A program made the translations under genes and the position numbers. Shown one piece after another: positions 1 through 64,000 of a stretch of 64,000 nt of DNA. The notes under the pieces are model-generated. The model was not told the DNA's origin. It was given only the letters and a program-made list of their open reading frames with translations, and did no database searches. The stretch is from Alloprevotella sp. Lineage in GTDB: Bacteria > Bacteroidota > Bacteroidia > Bacteroidales > Bacteroidaceae. Where the stretch lies: assembly GCA_017471505.1 (NCBI GenBank), contig JAFUTC010000007.1, positions 248,001-312,000 of the forward strand. Direction: 5' to 3'. Positions within the stretch are counted from its first letter, which is position 1. The number at the start of each line of letters is the position of its first letter.

Positions 1-1869
1 CAACACACGGCCTTGTTTGTCGCCCTGCTTATGACGGCAGCCTGCGGAATGGGCATACTGTCGATGTGGAATAGCCGGAACCGGCCACAAGTCGAATGGC
101 CGGAATCGAAACAACTATACCGCGCACAGATTCTACGCATACACAAGGACAACCCACGCAGTTGGCGCGTGGTATGTTCGATTGACGGACACCGGGCACA
201 AGGCGTGTTGGTGAAAAGTGGCTCGCAACCGCTTCCAGGCGACAGTATCTGGCTGCTTACCCAAATCACTCGTCCCAAGAACTATGGCAATCCGGGCGAA
301 ATGAACTACAGCGCTTATCTGCAACGCGACCAGATTGACGGCACCTTTATGTGCTACGCCAAAGAATGGGCTCCCATGGGAAAATACACGGCGAAATTTC
401 CCTCGGCCACTTGGTTTCTGCGCCAGCGCAGCAAGTTGGTGGAACGCTACAAAGACTATTTTTCCGACCACACGCTGGCCGTGGTCGCCTCGCTTACGCT
501 GGGCGACCGTTCGCTTATCACGTCCGACACCCGCACCTTGTTCTCGCAGTCGGGCACGGCACATGTCATCGCCCTGAGCGGCTTCCACCTGAGCATCTTT
601 ATTGCCATTGCCAACTTGTTTATGTGGCTGTTTGTCAGAAGCAGGCGGTGGCGCATGTGGCTTGGGCTGTGCCTCATTCCGATAATGTGGGCATTCTGCA
701 TGCTTGCCGGAGCGCCCTCGTCGCTTGTGCGAGCAGTCATCATGGCAAGCCTCTACCAGTTTTTGCTTGCCCTTCAATACGACTTGCAACCTTTAAATCT
801 GCTGTCGCTGGCTGCCATTGCCTTCTTTCTCGTTTCTCCCAACTCGCTCTACGATGTAGGATTTCAGTTGTCCTTTGTTGCCATGATAGCCATCTATGCC
901 GTCTATCCGCAACTGCCTCAACCGGGTTGGCTGCATAAGTCGAAGGCATTGCAGTTCCTATACGGTACCGTCATGCTATCGTTGGCCGCACAGATTGGAA
1001 CGTTCCCCATCGTGGCCTATCACTTCCATTCGATTCCACTATACGGATTGCTGTCGACACTGCTGATACTGCCATTCGCCTACCTTATATTGGGCGGCGG
1101 ATTGGCTTTCTTTCTGATTCCTCCCGTACAGTCTGTCGTTGCCTTCATCATGGAAAAAGCAACGACCCTAATGCTCGCCATCCTGACCACCGTCAGCCAT
1201 TGGCCGCTGAGCCACATTGCATTTGCACCGACTATGTGGCAAGTCGGTTTGTTCTACCTGTCGATTGGCTGTCTGATTGCGCCATTCCGACAAAAAGGGC
1301 AAAAATGGCTTTGCTTGGCCATCCTGGCCGGACTGATAGTACTGTGCGGACGCATTGCACGTGGTAGTCTCCGACTGCAACCTCAAATAGCCATCTACAA
1401 CAGCTACTTACCGCTGGTACATATTATCGGGACTGAAGAGGAAACTGCCATTTGGGCATCCAACGACAGTCTGACCGAGTTTCAGCATCGCATGGCCCGA
1501 AACCACCTTGAAGCACACAAAGACTACCGCCCGTCGCGACAGATGCCCCTGCCGACCCGCACCGCCACCCTATATGCCGACTCCACGCTTATAGTGTGGG
1601 GCTCGAAAACTATTGCCATTCCCCACCGGCAATATGGCAACGACCACGAACCCATTGCCACCCGGCCGACCGACATATTATTCGTCACAAAAGCATTCAG
1701 AGGTTCGCTGCGAAACCTATGCCTCCGGCTGCAACCAAAGACTATCGTAATAGGAGCAGACTTGTCGGAACAAAAACAACGGAAATATGCCCACGAAGTA
1801 GCCGACCTGCCTGTGCGTTGCCATATCGTGTCAAAAGATGGTGCCTACATTGAACATTTTTCGGACTAA
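1..1869 (+). CDS. comEC: ComEC/Rec2-type DNA uptake channel protein (5' end outside window)
   Basis: Integral inner-membrane protein of the ComEC/Rec2 family, which carries single-stranded DNA into the cytoplasm during transformation. The frame is open to base 1 (codons Q-H-T-A before the TTG at 13), so the N-terminus is missing. A DUF4131-like soluble stretch (about nt 100-370) is followed by the competence domain with the family motif GTAHVIALSGFHLSI near nt 555-600, then many hydrophobic helices to about nt 1360. The last 170 residues are soluble and lack an HxHxDH metallo-beta-lactamase signature. Bacteroidetes homologues often lack that domain, so this need not be a truncation. Whether the cell is naturally competent cannot be judged here. 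Confidence 0.88.
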   Translation, partial: QHTALFVALLMTAACGMGILSMWNSRNRPQVEWPESKQLYRAQILRIHKDNPRSWRVVCSIDGHRAQGVLVKSGSQPLPGDSIWLLTQITRPKNYGNPGEMNYSAYLQRDQIDGTFMCYAKEWAPMGKYTAKFPSATWFLRQRSKLVERYKDYFSDHTLAVVASLTLGDRSLITSDTRTLFSQSGTAHVIALSGFHLSIFIAIANLFMWLFVRSRRWRMWLGLCLIPIMWAFCMLAGAPSSLVRAVIMASLYQFLLALQYDLQPLNLLSLAAIAFFLVSPNSLYDVGFQLSFVAMIAIYAVYPQLPQPGWLHKSKALQFLYGTVMLSLAAQIGTFPIVAYHFHSIPLYGLLSTLLILPFAYLILGGGLAFFLIPPVQSVVAFIMEKATTLMLAILTTVSHWPLSHIAFAPTMWQVGLFYLSIGCLIAPFRQKGQKWLCLAILAGLIVLCGRIARGSLRLQPQIAIYNSYLPLVHIIGTEEETAIWASNDSLTEFQHRMARNHLEAHKDYRPSRQMPLPTRTATLYADSTLIVWGSKTIAIPHRQYGNDHEPIATRPTDILFVTKAFRGSLRNLCLRLQPKTIVIGADLSEQKQRKYAHEVADLPVRCHIVSKDGAYIEHFSD

Positions 1870-1983
1870 CCAAGAAATCATGCCATTAGGACACCGCTCT
1901 CTGAAAACTTCTTTTTAATTTAGCAAGCAATCGGGCACCACAGCCCCATAAACCACTCCCTTTCTAACCCGCTCTCATCGACC

Positions 1984-4935
1984 ATGTCCCTTACAATACC
2001 CAAATTCAACGATACGCCATTTGTACGCCTGATGCAGCGACGCGTGTTCAACGTACTGCTCCTGGGCACAAAGTACGACATATTTGCCCTTGAAGAAGAC
2101 GGACGAATCGATGAGCAAGTCTTTGCCGAATATACCACACTCGGATTGAGATATCCCCCGCGGTTTACGAAAGTGGAAACCGAGACCGAGGCGCTGCATG
2201 TGCTTTCCACACAGCACTTCGAACTGATAATCTGCATGCCCAATATGGCCGACCACGACGCCTTTGCCTCGGCCAAGAACATCAAACGCTTGTATCCCGA
2301 CTCAACCCTCGTGGTGCTGACGCCTTTCTCCCACGAAGTGTCGCGACGCATAAAGAAGGAAGACCTCAGCAATATCGACTACGTCTTTTCGTGGCTTGGC
2401 GATGCCGACTTGCTACTCGCCATCATCAAACTGGTAGAGGACAAATGGAATTTCGTAAACGATGCGCGGCTGGCCTCGGTGCGATGCATCATCTTGGTAG
2501 AGGACAGCATCCGTTTCTACTCTTCTGCACTGCCACACCTCTATCGCATTGTGCTGGAACAAAGTCGGGAGATTGCAAAAGAGGCACTTAACGACCAACT
2601 GAAGGCACTTCGAATGCGCGGCAGACCTAAAATCTTGCTGGCGCGTAATTACGAAGAAGCAATCAACCTGCTTGAGAACTACGGGGACTATGTATTAGGC
2701 GTCGTGTCCGATATGAGTTTCATGCGCAATAATACCAAGGACGAACTGGCCGGTTATCAACTCGGAATGGAACTTCCCAAATACTCGGCCGGCGCACGCC
2801 TGATTCTGGAGTCAAGTGAAGCCGACAATGTGGCCTATGCAAAGAAACTCGGCGTCGGTTTTATTCATAAGAACGACCGTCGTTACTCCGAGAAACTCCG
2901 TCACGAGATGGAACAGCACTTTGGCATGGGCGACTTTCGTATTATCAACCCGCGCACCCATAAACTTCTCTTCAAGGTGCATACGCTCCACGAACTGCAA
3001 ACCTGCATCAAGAACATACCCGATAGTGCCATGCGCTATCACCTTGCGAGAAACGACTTCTCACGTTTCTTCTTTAATCGCGCAATGTTTGAGCCCGCTC
3101 TCGTCTTGATAAACATAGACGTCAGCGAGTACGAGAGTATGGACGAGGCAAGGGAGTTCGTCTTCAACATCATAGTGGCCTACCGCCAGTTGAAGAACGA
3201 AGGCGTCGTGGCAGTCTATCAGGCCGACCGATTCGACAAATATGCTGCCTTCGCTCGTATAGGAAAAGGCTCGCTCGGCGGTAAAGGCCGCGGATTAGCC
3301 TTTATGGCGGCAATGATTCGACGGTACAAAAACAAAATGCCAGAGCATCTCTCGGTCGACATCCCAAAGACCGTGGTTGTCTGCACAGATGTTTTCGACC
3401 GCTTCATCCAACATAACCAGTTGCAGAAGGTTGCATTCTCCGACACCGATGATGAAATCATCTTCAAGCACTTTCAGTCCGCTCACCTTCCCGCAGAAAT
3501 CGTTTCGCAACTGGCGTCCTTCCTCGACGCAGTAGTAGGCCCCATCGCCATTCGCTCGTCCAGTTTGCTCGAAGATTCGCACTACCAGCCGTTTGCAGGC
3601 ATCTATTCGACCTTTATGATACCGGGCAGCGAAAACCGACAAGAGCGCCTGCGTCTGCTACTATGCGCCATAAAGGCCGTATATGCCAGCGTATATTTCA
3701 AAAAGAGCAAGGCCTATCTGCAAGCCACAAAGAACCTCGTAGAAGAGGAAAAGATGGCCATCGTATTACAGGAAGTGGTCGGAGAACAGCACGGCGACTA
3801 TTTTTATCCGACATTCAGCGGCGTAGCACGCTCACTAAATTTCTATCCCATAAATGACGAGAAGCCTGAAGACGGGATTGTTTCGCTTTCGCTTGGGTTA
3901 GGAAAATATATCGTTGACAATTACGGCAAAACGCTTCAGTTTTCGCCCAGACACCCACGTCGAATCCTCCAATTGTCCCAACCTGAGATTGCATTGCGCG
4001 ATTCTCAGAAACAATTTCTGGCTATAAATCTCCGGCATCCCATGGATTCCTTTGAGCGGGAAGATAATTTCAACCTGTCGGAGTTAGATTTGTCGGCAGC
4101 CGAAGCCGACGGCGTGCTTAAACTCGTATGCTCCACCTACGATGCCAATGACAATCGGTTGAAACCAGGATGGCACAAATACGGACGAAAGATTGTAAGT
4201 TTCCAAAACCTTATCGAATACGACGAATACCCTATTGCTGCGACCATCAACAGACTTTTGGAGATTGGCAAGCGTGAGATGGGCAGAAATATCGAAGTCG
4301 AATTAGCCGGCATCATTGATCCCGTGGCACGAAAAGCCAGTCTGAAACTGCTTCAGATGCGTCCCATCGTCGATATGAATAATGACATCGACGACCACCA
4401 GATTGAAACCGTTGAAAACAACGCTACCATACTGGTGTCGTCTAATCAAGCACTGGGAAACGGCAAGCGCGACACCATGCGCCATATTGTATATGTCCGG
4501 CCCGATAATTTCGACCCGTCAAACAACAAGGCACTCGCCCAAGAAGTGGCTGCCATCAACCAGCAGTTCGTGGACAACGACGAAAAATACATATTAGTCG
4601 GTCCCGGCAGATGGGGAAGCAGCGATCCTTGGTTAGGCATACCAGTTGATTTCCCAGACATCAACCAGGCCGGCATAATCGTGGAATGCACCTACTCGGA
4701 CTATCGGATTGAACCGAGCCAGGGAACTCACTTCTTCCAAAATCTGACCAGCCTCGGCATCGGATATATGTGCGTAGACGAAAGTCGCGGAAACGGATTG
4801 TTCAATGTAGCCGCACTAAACACCCTTGCCGCATGCTACGAGTCGGATGGCATCCGCATCGTGGAGTATGAACAGCCGTTGCAGGTGCTTCTGAACGGCC
4901 GGTCGGGCAAAGGTATTGTGGCAGAAAGCCACTAA
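1984..4935 (+). CDS. Orphan PEP/pyruvate-binding (PPDK_N) protein with receiver-like N-terminal domains
   Basis: 983-residue cytoplasmic protein. Residues about 400-800 match the nucleotide-binding domain of pyruvate phosphate dikinase and PEP synthase: a Gly-rich segment GKGSLGGKGRGLAFM, then GPIAIRSSSLLEDS and a PFAGIYSTF stretch. The phosphohistidine domain (GGxTSHA) and the PEP/pyruvate TIM barrel are absent, so it cannot run the full dikinase reaction alone. The first 360 residues look like two response-regulator folds (LIICMPNMAD and VLGVVSDMSF sit where phospho-acceptor strands would). A signalling or phosphotransfer role is inferred. The start is the ATG with the best N-terminus, 114 bases after comEC. 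Similar proteins are annotated in Bacteroidetes as PEP synthase, which overstates what the sequence supports. Confidence 0.75.
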   Translation: MSLTIPKFNDTPFVRLMQRRVFNVLLLGTKYDIFALEEDGRIDEQVFAEYTTLGLRYPPRFTKVETETEALHVLSTQHFELIICMPNMADHDAFASAKNIKRLYPDSTLVVLTPFSHEVSRRIKKEDLSNIDYVFSWLGDADLLLAIIKLVEDKWNFVNDARLASVRCIILVEDSIRFYSSALPHLYRIVLEQSREIAKEALNDQLKALRMRGRPKILLARNYEEAINLLENYGDYVLGVVSDMSFMRNNTKDELAGYQLGMELPKYSAGARLILESSEADNVAYAKKLGVGFIHKNDRRYSEKLRHEMEQHFGMGDFRIINPRTHKLLFKVHTLHELQTCIKNIPDSAMRYHLARNDFSRFFFNRAMFEPALVLINIDVSEYESMDEAREFVFNIIVAYRQLKNEGVVAVYQADRFDKYAAFARIGKGSLGGKGRGLAFMAAMIRRYKNKMPEHLSVDIPKTVVVCTDVFDRFIQHNQLQKVAFSDTDDEIIFKHFQSAHLPAEIVSQLASFLDAVVGPIAIRSSSLLEDSHYQPFAGIYSTFMIPGSENRQERLRLLLCAIKAVYASVYFKKSKAYLQATKNLVEEEKMAIVLQEVVGEQHGDYFYPTFSGVARSLNFYPINDEKPEDGIVSLSLGLGKYIVDNYGKTLQFSPRHPRRILQLSQPEIALRDSQKQFLAINLRHPMDSFEREDNFNLSELDLSAAEADGVLKLVCSTYDANDNRLKPGWHKYGRKIVSFQNLIEYDEYPIAATINRLLEIGKREMGRNIEVELAGIIDPVARKASLKLLQMRPIVDMNNDIDDHQIETVENNATILVSSNQALGNGKRDTMRHIVYVRPDNFDPSNNKALAQEVAAINQQFVDNDEKYILVGPGRWGSSDPWLGIPVDFPDINQAGIIVECTYSDYRIEPSQGTHFFQNLTSLGIGYMCVDESRGNGLFNVAALNTLAACYESDGIRIVEYEQPLQVLLNGRSGKGIVAESH

Positions 4936-5003
4936 ATACGAAAAATTCAGTATATTCGCCACAAATTCATCCATAGCCAACCGCCATCGCACGTACAAAC
5001 ACA

Positions 5004-5978
5004 ATGATTGTAAAGAGATATAGTCCGGCATATCAGCAGGTTTGGGACAGTTTCATAGACGAGTCGCGCAACGGAACTTTTCTGTTGAAGCGTCCGTATA
5101 TGGACTATCACGCTGACCGCTTTCCCGACCATTCTCTCCTTATCTGCTCCGACAGCGGAAAGGTGTTGGCGGTGCTTCCGGCCCACGAAGAGGAAAACGC
5201 CACCGTGTTGGCTTCGCACAACGGACTCACATACGGCGGATTTATTATCGACCCCAAAAGTTCGACAGCAGATGTCGGTCAATTCTTCAAGTTGACGATT
5301 GACTACCTGCTGTCGAATCATTTTATGCGATGGACCTACAAGCCCATTCCACACATCTATCACACCACGCCCTGCGAGGAAGACCTGTTTTGGATATACC
5401 GATTGGGCGGAAGGCTTATCTACCGCAATCTCTCATCGGCAATTCCGCTCCACAACCCGCTCCCATTTTCCACGCTTCGTAATCGGAAAATCAAATCGGC
5501 ACGTAACTATCCGCTGGAAATACGGATTGACGACTGGAGCCGCATATCCGACTACTGGGATGTACTATCGCAGGTGTTGGAAAGTCGCCACCACACCACC
5601 CCTACCCACTCGCTTGCCGAAATCGAACTATTGCACAGCCGTTTTCCCCAACACATCCAATTGGCAACTTGCTACAACGGCGACACACTATTGGCCGGCA
5701 TCGTGGTTTACGTATGGCGTGGCATTGCCCACCTACAGTATATTGCGGCAGGTGCCGTCGGCCTGGAGCAAAAAGCACTCGACGCGCTCATTGCCCAACT
5801 GATTTCACACTATAAAAACCTCGGACTGGACTACTTTGACTTTGGCATCTCCACCGAGGACGGAGGCGCCTACCTGAACCGCGGACTTGTGTTCCAAAAA
5901 GAGGGATTTGGCGGTCGAGGCATCTGTTACGATGAATACGAAATCGAACTTTCGCCCAAACAGCTCACACTTTTCTGA
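5004..5978 (+). CDS. GNAT/FemAB-like acyl- or aminoacyl-transferase
   Basis: 324-residue soluble protein with no signal peptide. The layout resembles the FemAB/GNAT superfamily: an N-terminal half starting YSPAYQQVWDSFI, a middle segment with a basic RNRKIKSARNY stretch, and a C-terminal half with the GNAT-like run HLQYIAAGAVGLEQKALDALI and LDYFDFGIS. Members transfer amino acids or acyl groups to cell-surface precursors or sugars. It sits 68 bases after the PEP-binding protein and 57 bases before three glycosyltransferases on the same strand. A part in surface-glycan decoration is therefore likely but not shown. The exact substrate cannot be read from the sequence. Confidence 0.6.
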   Translation: MIVKRYSPAYQQVWDSFIDESRNGTFLLKRPYMDYHADRFPDHSLLICSDSGKVLAVLPAHEEENATVLASHNGLTYGGFIIDPKSSTADVGQFFKLTIDYLLSNHFMRWTYKPIPHIYHTTPCEEDLFWIYRLGGRLIYRNLSSAIPLHNPLPFSTLRNRKIKSARNYPLEIRIDDWSRISDYWDVLSQVLESRHHTTPTHSLAEIELLHSRFPQHIQLATCYNGDTLLAGIVVYVWRGIAHLQYIAAGAVGLEQKALDALIAQLISHYKNLGLDYFDFGISTEDGGAYLNRGLVFQKEGFGGRGICYDEYEIELSPKQLTLF

Positions 5979-6035
5979 ACATAGCAACTATCCACATAAT
6001 TTCTACTCCATCCCATCCAACCAAACAATAGCCCT

Positions 6036-6842
6036 ATGACCCTTGATGTTCTTATTTGCTGCATAGACAAAGGCATTGTCAGAATCAACGATACGCTTGC
6101 CGACCCGCGCGACGATGTTCACTACATCATGTCCTATCAATATACCGACGAGCGCTATTTGGACCTTATTCCGCAAGCACTTCGCAACCGACACGACGTG
6201 ACGCTGTACACCTACAAAGGTCGCGGACTTTCGGCCAATAGAAATCTGGCGCTTGAAAAGGCTACTGCCGACTTGGTGATGTATCTGGACGACGACACGC
6301 GACTTACTGAAAACACATTCGATACGATTTTCGGAGTGATGGAAGAGCATGCTGACCTCGACGTGGCTTTTTTCTGCGCAAGCACCTATACGGGCAAGCC
6401 GCTCAAGAATTATCCCAGCGAAGAATGCGTCATCAATCAGATGCCAGAACAATACACCATCTCGGCAATTGAGATGGTAGCCCGCCGGCGCAGTATTCAG
6501 GGACGCGTCAGGTTTGACGAACGCTTTGGTTTGGGTACTCCGTTCCTAACTTGTGGCGAGGAAGACATCTGGATGATTGATGCGCAGAAAGCCAACCTAA
6601 GCATGCGCTATTTCCCCATAAAGATTGTTGAGACTTCGACCCTGCTCAAGAAAGCCATGATTTATGTGGATGCCGGCGTGCAGCGTAGTTACGGCGCAAT
6701 CTCCTATTATAAATACGGCCGCAAGGCTTGGGTCAAGTGCTTCAACTATGCCGTCCAGTCGTCAAAGAATCGGATGTGCCATTTTTGGCCGTTTATGCGC
6801 CACATGGCCGAGGGTATCCGATTTATGAAAAAGACTTCTTGA
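6036..6842 (+). CDS. Family 2 glycosyltransferase, tandem copy 1
   Basis: 268-residue GT-A fold glycosyltransferase. It opens with TLDVLICCIDKGI, has GRGLSANRNLAL, and then the metal-binding acidic motif LDDDT (about residue 85). The segment FDERFGLGTPFLTCGEED is the acceptor/catalytic region. No membrane helix is seen. It probably transfers a sugar from a nucleotide-sugar to a lipid- or cell-surface-linked glycan. The neighbouring gene has exactly the same length and the same motifs in the same order, so the two appear to be a tandem duplication. Donor and acceptor are unknown. Confidence 0.8.
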   Translation: MTLDVLICCIDKGIVRINDTLADPRDDVHYIMSYQYTDERYLDLIPQALRNRHDVTLYTYKGRGLSANRNLALEKATADLVMYLDDDTRLTENTFDTIFGVMEEHADLDVAFFCASTYTGKPLKNYPSEECVINQMPEQYTISAIEMVARRRSIQGRVRFDERFGLGTPFLTCGEEDIWMIDAQKANLSMRYFPIKIVETSTLLKKAMIYVDAGVQRSYGAISYYKYGRKAWVKCFNYAVQSSKNRMCHFWPFMRHMAEGIRFMKKTS

Positions 6843-6853
6843 ACCATCGGACT

Positions 6854-7660
6854 ATGCTGCTTGAAATCCTCATATCGACCATCAACCAAGGCATTGAGCA
6901 TATCGACCAGATGCTTATGCCTGCGAGACCCGATGTCCGATATCTGATTGTGTGGCAGCATACGGACGGAAAACCCTACCGCATATCGTCGCCGATAGCA
7001 ACCAGAAACGACCTGCGGCTACTGACCTGCCGCCGAGCCGGACTATCGCACAGCCGAAATCTTGCCCTCCGGCATGCGCAGGGCACTATCCTTCTCTTTG
7101 CCGACGACGATTGTCGCTACACCTCCCAATATGTGGGTAATCTGCTGGATGCTTTCGCCGAGCACCCGCGTGCAGATATTATCTGTCTGAAGGCATCTAC
7201 GGAATCGGGCGAGCCACTTAAGGCCTACCCCGCCAATCCCTTCCACCTGTCGCACCGCCCTAAAGGATACTACCCCAGTTCGGTCGAGATAGCCTGCCGT
7301 CGCACGGACCGATTGCCCGCATTCGACGAACGCTTCGGACTGGGTTCCAAACATCTTGCATGCGGCGAGGAAGAGGTTTTCCTATACGACGCACTGAAAA
7401 ATGGGCTGGCGGTGGTTTTTTACCCTGCCACCGTGGTAGAAACCGACTCGTACACCACCGGAAGCCGCTTCTCCGAAGAGGCAGCCGTAAGGCGTGCCAA
7501 GGGAGCAGTACTGTGCAAACTGCACGGACTGCCAGGCGGAACGGCAAGATGCGTGTACGAGGCCTTTCGCATAAAGCAAGCATCCTGGACCACGCGACTT
7601 TCCTATCTGCGCGATATGCTTGTCGGCATAAAACACCTGTACGATGGACGTACGCGATAA
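6854..7660 (+). CDS. Family 2 glycosyltransferase, tandem copy 2
   Basis: Paralogue of the preceding gene, also 268 residues. It opens with LEILISTINQGIEHID, has RAGLSHSRNLAL, the acidic motif ADDDC and FDERFGLGSKHLACGEEE. The frame is open upstream to 6728, but the ATG at 6854 lines up exactly with the start of copy 1 and lies 12 bases after its stop, so it is preferred. The 3' end overlaps the next glycosyltransferase by 17 bases, which suggests translational coupling. Predicted role: sugar transfer in the same surface-glycan pathway as its neighbours, perhaps with a different acceptor or linkage. Confidence 0.8.
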   Translation: MLLEILISTINQGIEHIDQMLMPARPDVRYLIVWQHTDGKPYRISSPIATRNDLRLLTCRRAGLSHSRNLALRHAQGTILLFADDDCRYTSQYVGNLLDAFAEHPRADIICLKASTESGEPLKAYPANPFHLSHRPKGYYPSSVEIACRRTDRLPAFDERFGLGSKHLACGEEEVFLYDALKNGLAVVFYPATVVETDSYTTGSRFSEEAAVRRAKGAVLCKLHGLPGGTARCVYEAFRIKQASWTTRLSYLRDMLVGIKHLYDGRTR

Positions 7661-8552
7661 TTTTTCGATAGTCATTCCCTTCTACAACCGAGCCAAATGG
7701 CTACCCGCCACCCTCGCGTCATTGTCGGACTTGCTCACCTGGCCCGTCGAACTGATTTTTGTCGATAACCAATCGACCGACCTGTCGGTCCAACTGATTG
7801 AGCGCTTTATGGCCGACAACAGCCAGTCGGCGGCATCGGTCCGACTCCTTAGCGAACCGAAGCGCGGTGCCGCTGCTGCACGCAACTGCGGCCTGCATGC
7901 GGCCACACGCCCTTATGTATTCTTCTTCGACTCCGACGACGAGTTCTCACTATCCCATTTGGAAGAAGCACTACCCCATGTCGGAACAACCGACCTGATA
8001 CTGTCAGCCACACGCATGCGAGTTGCATCAGGGCGCATCACCACCAGGCGCAGTTGTCGAACGCTCTCGCCCGCCGACCAGATACTGACCGGCCAACTGT
8101 CGACGCAGTCCATGATTTTCCGAACGGACTTTCTGAAACGCATCGGCGGCTGGAATGAGAATTTGCCTATATGGAACGACTGGGAACTGGGCATAAGAGC
8201 CCTGAAGTCCGAGCCGCGAGCCGTTTGGCTAAGCCATGCCCACCATCTCATCAACCAGCACGCGAACAGCATAACGGGAACCGACCGGAAGTCGCACTTC
8301 TCAGGCTACCTGTCGGCAATTAACGCCGTGGACCATATGACTCTGACATCCCATGAGCGGCATGCACTCCGAGCCCGTACGACCATTCTTGCCGCCGAAC
8401 TTCGTAGCGAAAAAGCGCACGAAGAATCGCAGGCACTGCTGCAGGCCTATCCGCTCACAAATGCGGCCTACAAATTGCTCTTCCTATACGCCCGCACTTT
8501 GCACAAAGGCAGTTGGTGGCTTTATAGGAACTTGCTCGGAAAATCACTATAG
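7644..8552 (+). CDS. Family 2 glycosyltransferase
   Basis: 302-residue GT2 enzyme of a different subfamily from the two upstream genes. It opens with FSIVIPFYNRAKWLP, typical of GT2 nucleotide-sugar binding, followed by VDNQSTD, GAAAARNCGL and the acidic FFDSDDEF motif (about residue 95). WNEDWELG-like acceptor residues occur as WNENLPIWNDWELGIRA. No transmembrane helix is obvious. The ATG lies inside the end of the preceding gene, so the three glycosyltransferases form one transcription unit. The gene ends before a hairpin at 8582-8619 and a 21-bp palindrome array. Confidence 0.85.
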   Translation: MDVRDNFSIVIPFYNRAKWLPATLASLSDLLTWPVELIFVDNQSTDLSVQLIERFMADNSQSAASVRLLSEPKRGAAAARNCGLHAATRPYVFFFDSDDEFSLSHLEEALPHVGTTDLILSATRMRVASGRITTRRSCRTLSPADQILTGQLSTQSMIFRTDFLKRIGGWNENLPIWNDWELGIRALKSEPRAVWLSHAHHLINQHANSITGTDRKSHFSGYLSAINAVDHMTLTSHERHALRARTTILAAELRSEKAHEESQALLQAYPLTNAAYKLLFLYARTLHKGSWWLYRNLLGKSL

Positions 8553-8581
8553 AGCCAATCCTTTATATAATTATAAACCAG

Positions 8582-8619
8582 CGTGTTATAATCCTATAAA
8601 TAAAGCAAATTATAGCACG
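8582..8619 (+). terminator. Hairpin after the glycosyltransferase operon
   Basis: Inverted repeat with arms 8582-8592 (cgtgttataat) and 8609-8619 (attatagcacg), 11 bp with one G-U wobble and a 16-base AT-rich loop. No clean U-run follows, so termination is plausible but weakly supported. The stem may instead be a degenerate edge of the adjacent repeat array. Confidence 0.4.
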
Positions 8620-8729
8620 TGAAAATTGTATTATACAATCAAAAAATTCAATTATACAATTTCGAAATTGCATAATACAATCTGCAAATTGCATTATGAA
8701 ATTTTTCGATTCCATTATGCAATTTTTTC
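8604..8729. repeat. 21-bp-period palindrome array, locus 1
   Basis: Five clear near-palindromic 15-mers start at 8625, 8646, 8667, 8688 and 8709, exactly 21 bases apart. The second reads attcaattatacaat and the third attgcataatacaat. A degenerate sixth unit fits at 8604. Between the cores lie AT-rich 6-mers. On the minus strand the array reads as a heptad pseudo-peptide (pattern NCIMQF.), an artefact of 21 = 3 x 7. The array fills most of the 338-base gap between the glycosyltransferase operon and the DUF4332 gene. The same family occurs at 19.5, 27.4 and 59.3 kb. Confidence 0.9.
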
Positions 8730-8836
8730 GTTCCACTAACCTGCACAAAATCAATCCATTCCCATCCGCCGGAAACATTACGTCCCAGCGAGTCGGAATT
8801 ATTTTTTTTGCTTTTACGATTTGAAAGGAAATTCGT

Positions 8837-8844
8837 TATATTTG
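8837..8844 (+). promoter_or_regulatory. Bacteroidetes -7 box (TATATTTG) for the DUF4332 gene
   Basis: TATATTTG matches TAnnTTTG and lies 46 bases before the ATG at 8891. No well-spaced -33 TTTG is present: the nearest candidates, at 8807 and 8820, give spacers of 26 and 13 bases. The box follows the repeat array by about 110 bases. Confidence 0.55.
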
Positions 8845-8890
8845 CATAGGAATAAAAAACTTGTTTCACCCACCAACAAAAATTATCACT

Positions 8891-9298
8891 ATGGATTACA
8901 AAATTATTGACGTAGAAGGCATCGGTGAGGTTTACTCGCAGAAACTTATTGCCGCAGGCATCAACACAGTAAACGAACTGCTCGAGAAAGGCAAGTCTGC
9001 CGCCGGCCGCAAGGCACTGGCCGAAGCCACCGAGATTTCGCCCAAGCTCATACTGACATGGGTCAATCATGCCGACCTGATGCGCATCAACGGCGTTGGC
9101 CCGCAATTCTCCGAACTCCTCGAGGCCGCCGGCGTAGATACCGTCAAAGAACTCAAGCATCGCGTAGCCGCCAACCTTCAGCCGAAATTGGAAGAAATCA
9201 ATGCCGCGAAGAACCTGGTTAATCGCGTGCCCAGTTTGGCAGAAGTTGAGAAAATGATTGAACAGGCAAAGGAATTGCCCGGAGTAGTAGAATACTAA
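8891..9298 (+). CDS. DUF4332 helix-hairpin-helix protein
   Basis: 135-residue soluble protein made of two tandem helix-hairpin-helix-like units, VEGIGEVYSQKLIAAGI near residues 7-23 and INGVGPQFSELLEAAGV near 66-82. These GIG/GVG hairpins bind DNA non-specifically in other proteins, and the arrangement matches the DUF4332 family. The function is unknown. The ATG at 8891 is preferred to an in-frame TTG at 8861 because it begins the conserved domain and lies a normal distance from the TATATTTG box. It appears to be a single-gene unit bounded by the terminator at 9331. Confidence 0.75.
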   Translation: MDYKIIDVEGIGEVYSQKLIAAGINTVNELLEKGKSAAGRKALAEATEISPKLILTWVNHADLMRINGVGPQFSELLEAAGVDTVKELKHRVAANLQPKLEEINAAKNLVNRVPSLAEVEKMIEQAKELPGVVEY

Positions 9299-9330
9299 CA
9301 TCCCCCTATCGTTCGGCAACGAACCCTAAG

Positions 9331-9368
9331 AAACGGCGAGGAGACCATCGGGTGCTCCTCGCCGTTTT
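9331..9368 (+). terminator. Rho-independent terminator after the DUF4332 gene
   Basis: Perfect GC-rich stem: arms aaacggcgaggag (9331-9343) and ctcctcgccgttt (9355-9367), an 11-base loop, and a short T-run ending at 9368. Confidence 0.85.
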
Positions 9369-9480
9369 CTATGCCTACCACACCGCAGATTATCGCCCCC
9401 ATTGCACACAAAATGAAAATAATTTCATCTGCACCCCAAAATTTACCTCCCATAATGCAATCGTGAGATAAAAAAGAAAT

Positions 9481-9488
9481 TATCTTTG
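9481..9488 (+). promoter_or_regulatory. -7 box (TATCTTTG) for the gcv operon
   Basis: TATCTTTG matches TAnnTTTG and lies 33 bases before the gcvT ATG. No convincing -33 element is seen. No glycine riboswitch-like tandem aptamer fits in the short leader. Confidence 0.6.
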
Positions 9489-9521
9489 TGCGTAGAAACC
9501 AATCATCTAAAAACATTACCT

Positions 9522-10607
9522 ATGGACAAGATTACCTGCCTGCACGAGCAGCATATAGCGTTGGGCGCAAAAATGGTATCATTCGGCGGTTTCGACATGC
9601 CGCTGTTCTATTCTGACATCATAAGCGAACACAACGCCGTAAGAACGGAAGTGGGCGTTTTCGACGTTTCGCACATGGGCGAGATATTCGTAAAAGGTCC
9701 CGAAGCCGAGAAATTTGTGCAATACATCTTTACCAACGACATTGCCAACGCTGAAGCCGGCAAGATTTTCTATGGTATGATGCTGCAAGAAGATGGTGGC
9801 ACCGTAGACGACCTGCTTGTATACAAAAATGGCGAAAACGATTTTCTGTTAGTGGTCAATGCCGCCAACATCGATAAGGACTTTGCCTGGATTAGCAAGC
9901 AGGCAGCCGCCTTCCATGTGGAAATTGCCAACGAAAGCGAGTCGTGGGGACAGATTGCCGTACAGGGCCCGCAAGGCGAAAAGGCCGTTGAGGAAATCCT
10001 GCAGTTGCCCTGCAAGGAACTCGCGTTCTACACATTCAAAACGCTGGTCATCGACGGCGAGGAAGTAATCATCTCTCGCACGGGATACACCGGCGAAGAC
10101 GGATTCGAGATTTACGGAAGCCATAAGTTTATCGTAGAGAGTTGGAACAAACTCATTGCCGCTCACATCACGCCCTGCGGACTCGGTTGCCGCGACACGT
10201 TGCGCTTTGAAGTAGGACTGCCGCTCTACGGCGACGAGTTGACCGAAGAAATCAGCCCGATTATGTGCGGACTGGGTATGTTTGTGAAAATCGACGCCAA
10301 GGACTTCATCGGTCGCGATGCATGTGCCGCCCAGAAAGCCAACGGTGTCAGCCGCAAAGTGGTTGGCATCGAACTGTCTGACAAGGGCATTCCCCGCCAC
10401 GGCTACCCCGTCTGCGCTGACGGTAAGGAAATCGGCTACGTAACCACCGGCTACAAATCGATTTCTACCGGACAATTCGTCTGCATGGCACTTGTCGACA
10501 TCGACTATGCCAAACTTGACACCCCGGTGGACGTACTTATCCATGGAAAAGCCCGTCGCGGAGTAGTCGTAAAGAAACGCTTCTATCAGAAAAACTATAA
10601 AAAATAA
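9522..10607 (+). CDS. gcvT: Glycine cleavage system T protein (aminomethyltransferase)
   Basis: 361-residue tetrahydrofolate-dependent enzyme that takes the aminomethyl group from lipoylated GcvH, releasing ammonia and forming 5,10-methylene-THF. Family features include an N-terminal GGFDMPLFYS, then VRTEVGVFDVSHMGE, and GYTGEDGFEIY in the middle. The C-terminal barrel contains GIPRHGYPV and YVTTGYKS. The ATG at 9522 begins MDKITCLHEQHI and is preferred to an in-frame GTG at 9486, which lies inside the promoter. It is the first gene of the gcvT-gcvH-gcvPA-gcvPB-lpdA cluster, so a whole glycine-cleavage complex is encoded together. Confidence 0.95.
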   Translation: MDKITCLHEQHIALGAKMVSFGGFDMPLFYSDIISEHNAVRTEVGVFDVSHMGEIFVKGPEAEKFVQYIFTNDIANAEAGKIFYGMMLQEDGGTVDDLLVYKNGENDFLLVVNAANIDKDFAWISKQAAAFHVEIANESESWGQIAVQGPQGEKAVEEILQLPCKELAFYTFKTLVIDGEEVIISRTGYTGEDGFEIYGSHKFIVESWNKLIAAHITPCGLGCRDTLRFEVGLPLYGDELTEEISPIMCGLGMFVKIDAKDFIGRDACAAQKANGVSRKVVGIELSDKGIPRHGYPVCADGKEIGYVTTGYKSISTGQFVCMALVDIDYAKLDTPVDVLIHGKARRGVVVKKRFYQKNYKK

Positions 10608-10628
10608 TCACTCATAAATCTTAAAATC

Positions 10629-11006
10629 ATGGCTGAAATTAAAGCAGGCTATTTGTATTCGGAATCTCACGAATATGTCAAAGTTGAAGGTGAATTCGCT
10701 TATATCGGCATCACCGACTACGCACAGGACCAACTCGGAAACGTAACCTATGTGGAAATTCCAGAGGTTGGCGAGGAAATTACTGCCGGAGAGGACTTCG
10801 GAAGCGTAGAGAGCGTGAAGGCTGCCAGTGAGCTGACGGCTCCCGTAAGCGGAGAAATCGTAGAGGTGAATACAGCACTCGACAACGCTCCTCAACTTCT
10901 CAACGAAGATGCCTTTGCCAACTGGATCATCAAAGTTCGCATGAGCAACGCCGACGAACTGAACGACCTGTTGGACGGCGAAAAATATGCAGCAATCTGT
11001 GAGTAA
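10629..11006 (+). CDS. gcvH: Glycine cleavage system H protein
   Basis: 125-residue lipoyl carrier that shuttles the aminomethyl arm between the P, T and L proteins. The lipoyl attachment lysine is Lys64 in FGSVESVKAASEL. The N-terminal half has the usual SHEYVKVEGEFAYIGITDYAQ beta-sandwich start, split here as SHEYVKVEGEF and AYIGITDYAQ. The length is normal. It starts 21 bases after gcvT. A strong hairpin follows before gcvPA, which could make the carrier more abundant than the downstream decarboxylase subunits. Confidence 0.96.
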   Translation: MAEIKAGYLYSESHEYVKVEGEFAYIGITDYAQDQLGNVTYVEIPEVGEEITAGEDFGSVESVKAASELTAPVSGEIVEVNTALDNAPQLLNEDAFANWIIKVRMSNADELNDLLDGEKYAAICE

Positions 11007-11036
11007 CATCCACACCCTACTGCTCCACTAAGACGA

Positions 11037-11082
11037 ATTAGAGCAAAAGAATTGTAGCACCAATACTTTTGCTCTAATCTTT
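11037..11082 (+). terminator. Intra-operon hairpin between gcvH and gcvPA
   Basis: Perfect 13-bp stem: attagagcaaaag (11037-11049) and cttttgctctaat (11066-11078), with a 16-base loop and a short weak T-rich tail (cttt). It sits inside the gcv cluster, so it may act as a partial terminator, attenuator or mRNA-stability element rather than a full stop. Confidence 0.6.
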
Positions 11083-11117
11083 CTATAACCCACTCAACCC
11101 ATAAAATACTCCTTCAG

Positions 11118-12449
11118 ATGTTTAAGTATTTTCCACACACCGACGCAGATGTGCAAGAAATGCTCCGCGTTGTCGGTGTAAAGTCGTTAGACGACCTCTA
11201 CAACGAAGTACCCGAAGAACTGAAACATAAGGGCGAACTCGACATCCCCGCAGCCAAGAGCGAGGAAGAGGTTAGAAAGCAACTGCGTCAATATGCCGAC
11301 CAAAACATCCAACTGGCTTGCTTTGCCGGAAGCGGCACCTACGACCACATAACCCCGAGCGTCGTGCCCTATATTGCCTCGCGTTCGGAGTTTTCTACCA
11401 GTTACACGCCCTACCAAGCAGAAATCTCGCAGGGAACACTGCAGTATATTTTCGAATATCAGACCATGATGGCCAATCTCACAGGCATGGACATCAGCAA
11501 CGCCTCCATGTACGACGAAGCAACGGCCACGGCTGAAGCCATGCTTATGTGCGTGGCCAGCGCAAAGAAGCGCGACAAGGTGCTGATAAGCGCATCGTTC
11601 CGCCCGAGTGTGCTGGAAGTGGTCAAGACCTATGCCCACTACCACGGAGTCAATCTCGTCGAAGTGCCCGAGCATGACGGCACGATGGACAAGGCTGCCG
11701 CAGCCGAACTAATCGAACAAGACGACGTGGCCGGACTGGTTTGCACCCAGCACAACCGACATGGACTCATCGAGGACTTTGAAGGCATTGCCGAACTCTG
11801 CCATGCACACAAGACGCTGCTTGCCATCAATGCAGTGGCCAGCGATTTGGCCGTATTGAAGACTCCCGGCGAATGGGGGGCCGATATCGCGTGCGGAAAT
11901 GCGCAGAGTCTGGGCATACCCATGGGTTTTGGCGGCCCGCACATCGGATACCTCTGTGTAAAGAACGAACTAGTGCGCAAAATGCCTGGACGATTGGTGG
12001 GGGCCACCGACGATGCAAACGGACAACGCGCCTTTGTACTCACATTGCAGGCGCGCGAGCAGCACATTCGCCGTGAAAAAGCCACATCGAACATTTGTAC
12101 GGCCCAAGGCTACATGTGCCTGCATGTGGCTGCATACTTGTCGCTGATGGGAGAACAGGGACTGCGCGAGGTTAATGAATTGAGTTTTGCCGGAGCACAC
12201 TACCTGCACGATGAACTCATAAAGACAGGTCTGTTCGAAGACTGTTTCCCTGGCAAGTTCTACCTTAACGAATTCACGCTCCACCTTACTGGCGGAAAAG
12301 GCAATGTCAGCGCATTTATAAAATATATGGCTGAAAACGGATACCTCGCAGGCGTAGAGGCCGAAAACAATTGCCTCACCATCGCCGTTACTGAAAAATA
12401 CGGAAAGGAAGAGGTTGAACGTTACATCGAGTTAGTTCGCCAATGGTAG
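11118..12449 (+). CDS. gcvPA: Glycine dehydrogenase (decarboxylating) subunit 1
   Basis: 443-residue N-terminal-type subunit of the two-part P protein, which decarboxylates glycine with pyridoxal phosphate and passes the aminomethyl group to GcvH. Recognisable segments include FAGSGTYDHITPSVV, TPYQAEISQGTLQ and the FEYQTMMANLTGMD stretch. The C-terminal half has GFGGPHIGYL and ATSNICTAQ. The PLP lysine is on subunit 2, as is usual for the split form. The gene follows gcvH by 111 bases, including the hairpin, and precedes gcvPB by 79 bases. Confidence 0.95.
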   Translation: MFKYFPHTDADVQEMLRVVGVKSLDDLYNEVPEELKHKGELDIPAAKSEEEVRKQLRQYADQNIQLACFAGSGTYDHITPSVVPYIASRSEFSTSYTPYQAEISQGTLQYIFEYQTMMANLTGMDISNASMYDEATATAEAMLMCVASAKKRDKVLISASFRPSVLEVVKTYAHYHGVNLVEVPEHDGTMDKAAAAELIEQDDVAGLVCTQHNRHGLIEDFEGIAELCHAHKTLLAINAVASDLAVLKTPGEWGADIACGNAQSLGIPMGFGGPHIGYLCVKNELVRKMPGRLVGATDDANGQRAFVLTLQAREQHIRREKATSNICTAQGYMCLHVAAYLSLMGEQGLREVNELSFAGAHYLHDELIKTGLFEDCFPGKFYLNEFTLHLTGGKGNVSAFIKYMAENGYLAGVEAENNCLTIAVTEKYGKEEVERYIELVRQW

Positions 12450-12528
12450 GCAAGTCGGCCGTCTGCGGTCGATAAGCCCCCCGCCCACTCTTCCCATAGC
12501 GTCAATTCCACACATAAAGAAAATTGCC

Positions 12529-14013
12529 ATGAACAACACCTATTATCATAAACTCATATTCGAACTGTCCCACAAGGGGCGCGTAGGCTACTCGCTTCCT
12601 AAAAACAAATACGACAAGCAATATGCGCTGTCGGTGCCCGATGGACAAGCACGCCAGAAAGAGGCACAACTGCCCGAAGCCGACGAACTGACCGTGGTAA
12701 GGCATTACACCAACATGTCGAACAATAATTTCGGCGTTGACACCGGCTTTTATCCGCTCGGATCGTGTACGATGAAATACAATCCGAAACTGAACGAGGA
12801 ACTTAGCCAACTATCGGGTTTCAACGCACATCCGTCGGCGCCCGACTTTGCCGTACAAGGCTGTCTGAAACTATATGACGACACGCAGCGCATCCTATCG
12901 GAAGTATGCGGAATGAAGCAGTTTACGCTCAACCCATACGCCGGCGCTCACGGAGAACTTACCGGTCTGATGGTTATACGCGCCTACCATGAAAAACGTG
13001 GCGACCTGGCACGCACCAAGATATTGGTTCCCGACTCGGCCCATGGTACAAATCCCGCATCGGCCGCAGTTTGTGGCCTGCAGGTAGTTCAAGTCAAAAG
13101 CCTCGACAATGGTACCGTCGACGTAGAGGATTTGAAAACGAAATTGTCGCCCGAAGTGGCTGGAATGATGATGACAAACCCCAACACGCTCGGCATTTTC
13201 GAACAAAAGATTCCTGAGATTGCCAAATTGGTCCACGATTGCGGCGGACTGATGTATTACGATGGAGCAAACCTTAATCCGATGCTTGGCGTATGCCGTC
13301 CCGGAGACATGGGCTTCGATGTAATGCACATCAATCTCCATAAAACATTCTCGACCCCCCATGGCGGCGGCGGTCCCGGTAGTGGTCCTGTTGGCGTGAG
13401 AAGTGGGCTGGAAGAACTCCTCCCCAATCCGAAGGTAGAGGTCGATGCCAGCGGCGCTGCCCACCGTGCTATCGGTGCAAGTGCCCTTGGTGCCGTCACA
13501 CCGGTATATGGAAACTTCGGCGTCATCATTCGCGCATTGTGCTACCTGCTTTCACTCGGTCGGGAAAACATAGCCCTGGCCGGAAAACTCTCTGTGCTCA
13601 ATGCCAACTATATTAAGGAGCGCCTGAAAGACTATTACAAACTCCCAATCGATGGTCTGTGCAAGCACGAGTTCGTATTTGACGGCCTGCGCGAAGAATA
13701 TGGCGGTGACCATCACGATGCTTCCCACGTGACGACCTTAGATGTGGCCAAACGACTACTGGACTACGGATTCCATGCTCCGACCATCTACTTCCCGCTC
13801 TTATTCCACGAGGCACTGATGATAGAGCCGACCGAGACCGAGAGTAAGGAAACGATTGACGCCTTTATCGAGACGATGAAAACCATTGCCATCGAGGCAC
13901 GCGACAATAGGGAAATGGTCCGCACGGCCCCACATTCCACTCCGGTGAAGCGACTGGACGACGTGAAAGCCGTTCGCTCGGCACAATTCACTTACGACAC
14001 TCTCGAAAAATAG
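12529..14013 (+). CDS. gcvPB: Glycine dehydrogenase (decarboxylating) subunit 2
   Basis: 494-residue C-terminal-type subunit of the split P protein. It carries the pyridoxal-phosphate lysine, Lys272 in INLHKTFSTPHGGGG, and the family's glycine-rich loop right after it. Upstream segments LGSCTMKYNPK and AGAHGELTGL match family signatures. It must pair with GcvPA to make an active decarboxylase. The start ATG is 79 bases after gcvPA, and lpdA follows after 35 bases, in keeping with one operon. Confidence 0.96.
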   Translation: MNNTYYHKLIFELSHKGRVGYSLPKNKYDKQYALSVPDGQARQKEAQLPEADELTVVRHYTNMSNNNFGVDTGFYPLGSCTMKYNPKLNEELSQLSGFNAHPSAPDFAVQGCLKLYDDTQRILSEVCGMKQFTLNPYAGAHGELTGLMVIRAYHEKRGDLARTKILVPDSAHGTNPASAAVCGLQVVQVKSLDNGTVDVEDLKTKLSPEVAGMMMTNPNTLGIFEQKIPEIAKLVHDCGGLMYYDGANLNPMLGVCRPGDMGFDVMHINLHKTFSTPHGGGGPGSGPVGVRSGLEELLPNPKVEVDASGAAHRAIGASALGAVTPVYGNFGVIIRALCYLLSLGRENIALAGKLSVLNANYIKERLKDYYKLPIDGLCKHEFVFDGLREEYGGDHHDASHVTTLDVAKRLLDYGFHAPTIYFPLLFHEALMIEPTETESKETIDAFIETMKTIAIEARDNREMVRTAPHSTPVKRLDDVKAVRSAQFTYDTLEK

Positions 14014-14048
14014 ACTGCAACCAACCCCTACTATAAACAGACATTCAC

Positions 14049-15404
14049 ATGACACAAGCCGATTTGATTATTATAGGCGCTGGTCCCGGCGGATATGAGA
14101 CCGCTCTGGAGGCAGCACAATGCGGGTTGCAAGTTGTACTAATCGACAAGCACAAAGTGGGCGGAACCTGTCTGAACGAAGGGTGCATTCCCACGAAATG
14201 CCTATGCCATACGGCCGAGACACTGCACACAATTAAAAACTGCACAGCAGACGGCATTTCGTTCGACGGAGATGCCAGGCTGGACCTCAGTCAAGCCGTT
14301 GCACGCAAGAATCAAATCGTGGAGCAACTCGGCAACGGCATAACCATGCAACTGAAGAAAGCGGGCGTCACCTATGTGCATGGCACAGCGCGACTGACCT
14401 CTGCCAATACAGTTGCCGTGGTGCTTGACGACGGCAGTGAGCAATCGTTCGGAGCAAAGGACATTATCATTGCCTGCGGTTCGAAAACAGCGTTTCTGCC
14501 TATTGAGGGTGCCCATTTGCCAAAGGTTCTGACCTCGACAGAAATGCTGAAACTGGACAGCATCCCCGAACGCATCTGCATCATTGGCGGCGGCGTCATC
14601 GGCCTTGAATTCGCATCCATCTTCAATACCTTCGGCTCGCAGATTACCGTTGTGGAATTCTGCAAAGAAGTTCTCCCGTTTTTCGACAAAGACATTGCAA
14701 AGCGCTTAAGACTCGCGTTGAAGAAAAGTGGTATCGACTTCCGCCTAAGTTCGCAGGTTGTTGCCATACACGATAAAGGCGGCTGCTACGAGGTTGAATA
14801 TGTGGCCAACGACAACCATGAAACCGTCGAATGCGACTATGTATTGATGGCGGTGGGCAGGAAAGCCAATCTGGAAGCCCTCAACCTGGCCGACTACAAT
14901 ATAGAAGTCAGCCGACGTGGCATTGTCGTGGACGAATACTATCAGACAACCGTGCCACACATCTATGCCATCGGCGACATCAACGGACAAATGCAACTGG
15001 CTCATGCGGCAACCTTCCAGGGAAAAACGGCCTTGGCCAAGATTCTCGGTAAGTCCAGCCCCATCCAGCACTCGCTTTGTCCGGCCGTAGTATTCACTCA
15101 CCCAGAAGTAGCCATGGTTGGCAAGACCGAAGAGCAGTTGAAGGAAGAAGGCATAGAGTTCGCCACCCGCAAGTGCCAGTACGGCGCCAACGGAAGAGCT
15201 CTTTCGATGGGAGCCGCTGAGGGTCTGCTGAAAATGTATGTGAGCGCCGACGGACACATCCTTGGCGTGCACATCTTGGGCAGTCACGCAGCCGAACTCA
15301 TCCATGAAGCAACGGCTTGGATGAGCACTAACGCCACCATAGAACAAGTCCGCCAAACGATTCATGCCCACCCCACGCTGAACGAACTATTCATCAACGC
15401 ATAG
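14049..15404 (+). CDS. lpdA: Dihydrolipoyl dehydrogenase
   Basis: 451-residue flavoprotein that reoxidises the dihydrolipoyl arm of GcvH (and of 2-oxoacid dehydrogenases where present), giving NADH. It has the FAD-binding GAGPGGYETA at residues 10-19 and the redox-active disulfide Cys41/Cys46 in GGTCLNEGCIPTK. The NAD-binding IIGGGVIGLEF and the C-terminal interface motif HAHPTLNE, with its catalytic His, are also present. Last gene of the gcv cluster, followed by a strong bidirectional terminator. Its place here suggests it is dedicated to glycine cleavage. Confidence 0.95.
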   Translation: MTQADLIIIGAGPGGYETALEAAQCGLQVVLIDKHKVGGTCLNEGCIPTKCLCHTAETLHTIKNCTADGISFDGDARLDLSQAVARKNQIVEQLGNGITMQLKKAGVTYVHGTARLTSANTVAVVLDDGSEQSFGAKDIIIACGSKTAFLPIEGAHLPKVLTSTEMLKLDSIPERICIIGGGVIGLEFASIFNTFGSQITVVEFCKEVLPFFDKDIAKRLRLALKKSGIDFRLSSQVVAIHDKGGCYEVEYVANDNHETVECDYVLMAVGRKANLEALNLADYNIEVSRRGIVVDEYYQTTVPHIYAIGDINGQMQLAHAATFQGKTALAKILGKSSPIQHSLCPAVVFTHPEVAMVGKTEEQLKEEGIEFATRKCQYGANGRALSMGAAEGLLKMYVSADGHILGVHILGSHAAELIHEATAWMSTNATIEQVRQTIHAHPTLNELFINA

Positions 15405-15430
15405 GCATAGGGCCAACAAACCATACAATA

Positions 15431-15466
15431 AGAGCGGGGCGCTAATGTGTATTAGCACCCCGCTCT
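15431..15466. terminator. Bidirectional terminator between lpdA and the FadL-type gene
   Basis: 16-bp arms agagcggggcgctaat (15431-15446) and attagcaccccgctct (15451-15466) with one mismatch and a 4-base loop, between converging genes. Confidence 0.85.
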
Positions 15467-15481
15467 GCAATTATTAGCAAA

Positions 15482-17083
15482 TTAGAATTTATATCCGAGG
15501 GTGAACACTACTCTATAGTTGTTCAGGTCAACTGATTTGGGCGACACGGCGTTAGTACGGTAGTGCGTATCGTCAATAGGAACCTGGAACGGATAGACGT
15601 CGGCTTTCTGCATCTGATACTGCACTGCAGCGTCGGCATAGAAATGCTTGCCATGATATCCGAGACCGCCAGTGACACGGCTGAGTCCGCCGATATTCAT
15701 ATAGTCAGTACCAACGGCATTATAAGCGGTAGCACTCTCTGGAAGGCTGGTTCCCTCTTCAGGATAGTAGTTCAGGAAGGCATCCTTCTTAAACGGACTG
15801 CTTACATAGTTGTAGCCAGCACGAAGGAAGAGGCCTTTCGCCATCTGAAGCTCGGCGCCAACTTTGAACGTATGCACGGTCCCGGTGTAAATATCGAGTT
15901 CATTGTTCAGAGCAGGATCGGACGTCGTCGAACTAAATCCCCACGAATACCGATAGTCATTCGGGTAGCCCACATAGGCCGAGTGCATGAACTTTGCCTC
16001 GTATTCGGCTCCCAGAGCCAACTGTGTGCCAACCGTAGTAGCCAGGCTGACGCCAAGTTTCCACGGCGTGCGAATGCGGAAGTCGTATCCGACGTTATAT
16101 CCGGCTTCTGTACGCTCCGAAATAACAGCGCCACCGGCATCAACGTTCTGATAAGGCGAATTCATAACTACCGAACTGCTGGCCGAAAGATCGTAGAACG
16201 TCGGAGTAGCCAACGAGATTCCAAAACGGAAGGGGCTTTCCTCAATCGGGCGGAATATAGCGCCAAACTTAACATCGAAACCGGTTCCGGTAATTGATTC
16301 GGCATTGTCCATATAGTAGGGCAACGTGCGATTGTTTGCTTCGTCGATAATCTGCTCGTCATAGGCCACGGAACTATTCCACTTGGCATTGTAAAAGCCG
16401 AAAGTCATACCGAAGTACATGCGGTCCTTTACGTTCATACTGACATTGATGTCGTACTGCTGTAGTCCGCCCCACCATGTACGGTTGTAGTTGTAGCTGT
16501 CCGCATGCGACGGATTCCAATCAACCACATGTCCGCTGGCATCATAAACCGGGTCGAACATATAACTGTTGTATGCAGCGTCGGCAATAGGAACATAGTC
16601 GCCGCGATAACTGTCCACGCCATACATCTGTCCCAGATTGGCGGCTTCCATACTCTGGCTGAGTCCGTCGAGGGCGATGTTGTCTAACCGGGCAAAGTTT
16701 TTGAAATTCTTCCGCTTCTGATAGTTAAATCCAAAGTTCAGAAATCTTACGTTGTCGCTTTTTAGCGGTGTGGAAAATACGAAACCGATCTGATCGAAAC
16801 TGGCTTTCAGTTTGTCGGCCTTAGTGTTGGAGAAGTCTCCCTTTTGTCCGAGCATACTGGCCGAGACCGACACGTCTGATTTTCTATAGAGTCCGATGCC
16901 GGCAGGGTTGCTTCCCATGACCGAAAGGTCTGCTCCGAGCGAGCCCATAGCGCCGCCCATGCCTACATAGCGGGCCGTGCCTGAAAGGTCTTCCGACGAG
17001 AAGTTTTCTACCTTATAGATGTCCTGGGCATAGACCCATCCGCCCACACAGGCGAGACACAGACAAATAAGCGTTCTTTTCAT
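15482..17083 (-). CDS. FadL/OmpP1-type outer-membrane transport protein
   Basis: 533-residue outer-membrane beta-barrel. A signal peptide (MKRTLICLCLACVGGWVYA) is followed by SGTARYVGMGGAMGSLGADL and SVMGSNPAGIGLYR, the N-terminal hatch typical of the OmpP1/FadL/TodX family. The rest alternates short polar and aromatic strands and ends in a C-terminal Phe (VVFTLGYKF), as expected for a barrel inserted by BamA. Such proteins import hydrophobic compounds, and Bacteroidetes homologues are often labelled 'hemin receptor' without proof. It lies 69 bases after the Trp/Tyr-rich secreted protein on the same strand, so the two may be cotranscribed. Confidence 0.85.
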   Translation of the reverse strand: MKRTLICLCLACVGGWVYAQDIYKVENFSSEDLSGTARYVGMGGAMGSLGADLSVMGSNPAGIGLYRKSDVSVSASMLGQKGDFSNTKADKLKASFDQIGFVFSTPLKSDNVRFLNFGFNYQKRKNFKNFARLDNIALDGLSQSMEAANLGQMYGVDSYRGDYVPIADAAYNSYMFDPVYDASGHVVDWNPSHADSYNYNRTWWGGLQQYDINVSMNVKDRMYFGMTFGFYNAKWNSSVAYDEQIIDEANNRTLPYYMDNAESITGTGFDVKFGAIFRPIEESPFRFGISLATPTFYDLSASSSVVMNSPYQNVDAGGAVISERTEAGYNVGYDFRIRTPWKLGVSLATTVGTQLALGAEYEAKFMHSAYVGYPNDYRYSWGFSSTTSDPALNNELDIYTGTVHTFKVGAELQMAKGLFLRAGYNYVSSPFKKDAFLNYYPEEGTSLPESATAYNAVGTDYMNIGGLSRVTGGLGYHGKHFYADAAVQYQMQKADVYPFQVPIDDTHYRTNAVSPKSVDLNNYRVVFTLGYKF

Positions 17084-17152
17084 TATTGTAGCAAAATTTT
17101 ATTGATTCAGACTAATGTGTTGTGAGTTGGCTGCAGGATGCGGCGGGCCGGT

Positions 17153-18262
17153 TTAACGGCGTCCGCCACTTCTGCCACCGCCGCCGCTGCCGAACGAACG
17201 GCCGCCGCCACTGTAAGAACCGCCGCTGTAACTGCGACCTCCGCCGCTGTAGCTGGAGCCACTGCTCGACGAGGAGCGGCTATTACCGAACGAACTGCTA
17301 CGACTACTGGAACTGCTGCCAGAGAAGCTTCTGTTGCGAGAAGAACCATTCGAGTTGCTGCTGCCACTATTGTAGCTGCGGTTTCCGCTGCGGCCGCTGT
17401 TTATGCTGCCGTTGGTCGTGCCCGGAGTCGTACGGTTGTAGGTGCTGCTACCGCCGAACGAGCGACTGCGACTGTTGCCGTTGTAGATTCCTCCGCGGTT
17501 GGTGCTGCCACCATAGTTGCCATAACTGCCATAGTTGTTGCTGCGACCGGTTCCATAGTTGTAGCGGTGGCTGCTGTTACGGGAGTTGTTGGCCACATGA
17601 CCGTCGCGACGTCCGCCCCAGCCTCCGTAGTAGCGGTCATAATGGGTTCCTCCACGGCGATAGGCGTAGTCGTTATAATGATGGATGGGACGGTAGCCGC
17701 CATACCAGTGGTTGTAGTGGGGATAATACCAGCGGTTCCATGCATAGCCGTACCAGGGATCATACCAACCGCCGTGCCAGCCTACATACCAGCCCGAGTA
17801 CCAACCAGTGCGCCATGCCCAGCTGCTATAAGGACGCCAAGTCCAGGAATACCAGGGGTCGTACCAGAAAGCGTCGTACATGTCCCAGTAATAAGGACTC
17901 AGAACGACTATCGTACTGGGCGAGTGGAAACGGATTATGCGGGTGGTGTATTGTCCGTCTTCAATCGCTACGTCGTCCTCTACAACCGTCTCGTTGGAGC
18001 CGTTGTAGTTGCCGCGGCGATTATACGAATCGACGTCCTTACGCTGGTTGCGGCCTACATACCAATCGTCGTCGCTGTCATAAGCATCGACATTGCCGGT
18101 TGCAGGCAGCGTCTCGTAGGTCGAATAGTCGGACGAAGGCGTTACCGTAGTCACCTTTGCTTTTTCCTGCGACTTCTTCGGAACGAAGTATACGTCGTCC
18201 TGTGCATAGGTGCTCACTACGCAACCCATCATCAAAACTAAGAGTAGAAGTGACTTTTTCAT
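17153..18262 (-). CDS. Secreted Trp/Tyr-rich then Ser/Gly-rich low-complexity protein
   Basis: 369 residues with a signal peptide (MKKSLLLLVLMMGCVVSTYA, cleavage before QDD). After about 90 acidic/polar residues comes a central block dense in Trp, Tyr, Gly and Asp (for example WYDPWYSWTWRPYSSWAW). This passes into a Ser/Gly/Asn/Arg-rich tail ending GGGGRSGGRR. No enzymatic motif is recognised. Similar composition occurs in Bacteroidales cell-surface proteins of unknown function. A surface or matrix role is inference. The opposite strand has long open frames here only because of the biased composition. Confidence 0.75.
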   Translation of the reverse strand: MKKSLLLLVLMMGCVVSTYAQDDVYFVPKKSQEKAKVTTVTPSSDYSTYETLPATGNVDAYDSDDDWYVGRNQRKDVDSYNRRGNYNGSNETVVEDDVAIEDGQYTTRIIRFHSPSTIVVLSPYYWDMYDAFWYDPWYSWTWRPYSSWAWRTGWYSGWYVGWHGGWYDPWYGYAWNRWYYPHYNHWYGGYRPIHHYNDYAYRRGGTHYDRYYGGWGGRRDGHVANNSRNSSHRYNYGTGRSNNYGSYGNYGGSTNRGGIYNGNSRSRSFGGSSTYNRTTPGTTNGSINSGRSGNRSYNSGSSNSNGSSRNRSFSGSSSSSRSSSFGNSRSSSSSGSSYSGGGRSYSGGSYSGGGRSFGSGGGGRSGGRR

Positions 18263-18407
18263 AACTGTATTACTTTAAAGTGTGATTATTCTGCTTTTTG
18301 TTTTATGACGCCCCAACCATGCATTAGTTAAAGGGTTGTGGTGCATTTTTATGTTTTTTTTAGATTTCGGTCCGTCCGAGGGGGTTGTCCACCGGGCTAA
18401 CAATGCA

Positions 18408-19349
18408 TCAGCGTATTCTTATTGTGTCGCCTACATGTAGGACATGCGAAGCGTCGAATTGGTTTAATTTATACAGGCTCTTCAGGCGGATGCCGTAGGA
18501 TTGCGATATGGCGTAGAGGCTTTCGCCCGACTTGACGACGTGGGTCTTTATGCCGAGTTTCTTCGAAGCCTTCGATTTCTTACTGTGCAGGTATACAATG
18601 TCTCCGGCGTGCAGGATTGCCTGCTTGGGGGCGTCATTATATTTGCGCAATTTCCGTGCCTTGGAGCCGAGCATCTTGGCTATCGACTTGTAAGTATCGC
18701 CTTCGCGGGCCAACAAGTATTGCACGCCGTTGCACGACCCGAAGGTGTAGCCGCTTGCAATGTCGGCCGCGTACCCGTGTCCGTGCTTCTTTCGGGCGGC
18801 ATTGGGATTGTCGTAACTGGCCAGGTCGTACGACTCAATCAGATGGATGAGTTGCTGGGCATAGTGGGGATTGGTGGCATAGCCCGCGCTCTTCAGCCCG
18901 TGAGCCCAGCCCTTGTAGTCGGTTGGCTTCAGTTTGAACAGCGAGGCATAGCGCTGTCCGCTGCGAAGAAAGACCGAATGGTCCTCATAACTCTCCTCGG
19001 CGCTGCGATACTTGCGAAATCGTTCGTCCTTATAGTCGTCGTCCTTCAGCACATAGGGCCCCGTCCAGTTCATGCCCACCTTTATGCCGAAATGATTGTT
19101 GGCCTTGCGGGCCAGACTGCTTTGTCCGGCCGCACTCTCGAGCAATCCCTGCGCCAGCGTGATGCTGGCCGGAATGCCATAGCGTTCCATCTGCTCGACA
19201 GCAATGGGCGCATAGCGCTCGATATAGGTTTGGTAGGCACTCTTAGGGGTCTGGGCGCAAACCATGTGGAAGGACATAGCCCACACCATGGCAAGCAGGC
19301 AAAAGCCTTTTGCCAAGCTCCGACAATCTATGTGGAACAAGCCTTTCAT
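18408..19349 (-). CDS. Glucosaminidase (peptidoglycan hydrolase) with two LysM domains
   Basis: 313 residues from the preferred ATG: signal peptide (MKGLFHIDC...MVCAQT), then a Flg/LytG-type N-acetylglucosaminidase domain with SITLAQGLLESAAGQS, containing the catalytic Glu, and ANNHFGIKV. Two C-terminal LysM repeats follow (YLLAREGDTYKSIAKML and HVVKSGESLYAISQSYG), which bind peptidoglycan. Predicted to cleave glycan strands in the periplasm. The frame is open upstream to 19412, but those codons lie across the promoter. The TATCTTTG box on the minus strand ends only 7 bases before the start codon. Confidence 0.88.
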   Translation of the reverse strand: MKGLFHIDCRSLAKGFCLLAMVWAMSFHMVCAQTPKSAYQTYIERYAPIAVEQMERYGIPASITLAQGLLESAAGQSSLARKANNHFGIKVGMNWTGPYVLKDDDYKDERFRKYRSAEESYEDHSVFLRSGQRYASLFKLKPTDYKGWAHGLKSAGYATNPHYAQQLIHLIESYDLASYDNPNAARKKHGHGYAADIASGYTFGSCNGVQYLLAREGDTYKSIAKMLGSKARKLRKYNDAPKQAILHAGDIVYLHSKKSKASKKLGIKTHVVKSGESLYAISQSYGIRLKSLYKLNQFDASHVLHVGDTIRIR

Positions 19350-19356
19350 AAGGCAA

Positions 19357-19387
19357 CAAAGATAAAAAGTAGTTTCAGTAAAAACAA
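19357..19387 (-). promoter_or_regulatory. Promoter of the LysM glucosaminidase gene
   Basis: On the minus strand: TTG (19387-19385), 20-base spacer, TATCTTTG (19364-19357). The start codon begins at 19349, so transcription would start at or within a few bases of the ATG. Confidence 0.65.
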
Positions 19388-19448
19388 GCACCGGCCGGCA
19401 AACTTGTTTCACAGACCTGTGGTTCGATTTTCTTATGGTTTGGAAACC

Positions 19449-19568
19449 AGCGCCTTACGAAATCCGAAAATTGCATAATACAATCTGAAAATTCAATTAT
19501 ACAATTTCGAAATTCCATTATGTAATTTTCAAATTCCATTATGCAATTTTTCAATCCCATTATGCAAT
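19449..19568. repeat. 21-bp-period palindrome array, locus 2
   Basis: Cores start at 19470, 19491, 19512, 19533 and 19554, exactly 21 bases apart (first attgcataatacaat, fourth attccattatgcaat). A degenerate unit fits at 19449. The array sits between divergent genes (LysM glucosaminidase left, debranching enzyme right), in a 458-base gap that otherwise holds only promoter motifs. The first two cores are the same 15-mers as the third and second cores of locus 1, and 4- to 6-base linkers are shared. Confidence 0.9.
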
Positions 19569-19732
19569 TTTTCGGCCCAACTATACCGCTGACAATCAAC
19601 CGCATACAACCGTACTAAAACCTTATGGCATCACTCCGCCGGACAAGGCACAGCCGGCCACCGGACTTTCCCAGAGAATGGCAGAAGAATGTAAAAAAAG
19701 AATGCAAAAATGATTTGGATTTAAAAATTATG

Positions 19733-19740
19733 TATTTTTG
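19733..19740 (+). promoter_or_regulatory. -7 box (TATTTTTG) for the glycogen cluster
   Basis: TATTTTTG lies 67 bases before the debranching-enzyme start. A TTTG at 19714 is only 15 bases away, so the -33 is poor. Confidence 0.5.
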
Positions 19741-19807
19741 AACTTTACAATAGGTTCCCGCCGGAACCCAGAGACATGTCAAACCATAAACTACAGCTAT
19801 ATAAAAC

Positions 19808-21781
19808 ATGTATTATTTGCAATTTGACAAAAATCAGATGACGAATCTGCAGGATTCGCTCTTCAAGGAATTTTTGATAACAAGTCGCACCGGAGCCTAT
19901 TGCTCCACGACCTTAGTCGGCTGCAACATTCGCAAATACCACGGACTCTTGGTGGCTCCCGTCCCCCAATTAAGCGACGAGAACTATGTTTTCCTTTCGT
20001 CGCTCGATGAAACCGTCATACAGCACGGTGCGGAATTCAATCTCGGACTGCATAAATACAGCGGCGAGAACTATAGCCCCAAAGGCCATAAGTACATCAC
20101 CCAGTTCTATTGGGAAAAAGTGCCGACCTGGATATACCGCATCGGTGGAGTCATATTGAAGAAAGAGATTTCATACGGCGTCTTCGACTCGCGCCTGTAT
20201 ATCCGCTACACGCTCTTAGAGGCCCACAGCCAAACCACGTTGCGTCTGAAGCCGTTCCTGGCTTTCCGCAGCGTGCGCCAATGGACCCACGCCAACGGAA
20301 CGGCCAACCAATCGTTCCAACCTATTGAAAACGGCATCAAGATGTGCATGTACGAAGGCTATCCCGAACTTTTCATGCAACTCAATACGCCCGAGGCCCA
20401 GTTCCAGTATGCCCCCAACTGGTATATGAATCTGGAATATCCGAAGGAGCGTGAACGCGGTTACGAGTCCAGCGAAGACCTGCTGGTTCCCGGCTACTTT
20501 GAAATGGAAATAAAGAAGGGCGAGAGCATTGTATTCTCGGCCTCGGTGCAATCACCTGCCGACCCGTCGAAACTCTCTGAGATGATTGACGCGGAGATAG
20601 CACCCCGCCTTCCGTTGAATAGTTTCTACCACTGCCTCATCCATGCCGCCCACCAGTTCAAGTATCAGGAAAATAACGAGAACTATGTGCTGGCCGGCTA
20701 CCACTGGTTCAAGTGCCGCGCACGCGACACCTTTGTGGCACTTCCCGGCTTGACCCTGTCGATTGGCGAGACCGAAGAATTTGAACGCTATATGGAAACC
20801 GCGCGGAAGGCTATCGACGACTTCATTGCCGGGCGTCCCATCAGCGTGAAGGTATATGAGATGGAAAAACCCGACGTACTTCTTTGGGCCATCTACAGCA
20901 TCCAGCAATACGCCAAATATGTCTCTGAAAAGAAATGCTACCAGAAATATGGTGACATGCTGGTCAAGATTATGCACTTCCTGCTCGATGGAAAGCATCC
21001 CTCACTCTTCCTGCACGACAACGGACTTCTCTACAGCGACGGCCACGACGTAGCCATCTCTTGGATGAACTCTCTGGTCAACGGCAAGCCCATTGTCCCA
21101 CGGTCGGGCTATCTGGTAGAATTCAATGCCCTTTGGTATAACGCACTGCGCTTTGTTTCGCAACTGATAGACAAGTGCGGCAAAGCAGCCGATAAGTCCC
21201 TCAAGTCGCAACTCGACAGCGTGGCCGAGAAAGTGGCTGTCAATTTCCGCCAAGTGTTCCTGAACGACAGCGGATATCTATTGGACTACGTGGACGGACA
21301 GAAGATGGACTGGAGCGTACGGCCCAACCAACTGTTTGCCATAGCCCTCGACTTCTCGCCACTCGACAAAAAAGAAAGAAAGAGCGTGCTCGACATGTGC
21401 ACCAAAGAGTTGGTGACGCCAAAAGGCATTCGCTCACTCTCGCCCAAGAGTGTAGGCTACAACCCGCTCTATGTAGGTCCGCAATACAACCGCGACCTGG
21501 CCTACTACCAAGGCACGGCATGGCCATGGCTTACGGGCTTCTACCTGTCGGCCTATCTGAAGGTTTACAAGATGAGTGGCATCAACTACATGGAGCGTCA
21601 ACTCATCGGATTCGAGGAAGAACTCTACTACCACTGTATTGGAACCATTCCCGAACTCTTTGACGGCAACCCGCGCTTCAGTGGCCGCGGCGCCATCTCC
21701 TATGCCATGAACGTGGCCGGTATTCTGACCGCACTGCGCATGATTGAAAAAATCACGCAGGCCGACGACGACGAAGCATAG
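19808..21781 (+). CDS. Glycogen debranching enzyme (amylo-alpha-1,6-glucosidase type)
   Basis: 657-residue cytoplasmic enzyme. The N-terminal GDE domain (EFLITSRTGAYCSTTLVGCN and RKYHGLLVAPVP) is followed by an all-alpha GH133-like catalytic domain with GYHWFKCRARDTFVALPGL, RPNQLFAIAL, and YYQGTAWPWLTGFY near the C-terminus. It removes alpha-1,6 branches of glycogen. It leads a cluster with a GT4 glucosyltransferase (58 bases on) and a GH57 enzyme, a set that recurs in Bacteroidales. An in-frame ATG ten codons later is a possible alternative start. Confidence 0.92.
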   Translation: MYYLQFDKNQMTNLQDSLFKEFLITSRTGAYCSTTLVGCNIRKYHGLLVAPVPQLSDENYVFLSSLDETVIQHGAEFNLGLHKYSGENYSPKGHKYITQFYWEKVPTWIYRIGGVILKKEISYGVFDSRLYIRYTLLEAHSQTTLRLKPFLAFRSVRQWTHANGTANQSFQPIENGIKMCMYEGYPELFMQLNTPEAQFQYAPNWYMNLEYPKERERGYESSEDLLVPGYFEMEIKKGESIVFSASVQSPADPSKLSEMIDAEIAPRLPLNSFYHCLIHAAHQFKYQENNENYVLAGYHWFKCRARDTFVALPGLTLSIGETEEFERYMETARKAIDDFIAGRPISVKVYEMEKPDVLLWAIYSIQQYAKYVSEKKCYQKYGDMLVKIMHFLLDGKHPSLFLHDNGLLYSDGHDVAISWMNSLVNGKPIVPRSGYLVEFNALWYNALRFVSQLIDKCGKAADKSLKSQLDSVAEKVAVNFRQVFLNDSGYLLDYVDGQKMDWSVRPNQLFAIALDFSPLDKKERKSVLDMCTKELVTPKGIRSLSPKSVGYNPLYVGPQYNRDLAYYQGTAWPWLTGFYLSAYLKVYKMSGINYMERQLIGFEEELYYHCIGTIPELFDGNPRFSGRGAISYAMNVAGILTALRMIEKITQADDDEA

Positions 21782-21839
21782 CCCCGCACCATGAATCGAA
21801 ACAATAACAAGTTGACCAAAATCTAATATCAAAACACCT

Positions 21840-23114
21840 ATGAAAGTACTCATGTTTGGCTGGGAGTTCCCCCCTCACATCCTTGGCGGACTCGGAACAG
21901 CCAGTTATGGTATTACAAAAGGACTTTCGCTACAGCCCGACACGGAAATAACCTTCTGTCTGCCCCGTCCCACAGGCGACGAGGACCAGAGTTTTATGAA
22001 CATCATCGGGATGAGTGAGACGCCCATCGTTTGGCGCGACGTAAACTACGACGAAGTAAAGCAATGGCTCGGCAACAAGATGAGTCCGGAGACTTACTTC
22101 AGCCTGCGCGACCACATCTACGCCGATTTCTCCTATTGCCTTACCGACCGCTTCGGATGCATCCAATTCTCGGGTCGCTACCCCGACAATCTGTACGACG
22201 AGATAAACAACTATTCGATTGTGGCCGGTGTAATCGCCCGACAGCAAGAGTTTGACATCATACACGCCCATGACTGGCTGACCTATCCCGCGGGAATTCA
22301 CGCAAAGAACGTGAGCGGCCGTCCACTGGTCATTCACGTACACGCAACCGACTTTGACCGCTCGCGCGGCAACGTTAATCCGACCGTGTACAATATAGAA
22401 AAGGACGGAATGGACCATGCCGACTGCATAATGTGCGTTAGCGAACTCACGCGGCAGACGGTAATCAACCACTACCACCAAGATCCGGCCAAATGCATCG
22501 CCATGCACAACGCCGTATATCCGCTCTCCGATGAAATCCGAGCCATTGCCGAGTCGAGAAAACCGTTCAACGAACGCAAGACAAAGGTGGTCACGTTCCT
22601 CGGACGCCTCACCATGCAAAAAGGTCCTGAGTACTTCGTCGAAGCAGCCGCGCAAGTTTTGTCGAGAACAAGGAACATACAGTTCTGCATGGCCGGATCG
22701 GGCGACATGATGGAGGAAATGATTGAACTCGTAGCACGCCGCGGAATTGCCGATAGGTTTTTCTTCCCCGGCTTTATGAAAGGAAAGCAAGTCTATGAGG
22801 TTTTCCGCGACAGCGACGTCTACGTGATGCCTTCCGTATCGGAACCGTTCGGCATCTCCCCTCTCGAAGCCATGCAGTGCGGTGTTCCGTCGATAATCAG
22901 TAAGCAAAGCGGATGCGCGGAAATATTGGACAAGTGCATCAAAACCGACTATTGGGACATAAATGCGATGGCCGACGCAATGTACTCTATCTGCACGAAC
23001 GAAGCCCTATTCAACTATCTGTCAGTTGAGGGCAAGAACGAGGTAGACCAAATCACCTGGGAAAAAGTAGGCGAACGCATCTACAACTGCTACCGCAATC
23101 TACTCCATATATAA
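21840..23114 (+). CDS. GT4 family glycosyltransferase, glycogen synthase-like
   Basis: 424-residue GT-B enzyme. The N-terminal domain starts MFGWEFPPHILGGLGTASYG, typical of starch/glycogen synthase-like glucosyltransferases, with IIHAHDWLTYPAGI. The C-terminal GT4 half has VTFLGRLTMQKGPEYFVEAA and the E-x7-E type motif PSVSEPFGISPLEAMQCG. It probably extends alpha-glucan chains with a nucleotide-glucose donor. Its position between a debranching enzyme and a GH57 supports a glycogen role. The donor (UDP- or ADP-glucose) cannot be decided. Confidence 0.85.
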   Translation: MKVLMFGWEFPPHILGGLGTASYGITKGLSLQPDTEITFCLPRPTGDEDQSFMNIIGMSETPIVWRDVNYDEVKQWLGNKMSPETYFSLRDHIYADFSYCLTDRFGCIQFSGRYPDNLYDEINNYSIVAGVIARQQEFDIIHAHDWLTYPAGIHAKNVSGRPLVIHVHATDFDRSRGNVNPTVYNIEKDGMDHADCIMCVSELTRQTVINHYHQDPAKCIAMHNAVYPLSDEIRAIAESRKPFNERKTKVVTFLGRLTMQKGPEYFVEAAAQVLSRTRNIQFCMAGSGDMMEEMIELVARRGIADRFFFPGFMKGKQVYEVFRDSDVYVMPSVSEPFGISPLEAMQCGVPSIISKQSGCAEILDKCIKTDYWDINAMADAMYSICTNEALFNYLSVEGKNEVDQITWEKVGERIYNCYRNLLHI

Positions 23115-23181
23115 TATAGTTCACCCAACGCATTACATCGTCAATCCATACAAATAGAAAACAAACCATAAACCTATTGTT

Positions 23182-24585
23182 ATGAAAACAATTTGCCTTT
23201 ATTTTGAGATACACCAAAATATTCATCTGAAACGCTACCGTTTTTTCGACATCGGCAAAGACCATTACTACTACGACGACTATGAAAACGAGCGCGCCAT
23301 CACTGAAACGGCCGAAAAGTCCTATATCCCCACCCTGAACACCCTTATTGAAATGGCAAAGACTTATGGGTCCTACTTTAAGTGCGCTATTTCGCTTTCA
23401 GGCTGTGCTATAGAACAGTTGGAGAACCATGCTCCGCAAGTGTTAGACCTTCTTCAAGAACTGAACGAGTATGGCAATGTTGAGTTTCTCGCAGAACCCT
23501 ACTCACACGGTTTTTCTTCGCTCAAAGACCCCGAGTATTTCCGCGACGAGGTCAAGCGTCTGTGCAAAAAAGTCAAGGCACTCTTCGGGAAAGAACCGAA
23601 AGTATTCCGCAACTCCTGTTTAATCTACGACGACGAGATTGGCGAAATGGTGGCCGATATGGGTTTCAAGGGAATGCTGGCTGAAGGCGCCAAGCACATC
23701 CTTGGCTGGAAGAGCCCGCACTATGTTTACAACTGCTGCCGTAATCCGAAACTGAAACTGCTCCTTCGCGACAGTTCGCTGTCCGAAGATATCTCTTTCC
23801 GCTTCAACGATTCCAACTGGCCCCACTATCCTCTCTTCGCCGAAACCTATGCCGATTGGATAGCAGCCCTTCCGGAAGACGAACAAATCATCAATCTCTA
23901 CATGGAACTTTGTGCTTTCGGCATCTTCCAGCCGTTGTCGAGCAACATTCTCGAGTTCCTCCGTGCGCTACCAGAGCAGTGCAAGAAGCGCAACATAGAG
24001 TTCGCCACTCCGAGCGAAATCATTTCGAAGGTGAAGTCGGCAGGTGATTTGGTAGTGGAATATCCGACATCCTGGGTGGACGAAGAACGCGATCTGTCGC
24101 CTTGGCTTGGCAACACCATGCAGCAGGAAGCCTGCAACAAACTATACTCCATTGCGCCACGAGTACACATCAGCCGTAACCGTAGGCTTATGCAGGACTT
24201 CGACTACCTGCAGGCGTCGAACAATTTGCGCTTCATGTCGACCAAGGCAAACTCGTACGGCGGATATCGCGGTATCTATGACTCGCCCTACGATGCGTTT
24301 ACGAACTACATGAATATCCTGGGCGACTTCATCACCCGCGTAGAAAACCTTTACCCAAGTGTCGACAACGAAGAACTTGACTCGCTGCTCACCACCATTA
24401 AGAACCAGGAGGACGAGTTGGCCCTGCGCGACAAGGAAATAAAGCGACTGCGCAAGATGTTGGCAAAAATCGGTACGGGCGGTAATGCCGAGACTCCGGT
24501 GCCCGAAGTAGTCGAGCCCGAAGTTAAAGAAGCGAAGAAAGCAGCCAAGCCAAAGGCCAAGGCCAAGCGTACCACCAAGAAATAA
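23182..24585 (+). CDS. GH57 family alpha-glucan hydrolase or transferase
   Basis: 467 residues. The N-terminal ICLYFEIHQNIHLKRYRFF and the following EYGNVEFLAEPYSHGFSSL are typical of the GH57 alpha-amylase-like (beta/alpha)7 barrel. The catalytic acidic residues cannot be assigned safely by eye. Residues after about 400 form a coiled-coil segment (DSLLTTIKNQEDELALRDKE) and a Lys/Ala/Pro-rich basic tail ending AKPKAKAKRTTKK (broken by a few residues). The tail may bind polyanions or hold the enzyme on a granule. Third gene of the glycogen cluster. It could act as an alpha-amylase, 4-alpha-glucanotransferase or branching enzyme. Confidence 0.82.
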   Translation: MKTICLYFEIHQNIHLKRYRFFDIGKDHYYYDDYENERAITETAEKSYIPTLNTLIEMAKTYGSYFKCAISLSGCAIEQLENHAPQVLDLLQELNEYGNVEFLAEPYSHGFSSLKDPEYFRDEVKRLCKKVKALFGKEPKVFRNSCLIYDDEIGEMVADMGFKGMLAEGAKHILGWKSPHYVYNCCRNPKLKLLLRDSSLSEDISFRFNDSNWPHYPLFAETYADWIAALPEDEQIINLYMELCAFGIFQPLSSNILEFLRALPEQCKKRNIEFATPSEIISKVKSAGDLVVEYPTSWVDEERDLSPWLGNTMQQEACNKLYSIAPRVHISRNRRLMQDFDYLQASNNLRFMSTKANSYGGYRGIYDSPYDAFTNYMNILGDFITRVENLYPSVDNEELDSLLTTIKNQEDELALRDKEIKRLRKMLAKIGTGGNAETPVPEVVEPEVKEAKKAAKPKAKAKRTTKK

Positions 24586-24609
24586 CCCACTCTCAAATCA
24601 CATCAACCC

Positions 24610-25494
24610 ATGAAAGGAATTGTGCTTGCCGGAGGTAGTGGCTCGCGTCTCTATCCAATCACCAAAGGCATCAGTAAACAACTCATACCCATCTATGACA
24701 AACCGATGGTGTATTATCCTATCTCCGTGCTCATGTATGCCGGCATTCGCGACATCCTCATCATCAGCACGCCGCAGGACCTTCCCGCCTTCGAACGCCT
24801 ATTAGGTGACGGCAGCGACTATGGCATCAACCTGTCGTATGCAGAGCAGCCGTCGCCCGACGGACTTGCACAGGCCTTTCTCATTGGTGAGCAATTCATT
24901 GGTCAAGACGATGTGTGCCTGGTATTAGGCGACAACATTTTCCATGGTTCGGGTTTTCTGCCGCTACTGCATAACGCAGTCGAAAATGCGGAGCAGCGGG
25001 GCCAGGCCACCGTCTTCGGCTACCACGTCACCGACCCGGAGCGCTATGGCGTAGTCGAATTCGATGACGCCGGCCGTTGTCTGAGTATCGAGGAGAAACC
25101 TGCCGAGCCGCGCTCCAATTACGCGGTCGTGGGTCTTTATTTCTATCCGAACAACGTCATAGAAATCGCCAAGCAAATCAAGCCCTCCAAGCGAGGCGAA
25201 CTGGAAATCACCAGCGTCAACCAGGCTTATTTGCAAAAGGATGCGCTTCAGGTTGAAATCCTCAGTCGCGGCTTCGCATGGCTCGATACCGGCACGCACG
25301 AAAGCTTGTCGGAGGCATCGACATATATCGAGGTCATCGAGAAAAGAACAGGCCTGAAGGTAGGATGCTTGGAAGCAATTGCGTTCGAGAAAGGTTGGAT
25401 TGACCGCGACAAACTTCGGACGCTGGCAGAACCCATGGCCAAGAACCAATATGGCCAATATCTGCTGCGCTTAGCCAAGGCAAAAAAACAGTAA
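24610..25494 (+). CDS. rfbA: Glucose-1-phosphate thymidylyltransferase
   Basis: 294-residue nucleotidyltransferase making dTDP-glucose from glucose-1-phosphate and dTTP, the first step to dTDP-rhamnose. It starts [24 protein letters not shown] with the diagnostic GxGxRLxPxT loop, and has [22 protein letters not shown] and [12 protein letters not shown]. Full length. The usual partners rfbB, rfbC and rfbD are not in the window. It lies 24 bases after the GH57 gene, so it may simply be cotranscribed with the glycogen cluster, both pathways starting from glucose-1-phosphate. Confidence 0.95.
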
Positions 25495-25507
25495 GCACGT
25501 GCAGGGG

Positions 25508-27406
25508 ATGAGTTGCATAGGCCATAGGATACATCGTTGGGTGCTTTGTCTGACTGCAATAGCGGCCGGAGTGTGCCCCACCCTCTCGTCGGCCCAGACC
25601 ACAGGCGAGACGGTCAATGCCACCTTTGTCCCCGTAAAATCGATTGACGAACTCAACACCACCGACCATTTCCTGGTCTATTCACAAGAGAACGACCAAC
25701 GCGGATGGCTCCTTTCCAGCGAAAAATCAAGTGCCACGTCCTCTAAGAAACTTGCCGCCATCGCCACGTCCGTCCCACAACCGCAAACCATAAGCATGCC
25801 GCAGAGCAGTTGCCTATGGCGACTGTCTTTCAACGGTGCGCGGACTGAAATATCGCTCCTGTCGGCCAACGGCACAGGCGGAATTGCCACAAGCGGTACG
25901 AACGACCTCGTCATCACGGCTTCGTCGCCCAAGGCCTGGGTATTTATCGACAACGGCGACGGCACTTTCACGCTGCGCAACAGTTCCACCTCCAACTACT
26001 GCCTTGCCGTCAGCGACATGGACCAATATGCCTATTGGGGTAACTATTCGCGCTACGGACAAAGCAGTTCGAAACTCACCTTCTACAGGCAACTGGATGG
26101 ACTGGACGAAGTAACCGGCTCGGCCGAGGCACCTGCCGACGGAAAATGGGTTGCATTCCGCGCCGACGACCATCTGGCCGACAGCCAGTTGCGTGCCGTC
26201 GACTATTCCGACTATGAACTGTCGGACGGACAAGTGGCCAACGACCCACAACTAGCCAACTTTTTGGTGACAACCTTGTCGGACGGATTGTTCACCCTAC
26301 AGCGCTCAGACAAAACCTACTTGCAGCACGACTTGTCGTATGGCAACGAGGCTGCCACCTGGACCATTTTCAACGGCCAACTATGCACCCACGCCACGCC
26401 CCACAAGATTGTTGCCTATCTCCCAAGCAGTCAGACATTCAACTCGCTCACGCCGTCCGACGCTCTTAGCCGCCAGGGACAAGGCATCACATTCTGCACA
26501 CTTGGCCTACTCCCCGACTCCACCGTCACCGCACAAGGCACCAAGAAACTCACCGGTACGTGGTCGGCGCCGCAACTTGCGAATACAGACTTTACAGATG
26601 TCAGTGCGCTCGACCTCACCGAAATTGCATTGCCCCTGCATGCCAGCGACTTTGCCTATGCCCTCGACGCACACAACATTCCCATCTACATCGACCATGG
26701 TCAGGCAGCCTACGCACCCGAGTCCTGGCGCTTTGTCGTCGTACACCATGCCAACGGAACCGACTCGCTCCGCAAAATGACATACCTGGTCGACAAGGAA
26801 CCCCTATGCATCGACCGCGAAATTGGCTGCACCTACGCCACAGACCTCGAATATCATCGCGAAGCCTACATGGACCTGAAATGGGAAACGGTTTGCCTGC
26901 CATTTGCATGGAAGGTTGCCTCATCGTTCGTAGCCTATCAGTTCGCAGGCTACTCCAACGGTGAACTTTCCTTTAGCAAAACGTCGGAAATAGCAGCCTA
27001 CCAACCGGTTATACTACGATACGACGGCCACAACAATAGCGGAACATTTCCCTTGTTTATCGTTCCGAGCGACAAGCATATCGCACCGCCCACGGAGGAC
27101 AATGACGGACCTTTCTACGGCAATTTTATCGACTGGAATGTCGGTAGCGACGATTGCGACCACGTCTATTTTCTCACGCAAGACGGCACCACGTTCAAGC
27201 AGGTGGCTCCCGGCAGCCACTTGTCGCCTTTCCGTGCCTACATGCACCTTACCGGCAACCGGTCGACCCTTCGCGTGCGCTTCATCGACCGGCCCGTCGA
27301 TTCCGACCACGACACTCCTGCCGTCTACGACCTTCGCGGCCGCAGGCTCCAGCAACCTTCCGGTCACGGAATCTATTTAATAGGCTCAAAAAAAGTGCTT
27401 CTGTAA
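25508..27406 (+). CDS. Large secreted protein with C-terminal sorting-like tail
   Basis: About 632 residues. The ATG at 25508 gives a plausible signal peptide (MSCIGHRIHRWVLCLTAIAA...LSSAQT). A GTG at 25499 is an alternative. The body is Ser/Thr/Asp-rich with no recognised catalytic motif. Segments such as SSNYCLAVSDMDQYAYWG and GDGTFTLRNSST resemble ricin-like or beta-trefoil surface modules, but this is only suggestive. The last 27 residues (VYDLRGRRLQ...GIYLIGSKKVLL) resemble the tail of the endonuclease at 59.4 kb. Such tails occur on many Prevotella/Bacteroides exported proteins and recall type IX sorting signals. Function unknown. Confidence 0.7.
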   Translation: MSCIGHRIHRWVLCLTAIAAGVCPTLSSAQTTGETVNATFVPVKSIDELNTTDHFLVYSQENDQRGWLLSSEKSSATSSKKLAAIATSVPQPQTISMPQSSCLWRLSFNGARTEISLLSANGTGGIATSGTNDLVITASSPKAWVFIDNGDGTFTLRNSSTSNYCLAVSDMDQYAYWGNYSRYGQSSSKLTFYRQLDGLDEVTGSAEAPADGKWVAFRADDHLADSQLRAVDYSDYELSDGQVANDPQLANFLVTTLSDGLFTLQRSDKTYLQHDLSYGNEAATWTIFNGQLCTHATPHKIVAYLPSSQTFNSLTPSDALSRQGQGITFCTLGLLPDSTVTAQGTKKLTGTWSAPQLANTDFTDVSALDLTEIALPLHASDFAYALDAHNIPIYIDHGQAAYAPESWRFVVVHHANGTDSLRKMTYLVDKEPLCIDREIGCTYATDLEYHREAYMDLKWETVCLPFAWKVASSFVAYQFAGYSNGELSFSKTSEIAAYQPVILRYDGHNNSGTFPLFIVPSDKHIAPPTEDNDGPFYGNFIDWNVGSDDCDHVYFLTQDGTTFKQVAPGSHLSPFRAYMHLTGNRSTLRVRFIDRPVDSDHDTPAVYDLRGRRLQQPSGHGIYLIGSKKVLL

Positions 27407-27429
27407 CAATCAGTTATAGAAGCCCGAAA

Positions 27430-27528
27430 ATTCCATAATGGAATCAAAAAATTGCATTATGGGACAGCGAAATTGCATTATACAATTTGCGGATTGCATA
27501 ATGCATTTTTTGGGTTACATAATCGGAC
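27430..27528. repeat. 21-bp-period palindrome array, locus 3
   Basis: Cores start at 27430 (attccataatggaat, a perfect palindrome), 27451, 27472, 27493 and 27514, exactly 21 bases apart. The second and last are degenerate on the right half. The array begins 23 bases after the secreted-protein stop and ends about 150 bases before hpt. Confidence 0.88.
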
Positions 27529-27675
27529 GCGCAGAACGTCAAGGTACGACCGAAAAAAGCCAGTAATTAGTCTGTCCGCGCAACAATTTCCCGCTTTGAC
27601 TAGTCCGATTTGATATTTTTCACTACATTCGCGTTTTAATATCACAATAGTCTCCCTTCTAAAACATCCAATCCT

Positions 27676-28209
27676 ATGAATCGCGTCAAAGTTAAAGACA
27701 AAGTGTTCAAGCCATTTATATCGGAAGAAACCATCAAGACACGCGTGAAGGAACTTGCGGCCGTGATGAGCGAAGACCTTGCCGGCAAGAAGCCCCTATT
27801 TCTCGTCGTGCTGAACGGTGCCTTCGTCTTCGCCGCCGACCTTGTGCGCGAAGTGAACCTTGATTGTGAAGTGTCGTTCATTCGTCTGGCCTCGTATGCC
27901 GGTACCAGTTCCACAGGGGTGGTTCGCGAAATCATGGGACTCAACGAAAGACTTGAAGGACGCACGGTAGTTATCGTAGAGGACATTATCGACTCCGGAC
28001 TTACCATGAAGGATTTGATTGCCAAATTAGAAGAGCGCCACCCCGCAGAGATAAAGGTGGCCACGCTATTAGTCAAGCCGTGCAACCTCAAGGTTGACCT
28101 GACCGTAGACTACTGTTGTTTCGAGATTCCCAACGACTTTATTCTCGGATACGGACTGGACTACGACGGAGAAGGTCGCAACCTGAAGGAAATCTATGTA
28201 ATCGACTAA
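27676..28209 (+). CDS. hpt: Hypoxanthine phosphoribosyltransferase
   Basis: 177-residue purine-salvage enzyme converting hypoxanthine (and usually guanine) plus PRPP to IMP or GMP. The PRPP loop is VVIVEDIIDSGLTM. Upstream are LVVLNGAFVFAADLVRE and the flexible-loop SYAGTSSTG; the C-terminal ILGYGLDYDGEGRNL is typical of bacterial HPRT. It leads the run hpt-adk-obg-nadE with gaps of only 25-51 bases, all on the plus strand. Its substrate pathway links to adk (adenine nucleotides) immediately downstream. Confidence 0.95.
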   Translation: MNRVKVKDKVFKPFISEETIKTRVKELAAVMSEDLAGKKPLFLVVLNGAFVFAADLVREVNLDCEVSFIRLASYAGTSSTGVVREIMGLNERLEGRTVVIVEDIIDSGLTMKDLIAKLEERHPAEIKVATLLVKPCNLKVDLTVDYCCFEIPNDFILGYGLDYDGEGRNLKEIYVID

Positions 28210-28238
28210 CATTTGTCCGACAAACAACCACACCGAAT

Positions 28239-28808
28239 ATGAAAAATATCGTATTGTTTGGTGCCCCCGGCTCAGGCAAAGGCACCCAGAGCGAACTGCT
28301 CATAGAAAAATATGGTTTCAAGCACATCTCGACGGGCGACGCCTTACGCGCTGAAATCAAACAAGGAACCGAACTCGGAAAAATAGCACAGGGATTTATC
28401 AACGACGGCAAATTGCTGCCCGACGACCTTATCATCAAGTTGCTTGCCTCCGTATACGATTCGATGCTTCCCTGTGAAGGAATCATCTTCGACGGCTTCC
28501 CCCGCACCATTCCACAAGCCGAGGCTCTCAACGAAATGCTGAAGGAACGCGGCGAAACCTTGAGCGCCATGATTGAACTGGACGTCCCCGAAGAAGAACT
28601 CATCACCCGCCTCATTCTGCGCGGCAAGAGTTCCGGCCGGGCCGACGACAACGAAGCAACCATACGCCAGCGCCTCGAAGTCTATAAGCAACAGACCCGC
28701 CCCGTAAGCGACTGGTACGAAAAAGAAGGTTCGCGCCACGCCATCAAGGGCATAGGCAGCCTCGAAAGCATCTTTGCCGACATCTGCAAAGTGGTCGACG
28801 CCCTTTAG
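28239..28808 (+). CDS. adk: Adenylate kinase
   Basis: 189-residue kinase that equilibrates 2 ADP with ATP and AMP. The P-loop is GAPGSGKGTQ at residues 8-17, the AMP-binding part KHISTGDALRAEI, and the FDGFPRTIPQAEAL segment follows. The LID region is short with no zinc-binding cysteines, the short-lid type. An open frame extends upstream into hpt, but the ATG at 28239 gives the standard start MKNIVLFGAPG, 29 bases after hpt. Confidence 0.96.
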   Translation: MKNIVLFGAPGSGKGTQSELLIEKYGFKHISTGDALRAEIKQGTELGKIAQGFINDGKLLPDDLIIKLLASVYDSMLPCEGIIFDGFPRTIPQAEALNEMLKERGETLSAMIELDVPEEELITRLILRGKSSGRADDNEATIRQRLEVYKQQTRPVSDWYEKEGSRHAIKGIGSLESIFADICKVVDAL

Positions 28809-28859
28809 CCGGCACATACCCTCCCCCATACTAATCCCCTCGTCGAATCCCATAGCACA

Positions 28860-30014
28860 ATGGCCGAAACAAACTTTATTGACTACGCAAAAATCTTTTG
28901 CCGGTCCGGAAAAGGCGGTAGAGGCTCTACCCACATGCATCGGGCAAAATACAACCCCAACGGCGGGCCCGACGGCGGCGATGGCGGACGCGGAGGCAAT
29001 ATCTATCTGCGCGGAAATCGCAATCTTTGGACGCTGCTCCACCTTAAATACGAAAGACACGTCTTTGCCGGACACGGACAGAACGGCGGCAAGTCGCTCC
29101 TGCACGGGGCAGCCGGCGCCGACAAGTATATCGACGTGCCGTGCGGCACGGTGGCCTACGATGCCGAAACAGGCAAATACCTCTGCGACATTACCGAGGA
29201 CGGCCAGGTCGTTATGCTCCTGAAAGGCGGACGCGGCGGACTCGGCAACTGGCACTTTCGCACCGCCACCAATCAGGCTCCGCGCTACGCACAACCCGGA
29301 GAACCGATGCAGGAACTCATGATTGTGCTGGAACTGAAGTTGCTTGCCGACGTGGGCCTCGTTGGTTTCCCCAACGCCGGTAAGTCGACATTGCTGTCGG
29401 CCACTTCTGCCGCAAAGCCAAAGATTGCAAACTATCCGTTCACCACTCTTCAGCCCTCGGTGGGTATTATTTCCTACCGCGAGGGGCAGTCGTTCGTAAT
29501 GGCCGATATTCCGGGCATCATCGAAGGCGCTTCCGAGGGCAAAGGACTCGGACTCCGATTCCTGCGACATATCGAACGCAACTCCACACTCTTGTTTCTC
29601 GTTCCGGCCGACAGCGACCACATCAAGCAAGACTATGAGACACTGCTGTCCGAACTACGTGCCTTCAACCCCGCCCTGGAAGAGAAGCGGCGCGTACTTG
29701 GCATCTCAAAATGCGACCTGATTGACGAGGAACTCATGCAACTTCTCGAAGAGGAACTGCCTACCGACATCGAACATGTCTTTTTCTCGGCCGTGACCGG
29801 CTATGGCGTCGATAAGCTGAAAGACGTATTGTGGAAAAACCTCTATCACGACAAAATCGAGAACGGTGCCGAACGCCACGAGGAACTTGTCCACCGCGAC
29901 ATGAAGAGTCAGGTGCTCGACGTAGACTTTGAAGAATGGGAACCCGACTGGGAAGACGACACAAACGATAGCGAAGACGATGAATTTGACCTGGATGACC
30001 TGATAGTCGAATAA
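28860..30014 (+). CDS. obg: Obg GTPase
   Basis: 384-residue ribosome-associated GTPase needed for 50S maturation and stress responses. The N-terminal Obg fold is glycine-rich ([28 protein letters not shown]). The G domain starts with [12 protein letters not shown] near residue 168, with [10 protein letters not shown] as G3. The C-terminus is strongly acidic ([13 protein letters not shown]...[12 protein letters not shown]) instead of a full OCT domain, common in this phylum. It follows adk by 51 bases and precedes nadE by 25. Confidence 0.96.
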
Positions 30015-30039
30015 GTCAACAACCTAAACCAATAGACAC

Positions 30040-31989
30040 ATGAAAGGGTTTGTAAAGGTGGCCGCTGCCATTCCACAGACGAACGTGGCAGACTGCGTAG
30101 GCAATACGCAACAAATCGTAGGACAAATCCAAGAGGCTGCAGCCCGACAGGCGGGCCTCATAGTCTTTCCCGAACTGGCCATTACGGGCTATTCGTGCAA
30201 AGACCTGCTGCTGCAAGATTCCCTTATCAAACAGGCACAGAACTGCCTCGCAGAAATTGCCGCGGCCACCCAGTCGGCCGACATCATTGCCGTGGTGGGA
30301 CTGCCCATAGCATACGGCAACGCACTCTATGATTGCGCCGCCGTCGTAGAGAACGGAGCGGTGAAAGGACTCGTGCCTAAAACTATCTTCCTCAACGACA
30401 ACAACCGCAACGACCTGCGTTGGTTCAAGTCGGCCTATGGCATTGCCCCCAATGCCACGATCAGACTGTTCGACCAAGATGTTCCCATCGGCCGCAACCT
30501 GCTATTCCAAACCGACCTGTATTCCTTCGGCATAGAACTCGGCGAAGAAGCCACGACCCCCTATCGTCCGGCCGCCCATCAGGCGCAGGCCGGTGCCGAC
30601 CTTATTCTCCACCTGACCGCACACAGCGACGTGGTCGGAAAATACCGACAGACCAAAGCACAAATTGCCCAGACGAGCAAAACGCTCTGCTGTGCCTGCG
30701 TCTCCACCAGCTGCGGCTTTGGCGAAAGTACGCAGGACGGCGTGTTTGGCGGCTACAGCCTGATTGCCGAACAAGGAAAAGTCGTAGCCGAAGCCACCCG
30801 CTACTCGACAGTTCCGCAACTGACAATCGCAGAGATAGACCTCGACCGCATCGGTCATAGCCGGCGTACACACGCCATGAGCCTCGCTGTTCACCACCCA
30901 CAGTCGGCGTGCCGAGCCATAAGGCTAGAAACCGTTGCCACCGCCACCCCCGCATGCACTACAAGGTCGGTGAATCCGCTGCCATTCGTTCCGGCATCGG
31001 ACACCCTTGCAGCCGACTGCGAAGAGGTGCTGACGCTTCAAGCCCTTGCGTTGGCCAAGCGCTTGCTTCACACGCACACGCAGAAAATCATAATCGGCGT
31101 AAGCGGCGGCCTCGACTCGACGCTGGCACTTATCGTAGGTATCAAGGCCTTTGACATGCTGGGACTTAGCCATGAAGGAATCGTCGGCTACACTATGCCC
31201 GGTTTCGGTACCACGCGACGCACCCATTCAAATGCCACTGCCCTGATGGAGAGCCTCGGCATTTCCGTGAAAGAAGTGCCTATACACGACGCCTGCAAGC
31301 AACATTTCAGCGACATTGGCTTAGATCCGACCAAACTCGACGCGGCCTTTGAAAACAGTCAAGCCCGCGAACGCACACAAATCCTTATGGATGTGGCAAA
31401 CATGATAGGCGCATTGGTTGTGGGAACTGGCGACTTGAGCGAACTGGCACTCGGATGGGCCACTTACAATGGCGACCACATGTCTATGTATGGCGTCAAT
31501 GCCGGCATACCAAAGACCTTGATCAAATACCTAATCCGGCACTACGCTGAAAGTTGTGGAAACGAAGCTATCAGCCAGATTTTGCTCGATGTGCTTGACA
31601 CTCCCGTCAGTCCGGAACTGCTTCCGTCGGACGACAAGGGCGAAATCCAACAAAAGACAGAAGACCTGGTCGGTCCGTATGAACTCCACGACTTTTTCCT
31701 CTATCATTTTTTGAACAACGGCTATGGTCCGGAGAAAATCTACGAACTTGCCAAGGTAGCCTTTAGTGGAACAGACCCGCGCGTCAGCACCTACGACAAA
31801 ACCACCATATTAAAATGGCTGACAACCTTCTTCCGCCGGTTCTTCAGTCAACAGTTCAAACGCAGTTGTATGCCCGACGGTCCGCAAGTGCTGTCGTGTT
31901 CGCTCAGTCCACGGGGAGCCTGGTCGATGCCTACCGACGCTACCGCCGAACTGTGGTTGAAAGAATGCGAAACCCTGACAAACGGGTAG
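30040..31989 (+). CDS. nadE: Glutamine-dependent NAD+ synthetase
   Basis: 649-residue two-domain enzyme. The N-terminal nitrilase-fold glutaminase has catalytic Glu45 in VFPELAITGYSCKDL and a Lys in LVPKTIFLNDN. The C-terminal synthetase has the ATP pyrophosphatase loop GVSGGLDSTLAL and TGDLSELALGW. Together they amidate nicotinic-acid adenine dinucleotide to NAD+ using glutamine. Normal length for the large form. Last gene before a strong terminator at 32042. Confidence 0.95.
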   Translation: MKGFVKVAAAIPQTNVADCVGNTQQIVGQIQEAAARQAGLIVFPELAITGYSCKDLLLQDSLIKQAQNCLAEIAAATQSADIIAVVGLPIAYGNALYDCAAVVENGAVKGLVPKTIFLNDNNRNDLRWFKSAYGIAPNATIRLFDQDVPIGRNLLFQTDLYSFGIELGEEATTPYRPAAHQAQAGADLILHLTAHSDVVGKYRQTKAQIAQTSKTLCCACVSTSCGFGESTQDGVFGGYSLIAEQGKVVAEATRYSTVPQLTIAEIDLDRIGHSRRTHAMSLAVHHPQSACRAIRLETVATATPACTTRSVNPLPFVPASDTLAADCEEVLTLQALALAKRLLHTHTQKIIIGVSGGLDSTLALIVGIKAFDMLGLSHEGIVGYTMPGFGTTRRTHSNATALMESLGISVKEVPIHDACKQHFSDIGLDPTKLDAAFENSQARERTQILMDVANMIGALVVGTGDLSELALGWATYNGDHMSMYGVNAGIPKTLIKYLIRHYAESCGNEAISQILLDVLDTPVSPELLPSDDKGEIQQKTEDLVGPYELHDFFLYHFLNNGYGPEKIYELAKVAFSGTDPRVSTYDKTTILKWLTTFFRRFFSQQFKRSCMPDGPQVLSCSLSPRGAWSMPTDATAELWLKECETLTNG

Positions 31990-32041
31990 GTCCATATAAC
32001 CAAGAGTAAATAACAACTAAAAATTCAAATTACTCCATTAT

Positions 32042-32092
32042 AGCGATGTTGGCTTTTCGGGAAGTCTCCTTCTCTGCCAACATCGCTTTTTT
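32042..32092 (+). terminator. Terminator after nadE
   Basis: Perfect 12-bp arms agcgatgttggc (32042-32053) and gccaacatcgct (32076-32087), then a T-run to 32092. Confidence 0.88.
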
Positions 32093-32145
32093 ATTGCCAA
32101 GGCAAAATCCATCAATATATTTTAGGTTGTCAGAATCTTATTTAT

Positions 32146-32153
32146 TATTTTTG
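32146..32153 (+). promoter_or_regulatory. -7 box (TATTTTTG) ahead of the structured leader
   Basis: TATTTTTG gives a predicted RNA start near 32158, about 255 bases before the acyltransferase ATG. A TTG at 32127 is 16 bases upstream, shorter than usual. Confidence 0.55.
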
Positions 32154-32157
32154 CATA

Positions 32158-32345
32158 AACATAGAGTTGCGCAGTGGCGCAACACCAATGTATCATAGCG
32201 TTTGCTATTTGCTCAACAACAATGAAACGTAGGAACTTTCATTAATAGAATAACAGGAACTGAGCAGATAAGTGAACGACCACGTAAAAAAATCGTGGCC
32301 GTTCTTGTCTGCCTGTTACGGTTCTCCTACGACCGCATTGTTCGG
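32158..32345 (+). ncRNA. Candidate structured RNA or 5' leader with a long irregular hairpin
   Basis: Two small hairpins come first: gttgcgc/gcgcaac (32166-32183) and atagc/gctat (32195-32208). A roughly 125-base irregular hairpin follows, built from nested pairs: 32218-32224 with 32336-32342, 32228-32234 with 32325-32331, 32252-32256 with 32313-32317, 32264-32268 with 32308-32312, and 32275-32284 with 32294-32303. A large asymmetric internal loop lies between the second and third stems. The shape recalls 6S RNA (closing stem, bubble, terminal stem), but I cannot confirm that family. It could instead be a long 5' UTR controlling the acyltransferase. No U-run ends it. Confidence 0.45.
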
Positions 32346-32415
32346 ACTAAGAATGTCCACGATTTGCGTGTCTATAGGAAATGGAGCGACAGCGGGCGCA
32401 CAACGCTAAATACAA

Positions 32416-33459
32416 ATGTCGCAGCAAACACCAGCGTGTTCGCCCAACCTTACACGTCCGTGGAAGAATTGGATAGATTGGGCAAAAACCATTGGGATGT
32501 TATGTATCGTATGGGGACATACGTTCCCTGTATACCTTTCCCCTTTCATTTACGCGTTCAACGTGCCACTTTTCTTCTTTTTGTCAGGCTATTTGACTAA
32601 AGAAGAATTCGACACAACCATATTCTACAAGAAACTATGGCACAACCTTATTGTGCCATACCTTATCCTTGGGTTGTCACTCAACGCCATATTTATTGTT
32701 TCACACAAAATAAGTCTTATATCGCTATACTCTGTATTACTGATGCTTGTGGGCGTGCATAGTATGGGAGAAATTATCGGTTGTTCCAGTTTGTGGTTTG
32801 TATACACACTCATCCTTATAAAAGTGGCATTTTTCTACGCCTCACGATTGAAATACGGAATTCCATGTATCGGCATAATCGCCATTGTCTGTATGTTCGC
32901 CTACAACTTGTCGGGAAATAATAATATGGCATGGGCATTTACCAACACTTTTATCGCCCTCCCCTATTTCATTGCAGGATTCTACACTTCAAAGCCAGCA
33001 TTTCATAAGGTAGCAAGTGCATGGATACTAAGATATCAAAAGACGCCTCTGATAGTTAAGTCGTGCATCATTTTACTGCTAATCGGTTGCACATTTATAG
33101 TAAGTAGCAACAACGACAACGCATTTCTCTTCAAAGGTCAATATGGCCACTGCTATCCATTATTCCTAATGGGTAGTATCACGGGAATAGGTACGATACT
33201 GATGATTTCACATTTACTGGACGGATTTTGCAATAGAAACTGTCATCTCATTTCAATAGGCTCTATTATTATCTTAGCATATCATCTATATGTGCTGGTT
33301 CCTGCCTTAAAAGTTCTTAACTATTATATAGACAAACCATTGATTGATAATGTAGTAAAATTCGGACTTTCAATAACCATACTCATACTTTTCATCCCCA
33401 TAATTATGCTTACAAAGCGCTTCTTTCCCATACTTTTAGGGAGCCGTGCTAAGAAATAA
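32416..33459 (+). CDS. Acyltransferase family 3 membrane protein
   Basis: 347-residue multi-pass membrane protein of the acyltransferase-3 (OafA/YrhL-like) family, which O-acetylates surface sugars. It starts NWIDWAKTIGMLCIVWGHTFP with the family's conserved His, followed by PLFFFLSGYLTKEE and about ten hydrophobic helices. The ATG at 32416 is the only reasonable start before that motif. The gene is AT-richer than its neighbours: 23 of 60 bases are G or C at 33061-33120, against 30 of 60 at 31381-31440 in nadE. It stands alone between terminators. These points suggest it came in by transfer. Confidence 0.8.
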   Translation: MSQQTPACSPNLTRPWKNWIDWAKTIGMLCIVWGHTFPVYLSPFIYAFNVPLFFFLSGYLTKEEFDTTIFYKKLWHNLIVPYLILGLSLNAIFIVSHKISLISLYSVLLMLVGVHSMGEIIGCSSLWFVYTLILIKVAFFYASRLKYGIPCIGIIAIVCMFAYNLSGNNNMAWAFTNTFIALPYFIAGFYTSKPAFHKVASAWILRYQKTPLIVKSCIILLLIGCTFIVSSNNDNAFLFKGQYGHCYPLFLMGSITGIGTILMISHLLDGFCNRNCHLISIGSIIILAYHLYVLVPALKVLNYYIDKPLIDNVVKFGLSITILILFIPIIMLTKRFFPILLGSRAKK

Positions 33460-33484
33460 CGGCTAACACTACTAATGACAACGC

Positions 33485-33518
33485 AAGCGGGAGGCATCAA
33501 ATTGATGCCTCCCGCTTT
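33485..33518. terminator. Bidirectional terminator between acyltransferase and cdd
   Basis: Perfect inverted repeat: aagcgggaggcatcaa (33485-33500) and ttgatgcctcccgctt (33502-33517), T on either side, between converging genes. Confidence 0.88.
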
Positions 33519-33521
33519 CAA

Positions 33522-33995
33522 TTATAGTGAATCGCTTGTAAACTGAAACGGAAGTAAATCGCTGACTGATTCGAAAATATACACTTTCTCGCGACCACAA
33601 AGAATGGTGCGCATTGGATGGTGGCGGTGTTCGATTTCTGAAAGCACCTGACGGCAAGCGCCACAGGGAGAAATCGGTTCGTCGGAGAAATTGCCCGAGG
33701 TGTCTATGGCCGCAATGGCTATCGCCTTCACTCCCACACCGGGGTAGTTGGCATTGGCATAGAACACGGTACAACGCTCGGCACATATACCAGTAGTGAA
33801 CGAAGCGTTCTCTTGATTGCTGCCGGTGAGCACTACCCCATTGTCCAACATCAAAGCTGCACCCACTTTGAAATGGGAAAATGGGGAATAGCTCGTTTGC
33901 GTGGCTTCACGCGCCTTTTCAGCCAATTGTTTGTCTAAGGCGGGAAGTTCATCAAACGTATATTCTTGAAAATTGGTCTTAATTTGTCTGTTCAT
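33522..33995 (-). CDS. cdd: Cytidine deaminase
   Basis: 157-residue zinc enzyme that deaminates cytidine and deoxycytidine to uridine and deoxyuridine. The zinc and catalytic residues are Cys71 and Glu73 in CAERC and Cys111/Cys114 in PCGACRQ. The N-terminal half has SYSPFSHFKVGAAL and GSNQENAS, as in homotetrameric cytidine deaminases. CAERC replaces the more common CAERT/A. A TAAATTTG box on the minus strand (34025-34018) gives a short leader. It ends at the bidirectional terminator. Confidence 0.94.
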   Translation of the reverse strand: MNRQIKTNFQEYTFDELPALDKQLAEKAREATQTSYSPFSHFKVGAALMLDNGVVLTGSNQENASFTTGICAERCTVFYANANYPGVGVKAIAIAAIDTSGNFSDEPISPCGACRQVLSEIEHRHHPMRTILCGREKVYIFESVSDLLPFQFTSDSL

Positions 33996-34017
33996 CCTAT
34001 TATCGCTTTATTTCATA

Positions 34018-34025
34018 CAAATTTA
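34018..34025 (-). promoter_or_regulatory. -7 box (TAAATTTG) for cdd
   Basis: Minus-strand TAAATTTG lies 22 bases before the cdd start codon (33995). No clear -33. Confidence 0.5.
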
Positions 34026-34192
34026 CGTTCTTTTTTGAAAAGTGCGAAATTCCATAAAGAAATAAGGCATTTTGCAACCTGAATAAGACAGCAGGCACAC
34101 TGAACAGGTTCCGGAACAAAAAAGATTTGCACACTTTTGTCAGAATGATGCAAAAAAAGCCCTAAAACAGACAATGATTCCTTAAATAATAT

Positions 34193-34200
34193 TATCTTTG
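34193..34200 (+). promoter_or_regulatory. -7 box (TATCTTTG) for ppdK
   Basis: TATCTTTG lies 76 bases before the ppdK ATG, in the 281-base divergent gap with cdd. The rest of the gap is AT-rich without other recognised elements. Confidence 0.55.
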
Positions 34201-34276
34201 CGCACGAAAAAATTATTTCGTTTTTCAAGACTATACAAATAACATATTACATAACATTCTTTACTTGAATCTACTT

Positions 34277-37000
34277 ATGGACAAGACAAAACGCGTTTAT
34301 CTATTCGGAAATGGCCATGCTGAAGGCCGCGCCGATATGCGCAACCAACTGGGCGGCAAGGGTGCTAACCTGGCCGAAATGAATCTAATTGGAGTTCCCG
34401 TACCTCCTGGATTTACCATTACTACAGACGTATGCAACGAGTACTACGAAATTGGTAAAGACAAGGTGGTGGAACTGTTGCGCGAAGATGTTGAACGCTC
34501 AATGCGACATATTGAAGAACTGACCGGACAAAAATTTGGCGACTCCGAGAACCCGCTGTTGGTAAGTGTACGCTCCGGAGCCCGCGCCTCTATGCCGGGA
34601 ATGATGGACACTATCCTGAATCTGGGTTTGAACGATGAAGTGGTTGAGGGCCTTGCCAAAAAGACCGACAATCCCCGCTTTGCCTACGATGCCTACCGTC
34701 GTTTTGTCCAGATGTACGGCGATGTAGTTATGTCGCTCAAACCTGTCAACAAGGAAGATATTGACCCATTCGAGGAAATTATTGAAAAAGTCAAGGCCGA
34801 CAAGGGCGTCAAGCTCGACAACGAACTTGACGTGGACGACCTCAAGCGTCTTGTCAAACTATTCAAGGAAGCCATCCTGGCACGTACGGGTCAGGAATTC
34901 CCGACCAATCCCGTTGAACAATTGTGGGGTGCAATCTGCGCAGTGTTCGATAGTTGGATGAACGATCGCGCCATTCTTTACAGAAAGATGGAAGGTATAC
35001 CCGCAGAATGGGGTACTGCTGTCAACGTAATGGCTATGGTCTTTGGAAACATGGGAGCAACCAGTGCAACCGGCGTTTGTTTCAGCAGAAATGCCGCTAC
35101 TGGTGAAGACCTGTTTAATGGAGAATGGCTGGTTAATGCTCAAGGCGAAGATGTGGTGGCTGGAATCCGCACACCGCAGCAGATTACCAAAATAGGCTCC
35201 CAACGTTGGGCCGAATTGCAAGGTATCAGCGAAGAAGTCCGCGCTGCTAAATATCCATCCATGGAAGAAGCAATGCCCGAAATCTATGCTGAACTCAACG
35301 CCATCCAGCAAAAACTGGAAGACCATTATCGCGACATGCAAGACATGGAGTTTACCGTTCAGGAAGGTAAGCTTTGGTTCCTGCAAACCCGTAACGGCAA
35401 ACGCACCGGAGCAGCTATGGTCAAAATAGCCATGGATTTGCTCCGTCAGGGTATGATTGATGAGAAAACAGCCATTGAACGCTGCGAGCCCCAAAAGCTT
35501 GACGAACTGCTTCACCCTGTTTTCGACAAAAATGCTCTGGCTCATGCTAAGGAACTCACGCGCGGTCTTCCGGCAAGTCCGGGTGCCGCTTGTGGTCAGA
35601 TAGTATTCTTTGCCGATGATGCAAAGGCTTGGCACGAAGAGGGCCACAAAGTGGTGCTTGTCCGCCTGGAAACCTCTCCGGAAGACCTTGCCGGCATGGC
35701 CGAGGCCGAAGGTATTCTCACCGCTCGCGGAGGTATGACCAGCCACGCCGCAGTTGTAGCTCGCGGCATGGGTAAATGCTGCGTAAGTGGCGCAGGTGCT
35801 CTCAACGTAGATTATCACAAGCGCACGGTAGAAATTGATGGCAAGATTTTGCACGAAGGCGACTACATCTCCATCAATGGTACGAACGGACGTGTCTATG
35901 AAGGCGAAATACCCACCCAAGCAGCTGAATTAAGCGGCGACTTTGCTGAGTTGATGAACCTTTGCGACAAATACTCCCGCCTGCAAGTTCGCACAAATGC
36001 CGATACTCCTCACGACGCTGCCGTTGCTCGTCGCTTCGGTGCCGTAGGTATTGGCCTGTGCCGTACGGAACACATGTTCTTCGACAATGAGAAAATCGTG
36101 GCCATGCGCGAAATGATTCTCTCGCCCGACACCGCAGGCAGAGAAAAGGCACTTAAGAAGTTGCTTCCCTATCAGAAGGAAGACTTCAAGGGCATCTTCC
36201 GCGCAATGGACGGATTCCCCGTTAACATCCGCCTGCTTGATCCCCCTCTCCACGAGTTTGTCCCCCACGATGCTAAAGGTCAGGAAATAATGGCCAAGGA
36301 AATGGGCGTAAGCGTAGAATACATTCGCCAGCGCGTAGATGAACTCTGCGAGCACAACCCGATGCTGGGCCACCGCGGCTGTCGTCTGGGCAACACCTAC
36401 CCGGAAATCACAGCTATGCAGACTCGCGCCATCATGACGGCTGCCATCGAACTGAAGAAAGAAGGTTTGAATCCGCATCCCGAAATAATGGTTCCGCTCA
36501 CAGGTATTCTCTATGAGTTCGAAGCACAGGAAAATGTAATCCGTGCCGAGGCTGCCAAAGTATTCGAAGAGGAAGGCATCGAGATTCCCTTCAAGGTTGG
36601 CACGATGATTGAGATTCCTCGCGCTGCACTGACGGCTAACCGCATTGCAACCCGCGCCGAATACTTCTCATTCGGTACTAACGACCTCACCCAGATGACC
36701 TTCGGCTATTCACGCGACGACATCGCCACCTTCTTGCCCGTTTACCTGGAGAAAAAGATTCTTAAGGTCGACCCGTTCCAAGTGCTCGACCAGCACGGCG
36801 TAGGCCAACTGGTTGAGATGGCCGTGAACAAAGGTCGTGCCGTTCGTCCTACGCTTAAATGCGGTATTTGCGGCGAACACGGCGGCGAACCTTCGTCGGT
36901 GAAGTTCTGCCATAAAGTCGGTTTGGACTACGTGAGTTGCTCACCGTTTCGTGTTCCCATCGCACGCCTCGCCGCCGCCCAGGCAGCCGTTGAGGAATAA
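34277..37000 (+). CDS. ppdK: Pyruvate, phosphate dikinase
   Basis: 907-residue enzyme interconverting pyruvate, ATP and Pi with PEP, AMP and PPi. All three domains are present: N-terminal nucleotide-binding (MRNQLGGKGANLAEM, SVRSGARASMPGMMDT), the swinging phosphohistidine domain with His490 in GGMTSHAAVVARG, and the C-terminal PEP/pyruvate barrel with Cys865 in CGICGEHGGEPSS. The ATG at 34277 (MDKTKRVYLFG) is chosen over an in-frame TTG four codons earlier. It differs from the orphan PPDK_N protein at 1984, which lacks the last two domains. A strong terminator follows. Confidence 0.96.
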   Translation: MDKTKRVYLFGNGHAEGRADMRNQLGGKGANLAEMNLIGVPVPPGFTITTDVCNEYYEIGKDKVVELLREDVERSMRHIEELTGQKFGDSENPLLVSVRSGARASMPGMMDTILNLGLNDEVVEGLAKKTDNPRFAYDAYRRFVQMYGDVVMSLKPVNKEDIDPFEEIIEKVKADKGVKLDNELDVDDLKRLVKLFKEAILARTGQEFPTNPVEQLWGAICAVFDSWMNDRAILYRKMEGIPAEWGTAVNVMAMVFGNMGATSATGVCFSRNAATGEDLFNGEWLVNAQGEDVVAGIRTPQQITKIGSQRWAELQGISEEVRAAKYPSMEEAMPEIYAELNAIQQKLEDHYRDMQDMEFTVQEGKLWFLQTRNGKRTGAAMVKIAMDLLRQGMIDEKTAIERCEPQKLDELLHPVFDKNALAHAKELTRGLPASPGAACGQIVFFADDAKAWHEEGHKVVLVRLETSPEDLAGMAEAEGILTARGGMTSHAAVVARGMGKCCVSGAGALNVDYHKRTVEIDGKILHEGDYISINGTNGRVYEGEIPTQAAELSGDFAELMNLCDKYSRLQVRTNADTPHDAAVARRFGAVGIGLCRTEHMFFDNEKIVAMREMILSPDTAGREKALKKLLPYQKEDFKGIFRAMDGFPVNIRLLDPPLHEFVPHDAKGQEIMAKEMGVSVEYIRQRVDELCEHNPMLGHRGCRLGNTYPEITAMQTRAIMTAAIELKKEGLNPHPEIMVPLTGILYEFEAQENVIRAEAAKVFEEEGIEIPFKVGTMIEIPRAALTANRIATRAEYFSFGTNDLTQMTFGYSRDDIATFLPVYLEKKILKVDPFQVLDQHGVGQLVEMAVNKGRAVRPTLKCGICGEHGGEPSSVKFCHKVGLDYVSCSPFRVPIARLAAAQAAVEE

Positions 37001-37020
37001 TTAAGCACTCTTATATAATG

Positions 37021-37053
37021 AAAGGGACCTGTCCGTTTGGGCAGGTCCCTTTT
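37021..37053 (+). terminator. Terminator after ppdK
   Basis: Arms aaagggacctg (37021-37031) and caggtcccttt (37042-37052), a 10-base loop and a T-run. Confidence 0.88.
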
Positions 37054-37176
37054 ATTCATCTAGACGTAGACTCAGAATTACGAAATGTCCATATTTACAA
37101 TTGATTAGACGAATGAACATCTACGGAAAAAACAAAACAATACAAATACCCACACACAAACAAAAAAGGCCACACG

Positions 37177-37270
37177 CGTAAACGTGCAGCCCTCTGTGCG
37201 TAAATCTATCGTCCTACAGGCGTAAACGAATTTGCCCCAAACGTAAAGCAAACGTAAGCCTATGTAAACG
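37177..37270. repeat. Helically phased CGTAAACG motif array
   Basis: Six direct copies of a CGTAA(A)-type motif begin at 37177, 37199, 37221, 37242, 37253 and 37263, giving steps of 22, 22, 21, 11 and 10 bases. The full form CGTAAACG is seen at 37177 and 37221, and TGTAAACG at 37263. All lie on one strand and one helical face, inside a 750-base stretch with little coding content. Iteron-like or operator-like by spacing; no matching regulator is identified. Confidence 0.7.
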
Positions 37271-37351
37271 TTTCGTTTGGTGCTGACCTCACAGCCACAA
37301 CCCTCGCAACTCTTTGTAAATAAACGGCTTTCTGCGTTTTTCGTCCCCTCT

Positions 37352-37510
37352 CTACATTATACGCTTCGTTCTGTGCCCCATATCTTCTGCGTTGAAGTGC
37401 GGATGCGTGATTGAGAATACCGCCACAATCTCTGCGAGGGCTATAAGCATTCCTGCAATCCAAAAGCATACATATTCGTGCGCACGTAGCCAGTCGTATA
37501 TCTTCTTCAT
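37352..37510 (-). CDS. Possible 52-residue single-pass membrane protein
   Basis: A short ORF beginning MKKIYDWLRAHEYV, with one hydrophobic helix (CFWIAGMLIALAEIVAVFSI) and a polar tail ending HRTKRIM. Translation was done by hand from the minus strand. A charged amphipathic start, a single good transmembrane helix and a positive C-terminus look like a real small protein rather than chance. No family is recognised, and no good promoter was found immediately upstream. An overlapping 92-codon frame on the same strand has no such structure. Confidence 0.4.
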   Translation of the reverse strand: MKKIYDWLRAHEYVCFWIAGMLIALAEIVAVFSITHPHFNAEDMGHRTKRIM

Positions 37511-37712
37511 AGTGGAGAAAGTAGCAAGATTCTGGCAAATAAACCGAAGGTAGATGTGTGGCTGGGTATTTTCGCCACTATGACAAGAACCAAGTTGATT
37601 CCGTTAAGCCGTGTGCGTCCAAAATTGGAAATAGACACGGTAAAGGAGAGCAAGCAGTTCGGCGAGCGCAGGGCGTTCGACGTGCTGTTTCCTGCAAGAA
37701 CATTTTATGTAC

Positions 37713-37814
37713 TTAAGACATCTCTACCAGCTTGTCCTTATACCACTTTAATTTTTCTTCAAATTGCTCCCGAGTCCCTTCCAAAAACCGGATTTCCTTC
37801 AGCCCGCACACATA
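37713..37814 (-). pseudogene. Possible C-terminal gene remnant
   Basis: Minus-strand frame reading CGLKEIRFLEGTREQFEEK then LKWYKDKLVEMS and a TAA at 37715-37713. The charged, helical sequence looks coding, but no proper start exists: upstream it runs into the tRNA terminator hairpin. It may be a relic or a very short protein from a GTG. Low confidence. Confidence 0.25.
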
Positions 37815-37850
37815 AAAGAAAAGAGGGATGCTGACATCCCTCTTTTCTTT
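37815..37850 (-). terminator. Terminator of the tRNA-Cys/tRNA-Pro unit
   Basis: Perfect 16-bp stem: aaagaaaagagggatg (37815-37830) and catccctcttttcttt (37835-37850), loop ctga. Lies immediately 3' of tRNA-Pro on the minus strand and gives a T-rich end. Confidence 0.88.
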
Positions 37851-37852
37851 CG

Positions 37853-37927
37853 TCGGGGTGAAAGGATTCGAACCTTCGACCCCCTGCTCCCAAAGCAGGT
37901 GCGCTAACCGGACTGCGCTACACCCCG
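37853..37927 (-). tRNA. tRNA-Pro (anticodon TGG)
   Basis: Minus-strand 75-base cloverleaf. The acceptor stem CGGGGTG pairs with CACCCCG, with discriminator A. The anticodon arm CTGCTTTGGGAGCAG reads TGG, and the T-arm contains GGTTCGAATCC. CCA is not encoded. It is cotranscribed with the tRNA-Cys 58 bases upstream. Confidence 0.95.
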
Positions 37928-37985
37928 AAGCATCTGATATAATTCGTTAAAAAAACGCCCGGCAATAATGCTCGATGCGTTTTAG

Positions 37986-38056
37986 AGGTACCTAGCAGAT
38001 TCGAACTGCTGTACACGGTTTTGCAGACCGCTACCTAGCCACTCGGTCAAGGTACC
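37986..38056 (-). tRNA. tRNA-Cys (anticodon GCA)
   Basis: Minus-strand 71-base cloverleaf: acceptor GGTACCT with AGGTACC, discriminator T, anticodon loop CTGCAAA reading GCA, T-arm AGTTCGAATCT. CCA is not encoded. Confidence 0.95.
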
Positions 38057-38075
38057 ATGCTTTCTTTTAGCGGTG

Positions 38076-38105
38076 CAAAAATACAACAATTTTCCATAAT
38101 CCCAA
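38076..38105 (-). promoter_or_regulatory. Promoter of the tRNA-Cys/tRNA-Pro unit
   Basis: On the minus strand: TTG (38105-38103), 19-base spacer, TATTTTTG (38083-38076), 20 bases before the mature tRNA-Cys 5' end. Confidence 0.8.
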
Positions 38106-38144
38106 GCAATGGCTGCATTTTTCTCGCAATCCGCCTGAATAATT

Positions 38145-38930
38145 CTACCACTCGAAGATGCCTGTAGGTATTCGCCGCCGTAGGACAAAGAGTTCGGGCG
38201 ACAATCCTGCGGCGCTTATTGCCTGCGACACGGTTTCGAAAGCCTTGTTGGGATGATTGTTTTCCTCGCTCAGGTGGCAGAGCCATATACGCTTGGTCTT
38301 GCCGGTCAGGTGCTTGGCAAGCGCGTCTGCCGTCTGTGGATTGCTGATATGCCCCAACCCTCCCTTAATGCGATCCTTCAAAAATCGCGGATAGCGGCCT
38401 GCTTCGAGCATATAGGGGTCGTAGTTCGACTCGACGACCAAATTCTCGGCCTTGCCTAAATAGCCAACCATTTCGTCGGTCATGTGGCCAATGTCGGTCA
38501 TGATGCAGAAAGTTGTGCGAGGCGTCTCGATGAAATAGCCGCTGTTGCGACTGGCGTCGTGGGGCACCGTGAACGACTCGATACGAAACGGGCCTATTTC
38601 CACCTGTATGCCGTTTTCGAAAGTACGCTGCAGGTCGGCCGGGACCTTGACCGTCAGGCACGGATTGCGCATCATGCCGGCAAAGACGTCCGAGGTGGCA
38701 TACACCGGTATGCGGTTCTTGCGCGATATCATTCCCACCGACTTCACGTGGTCCATGTGGTCGTGCGTCAGCAATATGCCCTTCACCGCGGCCATAGGCA
38801 GACAATAATTTGCCAGGTGCTTCATGGTCATACGGATGCCGATGCCGGCATCTATCACGATGGCAACGCCGTCCTCCATCAAGTAATAGCAGTTTCCGCT
38901 GCTTCCAGACCCTATACTAATAAATTTCAC
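38145..38930 (-). CDS. MBL-fold metallo-hydrolase (YycJ/WalJ-like)
   Basis: 261 residues from the GTG at 38930, starting VKFISIGSGSSGNCYYL. The metal-binding motif is LLTHDHMDHVKSV (HxHxDH type), followed by FTVPHDASRNSGYFIE and CIMTDIGHMTDEMV; WLCHLSEENNHP supplies further metal ligands. This pattern matches the YycJ/WalJ branch, which includes 5' exonucleases and cell-wall-linked hydrolases. The open frame extends to 38969, but the conserved N-terminus begins at the GTG, 16 bases after the tamL stop, so the two genes are probably cotranscribed. Confidence 0.85.
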   Translation of the reverse strand: MKFISIGSGSSGNCYYLMEDGVAIVIDAGIGIRMTMKHLANYCLPMAAVKGILLTHDHMDHVKSVGMISRKNRIPVYATSDVFAGMMRNPCLTVKVPADLQRTFENGIQVEIGPFRIESFTVPHDASRNSGYFIETPRTTFCIMTDIGHMTDEMVGYLGKAENLVVESNYDPYMLEAGRYPRFLKDRIKGGLGHISNPQTADALAKHLTGKTKRIWLCHLSEENNHPNKAFETVSQAISAAGLSPELFVLRRRIPTGIFEW

Positions 38931-38946
38931 CTTATCGTAAACTGAT

Positions 38947-41316
38947 TTAGAACGGCAGCCCCACCGCAAAATGAAACGTCAGGTCGCGCGAGAGCCGCGG
39001 GTGAATTATCGGGTAGTGCTCGCGCTTGGTGGTATAAGCCGGATTGATGGCTTTCATGCCGAGGTCGAAGCGCAAGACGAAATAGTTCACGTTGAAACGC
39101 AGGCCGACGCCGTAGCCCACGGCTATTTGCTTGTAGAATTTGTCGAACTTGAACACGCCGTCCTCCAGTCCCTCGTAGGAGCGCGTGTTCCATATATTGC
39201 CCGCATCGAGGAAGACGGCACTGTCGAATTTCCAGAACAGGTGCGTGCGCCATTCAATGCTCATGTCCAGACGCAGGTTACCCGTCTGATTGATGAAGTC
39301 AACTTGTCCGTCGGTGCCGCGATAGCTGCCCGGACCGAGTTCGCGCACACTCCATCCGCGCACACTGTTTGCACCGCCGGCGAAGTAGCGTTTTTCGTAC
39401 GGTATGACCGAACTGTTGCCAAAAGGTATAGCGATGCCGAAGGCAAAGTGGCTTGCTATCGAGTTGTGCTCGTTGAGGAAGTAAGAGAAGGTATAGTCGA
39501 AGTCGAACTTTATGTATTCCGAAAACGGCACGTTAAAGATTTTGTAGTGCCCCGAAGCGTCTTTGTGGGCCTTCGTCAGTTTCGAAAGTCCCTGCAGCAC
39601 GTTGCCGGCGCTCTCGGCGCCTATGCGAAGCAGCCATTCCTTGCGCTGACCGCTGTTGGGCACCAGCAAGGCAGCCACGCTCTCCCTCTTCTTCGAGCCC
39701 ATCGTAAGCGAGTAGCCCCACCGCATGATGAAAAGGTCCTCGTAACTGGCTCGCAGGATGGCGTTGCGCGATTGGTTGTTGTCGAGGTAGTTCTTTCTGA
39801 ACGTCTCCGATATCCATGGCATGAACACATAGTTCAGACTCAGCACGTCGAAACGGTGCGTCCATTCCGGATGCTTATCGGGTGTCCACCGATAGCCGAG
39901 GTTTGCCGTCAGGACTCGGCGGTGGAATTCCGGACGGTCTTCCGAGTCGTAAACCAGGTTGAGTTCGCCGAACGTGGCATACTTCGTCACGCGTCGGCGA
40001 TACATGAACGGCGGGTGCGACGTCGGGAAACGAAGTCCGGCCTCTATGCGATATTCGAAAAAGTTCTCCGCATTGTATCCCTCCAATCCTTTAATGGCCT
40101 CATAGGCACCGCGCAGTTTGAGGGTAAACTGCTCCTGTCCGCGCAGGAAATTACGATTGGTGTAACTCAGCACCAATGCCGCGCCGAGGTCGCCGTTGGT
40201 GTTGGTGCCTTCGAGTTCGATGCCCACTGACTGCGACTTCTGCTGGTTGATTGCAATAGCCGCGTCAAGTTGCGTGCTGTCGCCTTCCTCCACACGGCTA
40301 AAGCGAATGTTGGTGGAGTTCACCATCGGCAGGGCGTTAAGTCGGGTGTAGGTATTGCGAACCGCCTGCTCGCTGAACAGGCTATCGGGCACCAGGCCGA
40401 TACGATTAAGGAACACGCGCCTGCGCGTATGCGTCGAGCCGGTGGCCAATGGTTTGCCGTGCGAGTCGGTATGGTTGGGCTCCAAGGTCAGTCGTCCCCG
40501 CAGCGCAGATTCCTCCAGCGAGTCGGCCGCCAGCAGTTGTCCGTTTTCGTAAAGCGTGATGCGGCGCAACCTATAAGGACGGTAGACCGACATATCGACC
40601 TCCGGCGTCGGCCGCGAGACTATCGTTGTCACTTCCACGCCCTGCTCGTTGCGGACCGTGTCGAGTTGGAACGTGATAAAGTCCTTGTTGATAAAGAAAT
40701 AGCCCGCATTCTGCAGACAATTGACAATTCGCTTCCGTTCCTCTTCGAGTAGCGTGATGCTCATGGGAAGCCCCACCTTCACATACGACTGTCCGACCGT
40801 CCGCTCGCAGATTCGCCCGACGGCATCGTTCTCGTAGCGCGCACCCGTCTTCGATATATAGAAGCGCATACCGGGCGTGAGCGTATAGCGCACACTCGCA
40901 CGCTTTTGGTGCGTCGTGACGTCGGCATCCACATGCGCATGGAAGTATCCGTCGAACTTGAGCGCATTCTCAATACCTGCACGCGAGAACTCCATAAGTC
41001 CCTCGTCGAACACCACGGGGGCCTCGCCCAAGCGGCGGAAGAACCGGCCCTTGCGGCGCGTCGTGTCGGCCGGCGAGAGTGAGTAGATGCCCAACGGCAC
41101 CTTCAGCAGATTGAACCACTTAGAGTTGGGCTCCTGCCGCACATATACGCGGAAGTCAGAAGTGCGCACCTGCTTGTTGCCACCAGCCATCTTCACGCTC
41201 GACAACATAAGTTCGTCGTCGTCGAGAAACTTGGTGGTGTTGCAGCCCATAAGGGCAACCATGGCCACAAGGCACACGGCCAACCATGCATGCTTTCTGT
41301 CAAGACACCGCTTCAT
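38947..41316 (-). CDS. tamL: BamA/TamA-family outer-membrane assembly lipoprotein (TamL-like)
   Basis: 789-residue outer-membrane protein. The N-terminus MKRCLDRKHAWLAVCLVAM is followed by the lipobox LMGC, so it is lipidated, as in the Bacteroidetes TamL form of TamA. POTRA-like repeats occupy roughly residues 40-330 (for example RRITLYENGQLLAADSLEE). The C-terminal beta-barrel contains RYFAGGANSVRGWSVRELGPG, with the VRGW motif of the Omp85 substrate-recognition strand, and ends HFAVGLPF. It helps insert outer-membrane or surface proteins. An ATG three codons earlier (41325) is an alternative start. Confidence 0.88.
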   Translation of the reverse strand: MKRCLDRKHAWLAVCLVAMVALMGCNTTKFLDDDELMLSSVKMAGGNKQVRTSDFRVYVRQEPNSKWFNLLKVPLGIYSLSPADTTRRKGRFFRRLGEAPVVFDEGLMEFSRAGIENALKFDGYFHAHVDADVTTHQKRASVRYTLTPGMRFYISKTGARYENDAVGRICERTVGQSYVKVGLPMSITLLEEERKRIVNCLQNAGYFFINKDFITFQLDTVRNEQGVEVTTIVSRPTPEVDMSVYRPYRLRRITLYENGQLLAADSLEESALRGRLTLEPNHTDSHGKPLATGSTHTRRRVFLNRIGLVPDSLFSEQAVRNTYTRLNALPMVNSTNIRFSRVEEGDSTQLDAAIAINQQKSQSVGIELEGTNTNGDLGAALVLSYTNRNFLRGQEQFTLKLRGAYEAIKGLEGYNAENFFEYRIEAGLRFPTSHPPFMYRRRVTKYATFGELNLVYDSEDRPEFHRRVLTANLGYRWTPDKHPEWTHRFDVLSLNYVFMPWISETFRKNYLDNNQSRNAILRASYEDLFIMRWGYSLTMGSKKRESVAALLVPNSGQRKEWLLRIGAESAGNVLQGLSKLTKAHKDASGHYKIFNVPFSEYIKFDFDYTFSYFLNEHNSIASHFAFGIAIPFGNSSVIPYEKRYFAGGANSVRGWSVRELGPGSYRGTDGQVDFINQTGNLRLDMSIEWRTHLFWKFDSAVFLDAGNIWNTRSYEGLEDGVFKFDKFYKQIAVGYGVGLRFNVNYFVLRFDLGMKAINPAYTTKREHYPIIHPRLSRDLTFHFAVGLPF

Positions 41317-41338
41317 CGCGCACATTTGTTCTAACTTG

Positions 41339-41346
41339 CAAAGATA
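41339..41346 (-). promoter_or_regulatory. -7 box (TATCTTTG) for tamL
   Basis: Minus-strand TATCTTTG is 22 bases before the ATG at 41316, or 13 before the alternative at 41325. No good -33. Confidence 0.6.
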
Positions 41347-41431
41347 GTCTTTAATGCCATAACCCTCGCCCACCCCAGCCGCATTTTTTCAAACAACCTC
41401 CAAAAATCCAGACTCAATAATTCCATTTCCC

Positions 41432-41489
41432 ATTCCAAGCCTTGAAATGCGCATTTCAAGGCTTGGAATATGCGTTTCAGGGCTTGAAA
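41432..41489. repeat. Perfect 38-bp palindrome with an extra direct half-copy
   Basis: The arms attccaagccttgaaatgc (41432-41450) and gcatttcaaggcttggaat (41451-41469) are exact reverse complements with no loop. A second, diverged copy of the right arm (gcgtttcagggcttgaaac) follows at 41472-41490. It lies between divergent tamL and the methyltransferase gene. Confidence 0.85.
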
Positions 41490-41581
41490 CGGAACGCAGG
41501 CCTATGAGGTATTACGAGCGGAATGTGTTATCTTCGCCTCAGACCGTAGCCACGCACCACACGTGGCTACCGCGAAATGCC

Positions 41582-42343
41582 ATGATTACGAAAAACGAAA
41601 TCAAAGAAATCAGAGCCCTCCAAAACCCGCGCCAACGCAAGGCCACGGGGCTCTTTGTGGCCGAAGGCCCAAAGGTGGTAGGCGAACTCTTTGAGCAACT
41701 CGCCTGCCGGCAGATAGCGGCCACCGAGGAATGCCTGCCGCTGCTCTCCGCCGCCATGCAGTCGAAAACCACCACCGTCTCGGCGAAAGACATGGAACGC
41801 CTCTCGGCCCAGAAGACGCCGCAAGGATGCGTGGGGGTATTTGAAATGCCCGCCTACGAACCACCTACCGAGCGACAACTGCTGACCGACCTGACGCTGG
41901 CCCTCGACGGCGTGCAAGACCCGGGCAACCTCGGCTCCATCATCCGTACGGCCGTGTGGTACGGCATAAGCCACATCGTGTGCTCCGCCGACACCGTCGA
42001 TGCCTTCTCGCCCAAGGTAGTCCAGTCCACTATGGGCGCACTCGGCCGCATACAGATAACCCGCTGCAACCTGGTCGAATTTCTGAACAACCTGCCCGAC
42101 GGCGTTCCCGTGTACGGCACCCTGCTCGACGGCCATAATATCAACGACGCCGCACTCACGCCAAACGGCATAATCGTCATGGGCAACGAAGGCGCCGGAC
42201 TGTCGGACGACGTGCGATCCCTCGTCAGCCACCGGCTTCTGATACCACCCTACCCCGCCAACCAGCCGCCGCAGATTGAAAGCCTCAACGTGGCACTCGC
42301 CACCGCCATCGTCGTCGACCACTTCCGCCGCCCACGCAGTTGA
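41582..42343 (+). CDS. TrmH/SpoU-family RNA 2'-O-methyltransferase
   Basis: 253-residue SPOUT methyltransferase. The N-terminal substrate-binding part starts MITKNEIKEIRALQNPRQR with ATGLFVAEGPKVV. The knotted SAM-binding domain has LALDGVQDPGNLGSIIRTA, IIVMGNEGAGLSD and IPPYPANQPPQIESLNVALA, the three TrmH motifs (the last slightly altered from the usual SLNVSVA). It methylates ribose in rRNA or tRNA; the exact site is unknown. The open frame extends upstream to 41447 through the palindrome, but the ATG at 41582 begins the conserved domain. Confidence 0.9.
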   Translation: MITKNEIKEIRALQNPRQRKATGLFVAEGPKVVGELFEQLACRQIAATEECLPLLSAAMQSKTTTVSAKDMERLSAQKTPQGCVGVFEMPAYEPPTERQLLTDLTLALDGVQDPGNLGSIIRTAVWYGISHIVCSADTVDAFSPKVVQSTMGALGRIQITRCNLVEFLNNLPDGVPVYGTLLDGHNINDAALTPNGIIVMGNEGAGLSDDVRSLVSHRLLIPPYPANQPPQIESLNVALATAIVVDHFRRPRS

Positions 42344-42371
42344 CCCATAGACGAAATTATCGCACCGCATA

Positions 42372-42403
42372 TTTGCATATTCCATACTAATTGCATAATT
42401 TTG
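42372..42403 (+). promoter_or_regulatory. Canonical Bacteroidetes promoter for yceD-rpmF
   Basis: TTTG (42372-42375), 20-base spacer, TAATTTTG (42396-42403). The ATG at 42412 is only 8 bases after the box, so the mRNA would be leaderless or nearly so. Confidence 0.75.
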
Positions 42404-42411
42404 CGCCCGAT

Positions 42412-42864
42412 ATGTGCACAGACAATTCGCTCTATATTGACCTGCAGAAAGTTGCGGACAAAAACGACGCCCACTATCAACTGATTTTGGACGACAATTT
42501 CTTCCGCCAACTCGACCAGGACGAAATAAAAGGCGGCAATGTCACAGTCAACTACAACCTGTCAAAACCCAACGACTATTCCACAAAAATTCAAATAGAA
42601 CTGGCCGGCCAAGTTACAGTGATATGCGATCGTTGCCTGGAAGACTTAAAGTTGGACGTGGCCTTTGACGACGAATCGACATTCGAAGTCAATTCCGACG
42701 AACAAGCCTTCTACTATACCGACGAAAAGCACCCCGGACTCTTTAACATAGGCTGGTACATATACGAAGCAATCGTAACTTCGCTGCCCATAGAGCGCTG
42801 CCACCCCGACAACGAGTGCAACGGCGAAATGACGCAGCACATTCTGTCTGAAACGGAAGAATAG
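42412..42864 (+). CDS. yceD: YceD/DUF177 family protein
   Basis: 150-residue protein of the YceD (DUF177) family. It has CDRCLEDLKLDV in the middle and a second Cys pair near the C-terminus (CHPDNECNGE), a possible metal site. YceD is widely found just upstream of rpmF and is linked to 23S rRNA handling. The same order holds here, with rpmF 29 bases downstream. The ATG at 42412 follows the promoter so closely that the transcript should be almost leaderless. An in-frame ATG at 42391 lies inside the promoter spacer and is rejected. Confidence 0.85.
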   Translation: MCTDNSLYIDLQKVADKNDAHYQLILDDNFFRQLDQDEIKGGNVTVNYNLSKPNDYSTKIQIELAGQVTVICDRCLEDLKLDVAFDDESTFEVNSDEQAFYYTDEKHPGLFNIGWYIYEAIVTSLPIERCHPDNECNGEMTQHILSETEE

Positions 42865-42893
42865 AATACTAAAATAAACAAACACATACAAAA

Positions 42894-43088
42894 ATGGCAC
42901 ATCCTAAAAGAAGACAATCTAAAACACGCACATTGAAGCGTAGAACGCACGACAACGCCGTAATGCCCACGATGGCTATATGCCCCAACTGTGGCGGATG
43001 GCACATCTACCACACCGTTTGCCCGAACTGTGGCTACTACAGAGGCAAACTGGCTGTTGCCGCGCTAAGCGAAGAAAACGCTGACTAA
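42894..43088 (+). CDS. rpmF: 50S ribosomal protein L32
   Basis: 64-residue ribosomal protein. The conserved start AHPKRRQSKTRTLKRRTHD is followed by a zinc ribbon with CPNCGGWH and CPNCGYYRGK, the four-cysteine form. Highly basic N-terminus for rRNA binding. It follows yceD by 29 bases. In many bacteria plsX and fabH come next; here fabH follows but plsX is absent. Confidence 0.97.
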   Translation: MAHPKRRQSKTRTLKRRTHDNAVMPTMAICPNCGGWHIYHTVCPNCGYYRGKLAVAALSEENAD

Positions 43089-43095
43089 GTGGAAC

Positions 43096-43122
43096 GAGTG
43101 CGTGAGGCCGACTCACGCGCTC
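43096..43122 (+). terminator. Hairpin after rpmF
   Basis: Arms gagtgcgtgag (43096-43106) and ctcacgcgctc (43112-43122) with one wobble and a 5-base loop. Only a weak T-rich tail follows, so it may be partial. Confidence 0.5.
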
Positions 43123-43253
43123 CTCTCCTATTTCTCCAGCAAGCCCCCATACTTACTGGACAATGTGCGCAGATTTTACAGGTGTGCGGTAGCGCCCCAT
43201 CGACAGGCCCCGTAATCAACCTTAAAATCTGCCTTTTTTAATCTTACTACACC

Positions 43254-44252
43254 ATGGACAAAATACACGCAGCCATTACTGGAGTGGGTGGCTACATACC
43301 CGAATACGTGCTTGACAACGACGAGCTGGCCCGCATGGTCGACACCAACGACGAATGGATTATGGCCCGCATCGGCATCAAAGAGCGACACATCCTCAAC
43401 GAGGAAGGCCTCGGCCCGAGCTATATGGCACGCAAGGCGGTGAAGCAACTTCTGCGCAAGACCCAAACCGACCCGCTCTCGGTGGACGCACTAATCCTCG
43501 TGACAACCACTCCCGACTACGGAGTGCCCAACACGGCCTCTATCGTCATCGGACAAACCGGCATGCAAAACGCGCACGGCTTCGACCTCAACGCGGCTTG
43601 CTGCGGCTTTCTCTTTGCAATGGAACAGGCAGCCGCGATGATTGAATCGGGGCGATACCAGAAAGTGGTTGTTTGCGCTTCGGAAAAAATGTCGAGCATT
43701 ATCGACTACAACGACCGCAGCACATGTCCGCTCTTCGGCGACGGTTCGGCTGCCGTATTGGTAGAGCCCACCACCGAAGACCTCGGATGGAAAGACTCGA
43801 TACTGCGCACCGACGGAAAGGGACTGCCCTACCTCGTGGTGAAAGGCGGCGGCTCCGCTTGCACACCCTCCTACTATACAATCGACAATAAGTTGCAATA
43901 CTTGCACCAAGAGGGACGCACCGTTTTCAAATACGCAGTCACGTACATGAGCGACTTGAGCGCCCAGATTGTGGCACGCAACCAACTGAAAGGCGATGCG
44001 CTCAAATGGGTGATACCCCACCAGGCCAACATCCGCATCATCGAAGCAGTTGCCAACCGACTGGAACTGCCTGCGGAGAAAGTGCTCATCAACATTCAGA
44101 AGTATGGCAACACCTCGAGCGCCACGCTGCCGCTTGTACTGTGGGATTTTGAAAACAAACTGAAGAAAGGCGACAACATCCTGCTGACTGCTTTCGGTGC
44201 AGGCTTCACTTATGGCGCCGCCTATCTCACTTGGGCATACGACCCGAAATAG
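43254..44252 (+). CDS. fabH: 3-oxoacyl-ACP synthase III
   Basis: 332-residue condensing enzyme that starts fatty-acid synthesis by joining an acyl-CoA primer to malonyl-ACP. The catalytic triad is visible: Cys116 in FDLNAACCGF, His in WVIPHQANIRI and Asn in KYGNTSSATLP. The N-terminal TNDEWIMARIGIKERH is the family hallmark. It lies 165 bases after rpmF and 19 bases before era. Together with fabD at 61.2 kb, it provides two early steps of the pathway. Confidence 0.96.
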   Translation: MDKIHAAITGVGGYIPEYVLDNDELARMVDTNDEWIMARIGIKERHILNEEGLGPSYMARKAVKQLLRKTQTDPLSVDALILVTTTPDYGVPNTASIVIGQTGMQNAHGFDLNAACCGFLFAMEQAAAMIESGRYQKVVVCASEKMSSIIDYNDRSTCPLFGDGSAAVLVEPTTEDLGWKDSILRTDGKGLPYLVVKGGGSACTPSYYTIDNKLQYLHQEGRTVFKYAVTYMSDLSAQIVARNQLKGDALKWVIPHQANIRIIEAVANRLELPAEKVLINIQKYGNTSSATLPLVLWDFENKLKKGDNILLTAFGAGFTYGAAYLTWAYDPK

Positions 44253-44271
44253 CCTATCCGACTGTCCTCCT

Positions 44272-45150
44272 ATGAAATCCGGCTTCGTAAATATCGTGGG
44301 AAACCCGAACGTGGGCAAATCGACCTTGATGAACCTACTTACCGGCGAGCGCATCTCTACCACCACCTTCAAGTCGCAGACTACGCGCCACCGCATCCTT
44401 GGCATCGTCAACACCGATAATGCCCAGGTTGTATTTTCCGACACTCCCGGCGTCGTGCAACCGGCCTACAAGATGCAAGAAGCAATGCTTGCCTTCTCGG
44501 AATCGGCCTTGGAAGACGCCGACGTATTGGTTTACGTGACCGACGTCGTTGAGAAACTTGAGAAGAATATCGACTTCATCGAGAAGGTCAACAAACTGAG
44601 CGTGCCCATCATCGTGGCCATCAACAAGATTGACCTGAGCAACCAGGGCGACCTCGAACAACGCGTGGAAGAAATACACCGGCTCATTCCGACGGCAGAA
44701 ATTATCCCCATATCGGCCAAGGCAAGGTTCAACACGCAGCCGTTGCTCAACCGCATAATGGAACTGGTCCCCGAAGCACCTCCCTATTTCCCGCAAGACC
44801 AGTGGACCGACAAGCCCGCCCGCTTTTTCGTGTCGGAAATCATTCGCGAAAAAATCCTTCTCTACTACGACAAGGAAATCCCCTATTCCTGCGAAGTGGT
44901 AGTGGAACAATTCAAGGAGGACGACAAACTTATTCACATAAATGCCAACATCCTGGTAGAACGTGACAGTCAGAAAGGCATCATCATCGGACACGGCGGC
45001 GTAGCCCTTAAGAAAACCGTGTCGGAAGCCCGCAAGGCGCTTGAGAAGTTCTTCCAGAAAAAGATTTTCCTCGAAGTCTTTGTCAAAGTGGACAAGGACT
45101 GGCGCAACGACGAAAAGCGCCTGCGCGCCTACGGTTATATAAACAAATAA
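44272..45150 (+). CDS. era: Era GTPase
   Basis: 292-residue GTPase that binds 16S rRNA and aids 30S maturation. G1 is [13 protein letters not shown]3 [13 protein letters not shown]4 NKID. The C-terminal KH domain has [16 protein letters not shown], with the GxxG RNA-binding loop. The open frame starts earlier inside fabH, but the ATG at 44272 ([13 protein letters not shown]) is the standard start, 19 bases after the fabH stop. der follows after 14 bases. Confidence 0.96.
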
Positions 45151-45164
45151 AACTTATATTCAGC

Positions 45165-46478
45165 ATGCAAAAACTTGTAGCCATCGTCGGCAGACCCAAT
45201 GTTGGCAAATCGACACTATTCAACCGCCTGACCGGAACACGCTCGGCCATTGTCAGCGAACTGGCCGGCACAACCAGAGACCGCCAATACGGAACATGCG
45301 AATGGTGCAACCGCGAATTCTCTATCGTGGACACTGGCGGCTGGGTAGTGAACTCGGAAGACATCTTTGAGTCGGAAATCAGAAAGCAAGTCATTGCCGC
45401 CACGGAAGAGGCCGACTGCATCTTGTTTGTAGTGGACAACGAGACAGGCATTACCGACCTCGACCAGCAAGTGGCTCAGATTCTCCGGCAGGCCTCTACC
45501 CCCATCATCTTGTGCGCCAACAAATGCGACGACAATAAGGACATCTACCAGAGTGCCGAGTTCTATTCGCTCGGACTGGGCGAGCCCTTCTGCATATCTG
45601 CAGCCACCGGTAGCGGAACCGGCGACCTGCTTGACCTTATCCTTAAGACCCTCGGTCCCGACAACAAGGTTGAAGAGATAGAGCGTATTCCCCGCATAGC
45701 CGTGGTCGGACGCCCGAACGCAGGCAAAAGCAGTCTGATAAACTCCTTTATAGGTGAGGACCGACACATCGTGACCGACATTGCCGGAACTACCCGCGAC
45801 TCTATTCTTACACGCTACGACAAATTCGGATTCGACTTCTATCTGGTCGATACTGCCGGCATCCGCAAAAAATCGAAAGTCAACGAAGACCTTGAGTTCT
45901 ATTCCGTCATGCGGGCCATTAGGGCTATTGAAAATTCCGACGTATGTATCCTGCTAATCGACGGAACACGCGGCATAGGCACCCAAGATATGAACATTTT
46001 CCAGATTATCCAGCACAATCGGAAAAGCCTTGTCGTGGCCGTCAATAAGTGGGACCTCGTCGAAGACAAGAGCCAGAAAGCCATCGACTACTTCTCCGCC
46101 ACTATCCGCGAGAGAATGGCACCGTTTACCGACTTCCCCATCATCTACACCTCGGCCCTGACCAAACAGCGCATATTCAAACTGCTCGAAACGGCCAAGG
46201 ACGTCTATGTGCAGAGGAAGTTCCACATCTCGACCTCGAAGTTGAACGCCGAAATGCTTCCCCTTATCGAGGCCTACCCGCCCCCCTCAATCAAGGGAAA
46301 GTATATTAAGATAAAATACTGCATGCAACTGCCCGAGACACAAATCCCATCGTTTGTCTTCTATGCTAATCTGCCGCAGTATGTCAAAGACCCTTACAAG
46401 CGTTTCCTGGAAAACAAAATCAGAGAACGCTGGAACTTCTCGGGCTCTCCCATGCACATCTTCATTCGCAAAAAGTAG
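45165..46478 (+). CDS. der: Der (EngA) GTPase
   Basis: 437-residue protein with two tandem G domains and a C-terminal KH-like domain, essential for 50S assembly. The first P-loop is [14 protein letters not shown], the second [14 protein letters not shown], with DTGGW and DTAGI as their G3 motifs. The end [16 protein letters not shown] is typical. Placed directly after era, so two ribosome-assembly GTPases are coupled. A small lipoprotein gene follows after 7 bases. Confidence 0.97.
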
Positions 46479-46485
46479 TATCGGT

Positions 46486-46896
46486 ATGCGACTGATCCAC
46501 CTGCTCACCACCTTCATGCTTGCCGGCATACTCCTGTCGTGTTCTTCGAAAAACGAGGACGCCGACCTGAAACGTCCGTCGAACCGCGAGGTGCGCCAAC
46601 TCTACGAACTTGCCACCTCCGACAACTTCGAGAAAATCACCGCGAAGATGGCCTCGTGCAAAGACATGCCCGCCACCTATACCGAAGAAATGCAGAACGC
46701 GCTTAAGATGCATGCCCAACAAATCAAGCAGACTAAGGGAGGCATCAAAGGTTTCAGCGTAAACGACATTGAAGCCTTCAGGAGCGACGATGGCTATGCC
46801 GCCGACGCCCATATTCAGGTGGAATACAACGACAGTACAACCGAAGAAATCCTATTTCGCCTCGTATATGACAACGGAAAATGGATTTTACGCTAA
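46486..46896 (+). CDS. Small lipoprotein (DUF4878-like)
   Basis: 136 residues with a lipoprotein signal (MRLIHLLTTFMLAGILLSC) and Cys19 as lipidation site, then a charged mature part. The C-terminal pattern (VEYNDSTTEEILFRLVYDNGKWILR) resembles the strand ending of NTF2-like DUF4878 lipoproteins common in Bacteroidales. Function unknown. An open frame runs upstream within der, but the ATG at 46486, 7 bases after der, gives the signal peptide. Confidence 0.7.
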   Translation: MRLIHLLTTFMLAGILLSCSSKNEDADLKRPSNREVRQLYELATSDNFEKITAKMASCKDMPATYTEEMQNALKMHAQQIKQTKGGIKGFSVNDIEAFRSDDGYAADAHIQVEYNDSTTEEILFRLVYDNGKWILR

Positions 46897-46912
46897 AAAA
46901 ACCGCGAATTGA

Positions 46913-46943
46913 TTTGCATTTTCAATTAAACGCATTATTTTTG
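46913..46943 (+). promoter_or_regulatory. Promoter of tRNA-Lys
   Basis: TTTG (46913-46916), 19-base spacer, TATTTTTG (46936-46943), 42 bases before the tRNA. Confidence 0.85.
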
Positions 46944-46985
46944 CATTCGCTTTCCCAAACGAAAAGCACCAACCTATAAGAAAAT

Positions 46986-47058
46986 GCACCCTTAGCTCAG
47001 TTGGTAGAGCAACTGACTCTTAATCAGTGGGTCCAGGGTTCGAGCCCCTGAGGGTGTA
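46986..47058 (+). tRNA. tRNA-Lys (anticodon CTT)
   Basis: 73-base cloverleaf: acceptor GCACCCT with AGGGTGT (one G-U), D-arm AGCTCAGTTGGTAGAGC, anticodon arm CTGACTCTTAATCAG reading CTT, T-arm GGGTTCGAGCCCC. CCA is encoded at 47059-47061. Confidence 0.96.
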
Positions 47059-47062
47059 CCAC

Positions 47063-47097
47063 AAGGCGATTGTTATCAAGCATAACAGTCGCCTTTT
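47063..47097 (+). terminator. Terminator after tRNA-Lys
   Basis: Arms aaggcgattgttat (47063-47076) and ataacagtcgcctt (47082-47095) with one mismatch, then a T-run. Confidence 0.85.
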
Positions 47098-47342
47098 CCT
47101 TTGCTATCGTACCCGATAAATATATAAGGAGTGCGCACGATGCGACACGTCTTTATCCCACCTCCCATAATCGGACAATTGCGGAGAAACCAGATTTCGC
47201 GAATAAAAATTTCTGAATTTATCAGTCCAATTATTTGGTCAACCACAAAAATTCACTAATTTGCGCTGACTTTTGGGCGAGAAATCCCCAGAAGCCCGTT
47301 GTGAACCGACAACAATCAACTAAAAACAATAAATCTAACATT

Positions 47343-49502
47343 ATGAAAGTCTACAACTCTCACGACATCAAAAACATTGCCTTGCTTGGTAATGACGGCG
47401 CGGGTAAGACAACCTTGACCGAATCTTTGCTTTTCGAAAGCGGTCAAATCAGTCGCCGCGGCCGTGTATCTCAGAAAAACACCGTCAGTGATTATTTCCC
47501 CGTAGAACATGACTACGGATATTCCGTATTCTCGACGGTTTTCCATGTGGAATACAACCAAAAGAAACTGAACATTATCGACTGCCCGGGTTCCGACGAC
47601 TTCGTAGGTGCTGCCCTGACGGCACTCAACATTACCGACACGGCCATCCTGCTTATCAACGGCACGCGCGGCCCTGAAGTAGGTACGCAAAACCACTTCC
47701 GCTACACCGAGCAGCTTAAGAAGCCGGTCATCTTCCTGGTGAACCAACTCGATGCAGAGAACTGCGACTTCAACAACCTACTCGAACAGCTCCAAACCAC
47801 CTACGGCTCGAAAGTGGTTCCCGTGCAATACCCCATTGCCACCGGTCCGAACTTCAACAGCCTTATCGACGTCATCCTGATGAAGAAGTTGACGTGGGGT
47901 CCCGACGGCGGAAAACCGACTATCGAGGAAATTCCTGCCAACGAACTTGACAAGGCTCAGGAAATGCACCACGCATTGGTTGAAGCTGCCGCTGAGAACG
48001 ACGAAGCCCTTATGGAAAAATTCTTCGAAAGCGAGCAACTGACCGAAGACGAAATGCGCGAAGGCATCCGTAAAGGAATGGTGACCCGCTCCATATTCCC
48101 CGTATTCTGCGTATGCGCCGTGAAGAACATGGGCGTAGGCCGACTGATGGAATTCCTTGGCAACGTCGTTCCCTTCGTTGACGAAATGCCCACTGTGCAG
48201 AACACCGCCGGCCAAGAGGTTGCTCTTGACCCGAAGGCTCCCACAAGCATCTATTTCTTCAAGACCAGCATCGAGCCGCACATCGGTGAAGTGCAATACT
48301 TCAAGGTTATGAGCGGTACGCTTCGCGAAGGCGATGAACTGACCAATACGGACCGCGGTTCGAAGGAACGTATCGCCCAGTTGTTCGTCTGCTCCGGCGC
48401 ACAGCGCGAAAAGGTTACGGAACTGCAGGCCGGTGATATCGGTTGCTCCGTCAAACTGAAAGATGTACGCACGGGCAATACGCTCTGCGACGCTAATTGC
48501 GAATACCACTTCGACTGGATTAAGTATCCGGAACCCAAGTATATCCGTGCCATCAAGGCTGTAAACGAGTCGGAAACCGAAAAGATGATGCAGGTTCTCA
48601 ACCGCATGCGTCAGGAAGACCCGACTTGGGTAGTAGAACAGAGTAAAGAACTCCGCCAGACCTTGGTTAAGGGACAGGGCGAGTTCCACCTGCGCACCTT
48701 GAAATGGCGCCTAGAAAACAACGATAAGATTGCCGTTGAATTTGCCGAGCAAAAGATTCCCTATCGTGAGACTATCACCAAGGCTGCCCGTTCAAGCTAT
48801 CGTCACAAGAAGCAGTCGGGCGGCGCAGGCCAGTTCGGTGAAGTGCATCTAGTAATCGAGCCGTACACTGAAGGCATGCCCGATCCTACCGTATATAACT
48901 TCGGCGGCCAGGAAATACGCGTAAACCTGAAAGGCAAGGAAGAAATTCCATTGGAATGGGGCGGCAAGCTCATCTTCATTAACTCCGTGGTCGGCGGTGC
49001 TATCGACACGCGCTTCATGCCTGCCATCCTGAAAGGTATCATGAGCCGCATGGAACAAGGCCCCTTGACCGGCAGTTATGCCCGTGACGTACGCGTCGTT
49101 GTCTTTGACGGAAAAATGCACCCGGTAGACTCCAACGAAATCTCCTTTACGCTGGCCGGCCGCAACGCATTCAGCCAGGCATTTAGAGAGGCTGGTCCGA
49201 AGGTGCTCGAACCCATTTACGACGTGCAGGTTTATACCCCGGCCGACTACATGGGTGACGTAATGAGCGACCTGCAGGGGCGTCGCGGACTCATCATTGG
49301 TATGGACAGCGAAGGTAATTTCCAGCGCCTGTCGGCCAAGGTTCCCCTAAAGGAACTGGCCAACTACTCTACGTCGCTCAGCAGTTTGACTGGCGGTCGT
49401 GCATCGTTCGTAATGAAATTTGCTTCGTACGAACTCATGCCTACCGATTTGCAGAACAAACTCATTACCGAATTTGCTCAACAGCAGGAAGAAGAGGCAT
49501 AA
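47343..49502 (+). CDS. Divergent elongation factor G (EF-G2-like)
   Basis: 719-residue translation GTPase with all EF-G domains. G1 is GNDGAGKT (16-23). The switch regions are unusual: switch I has YGYS (58-61) where canonical EF-G has RGIT. G3 is DCPGS (80-84) instead of DTPGH, so the catalytic His is Ser. G4 is NQLD (134-137) instead of NKMD. Later domains look intact (SGGAGQFGEVHLVIEP, ADYMGDVMSDLQGRRG). A Bacteroides EF-G2 has been reported to support translation without GTP hydrolysis, and this gene may be its counterpart. The start ATG follows an A-rich leader. The standard fusA is not in the window. Confidence 0.85.
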   Translation: MKVYNSHDIKNIALLGNDGAGKTTLTESLLFESGQISRRGRVSQKNTVSDYFPVEHDYGYSVFSTVFHVEYNQKKLNIIDCPGSDDFVGAALTALNITDTAILLINGTRGPEVGTQNHFRYTEQLKKPVIFLVNQLDAENCDFNNLLEQLQTTYGSKVVPVQYPIATGPNFNSLIDVILMKKLTWGPDGGKPTIEEIPANELDKAQEMHHALVEAAAENDEALMEKFFESEQLTEDEMREGIRKGMVTRSIFPVFCVCAVKNMGVGRLMEFLGNVVPFVDEMPTVQNTAGQEVALDPKAPTSIYFFKTSIEPHIGEVQYFKVMSGTLREGDELTNTDRGSKERIAQLFVCSGAQREKVTELQAGDIGCSVKLKDVRTGNTLCDANCEYHFDWIKYPEPKYIRAIKAVNESETEKMMQVLNRMRQEDPTWVVEQSKELRQTLVKGQGEFHLRTLKWRLENNDKIAVEFAEQKIPYRETITKAARSSYRHKKQSGGAGQFGEVHLVIEPYTEGMPDPTVYNFGGQEIRVNLKGKEEIPLEWGGKLIFINSVVGGAIDTRFMPAILKGIMSRMEQGPLTGSYARDVRVVVFDGKMHPVDSNEISFTLAGRNAFSQAFREAGPKVLEPIYDVQVYTPADYMGDVMSDLQGRRGLIIGMDSEGNFQRLSAKVPLKELANYSTSLSSLTGGRASFVMKFASYELMPTDLQNKLITEFAQQQEEEA

Positions 49503-49529
49503 AAAAGCCTGTTTCCACCTCATACGTAC

Positions 49530-49565
49530 GCAAATCCCTTGCACAACTTTGTGTAAGGGATTTGC
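49530..49565 (+). terminator. Hairpin after the EF-G-like gene
   Basis: Arms gcaaatcccttgcac (49530-49544) and gtgtaagggatttgc (49551-49565), 15 bp with one wobble and a 6-base loop. The tail is only moderately T-rich. Confidence 0.7.
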
Positions 49566-49679
49566 TCTATTATGGTACGCACAAAAATGCAAATCTGCCC
49601 AAACACAAGCCCGCCCAAAATGGTCTGAAAACAAAAGATTTTTGTAAATTCGCATATCTGTTGTTTTCATCCTCCAACC

Positions 49680-50594
49680 ATGTCCTACGACTTCATTACC
49701 CTACTGGGCCCGACAGCCTGCGGAAAGACCGACTGTGCCGTGGCTCTGGCTCGTCGCATTGACGGAGAAATCGTCAGTGCGGACAGTCGACAGGTATATA
49801 AATATATGGACATCGGCACCGGTAAGGACCTTGATTGCTACCATACGGGAGGCACCCCCATCCCCTATCACCTCATTGACATTGCCGAGCCGGGAGAGAA
49901 ATACAACATTTTTCGCTTTCAGCAAGACTTTCTGGCCGCATACAACGACATTAAGGCCCGCCAGAAGAACTGTATCGTGTGCGGAGGTAGCGGACTTTAT
50001 CTGGAAAGCATCTTGCGGAACTACCGTCTGGAGGCTGTTCCCGAAAACGCCGAACTACGCAACCGGCTGGCCCACTATTCGCTGCCGGAACTGACCAAGA
50101 AGCTGGGAGCCATGAAACGACTTCACAACACAACCGACGTAGATACCGCCCAACGGGCCATACGCGCCATCGAAATAGAAACCTACTATCAAGACCACCC
50201 TCAAAGCCAAGGCGAACTGCCCGTATGGAACAGTTTTGTAGTAGGTCTTGACGTGAGTCGGGAAGTACGACGCGAACGCATCTCCCAAAGACTTCGGCAG
50301 CGACTGGAGAGCGGCATGGTCAAAGAAGTAAGGTCGCTGCTGGACCGAGGCGTAGATAGCGACACCCTCATAAACTACGGACTGGAATACAAATACCTGA
50401 CGCTTTATCTCATTGGCCAACTGAGCTACGACGAGATGGTGCGACAACTTGAAATAGCCATACACCAATTTTCGAAGCGACAAATGACCTGGTTCAGGGG
50501 CATGGAGCGTCGGGGCATACACATACACTGGGTAAAACCAGGCGAAGAATTCGACACCCTGGTCGAACAACTCGCGGAAATCATGCAATCATAA
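49680..50594 (+). CDS. miaA: tRNA dimethylallyltransferase
   Basis: 304-residue enzyme adding a dimethylallyl group to A37 of tRNAs that read UNN codons. The P-loop is LLGPTACGKTDCAVALA, followed by the Asp/Ser-containing SADSRQVYKYMDIGTGKD and IPYHLIDIAEPGEKYNIF. Further on are GGSGLYLESILRNY and the C-terminal RQMTWFRG. Full length. dnaE starts 23 bases downstream, so the two are likely cotranscribed. Confidence 0.96.
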   Translation: MSYDFITLLGPTACGKTDCAVALARRIDGEIVSADSRQVYKYMDIGTGKDLDCYHTGGTPIPYHLIDIAEPGEKYNIFRFQQDFLAAYNDIKARQKNCIVCGGSGLYLESILRNYRLEAVPENAELRNRLAHYSLPELTKKLGAMKRLHNTTDVDTAQRAIRAIEIETYYQDHPQSQGELPVWNSFVVGLDVSREVRRERISQRLRQRLESGMVKEVRSLLDRGVDSDTLINYGLEYKYLTLYLIGQLSYDEMVRQLEIAIHQFSKRQMTWFRGMERRGIHIHWVKPGEEFDTLVEQLAEIMQS

Positions 50595-50617
50595 CCCACA
50601 AACGAGCAATCATTCAG

Positions 50618-53600
50618 ATGGAAGATTTTGTTCATCTACACGTCCATACACAATATTCAATTCTCGATGGCCAGGCCGCCATTGATAAGTTGGTAAACAA
50701 AGCACTCAAAGATGGAATGCGAGGCATGGCTATTACCGACCACGGCAATATGATGGGCATTAAGGAATTCTTTAATGTCACCAAAAAGATTACGGGAGCA
50801 GCAAAGAAGGAACTGGACAAGGTGGAGAAACAACTGGCCGAACTCGAGAAAGATGCCTCAGCCAACGAAGAACAACTGACCAAACTGCGCGCACAACATT
50901 CTGAACTGGCACGCAAAGCCAGCTTCAAACCGATTTTTGGTTGCGAGATGTATGTAGCACGACGCGGCCGACTGACCAAAGAGGAGAAAACCGACCAAAG
51001 TGGTAACCACCTGATTGTATTAGCCAAAAACGAACGCGGATATCATAACCTGATCAAACTGGTGTCCGAGGCGTGGACCGACGGCTTTTATATGCGGCCT
51101 CGCACCGACCATGAAAGCCTGGAGAAATACAAGGAAGGACTCATCGTGTGCAGTGCATGCATCGCAGGCGAAGTACCTTCGAAGATTATCAAGGGAGACA
51201 TTGAAGGAGCCGAGCAAACCGCACGTTGGTATCAAAGCGTTTTCGGCAACGACTACTATCTTGAACTTCAACGCCACGAGGTTACCGACCCGAATGTCCG
51301 TGCCAATCGCGAGACATTCCCTCTTCAGCAGCAGGCCAACCGCGAAATTGTCCGGCTGGCCCAGAAACTGGGAATTAAACTCGTTTGCACCAACGACTCG
51401 CACTTTGTCGATCAGGAAAATGCTGAGGCACACGACCGACTAATCTGTCTTTCCACCGGAGCTGACCTTGACGACCCGAAACGCATGCTTTATACCAAAC
51501 AGGAATGGTTTAAGACACGCGAAGAGATGAATTCCGTCTTCTCCGACATACCGGAAGCACTCCGAAACACCTGCGAAATTGCCGACAAGGTCGAGGTTTA
51601 CAACATCGACCACGCCCCAATTATGCCAAACTTCGACATCCCTGCCTCATTTGGTACGGAAGAGGAATATCGCAAGCGTTTTTCGAACGAAGACCTCTAT
51701 CGGGAATTCACCAGCGACGAACTTGGCAATCCGATAATGGATGAAGTCGCCGGAAAGAAGAGGATTGAGAGCATGGGCGGCTATGATAGACTGGTGCGCA
51801 TTAAGTTTGAGGCCGACTATCTCTCCTATCTGGCCCACGAAGGCGCTAAGAAACGCTACGGCGACCCCATTTCCCAAGAAGTGGAAGAACGTTTGCGCTT
51901 CGAACTCCATACGATGAAGACAATGGGTTTTCCCGGATATTTCTTAATCGTTCAAGACTACATCAATGCCGCTCGAAACGAACTGGGAGTAAGTGTGGGT
52001 CCCGGACGAGGCAGTGCAGCCGGTAGTTGTGTGGCGTACTGTCTGGGAATAACACAAATAGACCCCATCGAATACGACCTCCTGTTTGAGCGTTTCCTTA
52101 ACCCCGACCGTATTTCCCTACCAGATATTGACGTGGACTTTGATGACGACGGTCGCGGAAAAGTGCTGGACTGGGTTACCAATAAATACGGCGCCGACAA
52201 CTGCGCGCACATCATCACTTACGGTACGATGAAGACCAAGAGTGCTATCAAAGATGTGGCCCGCGTAGAGAAACTGCCTCTCTCCGAGAGCAACCGACTC
52301 TGCAAACTTATTCCCGACACGCTCCCGAAAGACGCAGACGGCAACACCCCTAAACTGACACTCGACAATGTTATCGCAGCCATCCCCGAACTTAAGGAGG
52401 CTGAACAGTCGAAAGACCCGTTGCTGAGCGAGACCATCCGCTATGCCAAGATGCTTGAGGGGAATGTGCGCAACACGGGTGTCCATGCCTGCGGCTTTAT
52501 CATCTGTCGCGACCCCATAAGCGACTGGGTTCCCGTCTCTACGGCAGAGGACAAAGAGACTCACGAAAAACTCCGCTGCACCCAGTACGAAGGCACGGTC
52601 ATAGAGGACACGGGCCTCATCAAGATGGACTTCCTCGGTTTGAAGACCCTGACCATCATCAACAGCGCACTTCAGATTATAAAGGAGAGTCTTGGCATTG
52701 AAATCGATATTGACAAAATCCCGCTCAACGATGCCTCCACATTCGAACTATTCTCCGGCGGAAACACAATAGGCACCTTCCAGTTTGAATCTTCGGGCAT
52801 GCAGAAATATCTGCGTGAACTGCACCCCAACTGCATAGCCGACCTGATTGCCATGAACGCACTCTACAGGCCTGGTCCTATGGACTACATCCCGCAGTTT
52901 ATCAATCGAAAGAACGGCTTAGAGAAAATCGAGTACGACTTACCCTGCATGGAGAAATACCTTAAGGAAACCTACGGGGTCACGGTCTATCAAGAGCAGG
53001 TCATGCTTCTCAGTCGAGAAATTGCCAACTTTACGCGCGGCGAAAGTGACACGTTGCGTAAGGCAATGGGTAAAAAACTGAAAGACAAGATGGCTCAGAT
53101 GCAAGACAAGTTCCTGTTGGGCGGAAAGGCAAAGGGATACGACGAGAAGACCTTGAACAAGATATGGGGCGACTGGGAAAAATTCGCTTCGTATGCTTTC
53201 AACAAGAGCCATGCCGCTTGCTATGCCTGGATTGCCTATCAAACGGGCTACCTGAAAGCACATTTCCCCTCGCAGTTTATGGCTGGCACCATGAACTCCT
53301 GGACTTCCGACATATCGGCCATTAGCAAACTCATGGACGAATGTAAATCGATGGACATCAAGGTACTTGGTCCCGACGTCAACGAATCCAGAGTAAAATT
53401 CTCCGTCAATGCCAAGGGAGACATCCGTTTTGGACTGGCAGCCATTAAGGGGGTCGGCGAAATGGCCATTCACAGCATCATCGAAGAGCGCGAAAAGAAT
53501 GGCAACTATAAGGATGTCTATGACTTCATGGAGCGAATCAACCTGACCTACTGCAACCGCAAGACGATTGAAAACTTGATTGCAGCCGGAGCCTTTGACA

Positions 53601-54433
53601 ATTTCGACATTCCACGCGACAACTATTTCCCCTGCGACGTCGAGCCGAATGGTTTCATCGAGAAACTGATTCAATATGGCCAGCAATTCCAGCAGGGCGA
53701 GCAGCAGATGACCAATTCCCTATTTGGCGACATGGGTGCTATAGAAGTGTCGAAGCCCAAACCGCCACAGATGATGTCGAACTGGACCGATTTGGAACGG
53801 CTGAACAAGGAGTACGAACTCCTCGGCATATATCTTTCGGGTCATCCCCTCGACAACTTCAAAGTGGCACTGATGCTCGGCTGCAATACTCCCGTATCGG
53901 AACTGGCAGACATATCGGCCCGTGCCAACCAAGAGATAACTTTTGGCGGAATCGTGACAAAGGTGCGCATCGGACAGACCAAGCGAGGCAACCCGTATGG
54001 GTCTGTGACGATAGAAGACTACAAGGGCAACGGCAGCTTTGCCATCTTTGGCAACGACTGGGCCCGATGGAGCGGCTACCTTACAGTGAACAACACCGTC
54101 CATATAAGAGCCAAAGTTAAGGAGCGCACATACCGCCCGGGAGAGTTCGACTTGAACATCATCAATATCAGCTTGCTCAGCGACGTTAGCGACCACGTCG
54201 CCGACAAAGTCACCATCAAGATTTACCCGGACAAGGTGGACGACGACATACTTTCGGAACTGGCCATGCTTATCAAAGAAAATCCCGGCGATACCCCTTT
54301 CACCATTATGTTTGTATCGGGGCATCATCAAACTTCCGTGACGACTATGAGCCATATTCCGTCCATCAAAGTCATTACTCCCCTGCTCGACCTAATAGAA
54401 AAAGAAGAAGGTCTTGAGTTACAAGTAAATTAG
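50618..54433 (+). CDS. dnaE: DNA polymerase III alpha subunit
   Basis: 1271-residue replicative polymerase. The N-terminal PHP domain begins FVHLHVHTQYSILDG with AITDHGNMMG. It contains a charged coiled-coil insert (KELDKVEKQLAELEKDAS, near residues 66-110) also seen in other Bacteroidetes DnaE proteins. The polymerase active site is LPDIDVDFDDDGR with Asp505 and Asp507. Helix-hairpin-helix and OB-fold regions follow (GLAAIKGVGEMAI; TFGGIVTKVRIGQTKRG). The final third binds the clamp and tau. The trxA promoter lies across its 3' end. Confidence 0.97.
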   Translation: MEDFVHLHVHTQYSILDGQAAIDKLVNKALKDGMRGMAITDHGNMMGIKEFFNVTKKITGAAKKELDKVEKQLAELEKDASANEEQLTKLRAQHSELARKASFKPIFGCEMYVARRGRLTKEEKTDQSGNHLIVLAKNERGYHNLIKLVSEAWTDGFYMRPRTDHESLEKYKEGLIVCSACIAGEVPSKIIKGDIEGAEQTARWYQSVFGNDYYLELQRHEVTDPNVRANRETFPLQQQANREIVRLAQKLGIKLVCTNDSHFVDQENAEAHDRLICLSTGADLDDPKRMLYTKQEWFKTREEMNSVFSDIPEALRNTCEIADKVEVYNIDHAPIMPNFDIPASFGTEEEYRKRFSNEDLYREFTSDELGNPIMDEVAGKKRIESMGGYDRLVRIKFEADYLSYLAHEGAKKRYGDPISQEVEERLRFELHTMKTMGFPGYFLIVQDYINAARNELGVSVGPGRGSAAGSCVAYCLGITQIDPIEYDLLFERFLNPDRISLPDIDVDFDDDGRGKVLDWVTNKYGADNCAHIITYGTMKTKSAIKDVARVEKLPLSESNRLCKLIPDTLPKDADGNTPKLTLDNVIAAIPELKEAEQSKDPLLSETIRYAKMLEGNVRNTGVHACGFIICRDPISDWVPVSTAEDKETHEKLRCTQYEGTVIEDTGLIKMDFLGLKTLTIINSALQIIKESLGIEIDIDKIPLNDASTFELFSGGNTIGTFQFESSGMQKYLRELHPNCIADLIAMNALYRPGPMDYIPQFINRKNGLEKIEYDLPCMEKYLKETYGVTVYQEQVMLLSREIANFTRGESDTLRKAMGKKLKDKMAQMQDKFLLGGKAKGYDEKTLNKIWGDWEKFASYAFNKSHAACYAWIAYQTGYLKAHFPSQFMAGTMNSWTSDISAISKLMDECKSMDIKVLGPDVNESRVKFSVNAKGDIRFGLAAIKGVGEMAIHSIIEEREKNGNYKDVYDFMERINLTYCNRKTIENLIAAGAFDNFDIPRDNYFPCDVEPNGFIEKLIQYGQQFQQGEQQMTNSLFGDMGAIEVSKPKPPQMMSNWTDLERLNKEYELLGIYLSGHPLDNFKVALMLGCNTPVSELADISARANQEITFGGIVTKVRIGQTKRGNPYGSVTIEDYKGNGSFAIFGNDWARWSGYLTVNNTVHIRAKVKERTYRPGEFDLNIINISLLSDVSDHVADKVTIKIYPDKVDDDILSELAMLIKENPGDTPFTIMFVSGHHQTSVTTMSHIPSIKVITPLLDLIEKEEGLELQVN

Positions 54434-54443
54434 ATTACCTTTG
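54414..54443 (+). promoter_or_regulatory. Promoter of trxA at the end of dnaE
   Basis: TTG (54414-54416), 19-base spacer, TACCTTTG (54436-54443). The trxA ATG is 27 bases downstream. The -33 lies inside the dnaE coding region. Confidence 0.75.
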
Positions 54444-54470
54444 CAATCAAATCACAAACTATTTATAACT

Positions 54471-54785
54471 ATGGAACAAATACTTACCGACCAAAATTTC
54501 GCTGAGGTACTGAACAGCGGAAAGCCCCTCATCGTCGATTTCTTTGCCACGTGGTGTGGTCCGTGCCGCGTGTTGGCTCCCATCATAGAGGAATTGGCCA
54601 ATACCTACGACGGACGTATTGTCGTAGGTAAGGTTGATTGCGACGAGAACCCTGAAATCTGCGGCCAATACGGCATTCGCAACATTCCCACCGTGCTGTT
54701 TTTCAAAGACGGCCAACTTGTCGACAAGACTGTAGGTGCCATGCCCAAGGGCGAACTTGTAAAACGCGCCGAAGCCTTACTCTAA
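54471..54785 (+). CDS. trxA: Thioredoxin
   Basis: 104-residue cytoplasmic disulfide reductase. The active site is WCGPC (28-32) in VDFFATWCGPCRVLAPI. The cis-Pro is in GIRNIPTVLFFKDGQ. The length is typical. The frame is open to 54441, but the ATG at 54471 fits both the family start and the upstream promoter. A small conserved protein follows after 22 bases. Confidence 0.96.
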   Translation: MEQILTDQNFAEVLNSGKPLIVDFFATWCGPCRVLAPIIEELANTYDGRIVVGKVDCDENPEICGQYGIRNIPTVLFFKDGQLVDKTVGAMPKGELVKRAEALL

Positions 54786-54807
54786 CCCTTAAACCATACG
54801 ATCAGTC

Positions 54808-55140
54808 ATGGCAAACATAGACGAGGAACTTCTTCTCGACGCACAAGAAGACGAGCAGATAATCACCTTTATCCGCCAGCAACTTCCGCAGGAACTTAAA
54901 GACAAGTTTTCGGACGACCAACTCTTCTATTTTCTCGACGTCATAGAGGAGTACTATGCTGAAAGCGGCATCCTCGACGCCACGCCCGACAACGACGGCT
55001 ATATCGAAGTCGACCAGGAAGCCGTTGCAAACTTTTTGGCCAAGACGGCAAAGAAAGAGGGCATCGGCAACTTTGACGCTGCCGACCTCCTATTTGTAGT
55101 GGAAGCCGAATGGGACTTTAACGAGCAAGCTGAGGCCTGA
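54808..55140 (+). CDS. Conserved acidic protein of unknown function
   Basis: 110-residue soluble acidic protein (MANIDEELLLDAQEDEQII...). It has no signal peptide, cysteine pair or known catalytic motif. The sequence alternates helical segments rich in Glu and Asp (KFSDDQLFYFLDVIEEYYAE, NFLAKTAKKEGIGNFDAADL). It lies 22 bases after trxA and ends before a bidirectional terminator, so it is probably cotranscribed with trxA. I recall similar proteins only as uncharacterised Bacteroidetes proteins. Confidence 0.7.
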   Translation: MANIDEELLLDAQEDEQIITFIRQQLPQELKDKFSDDQLFYFLDVIEEYYAESGILDATPDNDGYIEVDQEAVANFLAKTAKKEGIGNFDAADLLFVVEAEWDFNEQAEA

Positions 55141-55170
55141 CGGACAGACATCACTATTGCATCCAATCAA

Positions 55171-55210
55171 AGACGCGCCAGATGTGCAGTTGCAACTATC
55201 TGGCGCGTCT
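55171..55210. terminator. Bidirectional terminator between the trxA unit and asnS
   Basis: Perfect 13-bp arms agacgcgccagat (55171-55183) and atctggcgcgtct (55198-55210), a 14-base loop, with a T-run after the right arm. It separates converging genes. Confidence 0.9.
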
Positions 55211-55241
55211 ATTTTTGTAGGTAGTCAAGCCTGACGGTCGA

Positions 55242-56645
55242 CTAAAACTCGGCCGTTTTCGGCGTACGCGGGAACGGAATAACGTCGCGGATGTTCTGCA
55301 TACCCGTCACAAACAGAATCAGGCGCTCAAAGCCCAGTCCGAAGCCGCCGTGCGGGCAACTTCCGTACTTGCGCGTGTCTAAGTACCACCACATGTCCTT
55401 CATCGGTATGTCGCGCTCCTCAATCTGGTTCATCAGTTTGTCGTAGTCGGCCTCACGGATGCTTCCGCCTATGATTTCACCGATTTGCGGGAAGAGAACG
55501 TCGGTTCCTTGTACGGTCTTGCCGTCCTCGTTAAGTTTCATGTAGAACGCCTTTATGCCCTTCGGGTAGTCGGTCATGATAACAGGCTTCTTGAAGTGTT
55601 CTTCCACCAAATAGCGCTCGTGCTCGCTGGCCAAATCCATACCCCATTCAACGGGGAACTCGAACTTCCGGCCGTTCTTGACGGCCTCTTCAAGGATTTC
55701 AATACCCTTTGTGTAAGGCAGACGCACGAAACTGTCGGCAAGCACCGATTCCAGACGCTCAATAAGGGTGTTGTCAATCATCTTATTGAGGAATTCAAGG
55801 TCTTCACGGCAGTTTTCGAGTGCCCAACGCACACAGTATTTGATAAAGTCTTCCTCGAGGTCCATCAGTTCGGGCAAATCGATGAACGCAACTTCCGGCT
55901 CAATCATCCAAAATTCGGCCAAGTGACGGGGTGTATTCGAATTCTCTGCGCGGAAGGTCGGTCCGAAAGTATAGATAGCACCCAGGGCCGTAGCACCGAG
56001 TTCGCCTTCCAACTGACCGCTCACTGTCAGCGAAGTCGATTTACCGAAGAAATCACCACTATAGTCAATCTTGCCCTCTTCGTTTTTCTTGAGTTCGTAA
56101 AGGTTCTGCGTCGTTACTTGAAACATCTCGCCAGCGCCTTCACAGTCGCTTGCGGTGATAATAGGCGTATGGAAATAGTAGAACCCGTGCTCGTGGAAAT
56201 AGCGGTGTATGGCAATGGCCATGTGGTGGCGGATGCGGAATACGGCGCCAAAGGTATTGGTACGCGGGCGTAGGTGGGCATACTGTCGCATATACTCGAA
56301 GGTCTGTCCCTTCTTCTGCATAGGATAGTCGCCCGGGCAAAGGCCGAGTATCTCTATTTCGTCGGCCTGTATCTCTACGCTCTGACCAGCGCCCTGACTC
56401 TGAACCAGCGTGCCGCATACGGCTATGCATGCTCCGGTCGTGATATCCTTAATCAAATCCGTAGAAAACTTCTCGTTGTCCACCACGATTTGCACATTTT
56501 TGATAGTAGAACCGTCGTTCAGTGCTATGAAACTGACCATCTTACTACCGCGGCGGGTTCTAACCCAGCCTTTCACCAACACTTGCGAGCCATAAGCCGT
56601 GCTCTGCAATAGTTCGGCAATCTTTGTTCGTTTTATCGTATCCAT
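55242..56645 (-). CDS. asnS: Asparaginyl-tRNA synthetase
   Basis: 467-residue class II synthetase charging tRNA-Asn. The N-terminal OB-fold anticodon domain has [21 protein letters not shown]. Class II motif 2 is [22 protein letters not shown] (written [12 protein letters not shown] and [12 protein letters not shown]). Motif 3 is [16 protein letters not shown] near the C-terminus. The ATG at 56645 (MDTIKRTKI) is preferred; a further ATG nine codons earlier overlaps the end of rluB. Last gene of the minus-strand unit purB-rluB-asnS. Confidence 0.96.
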
Positions 56646-56664
56646 ATTTTCTTTATCTGTTTGA

Positions 56665-57816
56665 CTATTCATAGGAACCCATTTGCAGGAAGTTTACCTC
56701 TTCCTCGGTTAGGAAGCGCCAGTTGCCGCGCGGCAACTTTTTCTTGGTCAGTCCGGCAAAGTAAACGCGGTCGAGTTTTTGGACATGGTAGCCAAGGCTC
56801 TCAAAGATGCGGCGCACGATACGATTGCGGCCGCTGTGTATCTCGATGCCTACCTGTTTCTTATCCACTTCGCTCGTGTACTGTATGTCGTCGGCCTTTA
56901 TCACACCGTCTTCGAGCGATATGCCGTCGAGGATGGCGTGCATGTCTTCCACGCTGACTTTGCGGTCGAGGAAGACATGGTAAATCTTTTTCTTCTGATA
57001 CTGCGGATGCGTCAATTTGTCGGCCAACTCGCCGTCGTTGGTTAGGAGCAGTACACCGGTTGTGTTACGGTCCAGACGTCCCACCGGATAGATGCGTTCC
57101 GGGCAGGCGTTCTTCACAAGGTCCATGACGGTCTTACGGTTCTGCGGGTCGTCGCTGGTAGTGACGTAGCCCTTCGGCTTATTGAGCAGGATGTAAACCT
57201 TGCGTTCGAGGCGCACGGGCTCGTTGTGGAAGAGCACCGTATCTGTGCGCAGCACTTTCGTGCCGAGTTCGGTGACTACTTGTCCGTTGACGCTGACCAC
57301 GCCTGCCTCGATGAATGTATCGGCATCGCGGCGCGAGCATACACCTGCATTGGCCAGGTATTTATTCAGGCGGATGGGAGCAGTCGGGTCGATGTTCTTT
57401 TCCTTATATACGATTTGCTTGCGACGGCTATACTTGGCATGGGGGTCGTAAGAAGCACGCGGACGACGCTCACCGGCAAACGAACTGCGATAGGCGTTCG
57501 GGCGGCCTTCTTCCCTATTGTTGTCGCGACTGTAGCCCTGGCGACTGTTGCTTCCATAGTTGGATGTACGCGAACCGCCGTAGTTGCCGCGGCTTTCGCG
57601 TCCGTAGGCATTGCCTTCTTCGTGGTTGCGGTTACGGAATCCGTAGTGCTGGCCTTCTTCGCGGCCTACGCCATAGGGGCGACTGTTCTGTGAGCGCTGA
57701 AAACGCGGACGCTGACTGGGTCCACGGCGACCGCGTCCGTTTTCGTTGCGGTTCGATTCTCTCTGATTGTAGTCTCCTCTGCGCTGATAGGAGGATTTTT
57801 CGTGTTGTTCTGTCAT
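56665..57816 (-). CDS. rluB: rRNA pseudouridine synthase (RluB/RsuA family) with long Arg/Asn/Gly-rich N-terminus
   Basis: 383 residues. Residues 1-148 are low complexity, rich in Arg, Gly, Asn, Ser and Tyr with RG-type repeats ([14 protein letters not shown]). From about 149 the S4 RNA-binding domain begins ([19 protein letters not shown]). The synthase domain has the catalytic Asp in [19 protein letters not shown]. It isomerises uridine to pseudouridine in rRNA, probably 23S by similarity to RluB. The disordered head probably adds RNA affinity. The ATG at 57816 is preferred to a GTG at 57831. Confidence 0.9.
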
Positions 57817-57856
57817 GATGGTTGACCTCACGGCCTAATTAGTTGGTAATAGTATG

Positions 57857-59206
57857 TTAAAAGCCCACATAGTTGTGCGGCGTAATTTTTCGCAGTTCGT
57901 CTTTCACCTCGGGAGCCACCTCCAGTCCGTCGATAAACACTTCGAGGCGGGCTTGCGTAATCTTCTCGTTGGTGCGGGTAAGTGCCTTGAGCGTCTCATA
58001 GGGATTCGGATAGCCCTCACGGCGCAAGATGGTCTGGATAGCCTCGGCCACCACGGCCCAGTTATTGTCGAGGTCGGCACCGATAGCCTCGCGGTTGACA
58101 AGCAACTTGCCCAGACCTTTCAGCGTGCTCTTCAGGCCGATGAGAATATGCGCCAGAGGCACGCCGATATTGCGTATGACGGTCGAATCGGTCAAGTCGC
58201 GCTGCAGGCGGCTCACCGGCAGTTTCCGGCTTAGGAATTCAAGCGTCGACACCGCAAGCATCAGGTTGCCCTCCGAGTTCTCGAAGTCAATCGGATTAAC
58301 CTTGTGGGGCATCGCACTCGAGCCAACCTCGCCGGCCTTGATGCGCTGCTGGAAATAGCCCATCGAGATATACTGCCACACGTCGCGGTCGAAATCGACC
58401 ACGATAGTAGCCAGTCGCTTCAACGCGTCGAAGACGGCGCTCATACTGTCGTAGTTCGAAATCTGCGTAGTCACCGCTTCACGGCGAATATGCAGTCGCT
58501 CGGTCAGGAACTGGTTGGCAAACGCAGGCCAGTCGGTCTTGGGATAAGCCACACGGTGCGCGTTGAAATTACCCGTAGCACCGCCGAACTTGCCCGACAG
58601 GTAGTCGTTGGCCAGTATCAGATGGGCCAACTGCTGCTCCAGGCGGTAGCGGAACACGTCGAACTCCTTGCCGAGGCGAGTCGGACTGGCCGGCTGTCCA
58701 TGGGTGCGGGCCAGCATCGATATGTCGCTGTATTCCTCGACCTTTGCCTTGACCTGTTCAATCAACTCGCTAAACGACGGAATAATGCACTGCGACAAGG
58801 CATCCTTCAGCATGAGCGGAAAAGCCGTATTGTTGATGTCCTGACTGGTCAGACCGAAGTGCACACACTCCTTTTCCTCCTGGAAACCGCCGATGGCGTC
58901 TAGTTTCTCCTTGATGAAATACTCTACGGCCTTCACGTCGTGGTTCGTCACCGACTCAATCTCCTTCACGTGCTTTGCGTCATCCAAAGAAAAGGTTTCA
59001 TAGATGGAGCGCAACCGTGCCGTCTCCTCACCCGACAGTTGTCGCATGCGAGTCAAGCCAGAAGCAGAAAGGTAGATAAAGTATTCTATCTCAACGAATA
59101 ATCGATACTTTATTAAAGCCTTTTCCGAAAAGAAGTCCGACAGTTGTGCGGTGGCTTTGGCATATCGGCCGTCGATGGGCGATACAGCTAACAACGATTT
59201 TTCCAT
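57857..59206 (-). CDS. purB: Adenylosuccinate lyase
   Basis: 449-residue homotetrameric lyase acting twice in purine synthesis, on SAICAR and on adenylosuccinate. The start MEKSLLAVSPIDGRYAK is typical of the long bacterial form. MLARTHGQPASPTRLGKE and the signature SSAMPHKVNPIDFENSEGN (flexible loop with catalytic Ser) are present. The open frame continues to 59275 through the promoter, so the ATG at 59206 is chosen. It leads the minus-strand unit, with a 21-bp palindrome array directly upstream of its promoter. Confidence 0.96.
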   Translation of the reverse strand: MEKSLLAVSPIDGRYAKATAQLSDFFSEKALIKYRLFVEIEYFIYLSASGLTRMRQLSGEETARLRSIYETFSLDDAKHVKEIESVTNHDVKAVEYFIKEKLDAIGGFQEEKECVHFGLTSQDINNTAFPLMLKDALSQCIIPSFSELIEQVKAKVEEYSDISMLARTHGQPASPTRLGKEFDVFRYRLEQQLAHLILANDYLSGKFGGATGNFNAHRVAYPKTDWPAFANQFLTERLHIRREAVTTQISNYDSMSAVFDALKRLATIVVDFDRDVWQYISMGYFQQRIKAGEVGSSAMPHKVNPIDFENSEGNLMLAVSTLEFLSRKLPVSRLQRDLTDSTVIRNIGVPLAHILIGLKSTLKGLGKLLVNREAIGADLDNNWAVVAEAIQTILRREGYPNPYETLKALTRTNEKITQARLEVFIDGLEVAPEVKDELRKITPHNYVGF

Positions 59207-59245
59207 AGGTTTCTGTGTGTGCGGGACAGTGTCCGAATTAAAATG

Positions 59246-59253
59246 CAAAAGTA
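59246..59253 (-). promoter_or_regulatory. -7 box (TACTTTTG) for purB
   Basis: Minus-strand TACTTTTG, 39 bases before the start. The repeat array begins 8 bases upstream of it, where a -33 would lie. Confidence 0.6.
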
Positions 59254-59260
59254 CATCAAA

Positions 59261-59380
59261 ATTGCATAATAGCACAGAAAAATCGCATAATACAATCGCA
59301 AAATTGCATTATGCCGCAGCCGAATTGCCTTATGCAATTTCAAAATCCGATTATGCAATTCTCGCGTTCCATAGCACTGG
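59261..59380. repeat. 21-bp-period palindrome array, locus 4
   Basis: Cores start at 59261, 59282, 59303, 59324 and 59345, exactly 21 bases apart, with a degenerate sixth at 59366. Best-kept examples are attgccttatgcaat (59324) and atccgattatgcaat (59345). The array covers the -33 region of purB and abuts the endonuclease terminator. Confidence 0.9.
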
Positions 59381-59384
59381 GCAC

Positions 59385-59415
59385 AAAAAAGTCCGGCAGC
59401 ACACGCTGCCGGACT
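59385..59415 (-). terminator. Terminator after the endonuclease gene
   Basis: Perfect 11-bp stem: agtccggcagc (59390-59400) and gctgccggact (59405-59415). On the minus strand it is followed by a six-T run (59390-59385). Confidence 0.9.
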
Positions 59416-59439
59416 ATATGTCCAACGTACAAGACTGGG

Positions 59440-61050
59440 CTACGGAACGAGAACCTTCTTGCCGTCGATGATATAAATACCGTGGGTCGGATTCTTAACG
59501 CGGCGTCCGGACAGGTCATAGACCACACGCTCGCGAGCAGGCTTCTCCACTTCGATGCCATCGATACCGGTTACTACATCGCGGTGATACAGGCTCAAAC
59601 TTGCCTGCGACGACGTATAGCAACGGAACATCGGCGTCGAGTTATTGCACTGCAACTTGTACGTAGTACGCGATGCATTCGTTATCGTAGCCACGCCAGA
59701 ACTTACCGTAATGTTCCAGTGTGCATCATTACTCGTGGCGTCGGCAGCCGTATGGATGGCATTGGCATTGCTTGTCAGGGCAAGGTATTTCTCTTGCCTG
59801 GTGTCGTAGATGGTATAGCTGGTGCCGTCCTTCGTTATGATAAACACCGTCGGAAGGTCATCTGCATTCGTCTCCGACTCTACCGTATTCACAAGAGCCC
59901 TGCGGCCGCCGGTTGCCAGAGTAACCTGCGCGCTACGGTCTGGGGCAGATGCCGAACCGGAACTATTGATGCTGACGTCAACAGCCAGCAATCGGGTTGT
60001 ACCCGGGCCACCGGCCGCCTTAGCCTTCGATTCGCACACGATAATATACTCGTCGCCGTCAACAAGGTCGGCCGTGCTGCCTACGCGCGTATAGGTGTTG
60101 CCCGTTGAAGTAGAGCCACCGCCGCCACCTGAAGAGCCGCCGCCGCCTTCCTCGCTGCCGCCACCGCCACCACCTGTGTCGATGCCAGAGCCATTGTAGC
60201 CGCCCGCACCGTTGAGTATGGCAGAAGAGTCGTAGTTATCAGGGTCGAACGACACATCCGTCTTCGTACCCCAGACAATCTGCTCAAGGCCCGGGAAGTC
60301 TACGTAGGGATTACGGTTCTTTTGGATGGAATATACGGCATTATTGCGATTGATTTCCTTCTGACTTACAGGGTCGTTGATGGCCCATCCGAGCAGCATG
60401 TTCAAGTACCATTCGTTGTAGAACGGATAGGTGCTTCCGTCGATTGCATCGCTCGACCAGTCGGAAGAAAGGGTCTTCTCGTAGGCCGTAGCCATGTAGA
60501 AATAGATACGTGCCAAGTCGCCTTTATACATGTCGTTAGGCTCGAACACGGTTCCCGAATATCCGGAAATGGAATTCGTACCTAATTTGGAAAAGCCTCC
60601 GCTCGACTCATATTTAATATTCGTTGAACTGACCACGCCATAAGGATAGTTGGAGCGGCGTCCGTTCACATAGCCGTCAGAAGGAATCAGATGGTGCAAA
60701 TCCGTATACATCGGATATTCATCATTGAACCAACTCTTCGGGAAAGAGTGCTCGCGGTTGTAGCAATCGCCTTCTACTTTGTAAGTAGCACCCTTCGACT
60801 GCCATTCATAGTTCGTAATGCCGGAATACATATCGTAGATATATCCGTCATCACGCGTGTCGGTCGTCTTAAAGTCGGCCCAAAGGTTAGTATAGGTGCG
60901 CTGCGTGTGAGAATAGATAATGTCACACAAGGCAGTCTTCAATGCTTGTCCGCTCTTACCCTTCGCAGCCTTGTAATAGTTAGCAGGAATCTGCGCATAG
61001 GAAAGCGAGACGGTTAGCAATAAGAAAAACAAGAAGTAAAGTTTCTTCAT
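59440..61050 (-). CDS. Secreted endonuclease I family nuclease with C-terminal sorting-like tail
   Basis: 536 residues. A signal peptide (MKKLYFLFFLLLTVSLSYA) is followed by an EndA/endonuclease I domain with YNREHSFPKSWF (98-108) and the beta-beta-alpha metal motif TDLHHLIPSDGYVNGRRSN (116-134). It probably degrades DNA outside the cell for nutrients. A Gly/Ser-rich linker (GGGGGSEEGGGGSSGGGGG near residue 295) joins a second beta-rich domain. The last 28 residues (VVYDLSGRRVKN...GIYIIDGKKVLVP) match the tail of the secreted protein at 25.5-27.4 kb. Confidence 0.88.
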   Translation of the reverse strand: MKKLYFLFFLLLTVSLSYAQIPANYYKAAKGKSGQALKTALCDIIYSHTQRTYTNLWADFKTTDTRDDGYIYDMYSGITNYEWQSKGATYKVEGDCYNREHSFPKSWFNDEYPMYTDLHHLIPSDGYVNGRRSNYPYGVVSSTNIKYESSGGFSKLGTNSISGYSGTVFEPNDMYKGDLARIYFYMATAYEKTLSSDWSSDAIDGSTYPFYNEWYLNMLLGWAINDPVSQKEINRNNAVYSIQKNRNPYVDFPGLEQIVWGTKTDVSFDPDNYDSSAILNGAGGYNGSGIDTGGGGGGSEEGGGGSSGGGGGSTSTGNTYTRVGSTADLVDGDEYIIVCESKAKAAGGPGTTRLLAVDVSINSSGSASAPDRSAQVTLATGGRRALVNTVESETNADDLPTVFIITKDGTSYTIYDTRQEKYLALTSNANAIHTAADATSNDAHWNITVSSGVATITNASRTTYKLQCNNSTPMFRCYTSSQASLSLYHRDVVTGIDGIEVEKPARERVVYDLSGRRVKNPTHGIYIIDGKKVLVP

Positions 61051-61133
61051 AGGAAGATGTTTATGTTATCAAAAGACAGATGTAAGGTTTCGTCTGGTAT
61101 ATTACTGCAGATATTCCACAATACTTTAATTTG

Positions 61134-61166
61134 CAAAAATAGACATTTTTACAGTTTACACACAAA
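61134..61166 (-). promoter_or_regulatory. Promoter of the endonuclease gene
   Basis: On the minus strand: TTTG (61166-61163), 21-base spacer, TATTTTTG (61141-61134). The leader to the ATG at 61050 is about 80 bases. Confidence 0.7.
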
Positions 61167-61246
61167 TAAAATTCCATAATTAAATTGTTAGAATTATCTT
61201 CGCGGCGAAATTCAAACCAAACCGTAAAACTATTATCCCTATCGAT

Positions 61247-62149
61247 ATGAAAGCAATTGTTTTCCCTGGACAAGGCGCCCAGTTCGTAGGAATGGGCAAA
61301 GACCTCTACGACAACTATCCCCTTGCCAAAGAACTTTTTGAAAAAGCCAACGAAATCCTCGGCTTCCGCATCACCGACATTATGTTCGAAGGAACCGACG
61401 AGGAACTCAAGCAGACCAAAGTAACCCAACCCGCTGTTTTCTTACACAGCGTGATAAAATACCTATGCCTTCAAGGCGAAGAAAAACCCGACATGGTAGC
61501 CGGCCACTCGCTCGGCGAACTATCTGCATTGGTGGCGGCCGAAGTACTGACATTCGAAGACGGACTGCGACTCGTAGCCACTCGTGCCAAGGCCATGCAG
61601 GAAGCCTGCGATATGAATCCGGGTACGATGGCTGCTATTATCGCGTTGCCAGATGCTGATGTGGAAAATGCATGTAAGACGGTCAGCACCGACGACAATC
61701 TGGTCATCCCAGCCAACTACAACTGCCCCGGCCAGCTCGTCATCTCCGGCCATGTAGGTGCTGTTGAGAAAGCCTGCGAACTATTGAAGGAAGCCGGTGC
61801 CAAGCGCGCGCTCATCCTGCCCGTAAGCGGAGCCTTCCATAGCCCGCTCATGATGCCCGCACAGCAAAAACTTGCCGAAGCCATTGCTGCTACCACTTTC
61901 CACGAACCTAAGTGTGCCATCTATCAGAATGTAGATGGAAAGGCACACCACGAAGCCTCCGAAATCAAAGAAAACCTCAATCAGCAACTTACCCACAGCG
62001 TGCTGTGGACACAAGAGGTTAGCCACATGATTAAAGCCGGAGCCACCTCGTTTGCAGAATGTGGTCCCGGTAAGGCATTGCAAGGCATGATTGCCAAAAT
62101 TGCCAAAGCAAACGACGCCACCGTCGAACTGGGGGGCCTGGGAGACTAA
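61247..62149 (+). CDS. fabD: Malonyl-CoA:ACP transacylase
   Basis: 300-residue enzyme that loads malonate onto acyl carrier protein for fatty-acid synthesis. The N-terminus is FPGQGAQFVGMGKDL and the nucleophile elbow is Ser88 in AGHSLGELSAL; the catalytic His lies in LPVSGAFHSPLM. The length is normal. Its TAA stop shares one base with the ATG of the downstream GH13 gene (TAATG), so translation of the two is probably coupled despite unrelated functions. Confidence 0.96.
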   Translation: MKAIVFPGQGAQFVGMGKDLYDNYPLAKELFEKANEILGFRITDIMFEGTDEELKQTKVTQPAVFLHSVIKYLCLQGEEKPDMVAGHSLGELSALVAAEVLTFEDGLRLVATRAKAMQEACDMNPGTMAAIIALPDADVENACKTVSTDDNLVIPANYNCPGQLVISGHVGAVEKACELLKEAGAKRALILPVSGAFHSPLMMPAQQKLAEAIAATTFHEPKCAIYQNVDGKAHHEASEIKENLNQQLTHSVLWTQEVSHMIKAGATSFAECGPGKALQGMIAKIAKANDATVELGGLGD

Positions 62150-63870
62150 TGACTGACCAACCTATTGCCATCTATCAGGTGTTGCCTCGACTCTATGGCA
62201 ACACCAAGGAGAACTGCGTGCCTGACGGCAGCATCGAGCAGAATGGTTGCGGCAAGTTCAACGATTTCACTTTGGCGCGACTGCGAGCCATAAAGAAATC
62301 CGGCTATACGCATATTTGGTACACCGGAGTCATTGAACATGCCACCCAGACCGATTATAGCGCCTACGGAATAAAATCCGATCACCCGCAAGTGGTCAAG
62401 GGAAAAGCCGGCTCGCCCTATGCCATTAAAGACTACTACGATGTCGACCCCGACCTTGCCAGTTCTGTACCCGACCGCATGGGTGAGTTCGAGGCGTTGG
62501 TGGCTCGGACCCATCAGGCCGGACTTCGCGTAATCATTGACTTCGTCCCCAACCACGTTGCCCGCGAGTATTTCTCCGACTCCAAGCCTGCCGGCGTCCG
62601 CGACCTCGGTGCCGACGACGATACCCATAAGGCTTTCGACCCGAACAACAATTTCTACTACATCCCCGACCGTCCGCTGACCACCGACTTGCTCCCTACC
62701 GTCTATGACCATAGCGGAGCAACCTATCAGGAATTTCCAGCCAAGGCATCGGGTAATGACATTTTCTCGGAAAGACCATCGGCATACGACTGGTACGAGA
62801 CTGCCAAACTAAACTACGGCGTCGACCACGTGGGCGACGGCGCCACCCACTTCTCCCCTATTCCCGACACTTGGGACAAGATGCTTGACATCCTGCTCTA
62901 TTGGGCGGGCAAAGGCATTGACGGGTTCCGTTGCGACATGGCCGAAATGGTTCCGGTAGATTTCTGGCACTATGCTATTGCAAAAGTCAAAGAAACATAT
63001 CCCAAACTCTTCTTTATTGCCGAAATATACAATCCAGGCAACTATCGCAACTATATCGGTCACGGCGGTTTCGACTATCTCTACGACAAAGTCGGACTCT
63101 ACGACACGCTGCGGGCTATAATCTGCGGATATGCTCCTGCCTCAGCCATCACGCAATGTTGGCAAAACCTCGACGACATTCGCACGCAGATGCTTCACTT
63201 TCTGGAAAACCACGACGAGCAGCGTATTGCCTCGCTGCAGTTTGCCGACAATGCCGACAAAGCAATCCCGGCGTTCTGCGTATGTGCATTTTTCGACGCT
63301 GCACCCGTGATGGTTTACGCAGGCCAGGAGTTTGGCGAAAAGGGTAATGACGCCGAGGGATTCAGTGGCTCCGACGGTCGCACCACCCTATTCGACTACT
63401 GGACCGTCCCCACCCTCCGGCGAAACCTGTTGGGAAAACTGTCTGAAAAAGAACTCCGCCTGCAAGCATTCTACCAGAAGACCCTGTGTCTGAAAGGGAT
63501 GTCGGAAGCACTGCGCATCGGCAAGATGTTCGACCTTATGTATGTCAACTATAACGGCAGCAACGGCTTCGACCCCAATAGGCACTATGCTTTCCTGCGC
63601 GGCACCGAGGATGAGTGCATACTTATAGTAGCCAACTTCTCCGAGGAACCTGCCGACGTGGAAGTGCTCGTGCCGTCGCATGCCTTCGAAGTGTTTGGCA
63701 TGACGGGCACATGGAGTGAAGGAACGGACTTGATGACCGACACTCCCATCGCAGCAACCATCGGTCCAGACCAGCGCGTCAAGTTGCTTATAGAGGGCTA
63801 CAACTGCCGGGTTGTGCAGTTCCGAAAATCAAAACCCTCAAAAAAATCTCGCACTAAAATTGCCAAATGA
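62149..63870 (+). CDS. GH13 alpha-amylase family protein
   Basis: 573-residue cytoplasmic enzyme with no signal peptide. The GH13 barrel has DFVPNHV (region I), GFRCDMAEM with nucleophile Asp263 (region II), FFIAEIY with acid/base Glu292 (region III) and FLENHDEQR with Asp356 (region IV). A small C-terminal beta domain and a basic tail (KSKPSKKSRTKIAK) follow. It probably breaks alpha-1,4-glucans inside the cell, alongside the GH57 and debranching enzyme at 20-24 kb. The start ATG overlaps the fabD stop by one base. Confidence 0.9.
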   Translation: MTDQPIAIYQVLPRLYGNTKENCVPDGSIEQNGCGKFNDFTLARLRAIKKSGYTHIWYTGVIEHATQTDYSAYGIKSDHPQVVKGKAGSPYAIKDYYDVDPDLASSVPDRMGEFEALVARTHQAGLRVIIDFVPNHVAREYFSDSKPAGVRDLGADDDTHKAFDPNNNFYYIPDRPLTTDLLPTVYDHSGATYQEFPAKASGNDIFSERPSAYDWYETAKLNYGVDHVGDGATHFSPIPDTWDKMLDILLYWAGKGIDGFRCDMAEMVPVDFWHYAIAKVKETYPKLFFIAEIYNPGNYRNYIGHGGFDYLYDKVGLYDTLRAIICGYAPASAITQCWQNLDDIRTQMLHFLENHDEQRIASLQFADNADKAIPAFCVCAFFDAAPVMVYAGQEFGEKGNDAEGFSGSDGRTTLFDYWTVPTLRRNLLGKLSEKELRLQAFYQKTLCLKGMSEALRIGKMFDLMYVNYNGSNGFDPNRHYAFLRGTEDECILIVANFSEEPADVEVLVPSHAFEVFGMTGTWSEGTDLMTDTPIAATIGPDQRVKLLIEGYNCRVVQFRKSKPSKKSRTKIAK

Positions 63871-63902
63871 TTTGGCATATCAAAATGCAATACTTATTTT
63901 TG
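63871..63902 (+). promoter_or_regulatory. Promoter of tRNA-Ser
   Basis: TTTG (63871-63874) directly after the GH13 stop, 20-base spacer, TATTTTTG (63895-63902), 50 bases before the tRNA. Confidence 0.85.
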
Positions 63903-63952
63903 CATCGCTTTCTGAATGCTATCAGCGCATAGTCCTATAGAAAGTTTTTATT

Positions 63953-64000
63953 GGAAAGTTGCCGGAGTGATCGATCGGGGCGGACTCGAAATCCGCTGTA
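63953..64000 (+). tRNA. tRNA-Ser (anticodon CGA), cut by the window end
   Basis: The first 48 bases of a serine tRNA: acceptor strand GGAAAGT, D-arm TGCCGGAGTGATCGATCGG, and anticodon arm GCGGACTCGAAATCCGC reading CGA. The variable arm, T-arm and 3' acceptor strand lie beyond the window. Confidence 0.9.

Follow-up and report, generated by a model that had tools for sequence, protein, structure and literature searches.

Evenly spaced arrays of near-palindromic sites at an exact 21-bp period in an Alloprevotella genome

Results

Arrays in a 64-kb window

The window, by which we mean the whole 64-kb stretch analysed (positions 248001-312000 of contig C4 in Alloprevotella sp. genome G000), contains four arrays of a near-palindromic 15-bp unit, here called family F1, and one array of a second family, F2. 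F1 array 1 (8625..8723) has five units, at 8625, 8646, 8667, 8688 and 8709, and lies between a glycosyltransferase gene ending at 8552 and a DUF4332/HHH gene starting at about 8891. The five units of array 2 (19470..19568) are at 19470, 19491, 19512, 19533 and 19554, between a divergent pair of genes encoding glucosaminidase-LysM (minus strand) and glycogen debranching enzyme (plus strand). Array 3 (27430..27528), flanked by two plus-strand genes, has units at 27430, 27451, 27472 and 27493 and, as judged by eye, a decayed fifth at 27514. Array 4 (59261..59359; units at 59261, 59282, 59303, 59324 and 59345, the first and third of them weak) is located between purB (ORF 57857-59275) and an endonuclease I gene (59440-61050), both on the minus strand. 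The F2 array (41433..41489) sits between F1 arrays 3 and 4 and consists of three units, TTCCAAGCCTTGAAA, TTTCAAGGCTTGGAA and TTTCAGGGCTTGAAA, at a step of 21 bp. The ORF model of a SpoU methylase gene (41447-42343) shares its first 43 bp with this array; the gene itself probably starts further inside the model.

A sequence-only reading of the same DNA had described the four F1 arrays and given each of them five good cores. Re-reading of the positions bore out the five cores of array 1 and the places of all four arrays; the count of good cores did not stand for array 3, with four good cores and a decayed fifth, or for array 4, which is partly decayed. All four F1 arrays had also been placed between genes, and on inspection they are, though mechanical ORF lists overlap some of them (gene models throughout are longest-ORF models). 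With up to three mismatches, the F1 15-mer has 38 matches on the two strands of the window against 2.17 expected, and none of 100 shuffles reached 38. We found no common theme among the eight genes beside the four F1 arrays, and an Rfam search of the window returned three tRNAs only, with nothing at the arrays. A 21-bp repeat at 17196-17255 of the window falls within long reading frames and is unrelated in sequence to the arrays; it is probably a seven-residue protein repeat.

The F1 family across the genome

G000 is a 1.44-Mb draft genome, 77% complete. We read 614 kb of it (C1:1-350000, C4:128001-312000 and C2:1-80000), which is 43% of the incomplete assembly, and called F1 arrays by a symmetric weight matrix with a two-unit threshold. 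This gave 46 arrays, compared with none in nine Markov-shuffled copies (three per stretch); each of eight other gaps from 17 to 25 bp gave 0-2 candidate pair clusters per stretch. Across the whole 1.44 Mb, a strict pattern of two adjacent F1 units occurs 143 times per strand, and its reversed control does not occur. The family first noticed as four arrays is thus confirmed by the genome scan and is larger than noted, and the excess of period 21 over shuffled DNA is clear.

The register of the units is exact. Of 152 distances between neighbouring strong cores less than 60 bp apart, 136 are 21 bp, 7 are 42 bp and 9 are 8 or 13 bp. Among the 199 strong cores lying no more than 130 bp from an array, six depart from the register, always by 8 or 13 bp; four of the six lie inside arrays and are made of the right half of one unit and the left half of the next, and the remaining two are separate cores past array ends. 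The spacing was said to be invariant, and we indeed find the units without indels between them at a step of 21 bp. At the threshold used, 30 of the 46 arrays have five units, 10 have four, 4 have six and 2 have three. One array, C1:348041, lies deep in a long ORF model without a Pfam match, and this frame looks antisense and spurious.

Anatomy and self-pairing of the F1 unit

In 100 interior units, loosely chosen by their own score, the pattern ATTnnATwATnnAAT is near invariant. The variable part is limited to two positions per half, mainly GC, CC, GT or CA, and the core is bordered by A-tracts. The units are polar, in that the canonical GC and the A-tract are commoner in the outward half while the inward half varies. 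Among the 30 five-unit arrays, the left half carries the canonical GC in 77% of units 1 and 2, and in unit 5 it is carried by the right half in 60% and by the left half in 37%. The spacers, likewise, grade from ..GAAA on the left to TTTTC.. on the right. As a result of this outward bias and the spacer gradient, the F1 array has a rough dyad symmetry overall, with its units pointing outward. Alignment of 34 arrays shows that phased AT steps continue weakly beyond the five units, to about units -5 and +5, which suggests a somewhat larger complex; these outer steps are not above all other offsets at each unit (0.29 at unit -4, as at the best other offset).

Pairing was assessed in 121 clean cores out of 220 F1 units with 5000 permutations. 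The two halves of a core are identical in 16 of 121 cases against 32.0 expected, and the facing halves on either side of a spacer agree in 4 of 74 against 14.3 expected; none of the 5000 permutations gave so low a count in either comparison. Between mirrored units, matches are at the chance level (9 of 34 against 9.5). Avoidance of perfect palindromes went in the same direction without being significant in F2 (8 of 33 against 10.1, P 0.24) or in the F2' family of the nearest relative described below (13 of 39 against 16.6, P 0.11). That F1 avoids self-complementarity speaks against RNA stems or cruciforms, since selection for those would have the opposite effect. On this test of matching halves, F1 more probably acts as a duplex than as a hairpin. 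An RNA of repeated stems, one of two explanations offered by the sequence-only reading, is therefore not supported for F1, whose halves pair less than chance.

A second family and an even grid

Neither a second family nor a regular spacing of about 10 kb had been noted in the sequence-only reading. The F2 and F3 families were found by a de novo search for any palindromic array. At a score threshold of 1.15, this search made 41 calls on C1 and none in the one shuffled control of that contig. Of the 33 non-F1 calls in the G000 stretches, a core-motif filter kept 12, namely 11 F2 arrays and one F3 array; four of the 12 overlap ORF models (C1:79357, C1:305266, and 44817 and 73368 of the C4 stretch). 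The 21 dropped calls comprise 16 inside ORF models, one of which (C1:4361) is a weak F1-like array, and five outside, which are 18-, 20- or 24-bp calls. The F2 core is TTTCAAGSCTTGAAA, in the same geometry as F1 (7-1-7 plus 6), and the number of units is three in all 11 F2 arrays of the G000 stretches. F3 is a single array of period 22 bp, TTGGACGA...

The grid in G000 comprises 58 arrays and 55 intervals with a mean of 10.05 kb. When compared with 5000 random draws of intergenic gaps of at least 100 bp, the intervals are far more even than chance (CV 0.37 against 0.96, with none of the 5000 simulations so low). None of the 55 intervals is below 4.2 kb, where 17.9 were expected, and the longest gap is 21.5 kb against 44.7 kb simulated. 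The distance cut-offs used here and below (4.2, 3.5 and 2.8 kb) were chosen post hoc with the data already seen; the CV tests are free of cut-offs. In the C4 piece, where F1 and F2 interleave, the successive intervals are 12.6, 9.7, 11.8, 10.1, 10.5, 10.2, 7.8, 10.7, 9.0, 7.5, 8.9, 8.6, 10.6, 10.8, 8.0, 14.0 and 17.8 kb. F1 alone is even (none of 43 intervals below 4.2 kb against 11-12 expected), and F2 alone in G000 is not significantly so (9 intervals, P 0.14).

The two families also keep away from each other. All 11 F2 arrays are at least 5.6 kb from the nearest F1 array, where by chance 61% would be closer than 5 kb, and the median distance is 10.1 kb against 3.9 kb simulated (P 0.0006). 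Loss by recombination between near copies was considered as the cause of this avoidance and rejected, since the cores of F1 and F2 differ. The ratio of F1 to F2 is 31:3 on C1 and 10:8 on C4 (Fisher P 0.005, tested after seeing the data), as if core families held territories. The contig that carries dnaA in G000, C14, is outside the stretches read, and dnaA was not found in the draft genome of the nearest relative, G002.

Sites and cores in the nearest relative

G002 has a purB gene 76% identical to that of G000, with a median of 74% over 98 reciprocal best matches. Its F1 family is weaker, with 14 arrays of at least three units and a best-three score of 16.1 against 23.1 in G000, and it has a second family, F2', with core TTTCACASTGTGAAA and 13 arrays. 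The spacing test, which left out the 7 of 21 F1 calls having only two units, covers 27 arrays and 24 intervals. The intervals are again even (CV 0.49 against 0.93, none of 5000 so low), and none is shorter than 4.2 kb where 3.8 were expected (P 0.011). The longest gap, at 62.8 kb against 81.6 kb simulated, is not unusually short (P 0.17).

We compared 66 orthologous gaps between the two genomes, allowing up to two other ORF models between orthologues. Five of the 66 hold an array in G000, and G002 has an array in three of these five and in none of the 61 in which G000 has none (Fisher 2e-4). Among gaps of at least 90 bp the comparison is 3 of 5 against 0 of 23 (P 0.003, resting on five gaps). 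In two of the three shared gaps F1 corresponds to F2', so that the core has been exchanged, and in the third F1 corresponds to F1. Of the remaining two G000-array gaps, the purB gap (array 4 of the window) holds a decayed F1 remnant in G002 and the other holds none. In these few cases, at least, the arrays keep their places and their phase while the recognition word changes.

Units of F1 and of F2 type also share one 21-bp register within single arrays, in three cases from the two genomes. The order is F2 F2 F2 F1 in G000 (C1 near 172.0 kb), F1 F1 F1 F2' F2' weak F1 F1 in G002 (C15 near 146.6 kb), and F1, F1, F2', F2', F1 with weak F1 units at 30.3 kb of the stretch read of C10 in G002. The exact register, the conserved sites with exchanged cores and these mixed arrays lend support to the earlier suggestion that spacing is under selection.

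The same design with other cores in wider relatives

Only in G000 and G002 did we find the F1 core. The strict F1 pattern is absent from the 56 other genomes of the genus, many of them incomplete, and from 392 genomes of the order, G000 being the sole match among 393. Those scans first suggested that F1 is an oddity of its lineage, a view that we dropped as de novo scans found other cores. Arrays of the same design with other cores are present in G017 (GATCCATGGGATG, at 21 bp), G066 (AAAAGGTTAACCTTTT, at 21 bp) and G061 (at 21 bp), and G080 has several cores, namely TCACGAG at 22 bp, GTTTGCTNCCGGCAAAC at 21 bp, TTGGACA..TGTCCAA at 22 bp, and CCTATAAGACAATTTT and TTCCCACCTATGGGAA, each at 22 bp. 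Among congeners, calls are few in G033 (one in 100 kb) and, at a stricter threshold, in G017 (one in 240 kb); G015 gave no noncoding call in 40 kb, no arrays were found in 37.5 kb of G073, and the calls in G004 are mainly simple repeats of 18 bp. Over the 180 kb of G080 that were read (C6:100001-280000), 19 arrays of mixed families show no interval below 3.5 kb among 18, against 5.0 expected (P 0.0002), and a CV of 0.59 against 0.84 (P 0.034); two of 21 calls, one of which (209831) carries a family core, were omitted there as covered by ORF models. By eye, runs of a single core seem clustered in this stretch.

Named relatives were represented by 80 Bacteroidota loci around purB, the genus itself not included. 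Their de novo scan ran without a shuffled control, and simple repeats make up many of the 46 noncoding calls; the loci cited are those clear by eye. Arrays at 22 bp are found at the purB loci of Bacteroides congonensis (L072, GTTTCCCNNNNGGGAAAC), of four Prevotella (L076, L078, L085, L091) and of a reindeer Bacteroidaceae (L077, two arrays). A strict pattern of the Bacteroides core gave only two such arrays in its own genome. The Prevotella core of L085, AAAGGCCGTCTTT, has 291 two-unit matches in genome G451 against one in the control. Among the matches listed, at least 31 arrays lie on three contigs of G451, and none of 28 intervals is below 2.8 kb against 5.8 expected (P 0.0006) in a simulation of uniform rather than intergenic placement. 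For the same listed matches the CV is not low when one 91-kb gap is included (1.35 against 1.02, P 0.96) and weakly low without it (0.67 against 0.89, P 0.035). Of the relatives, spacing was tested in G002, G080 and G451; it is more even than chance, least clearly so in the Prevotella genome G451.

Several side observations concern these and other loci. At four loci (L163, L076, L077, L085), an array of the relative's own core precedes purB by no more than a few hundred bases, like array 4 of the window. Intergenic 18-bp repeats of 9-bp words (e.g. GTGAACGCT), a different kind of array, occur at L192, L194 (G004), L195 and L199 (G066), and several simple intergenic repeat stretches of 14, 16 and 42 bp at L209 (G009 C2:1-20000). 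At L161, L086, L103, L125 and L138, seven-letter simple repeats (such as AAAGTTG, CAACTGA and GAGAATT) mimic period 21 between genes. GATGTGTATAAGAGACAG is present at about positions 10-30 of L122, at the end of contig NZ_LRPB01000012.1; we take it to be the Nextera transposase adapter, probably left in the public assembly.

Discussion

Here, we have described arrays of phased near-palindromes that recur about every 10 kb in the stretches of G000 read and that occur with other cores in its relatives. We found no description of such arrays in the open-licence PubMed Central literature, and they may be described elsewhere. The two-turn phasing, the oriented units, the narrow unit numbers and the graded outer contacts fit a protein assembling on one face of the DNA. 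Our preferred reading, which we hold tentatively and a little short of even confidence, is that copies of a sequence-specific protein line up next to one another on the duplex, with an effect that extends over about 10 kb and probably serves to organise the chromosome. We propose that each array could be a landing platform on double-stranded DNA for a putative sequence-specific protein, with one dimer bound per 15-bp near-palindrome. A step of 21 bp, or two helical turns, would place the dimers on one face with neighbours able to touch, so that an F1 array might carry five dimers and an F2 array three, in a complex roughly symmetric about the array centre. The sequence-only reading had named a cooperatively binding protein, and the exact register, the core exchange at kept sites and the mixed-core arrays are, as judged from sequence, consistent with one.

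How far an array may act is suggested by the distances. A distance floor, and in G000 also a ceiling, is common to families with different cores, which argues that each array serves about 10 kb, within which another would be redundant. If each array acts over roughly 10 kb, about one per 10 kb would be kept and near duplicates would not, whatever their core family. PMC9071471 gives estimates for the spacing of supercoil barriers in E. coli of one per 10 to one per 100 kb. As the scale of about 10 kb is within this published range, an anchor or barrier role is our best guess, and the most likely action would be that arrays bridge or anchor DNA to form loops or supercoil domains of about 10 kb. 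It is conceivable, though we are less confident here, that in this bacterium and its wider kin the arrays are evenly spaced anchors, about one per 10 kb, whose positions are selected, and that from species to species the recognition word and its protein are replaced as a pair. They would then be a bacterial counterpart of regularly spaced domain boundaries, read by fast-evolving DNA-binding proteins of interchangeable specificity.

Local gene control would also involve a bound protein. The arrays could be operator clusters or insulators between transcription units, without a chromosome-wide role and with a spacing that follows operon layout. Indeed the arrays stand between genes, and arrays 1 and 4 of the window are near promoter-like words (judged by eye against the Bacteroidetes promoter motif). 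Random placement in real intergenic gaps nevertheless fails to reproduce the spacing. The 35 assignable F1 arrays (11 of the 46 are unassignable) lie in 20 tandem, 9 convergent and 6 divergent gaps, close to the 83, 24 and 45 counted for gaps of at least 140 bp (Fisher P 0.11 and 0.09, approximate values since some arrays are in shorter gaps); they show no clear preference for gene ends or promoters, and the eight genes beside the window arrays share no theme. We consider this explanation unlikely, although it is the one among the alternatives that we would take most seriously. The arrays could instead be marks of self DNA, one site per fragment of about 10 kb, for a machine of uptake, packaging, repair or defence. 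Spacing that is regular and bounded from below, in G000 also from above, would suit such marks, as would the rarity of the F1 pair pattern in viral contigs, where it occurs in only 10 stretches (eight of two units and two of three) that by eye are chance AT-rich matches, none of them F1-like in core and flanks. Against this, we found nothing pointing to such a machine, and five-unit phased arrays would seem to exceed the needs of a recognition mark, so that we regard this role as improbable.

To a mobile or selfish repeat, whether a MITE, a REP/RAYT-like element or a minisatellite, with even spacing brought about by target immunity, we would give a similarly low probability. The many dispersed copies, the species-specific cores and the several families per genome are what such a repeat would leave, and three of the eight genomes searched (G017, G066, G080) encode a Y1 transposase. 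The same transposase (PF01797) was, however, not found in the other five, G000 (77% complete), G002 (incomplete), G061 (99%), G450 and G451. Among flanks taken 60-360 bp outside the 46 F1 arrays, the sole match with E <1e-3 is between two flanks of one array; moreover, the unit number is narrow without indels between units, families with different cores exclude each other, and the same orthologous gap may hold different families. RNA elements, that is tandem hairpins or bidirectional terminators, are slightly less probable again. They would account for the palindromes, for loop-like centres in some cores of other species and for the A-tracts and T-tracts that flank F1 arrays, but in F1, as judged from matching halves, perfect pairing is avoided both inside the core and over the spacer, 6 of the 35 assignable F1 arrays are between divergent genes with neighbours in all orientations, and Rfam gave nothing in the window beyond the three tRNAs. 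The avoided pairing and the orientations of the neighbouring genes also led us to reject the intrinsic terminator, a stable hairpin at gene 3' ends. That the arrays are a neutral by-product of slippage or hairpin-templated repair seems very improbable; some relatives do have simple intergenic repeats (e.g. of 14, 16 and 18 bp), but position-specific conservation, narrow unit number, even spacing and conserved sites all stand against it. CRISPR was rejected, as the units here are 15 bp and varied with 6-bp spacers, in contrast to near-identical repeats with unique spacers of repeat length.

If the arrays do organise the chromosome, they would provide a sequence-encoded, countable ruler of domains of about 10 kb in a large bacterial group, and one could ask directly what sets supercoil-domain boundaries, an old question, by removing sites or shifting them. 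Core exchange at constant positions would also be unusual, in that related species would differ in the sequence of a whole chromosomal set of sites and agree in where the sites lie.

Comparison with known systems

The BrickBuilt elements of Porphyromonas gingivalis resemble the arrays in being intergenic tandem repeats of similar unit length in another Bacteroidota species. PMC4596501 describes 19 elements with a 23-nt unit, 1 to 22.8 repeats, indels of up to 6%, homologous leader and tail, and terminal inverted repeats. Unlike these, our arrays are without shared leader or tail, inverted ends, variable repeat count or indels, and the first 18 letters of the BrickBuilt repeat consensus have no exact match in 58 genomes of the genus. 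Since the arrays share no flanks, they are not a MITE like BrickBuilt.

REP/BIME elements, which go with RAYT transposases, are like our arrays in being species-specific intergenic palindromes in clusters. Fixed phasing and even chromosomal spacing are not known as features of REP/BIME, and a Y1 transposase was not found in five of the eight genomes here, of which G000 and G002 are incomplete. An imperfect hairpin of the REP/BIME type kept by half-pairing was rejected for F1, whose halves match less than chance.

The sites of matS/MatP, Noc, SlmA and parS are, like ours, near-palindromic duplex sites dispersed on the chromosome. These known sites are single, of one sequence and largely confined to a region. 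The arrays here have about three to five phased units, are evenly spaced and occur in each of the three G000 stretches read, with several interchangeable cores that change between species. In common with matS or Noc sites, F1 is a duplex palindrome with position-specific conservation (100 interior units). A set of single sites that share one sequence and are confined to one macrodomain does not describe the arrays, given their different cores and their presence in all three stretches. PMC3330122 gives matS as 13 bp with 23 copies in 800 kb.

A further likeness is with helix-phased repeated sites. Iteron arrays of plasmid origins and the operators of ArgR and MetJ are helix-phased repeats bound cooperatively, and they are single loci that control replication or one regulon. 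The arrays described here differ from them in forming a chromosome-wide grid.
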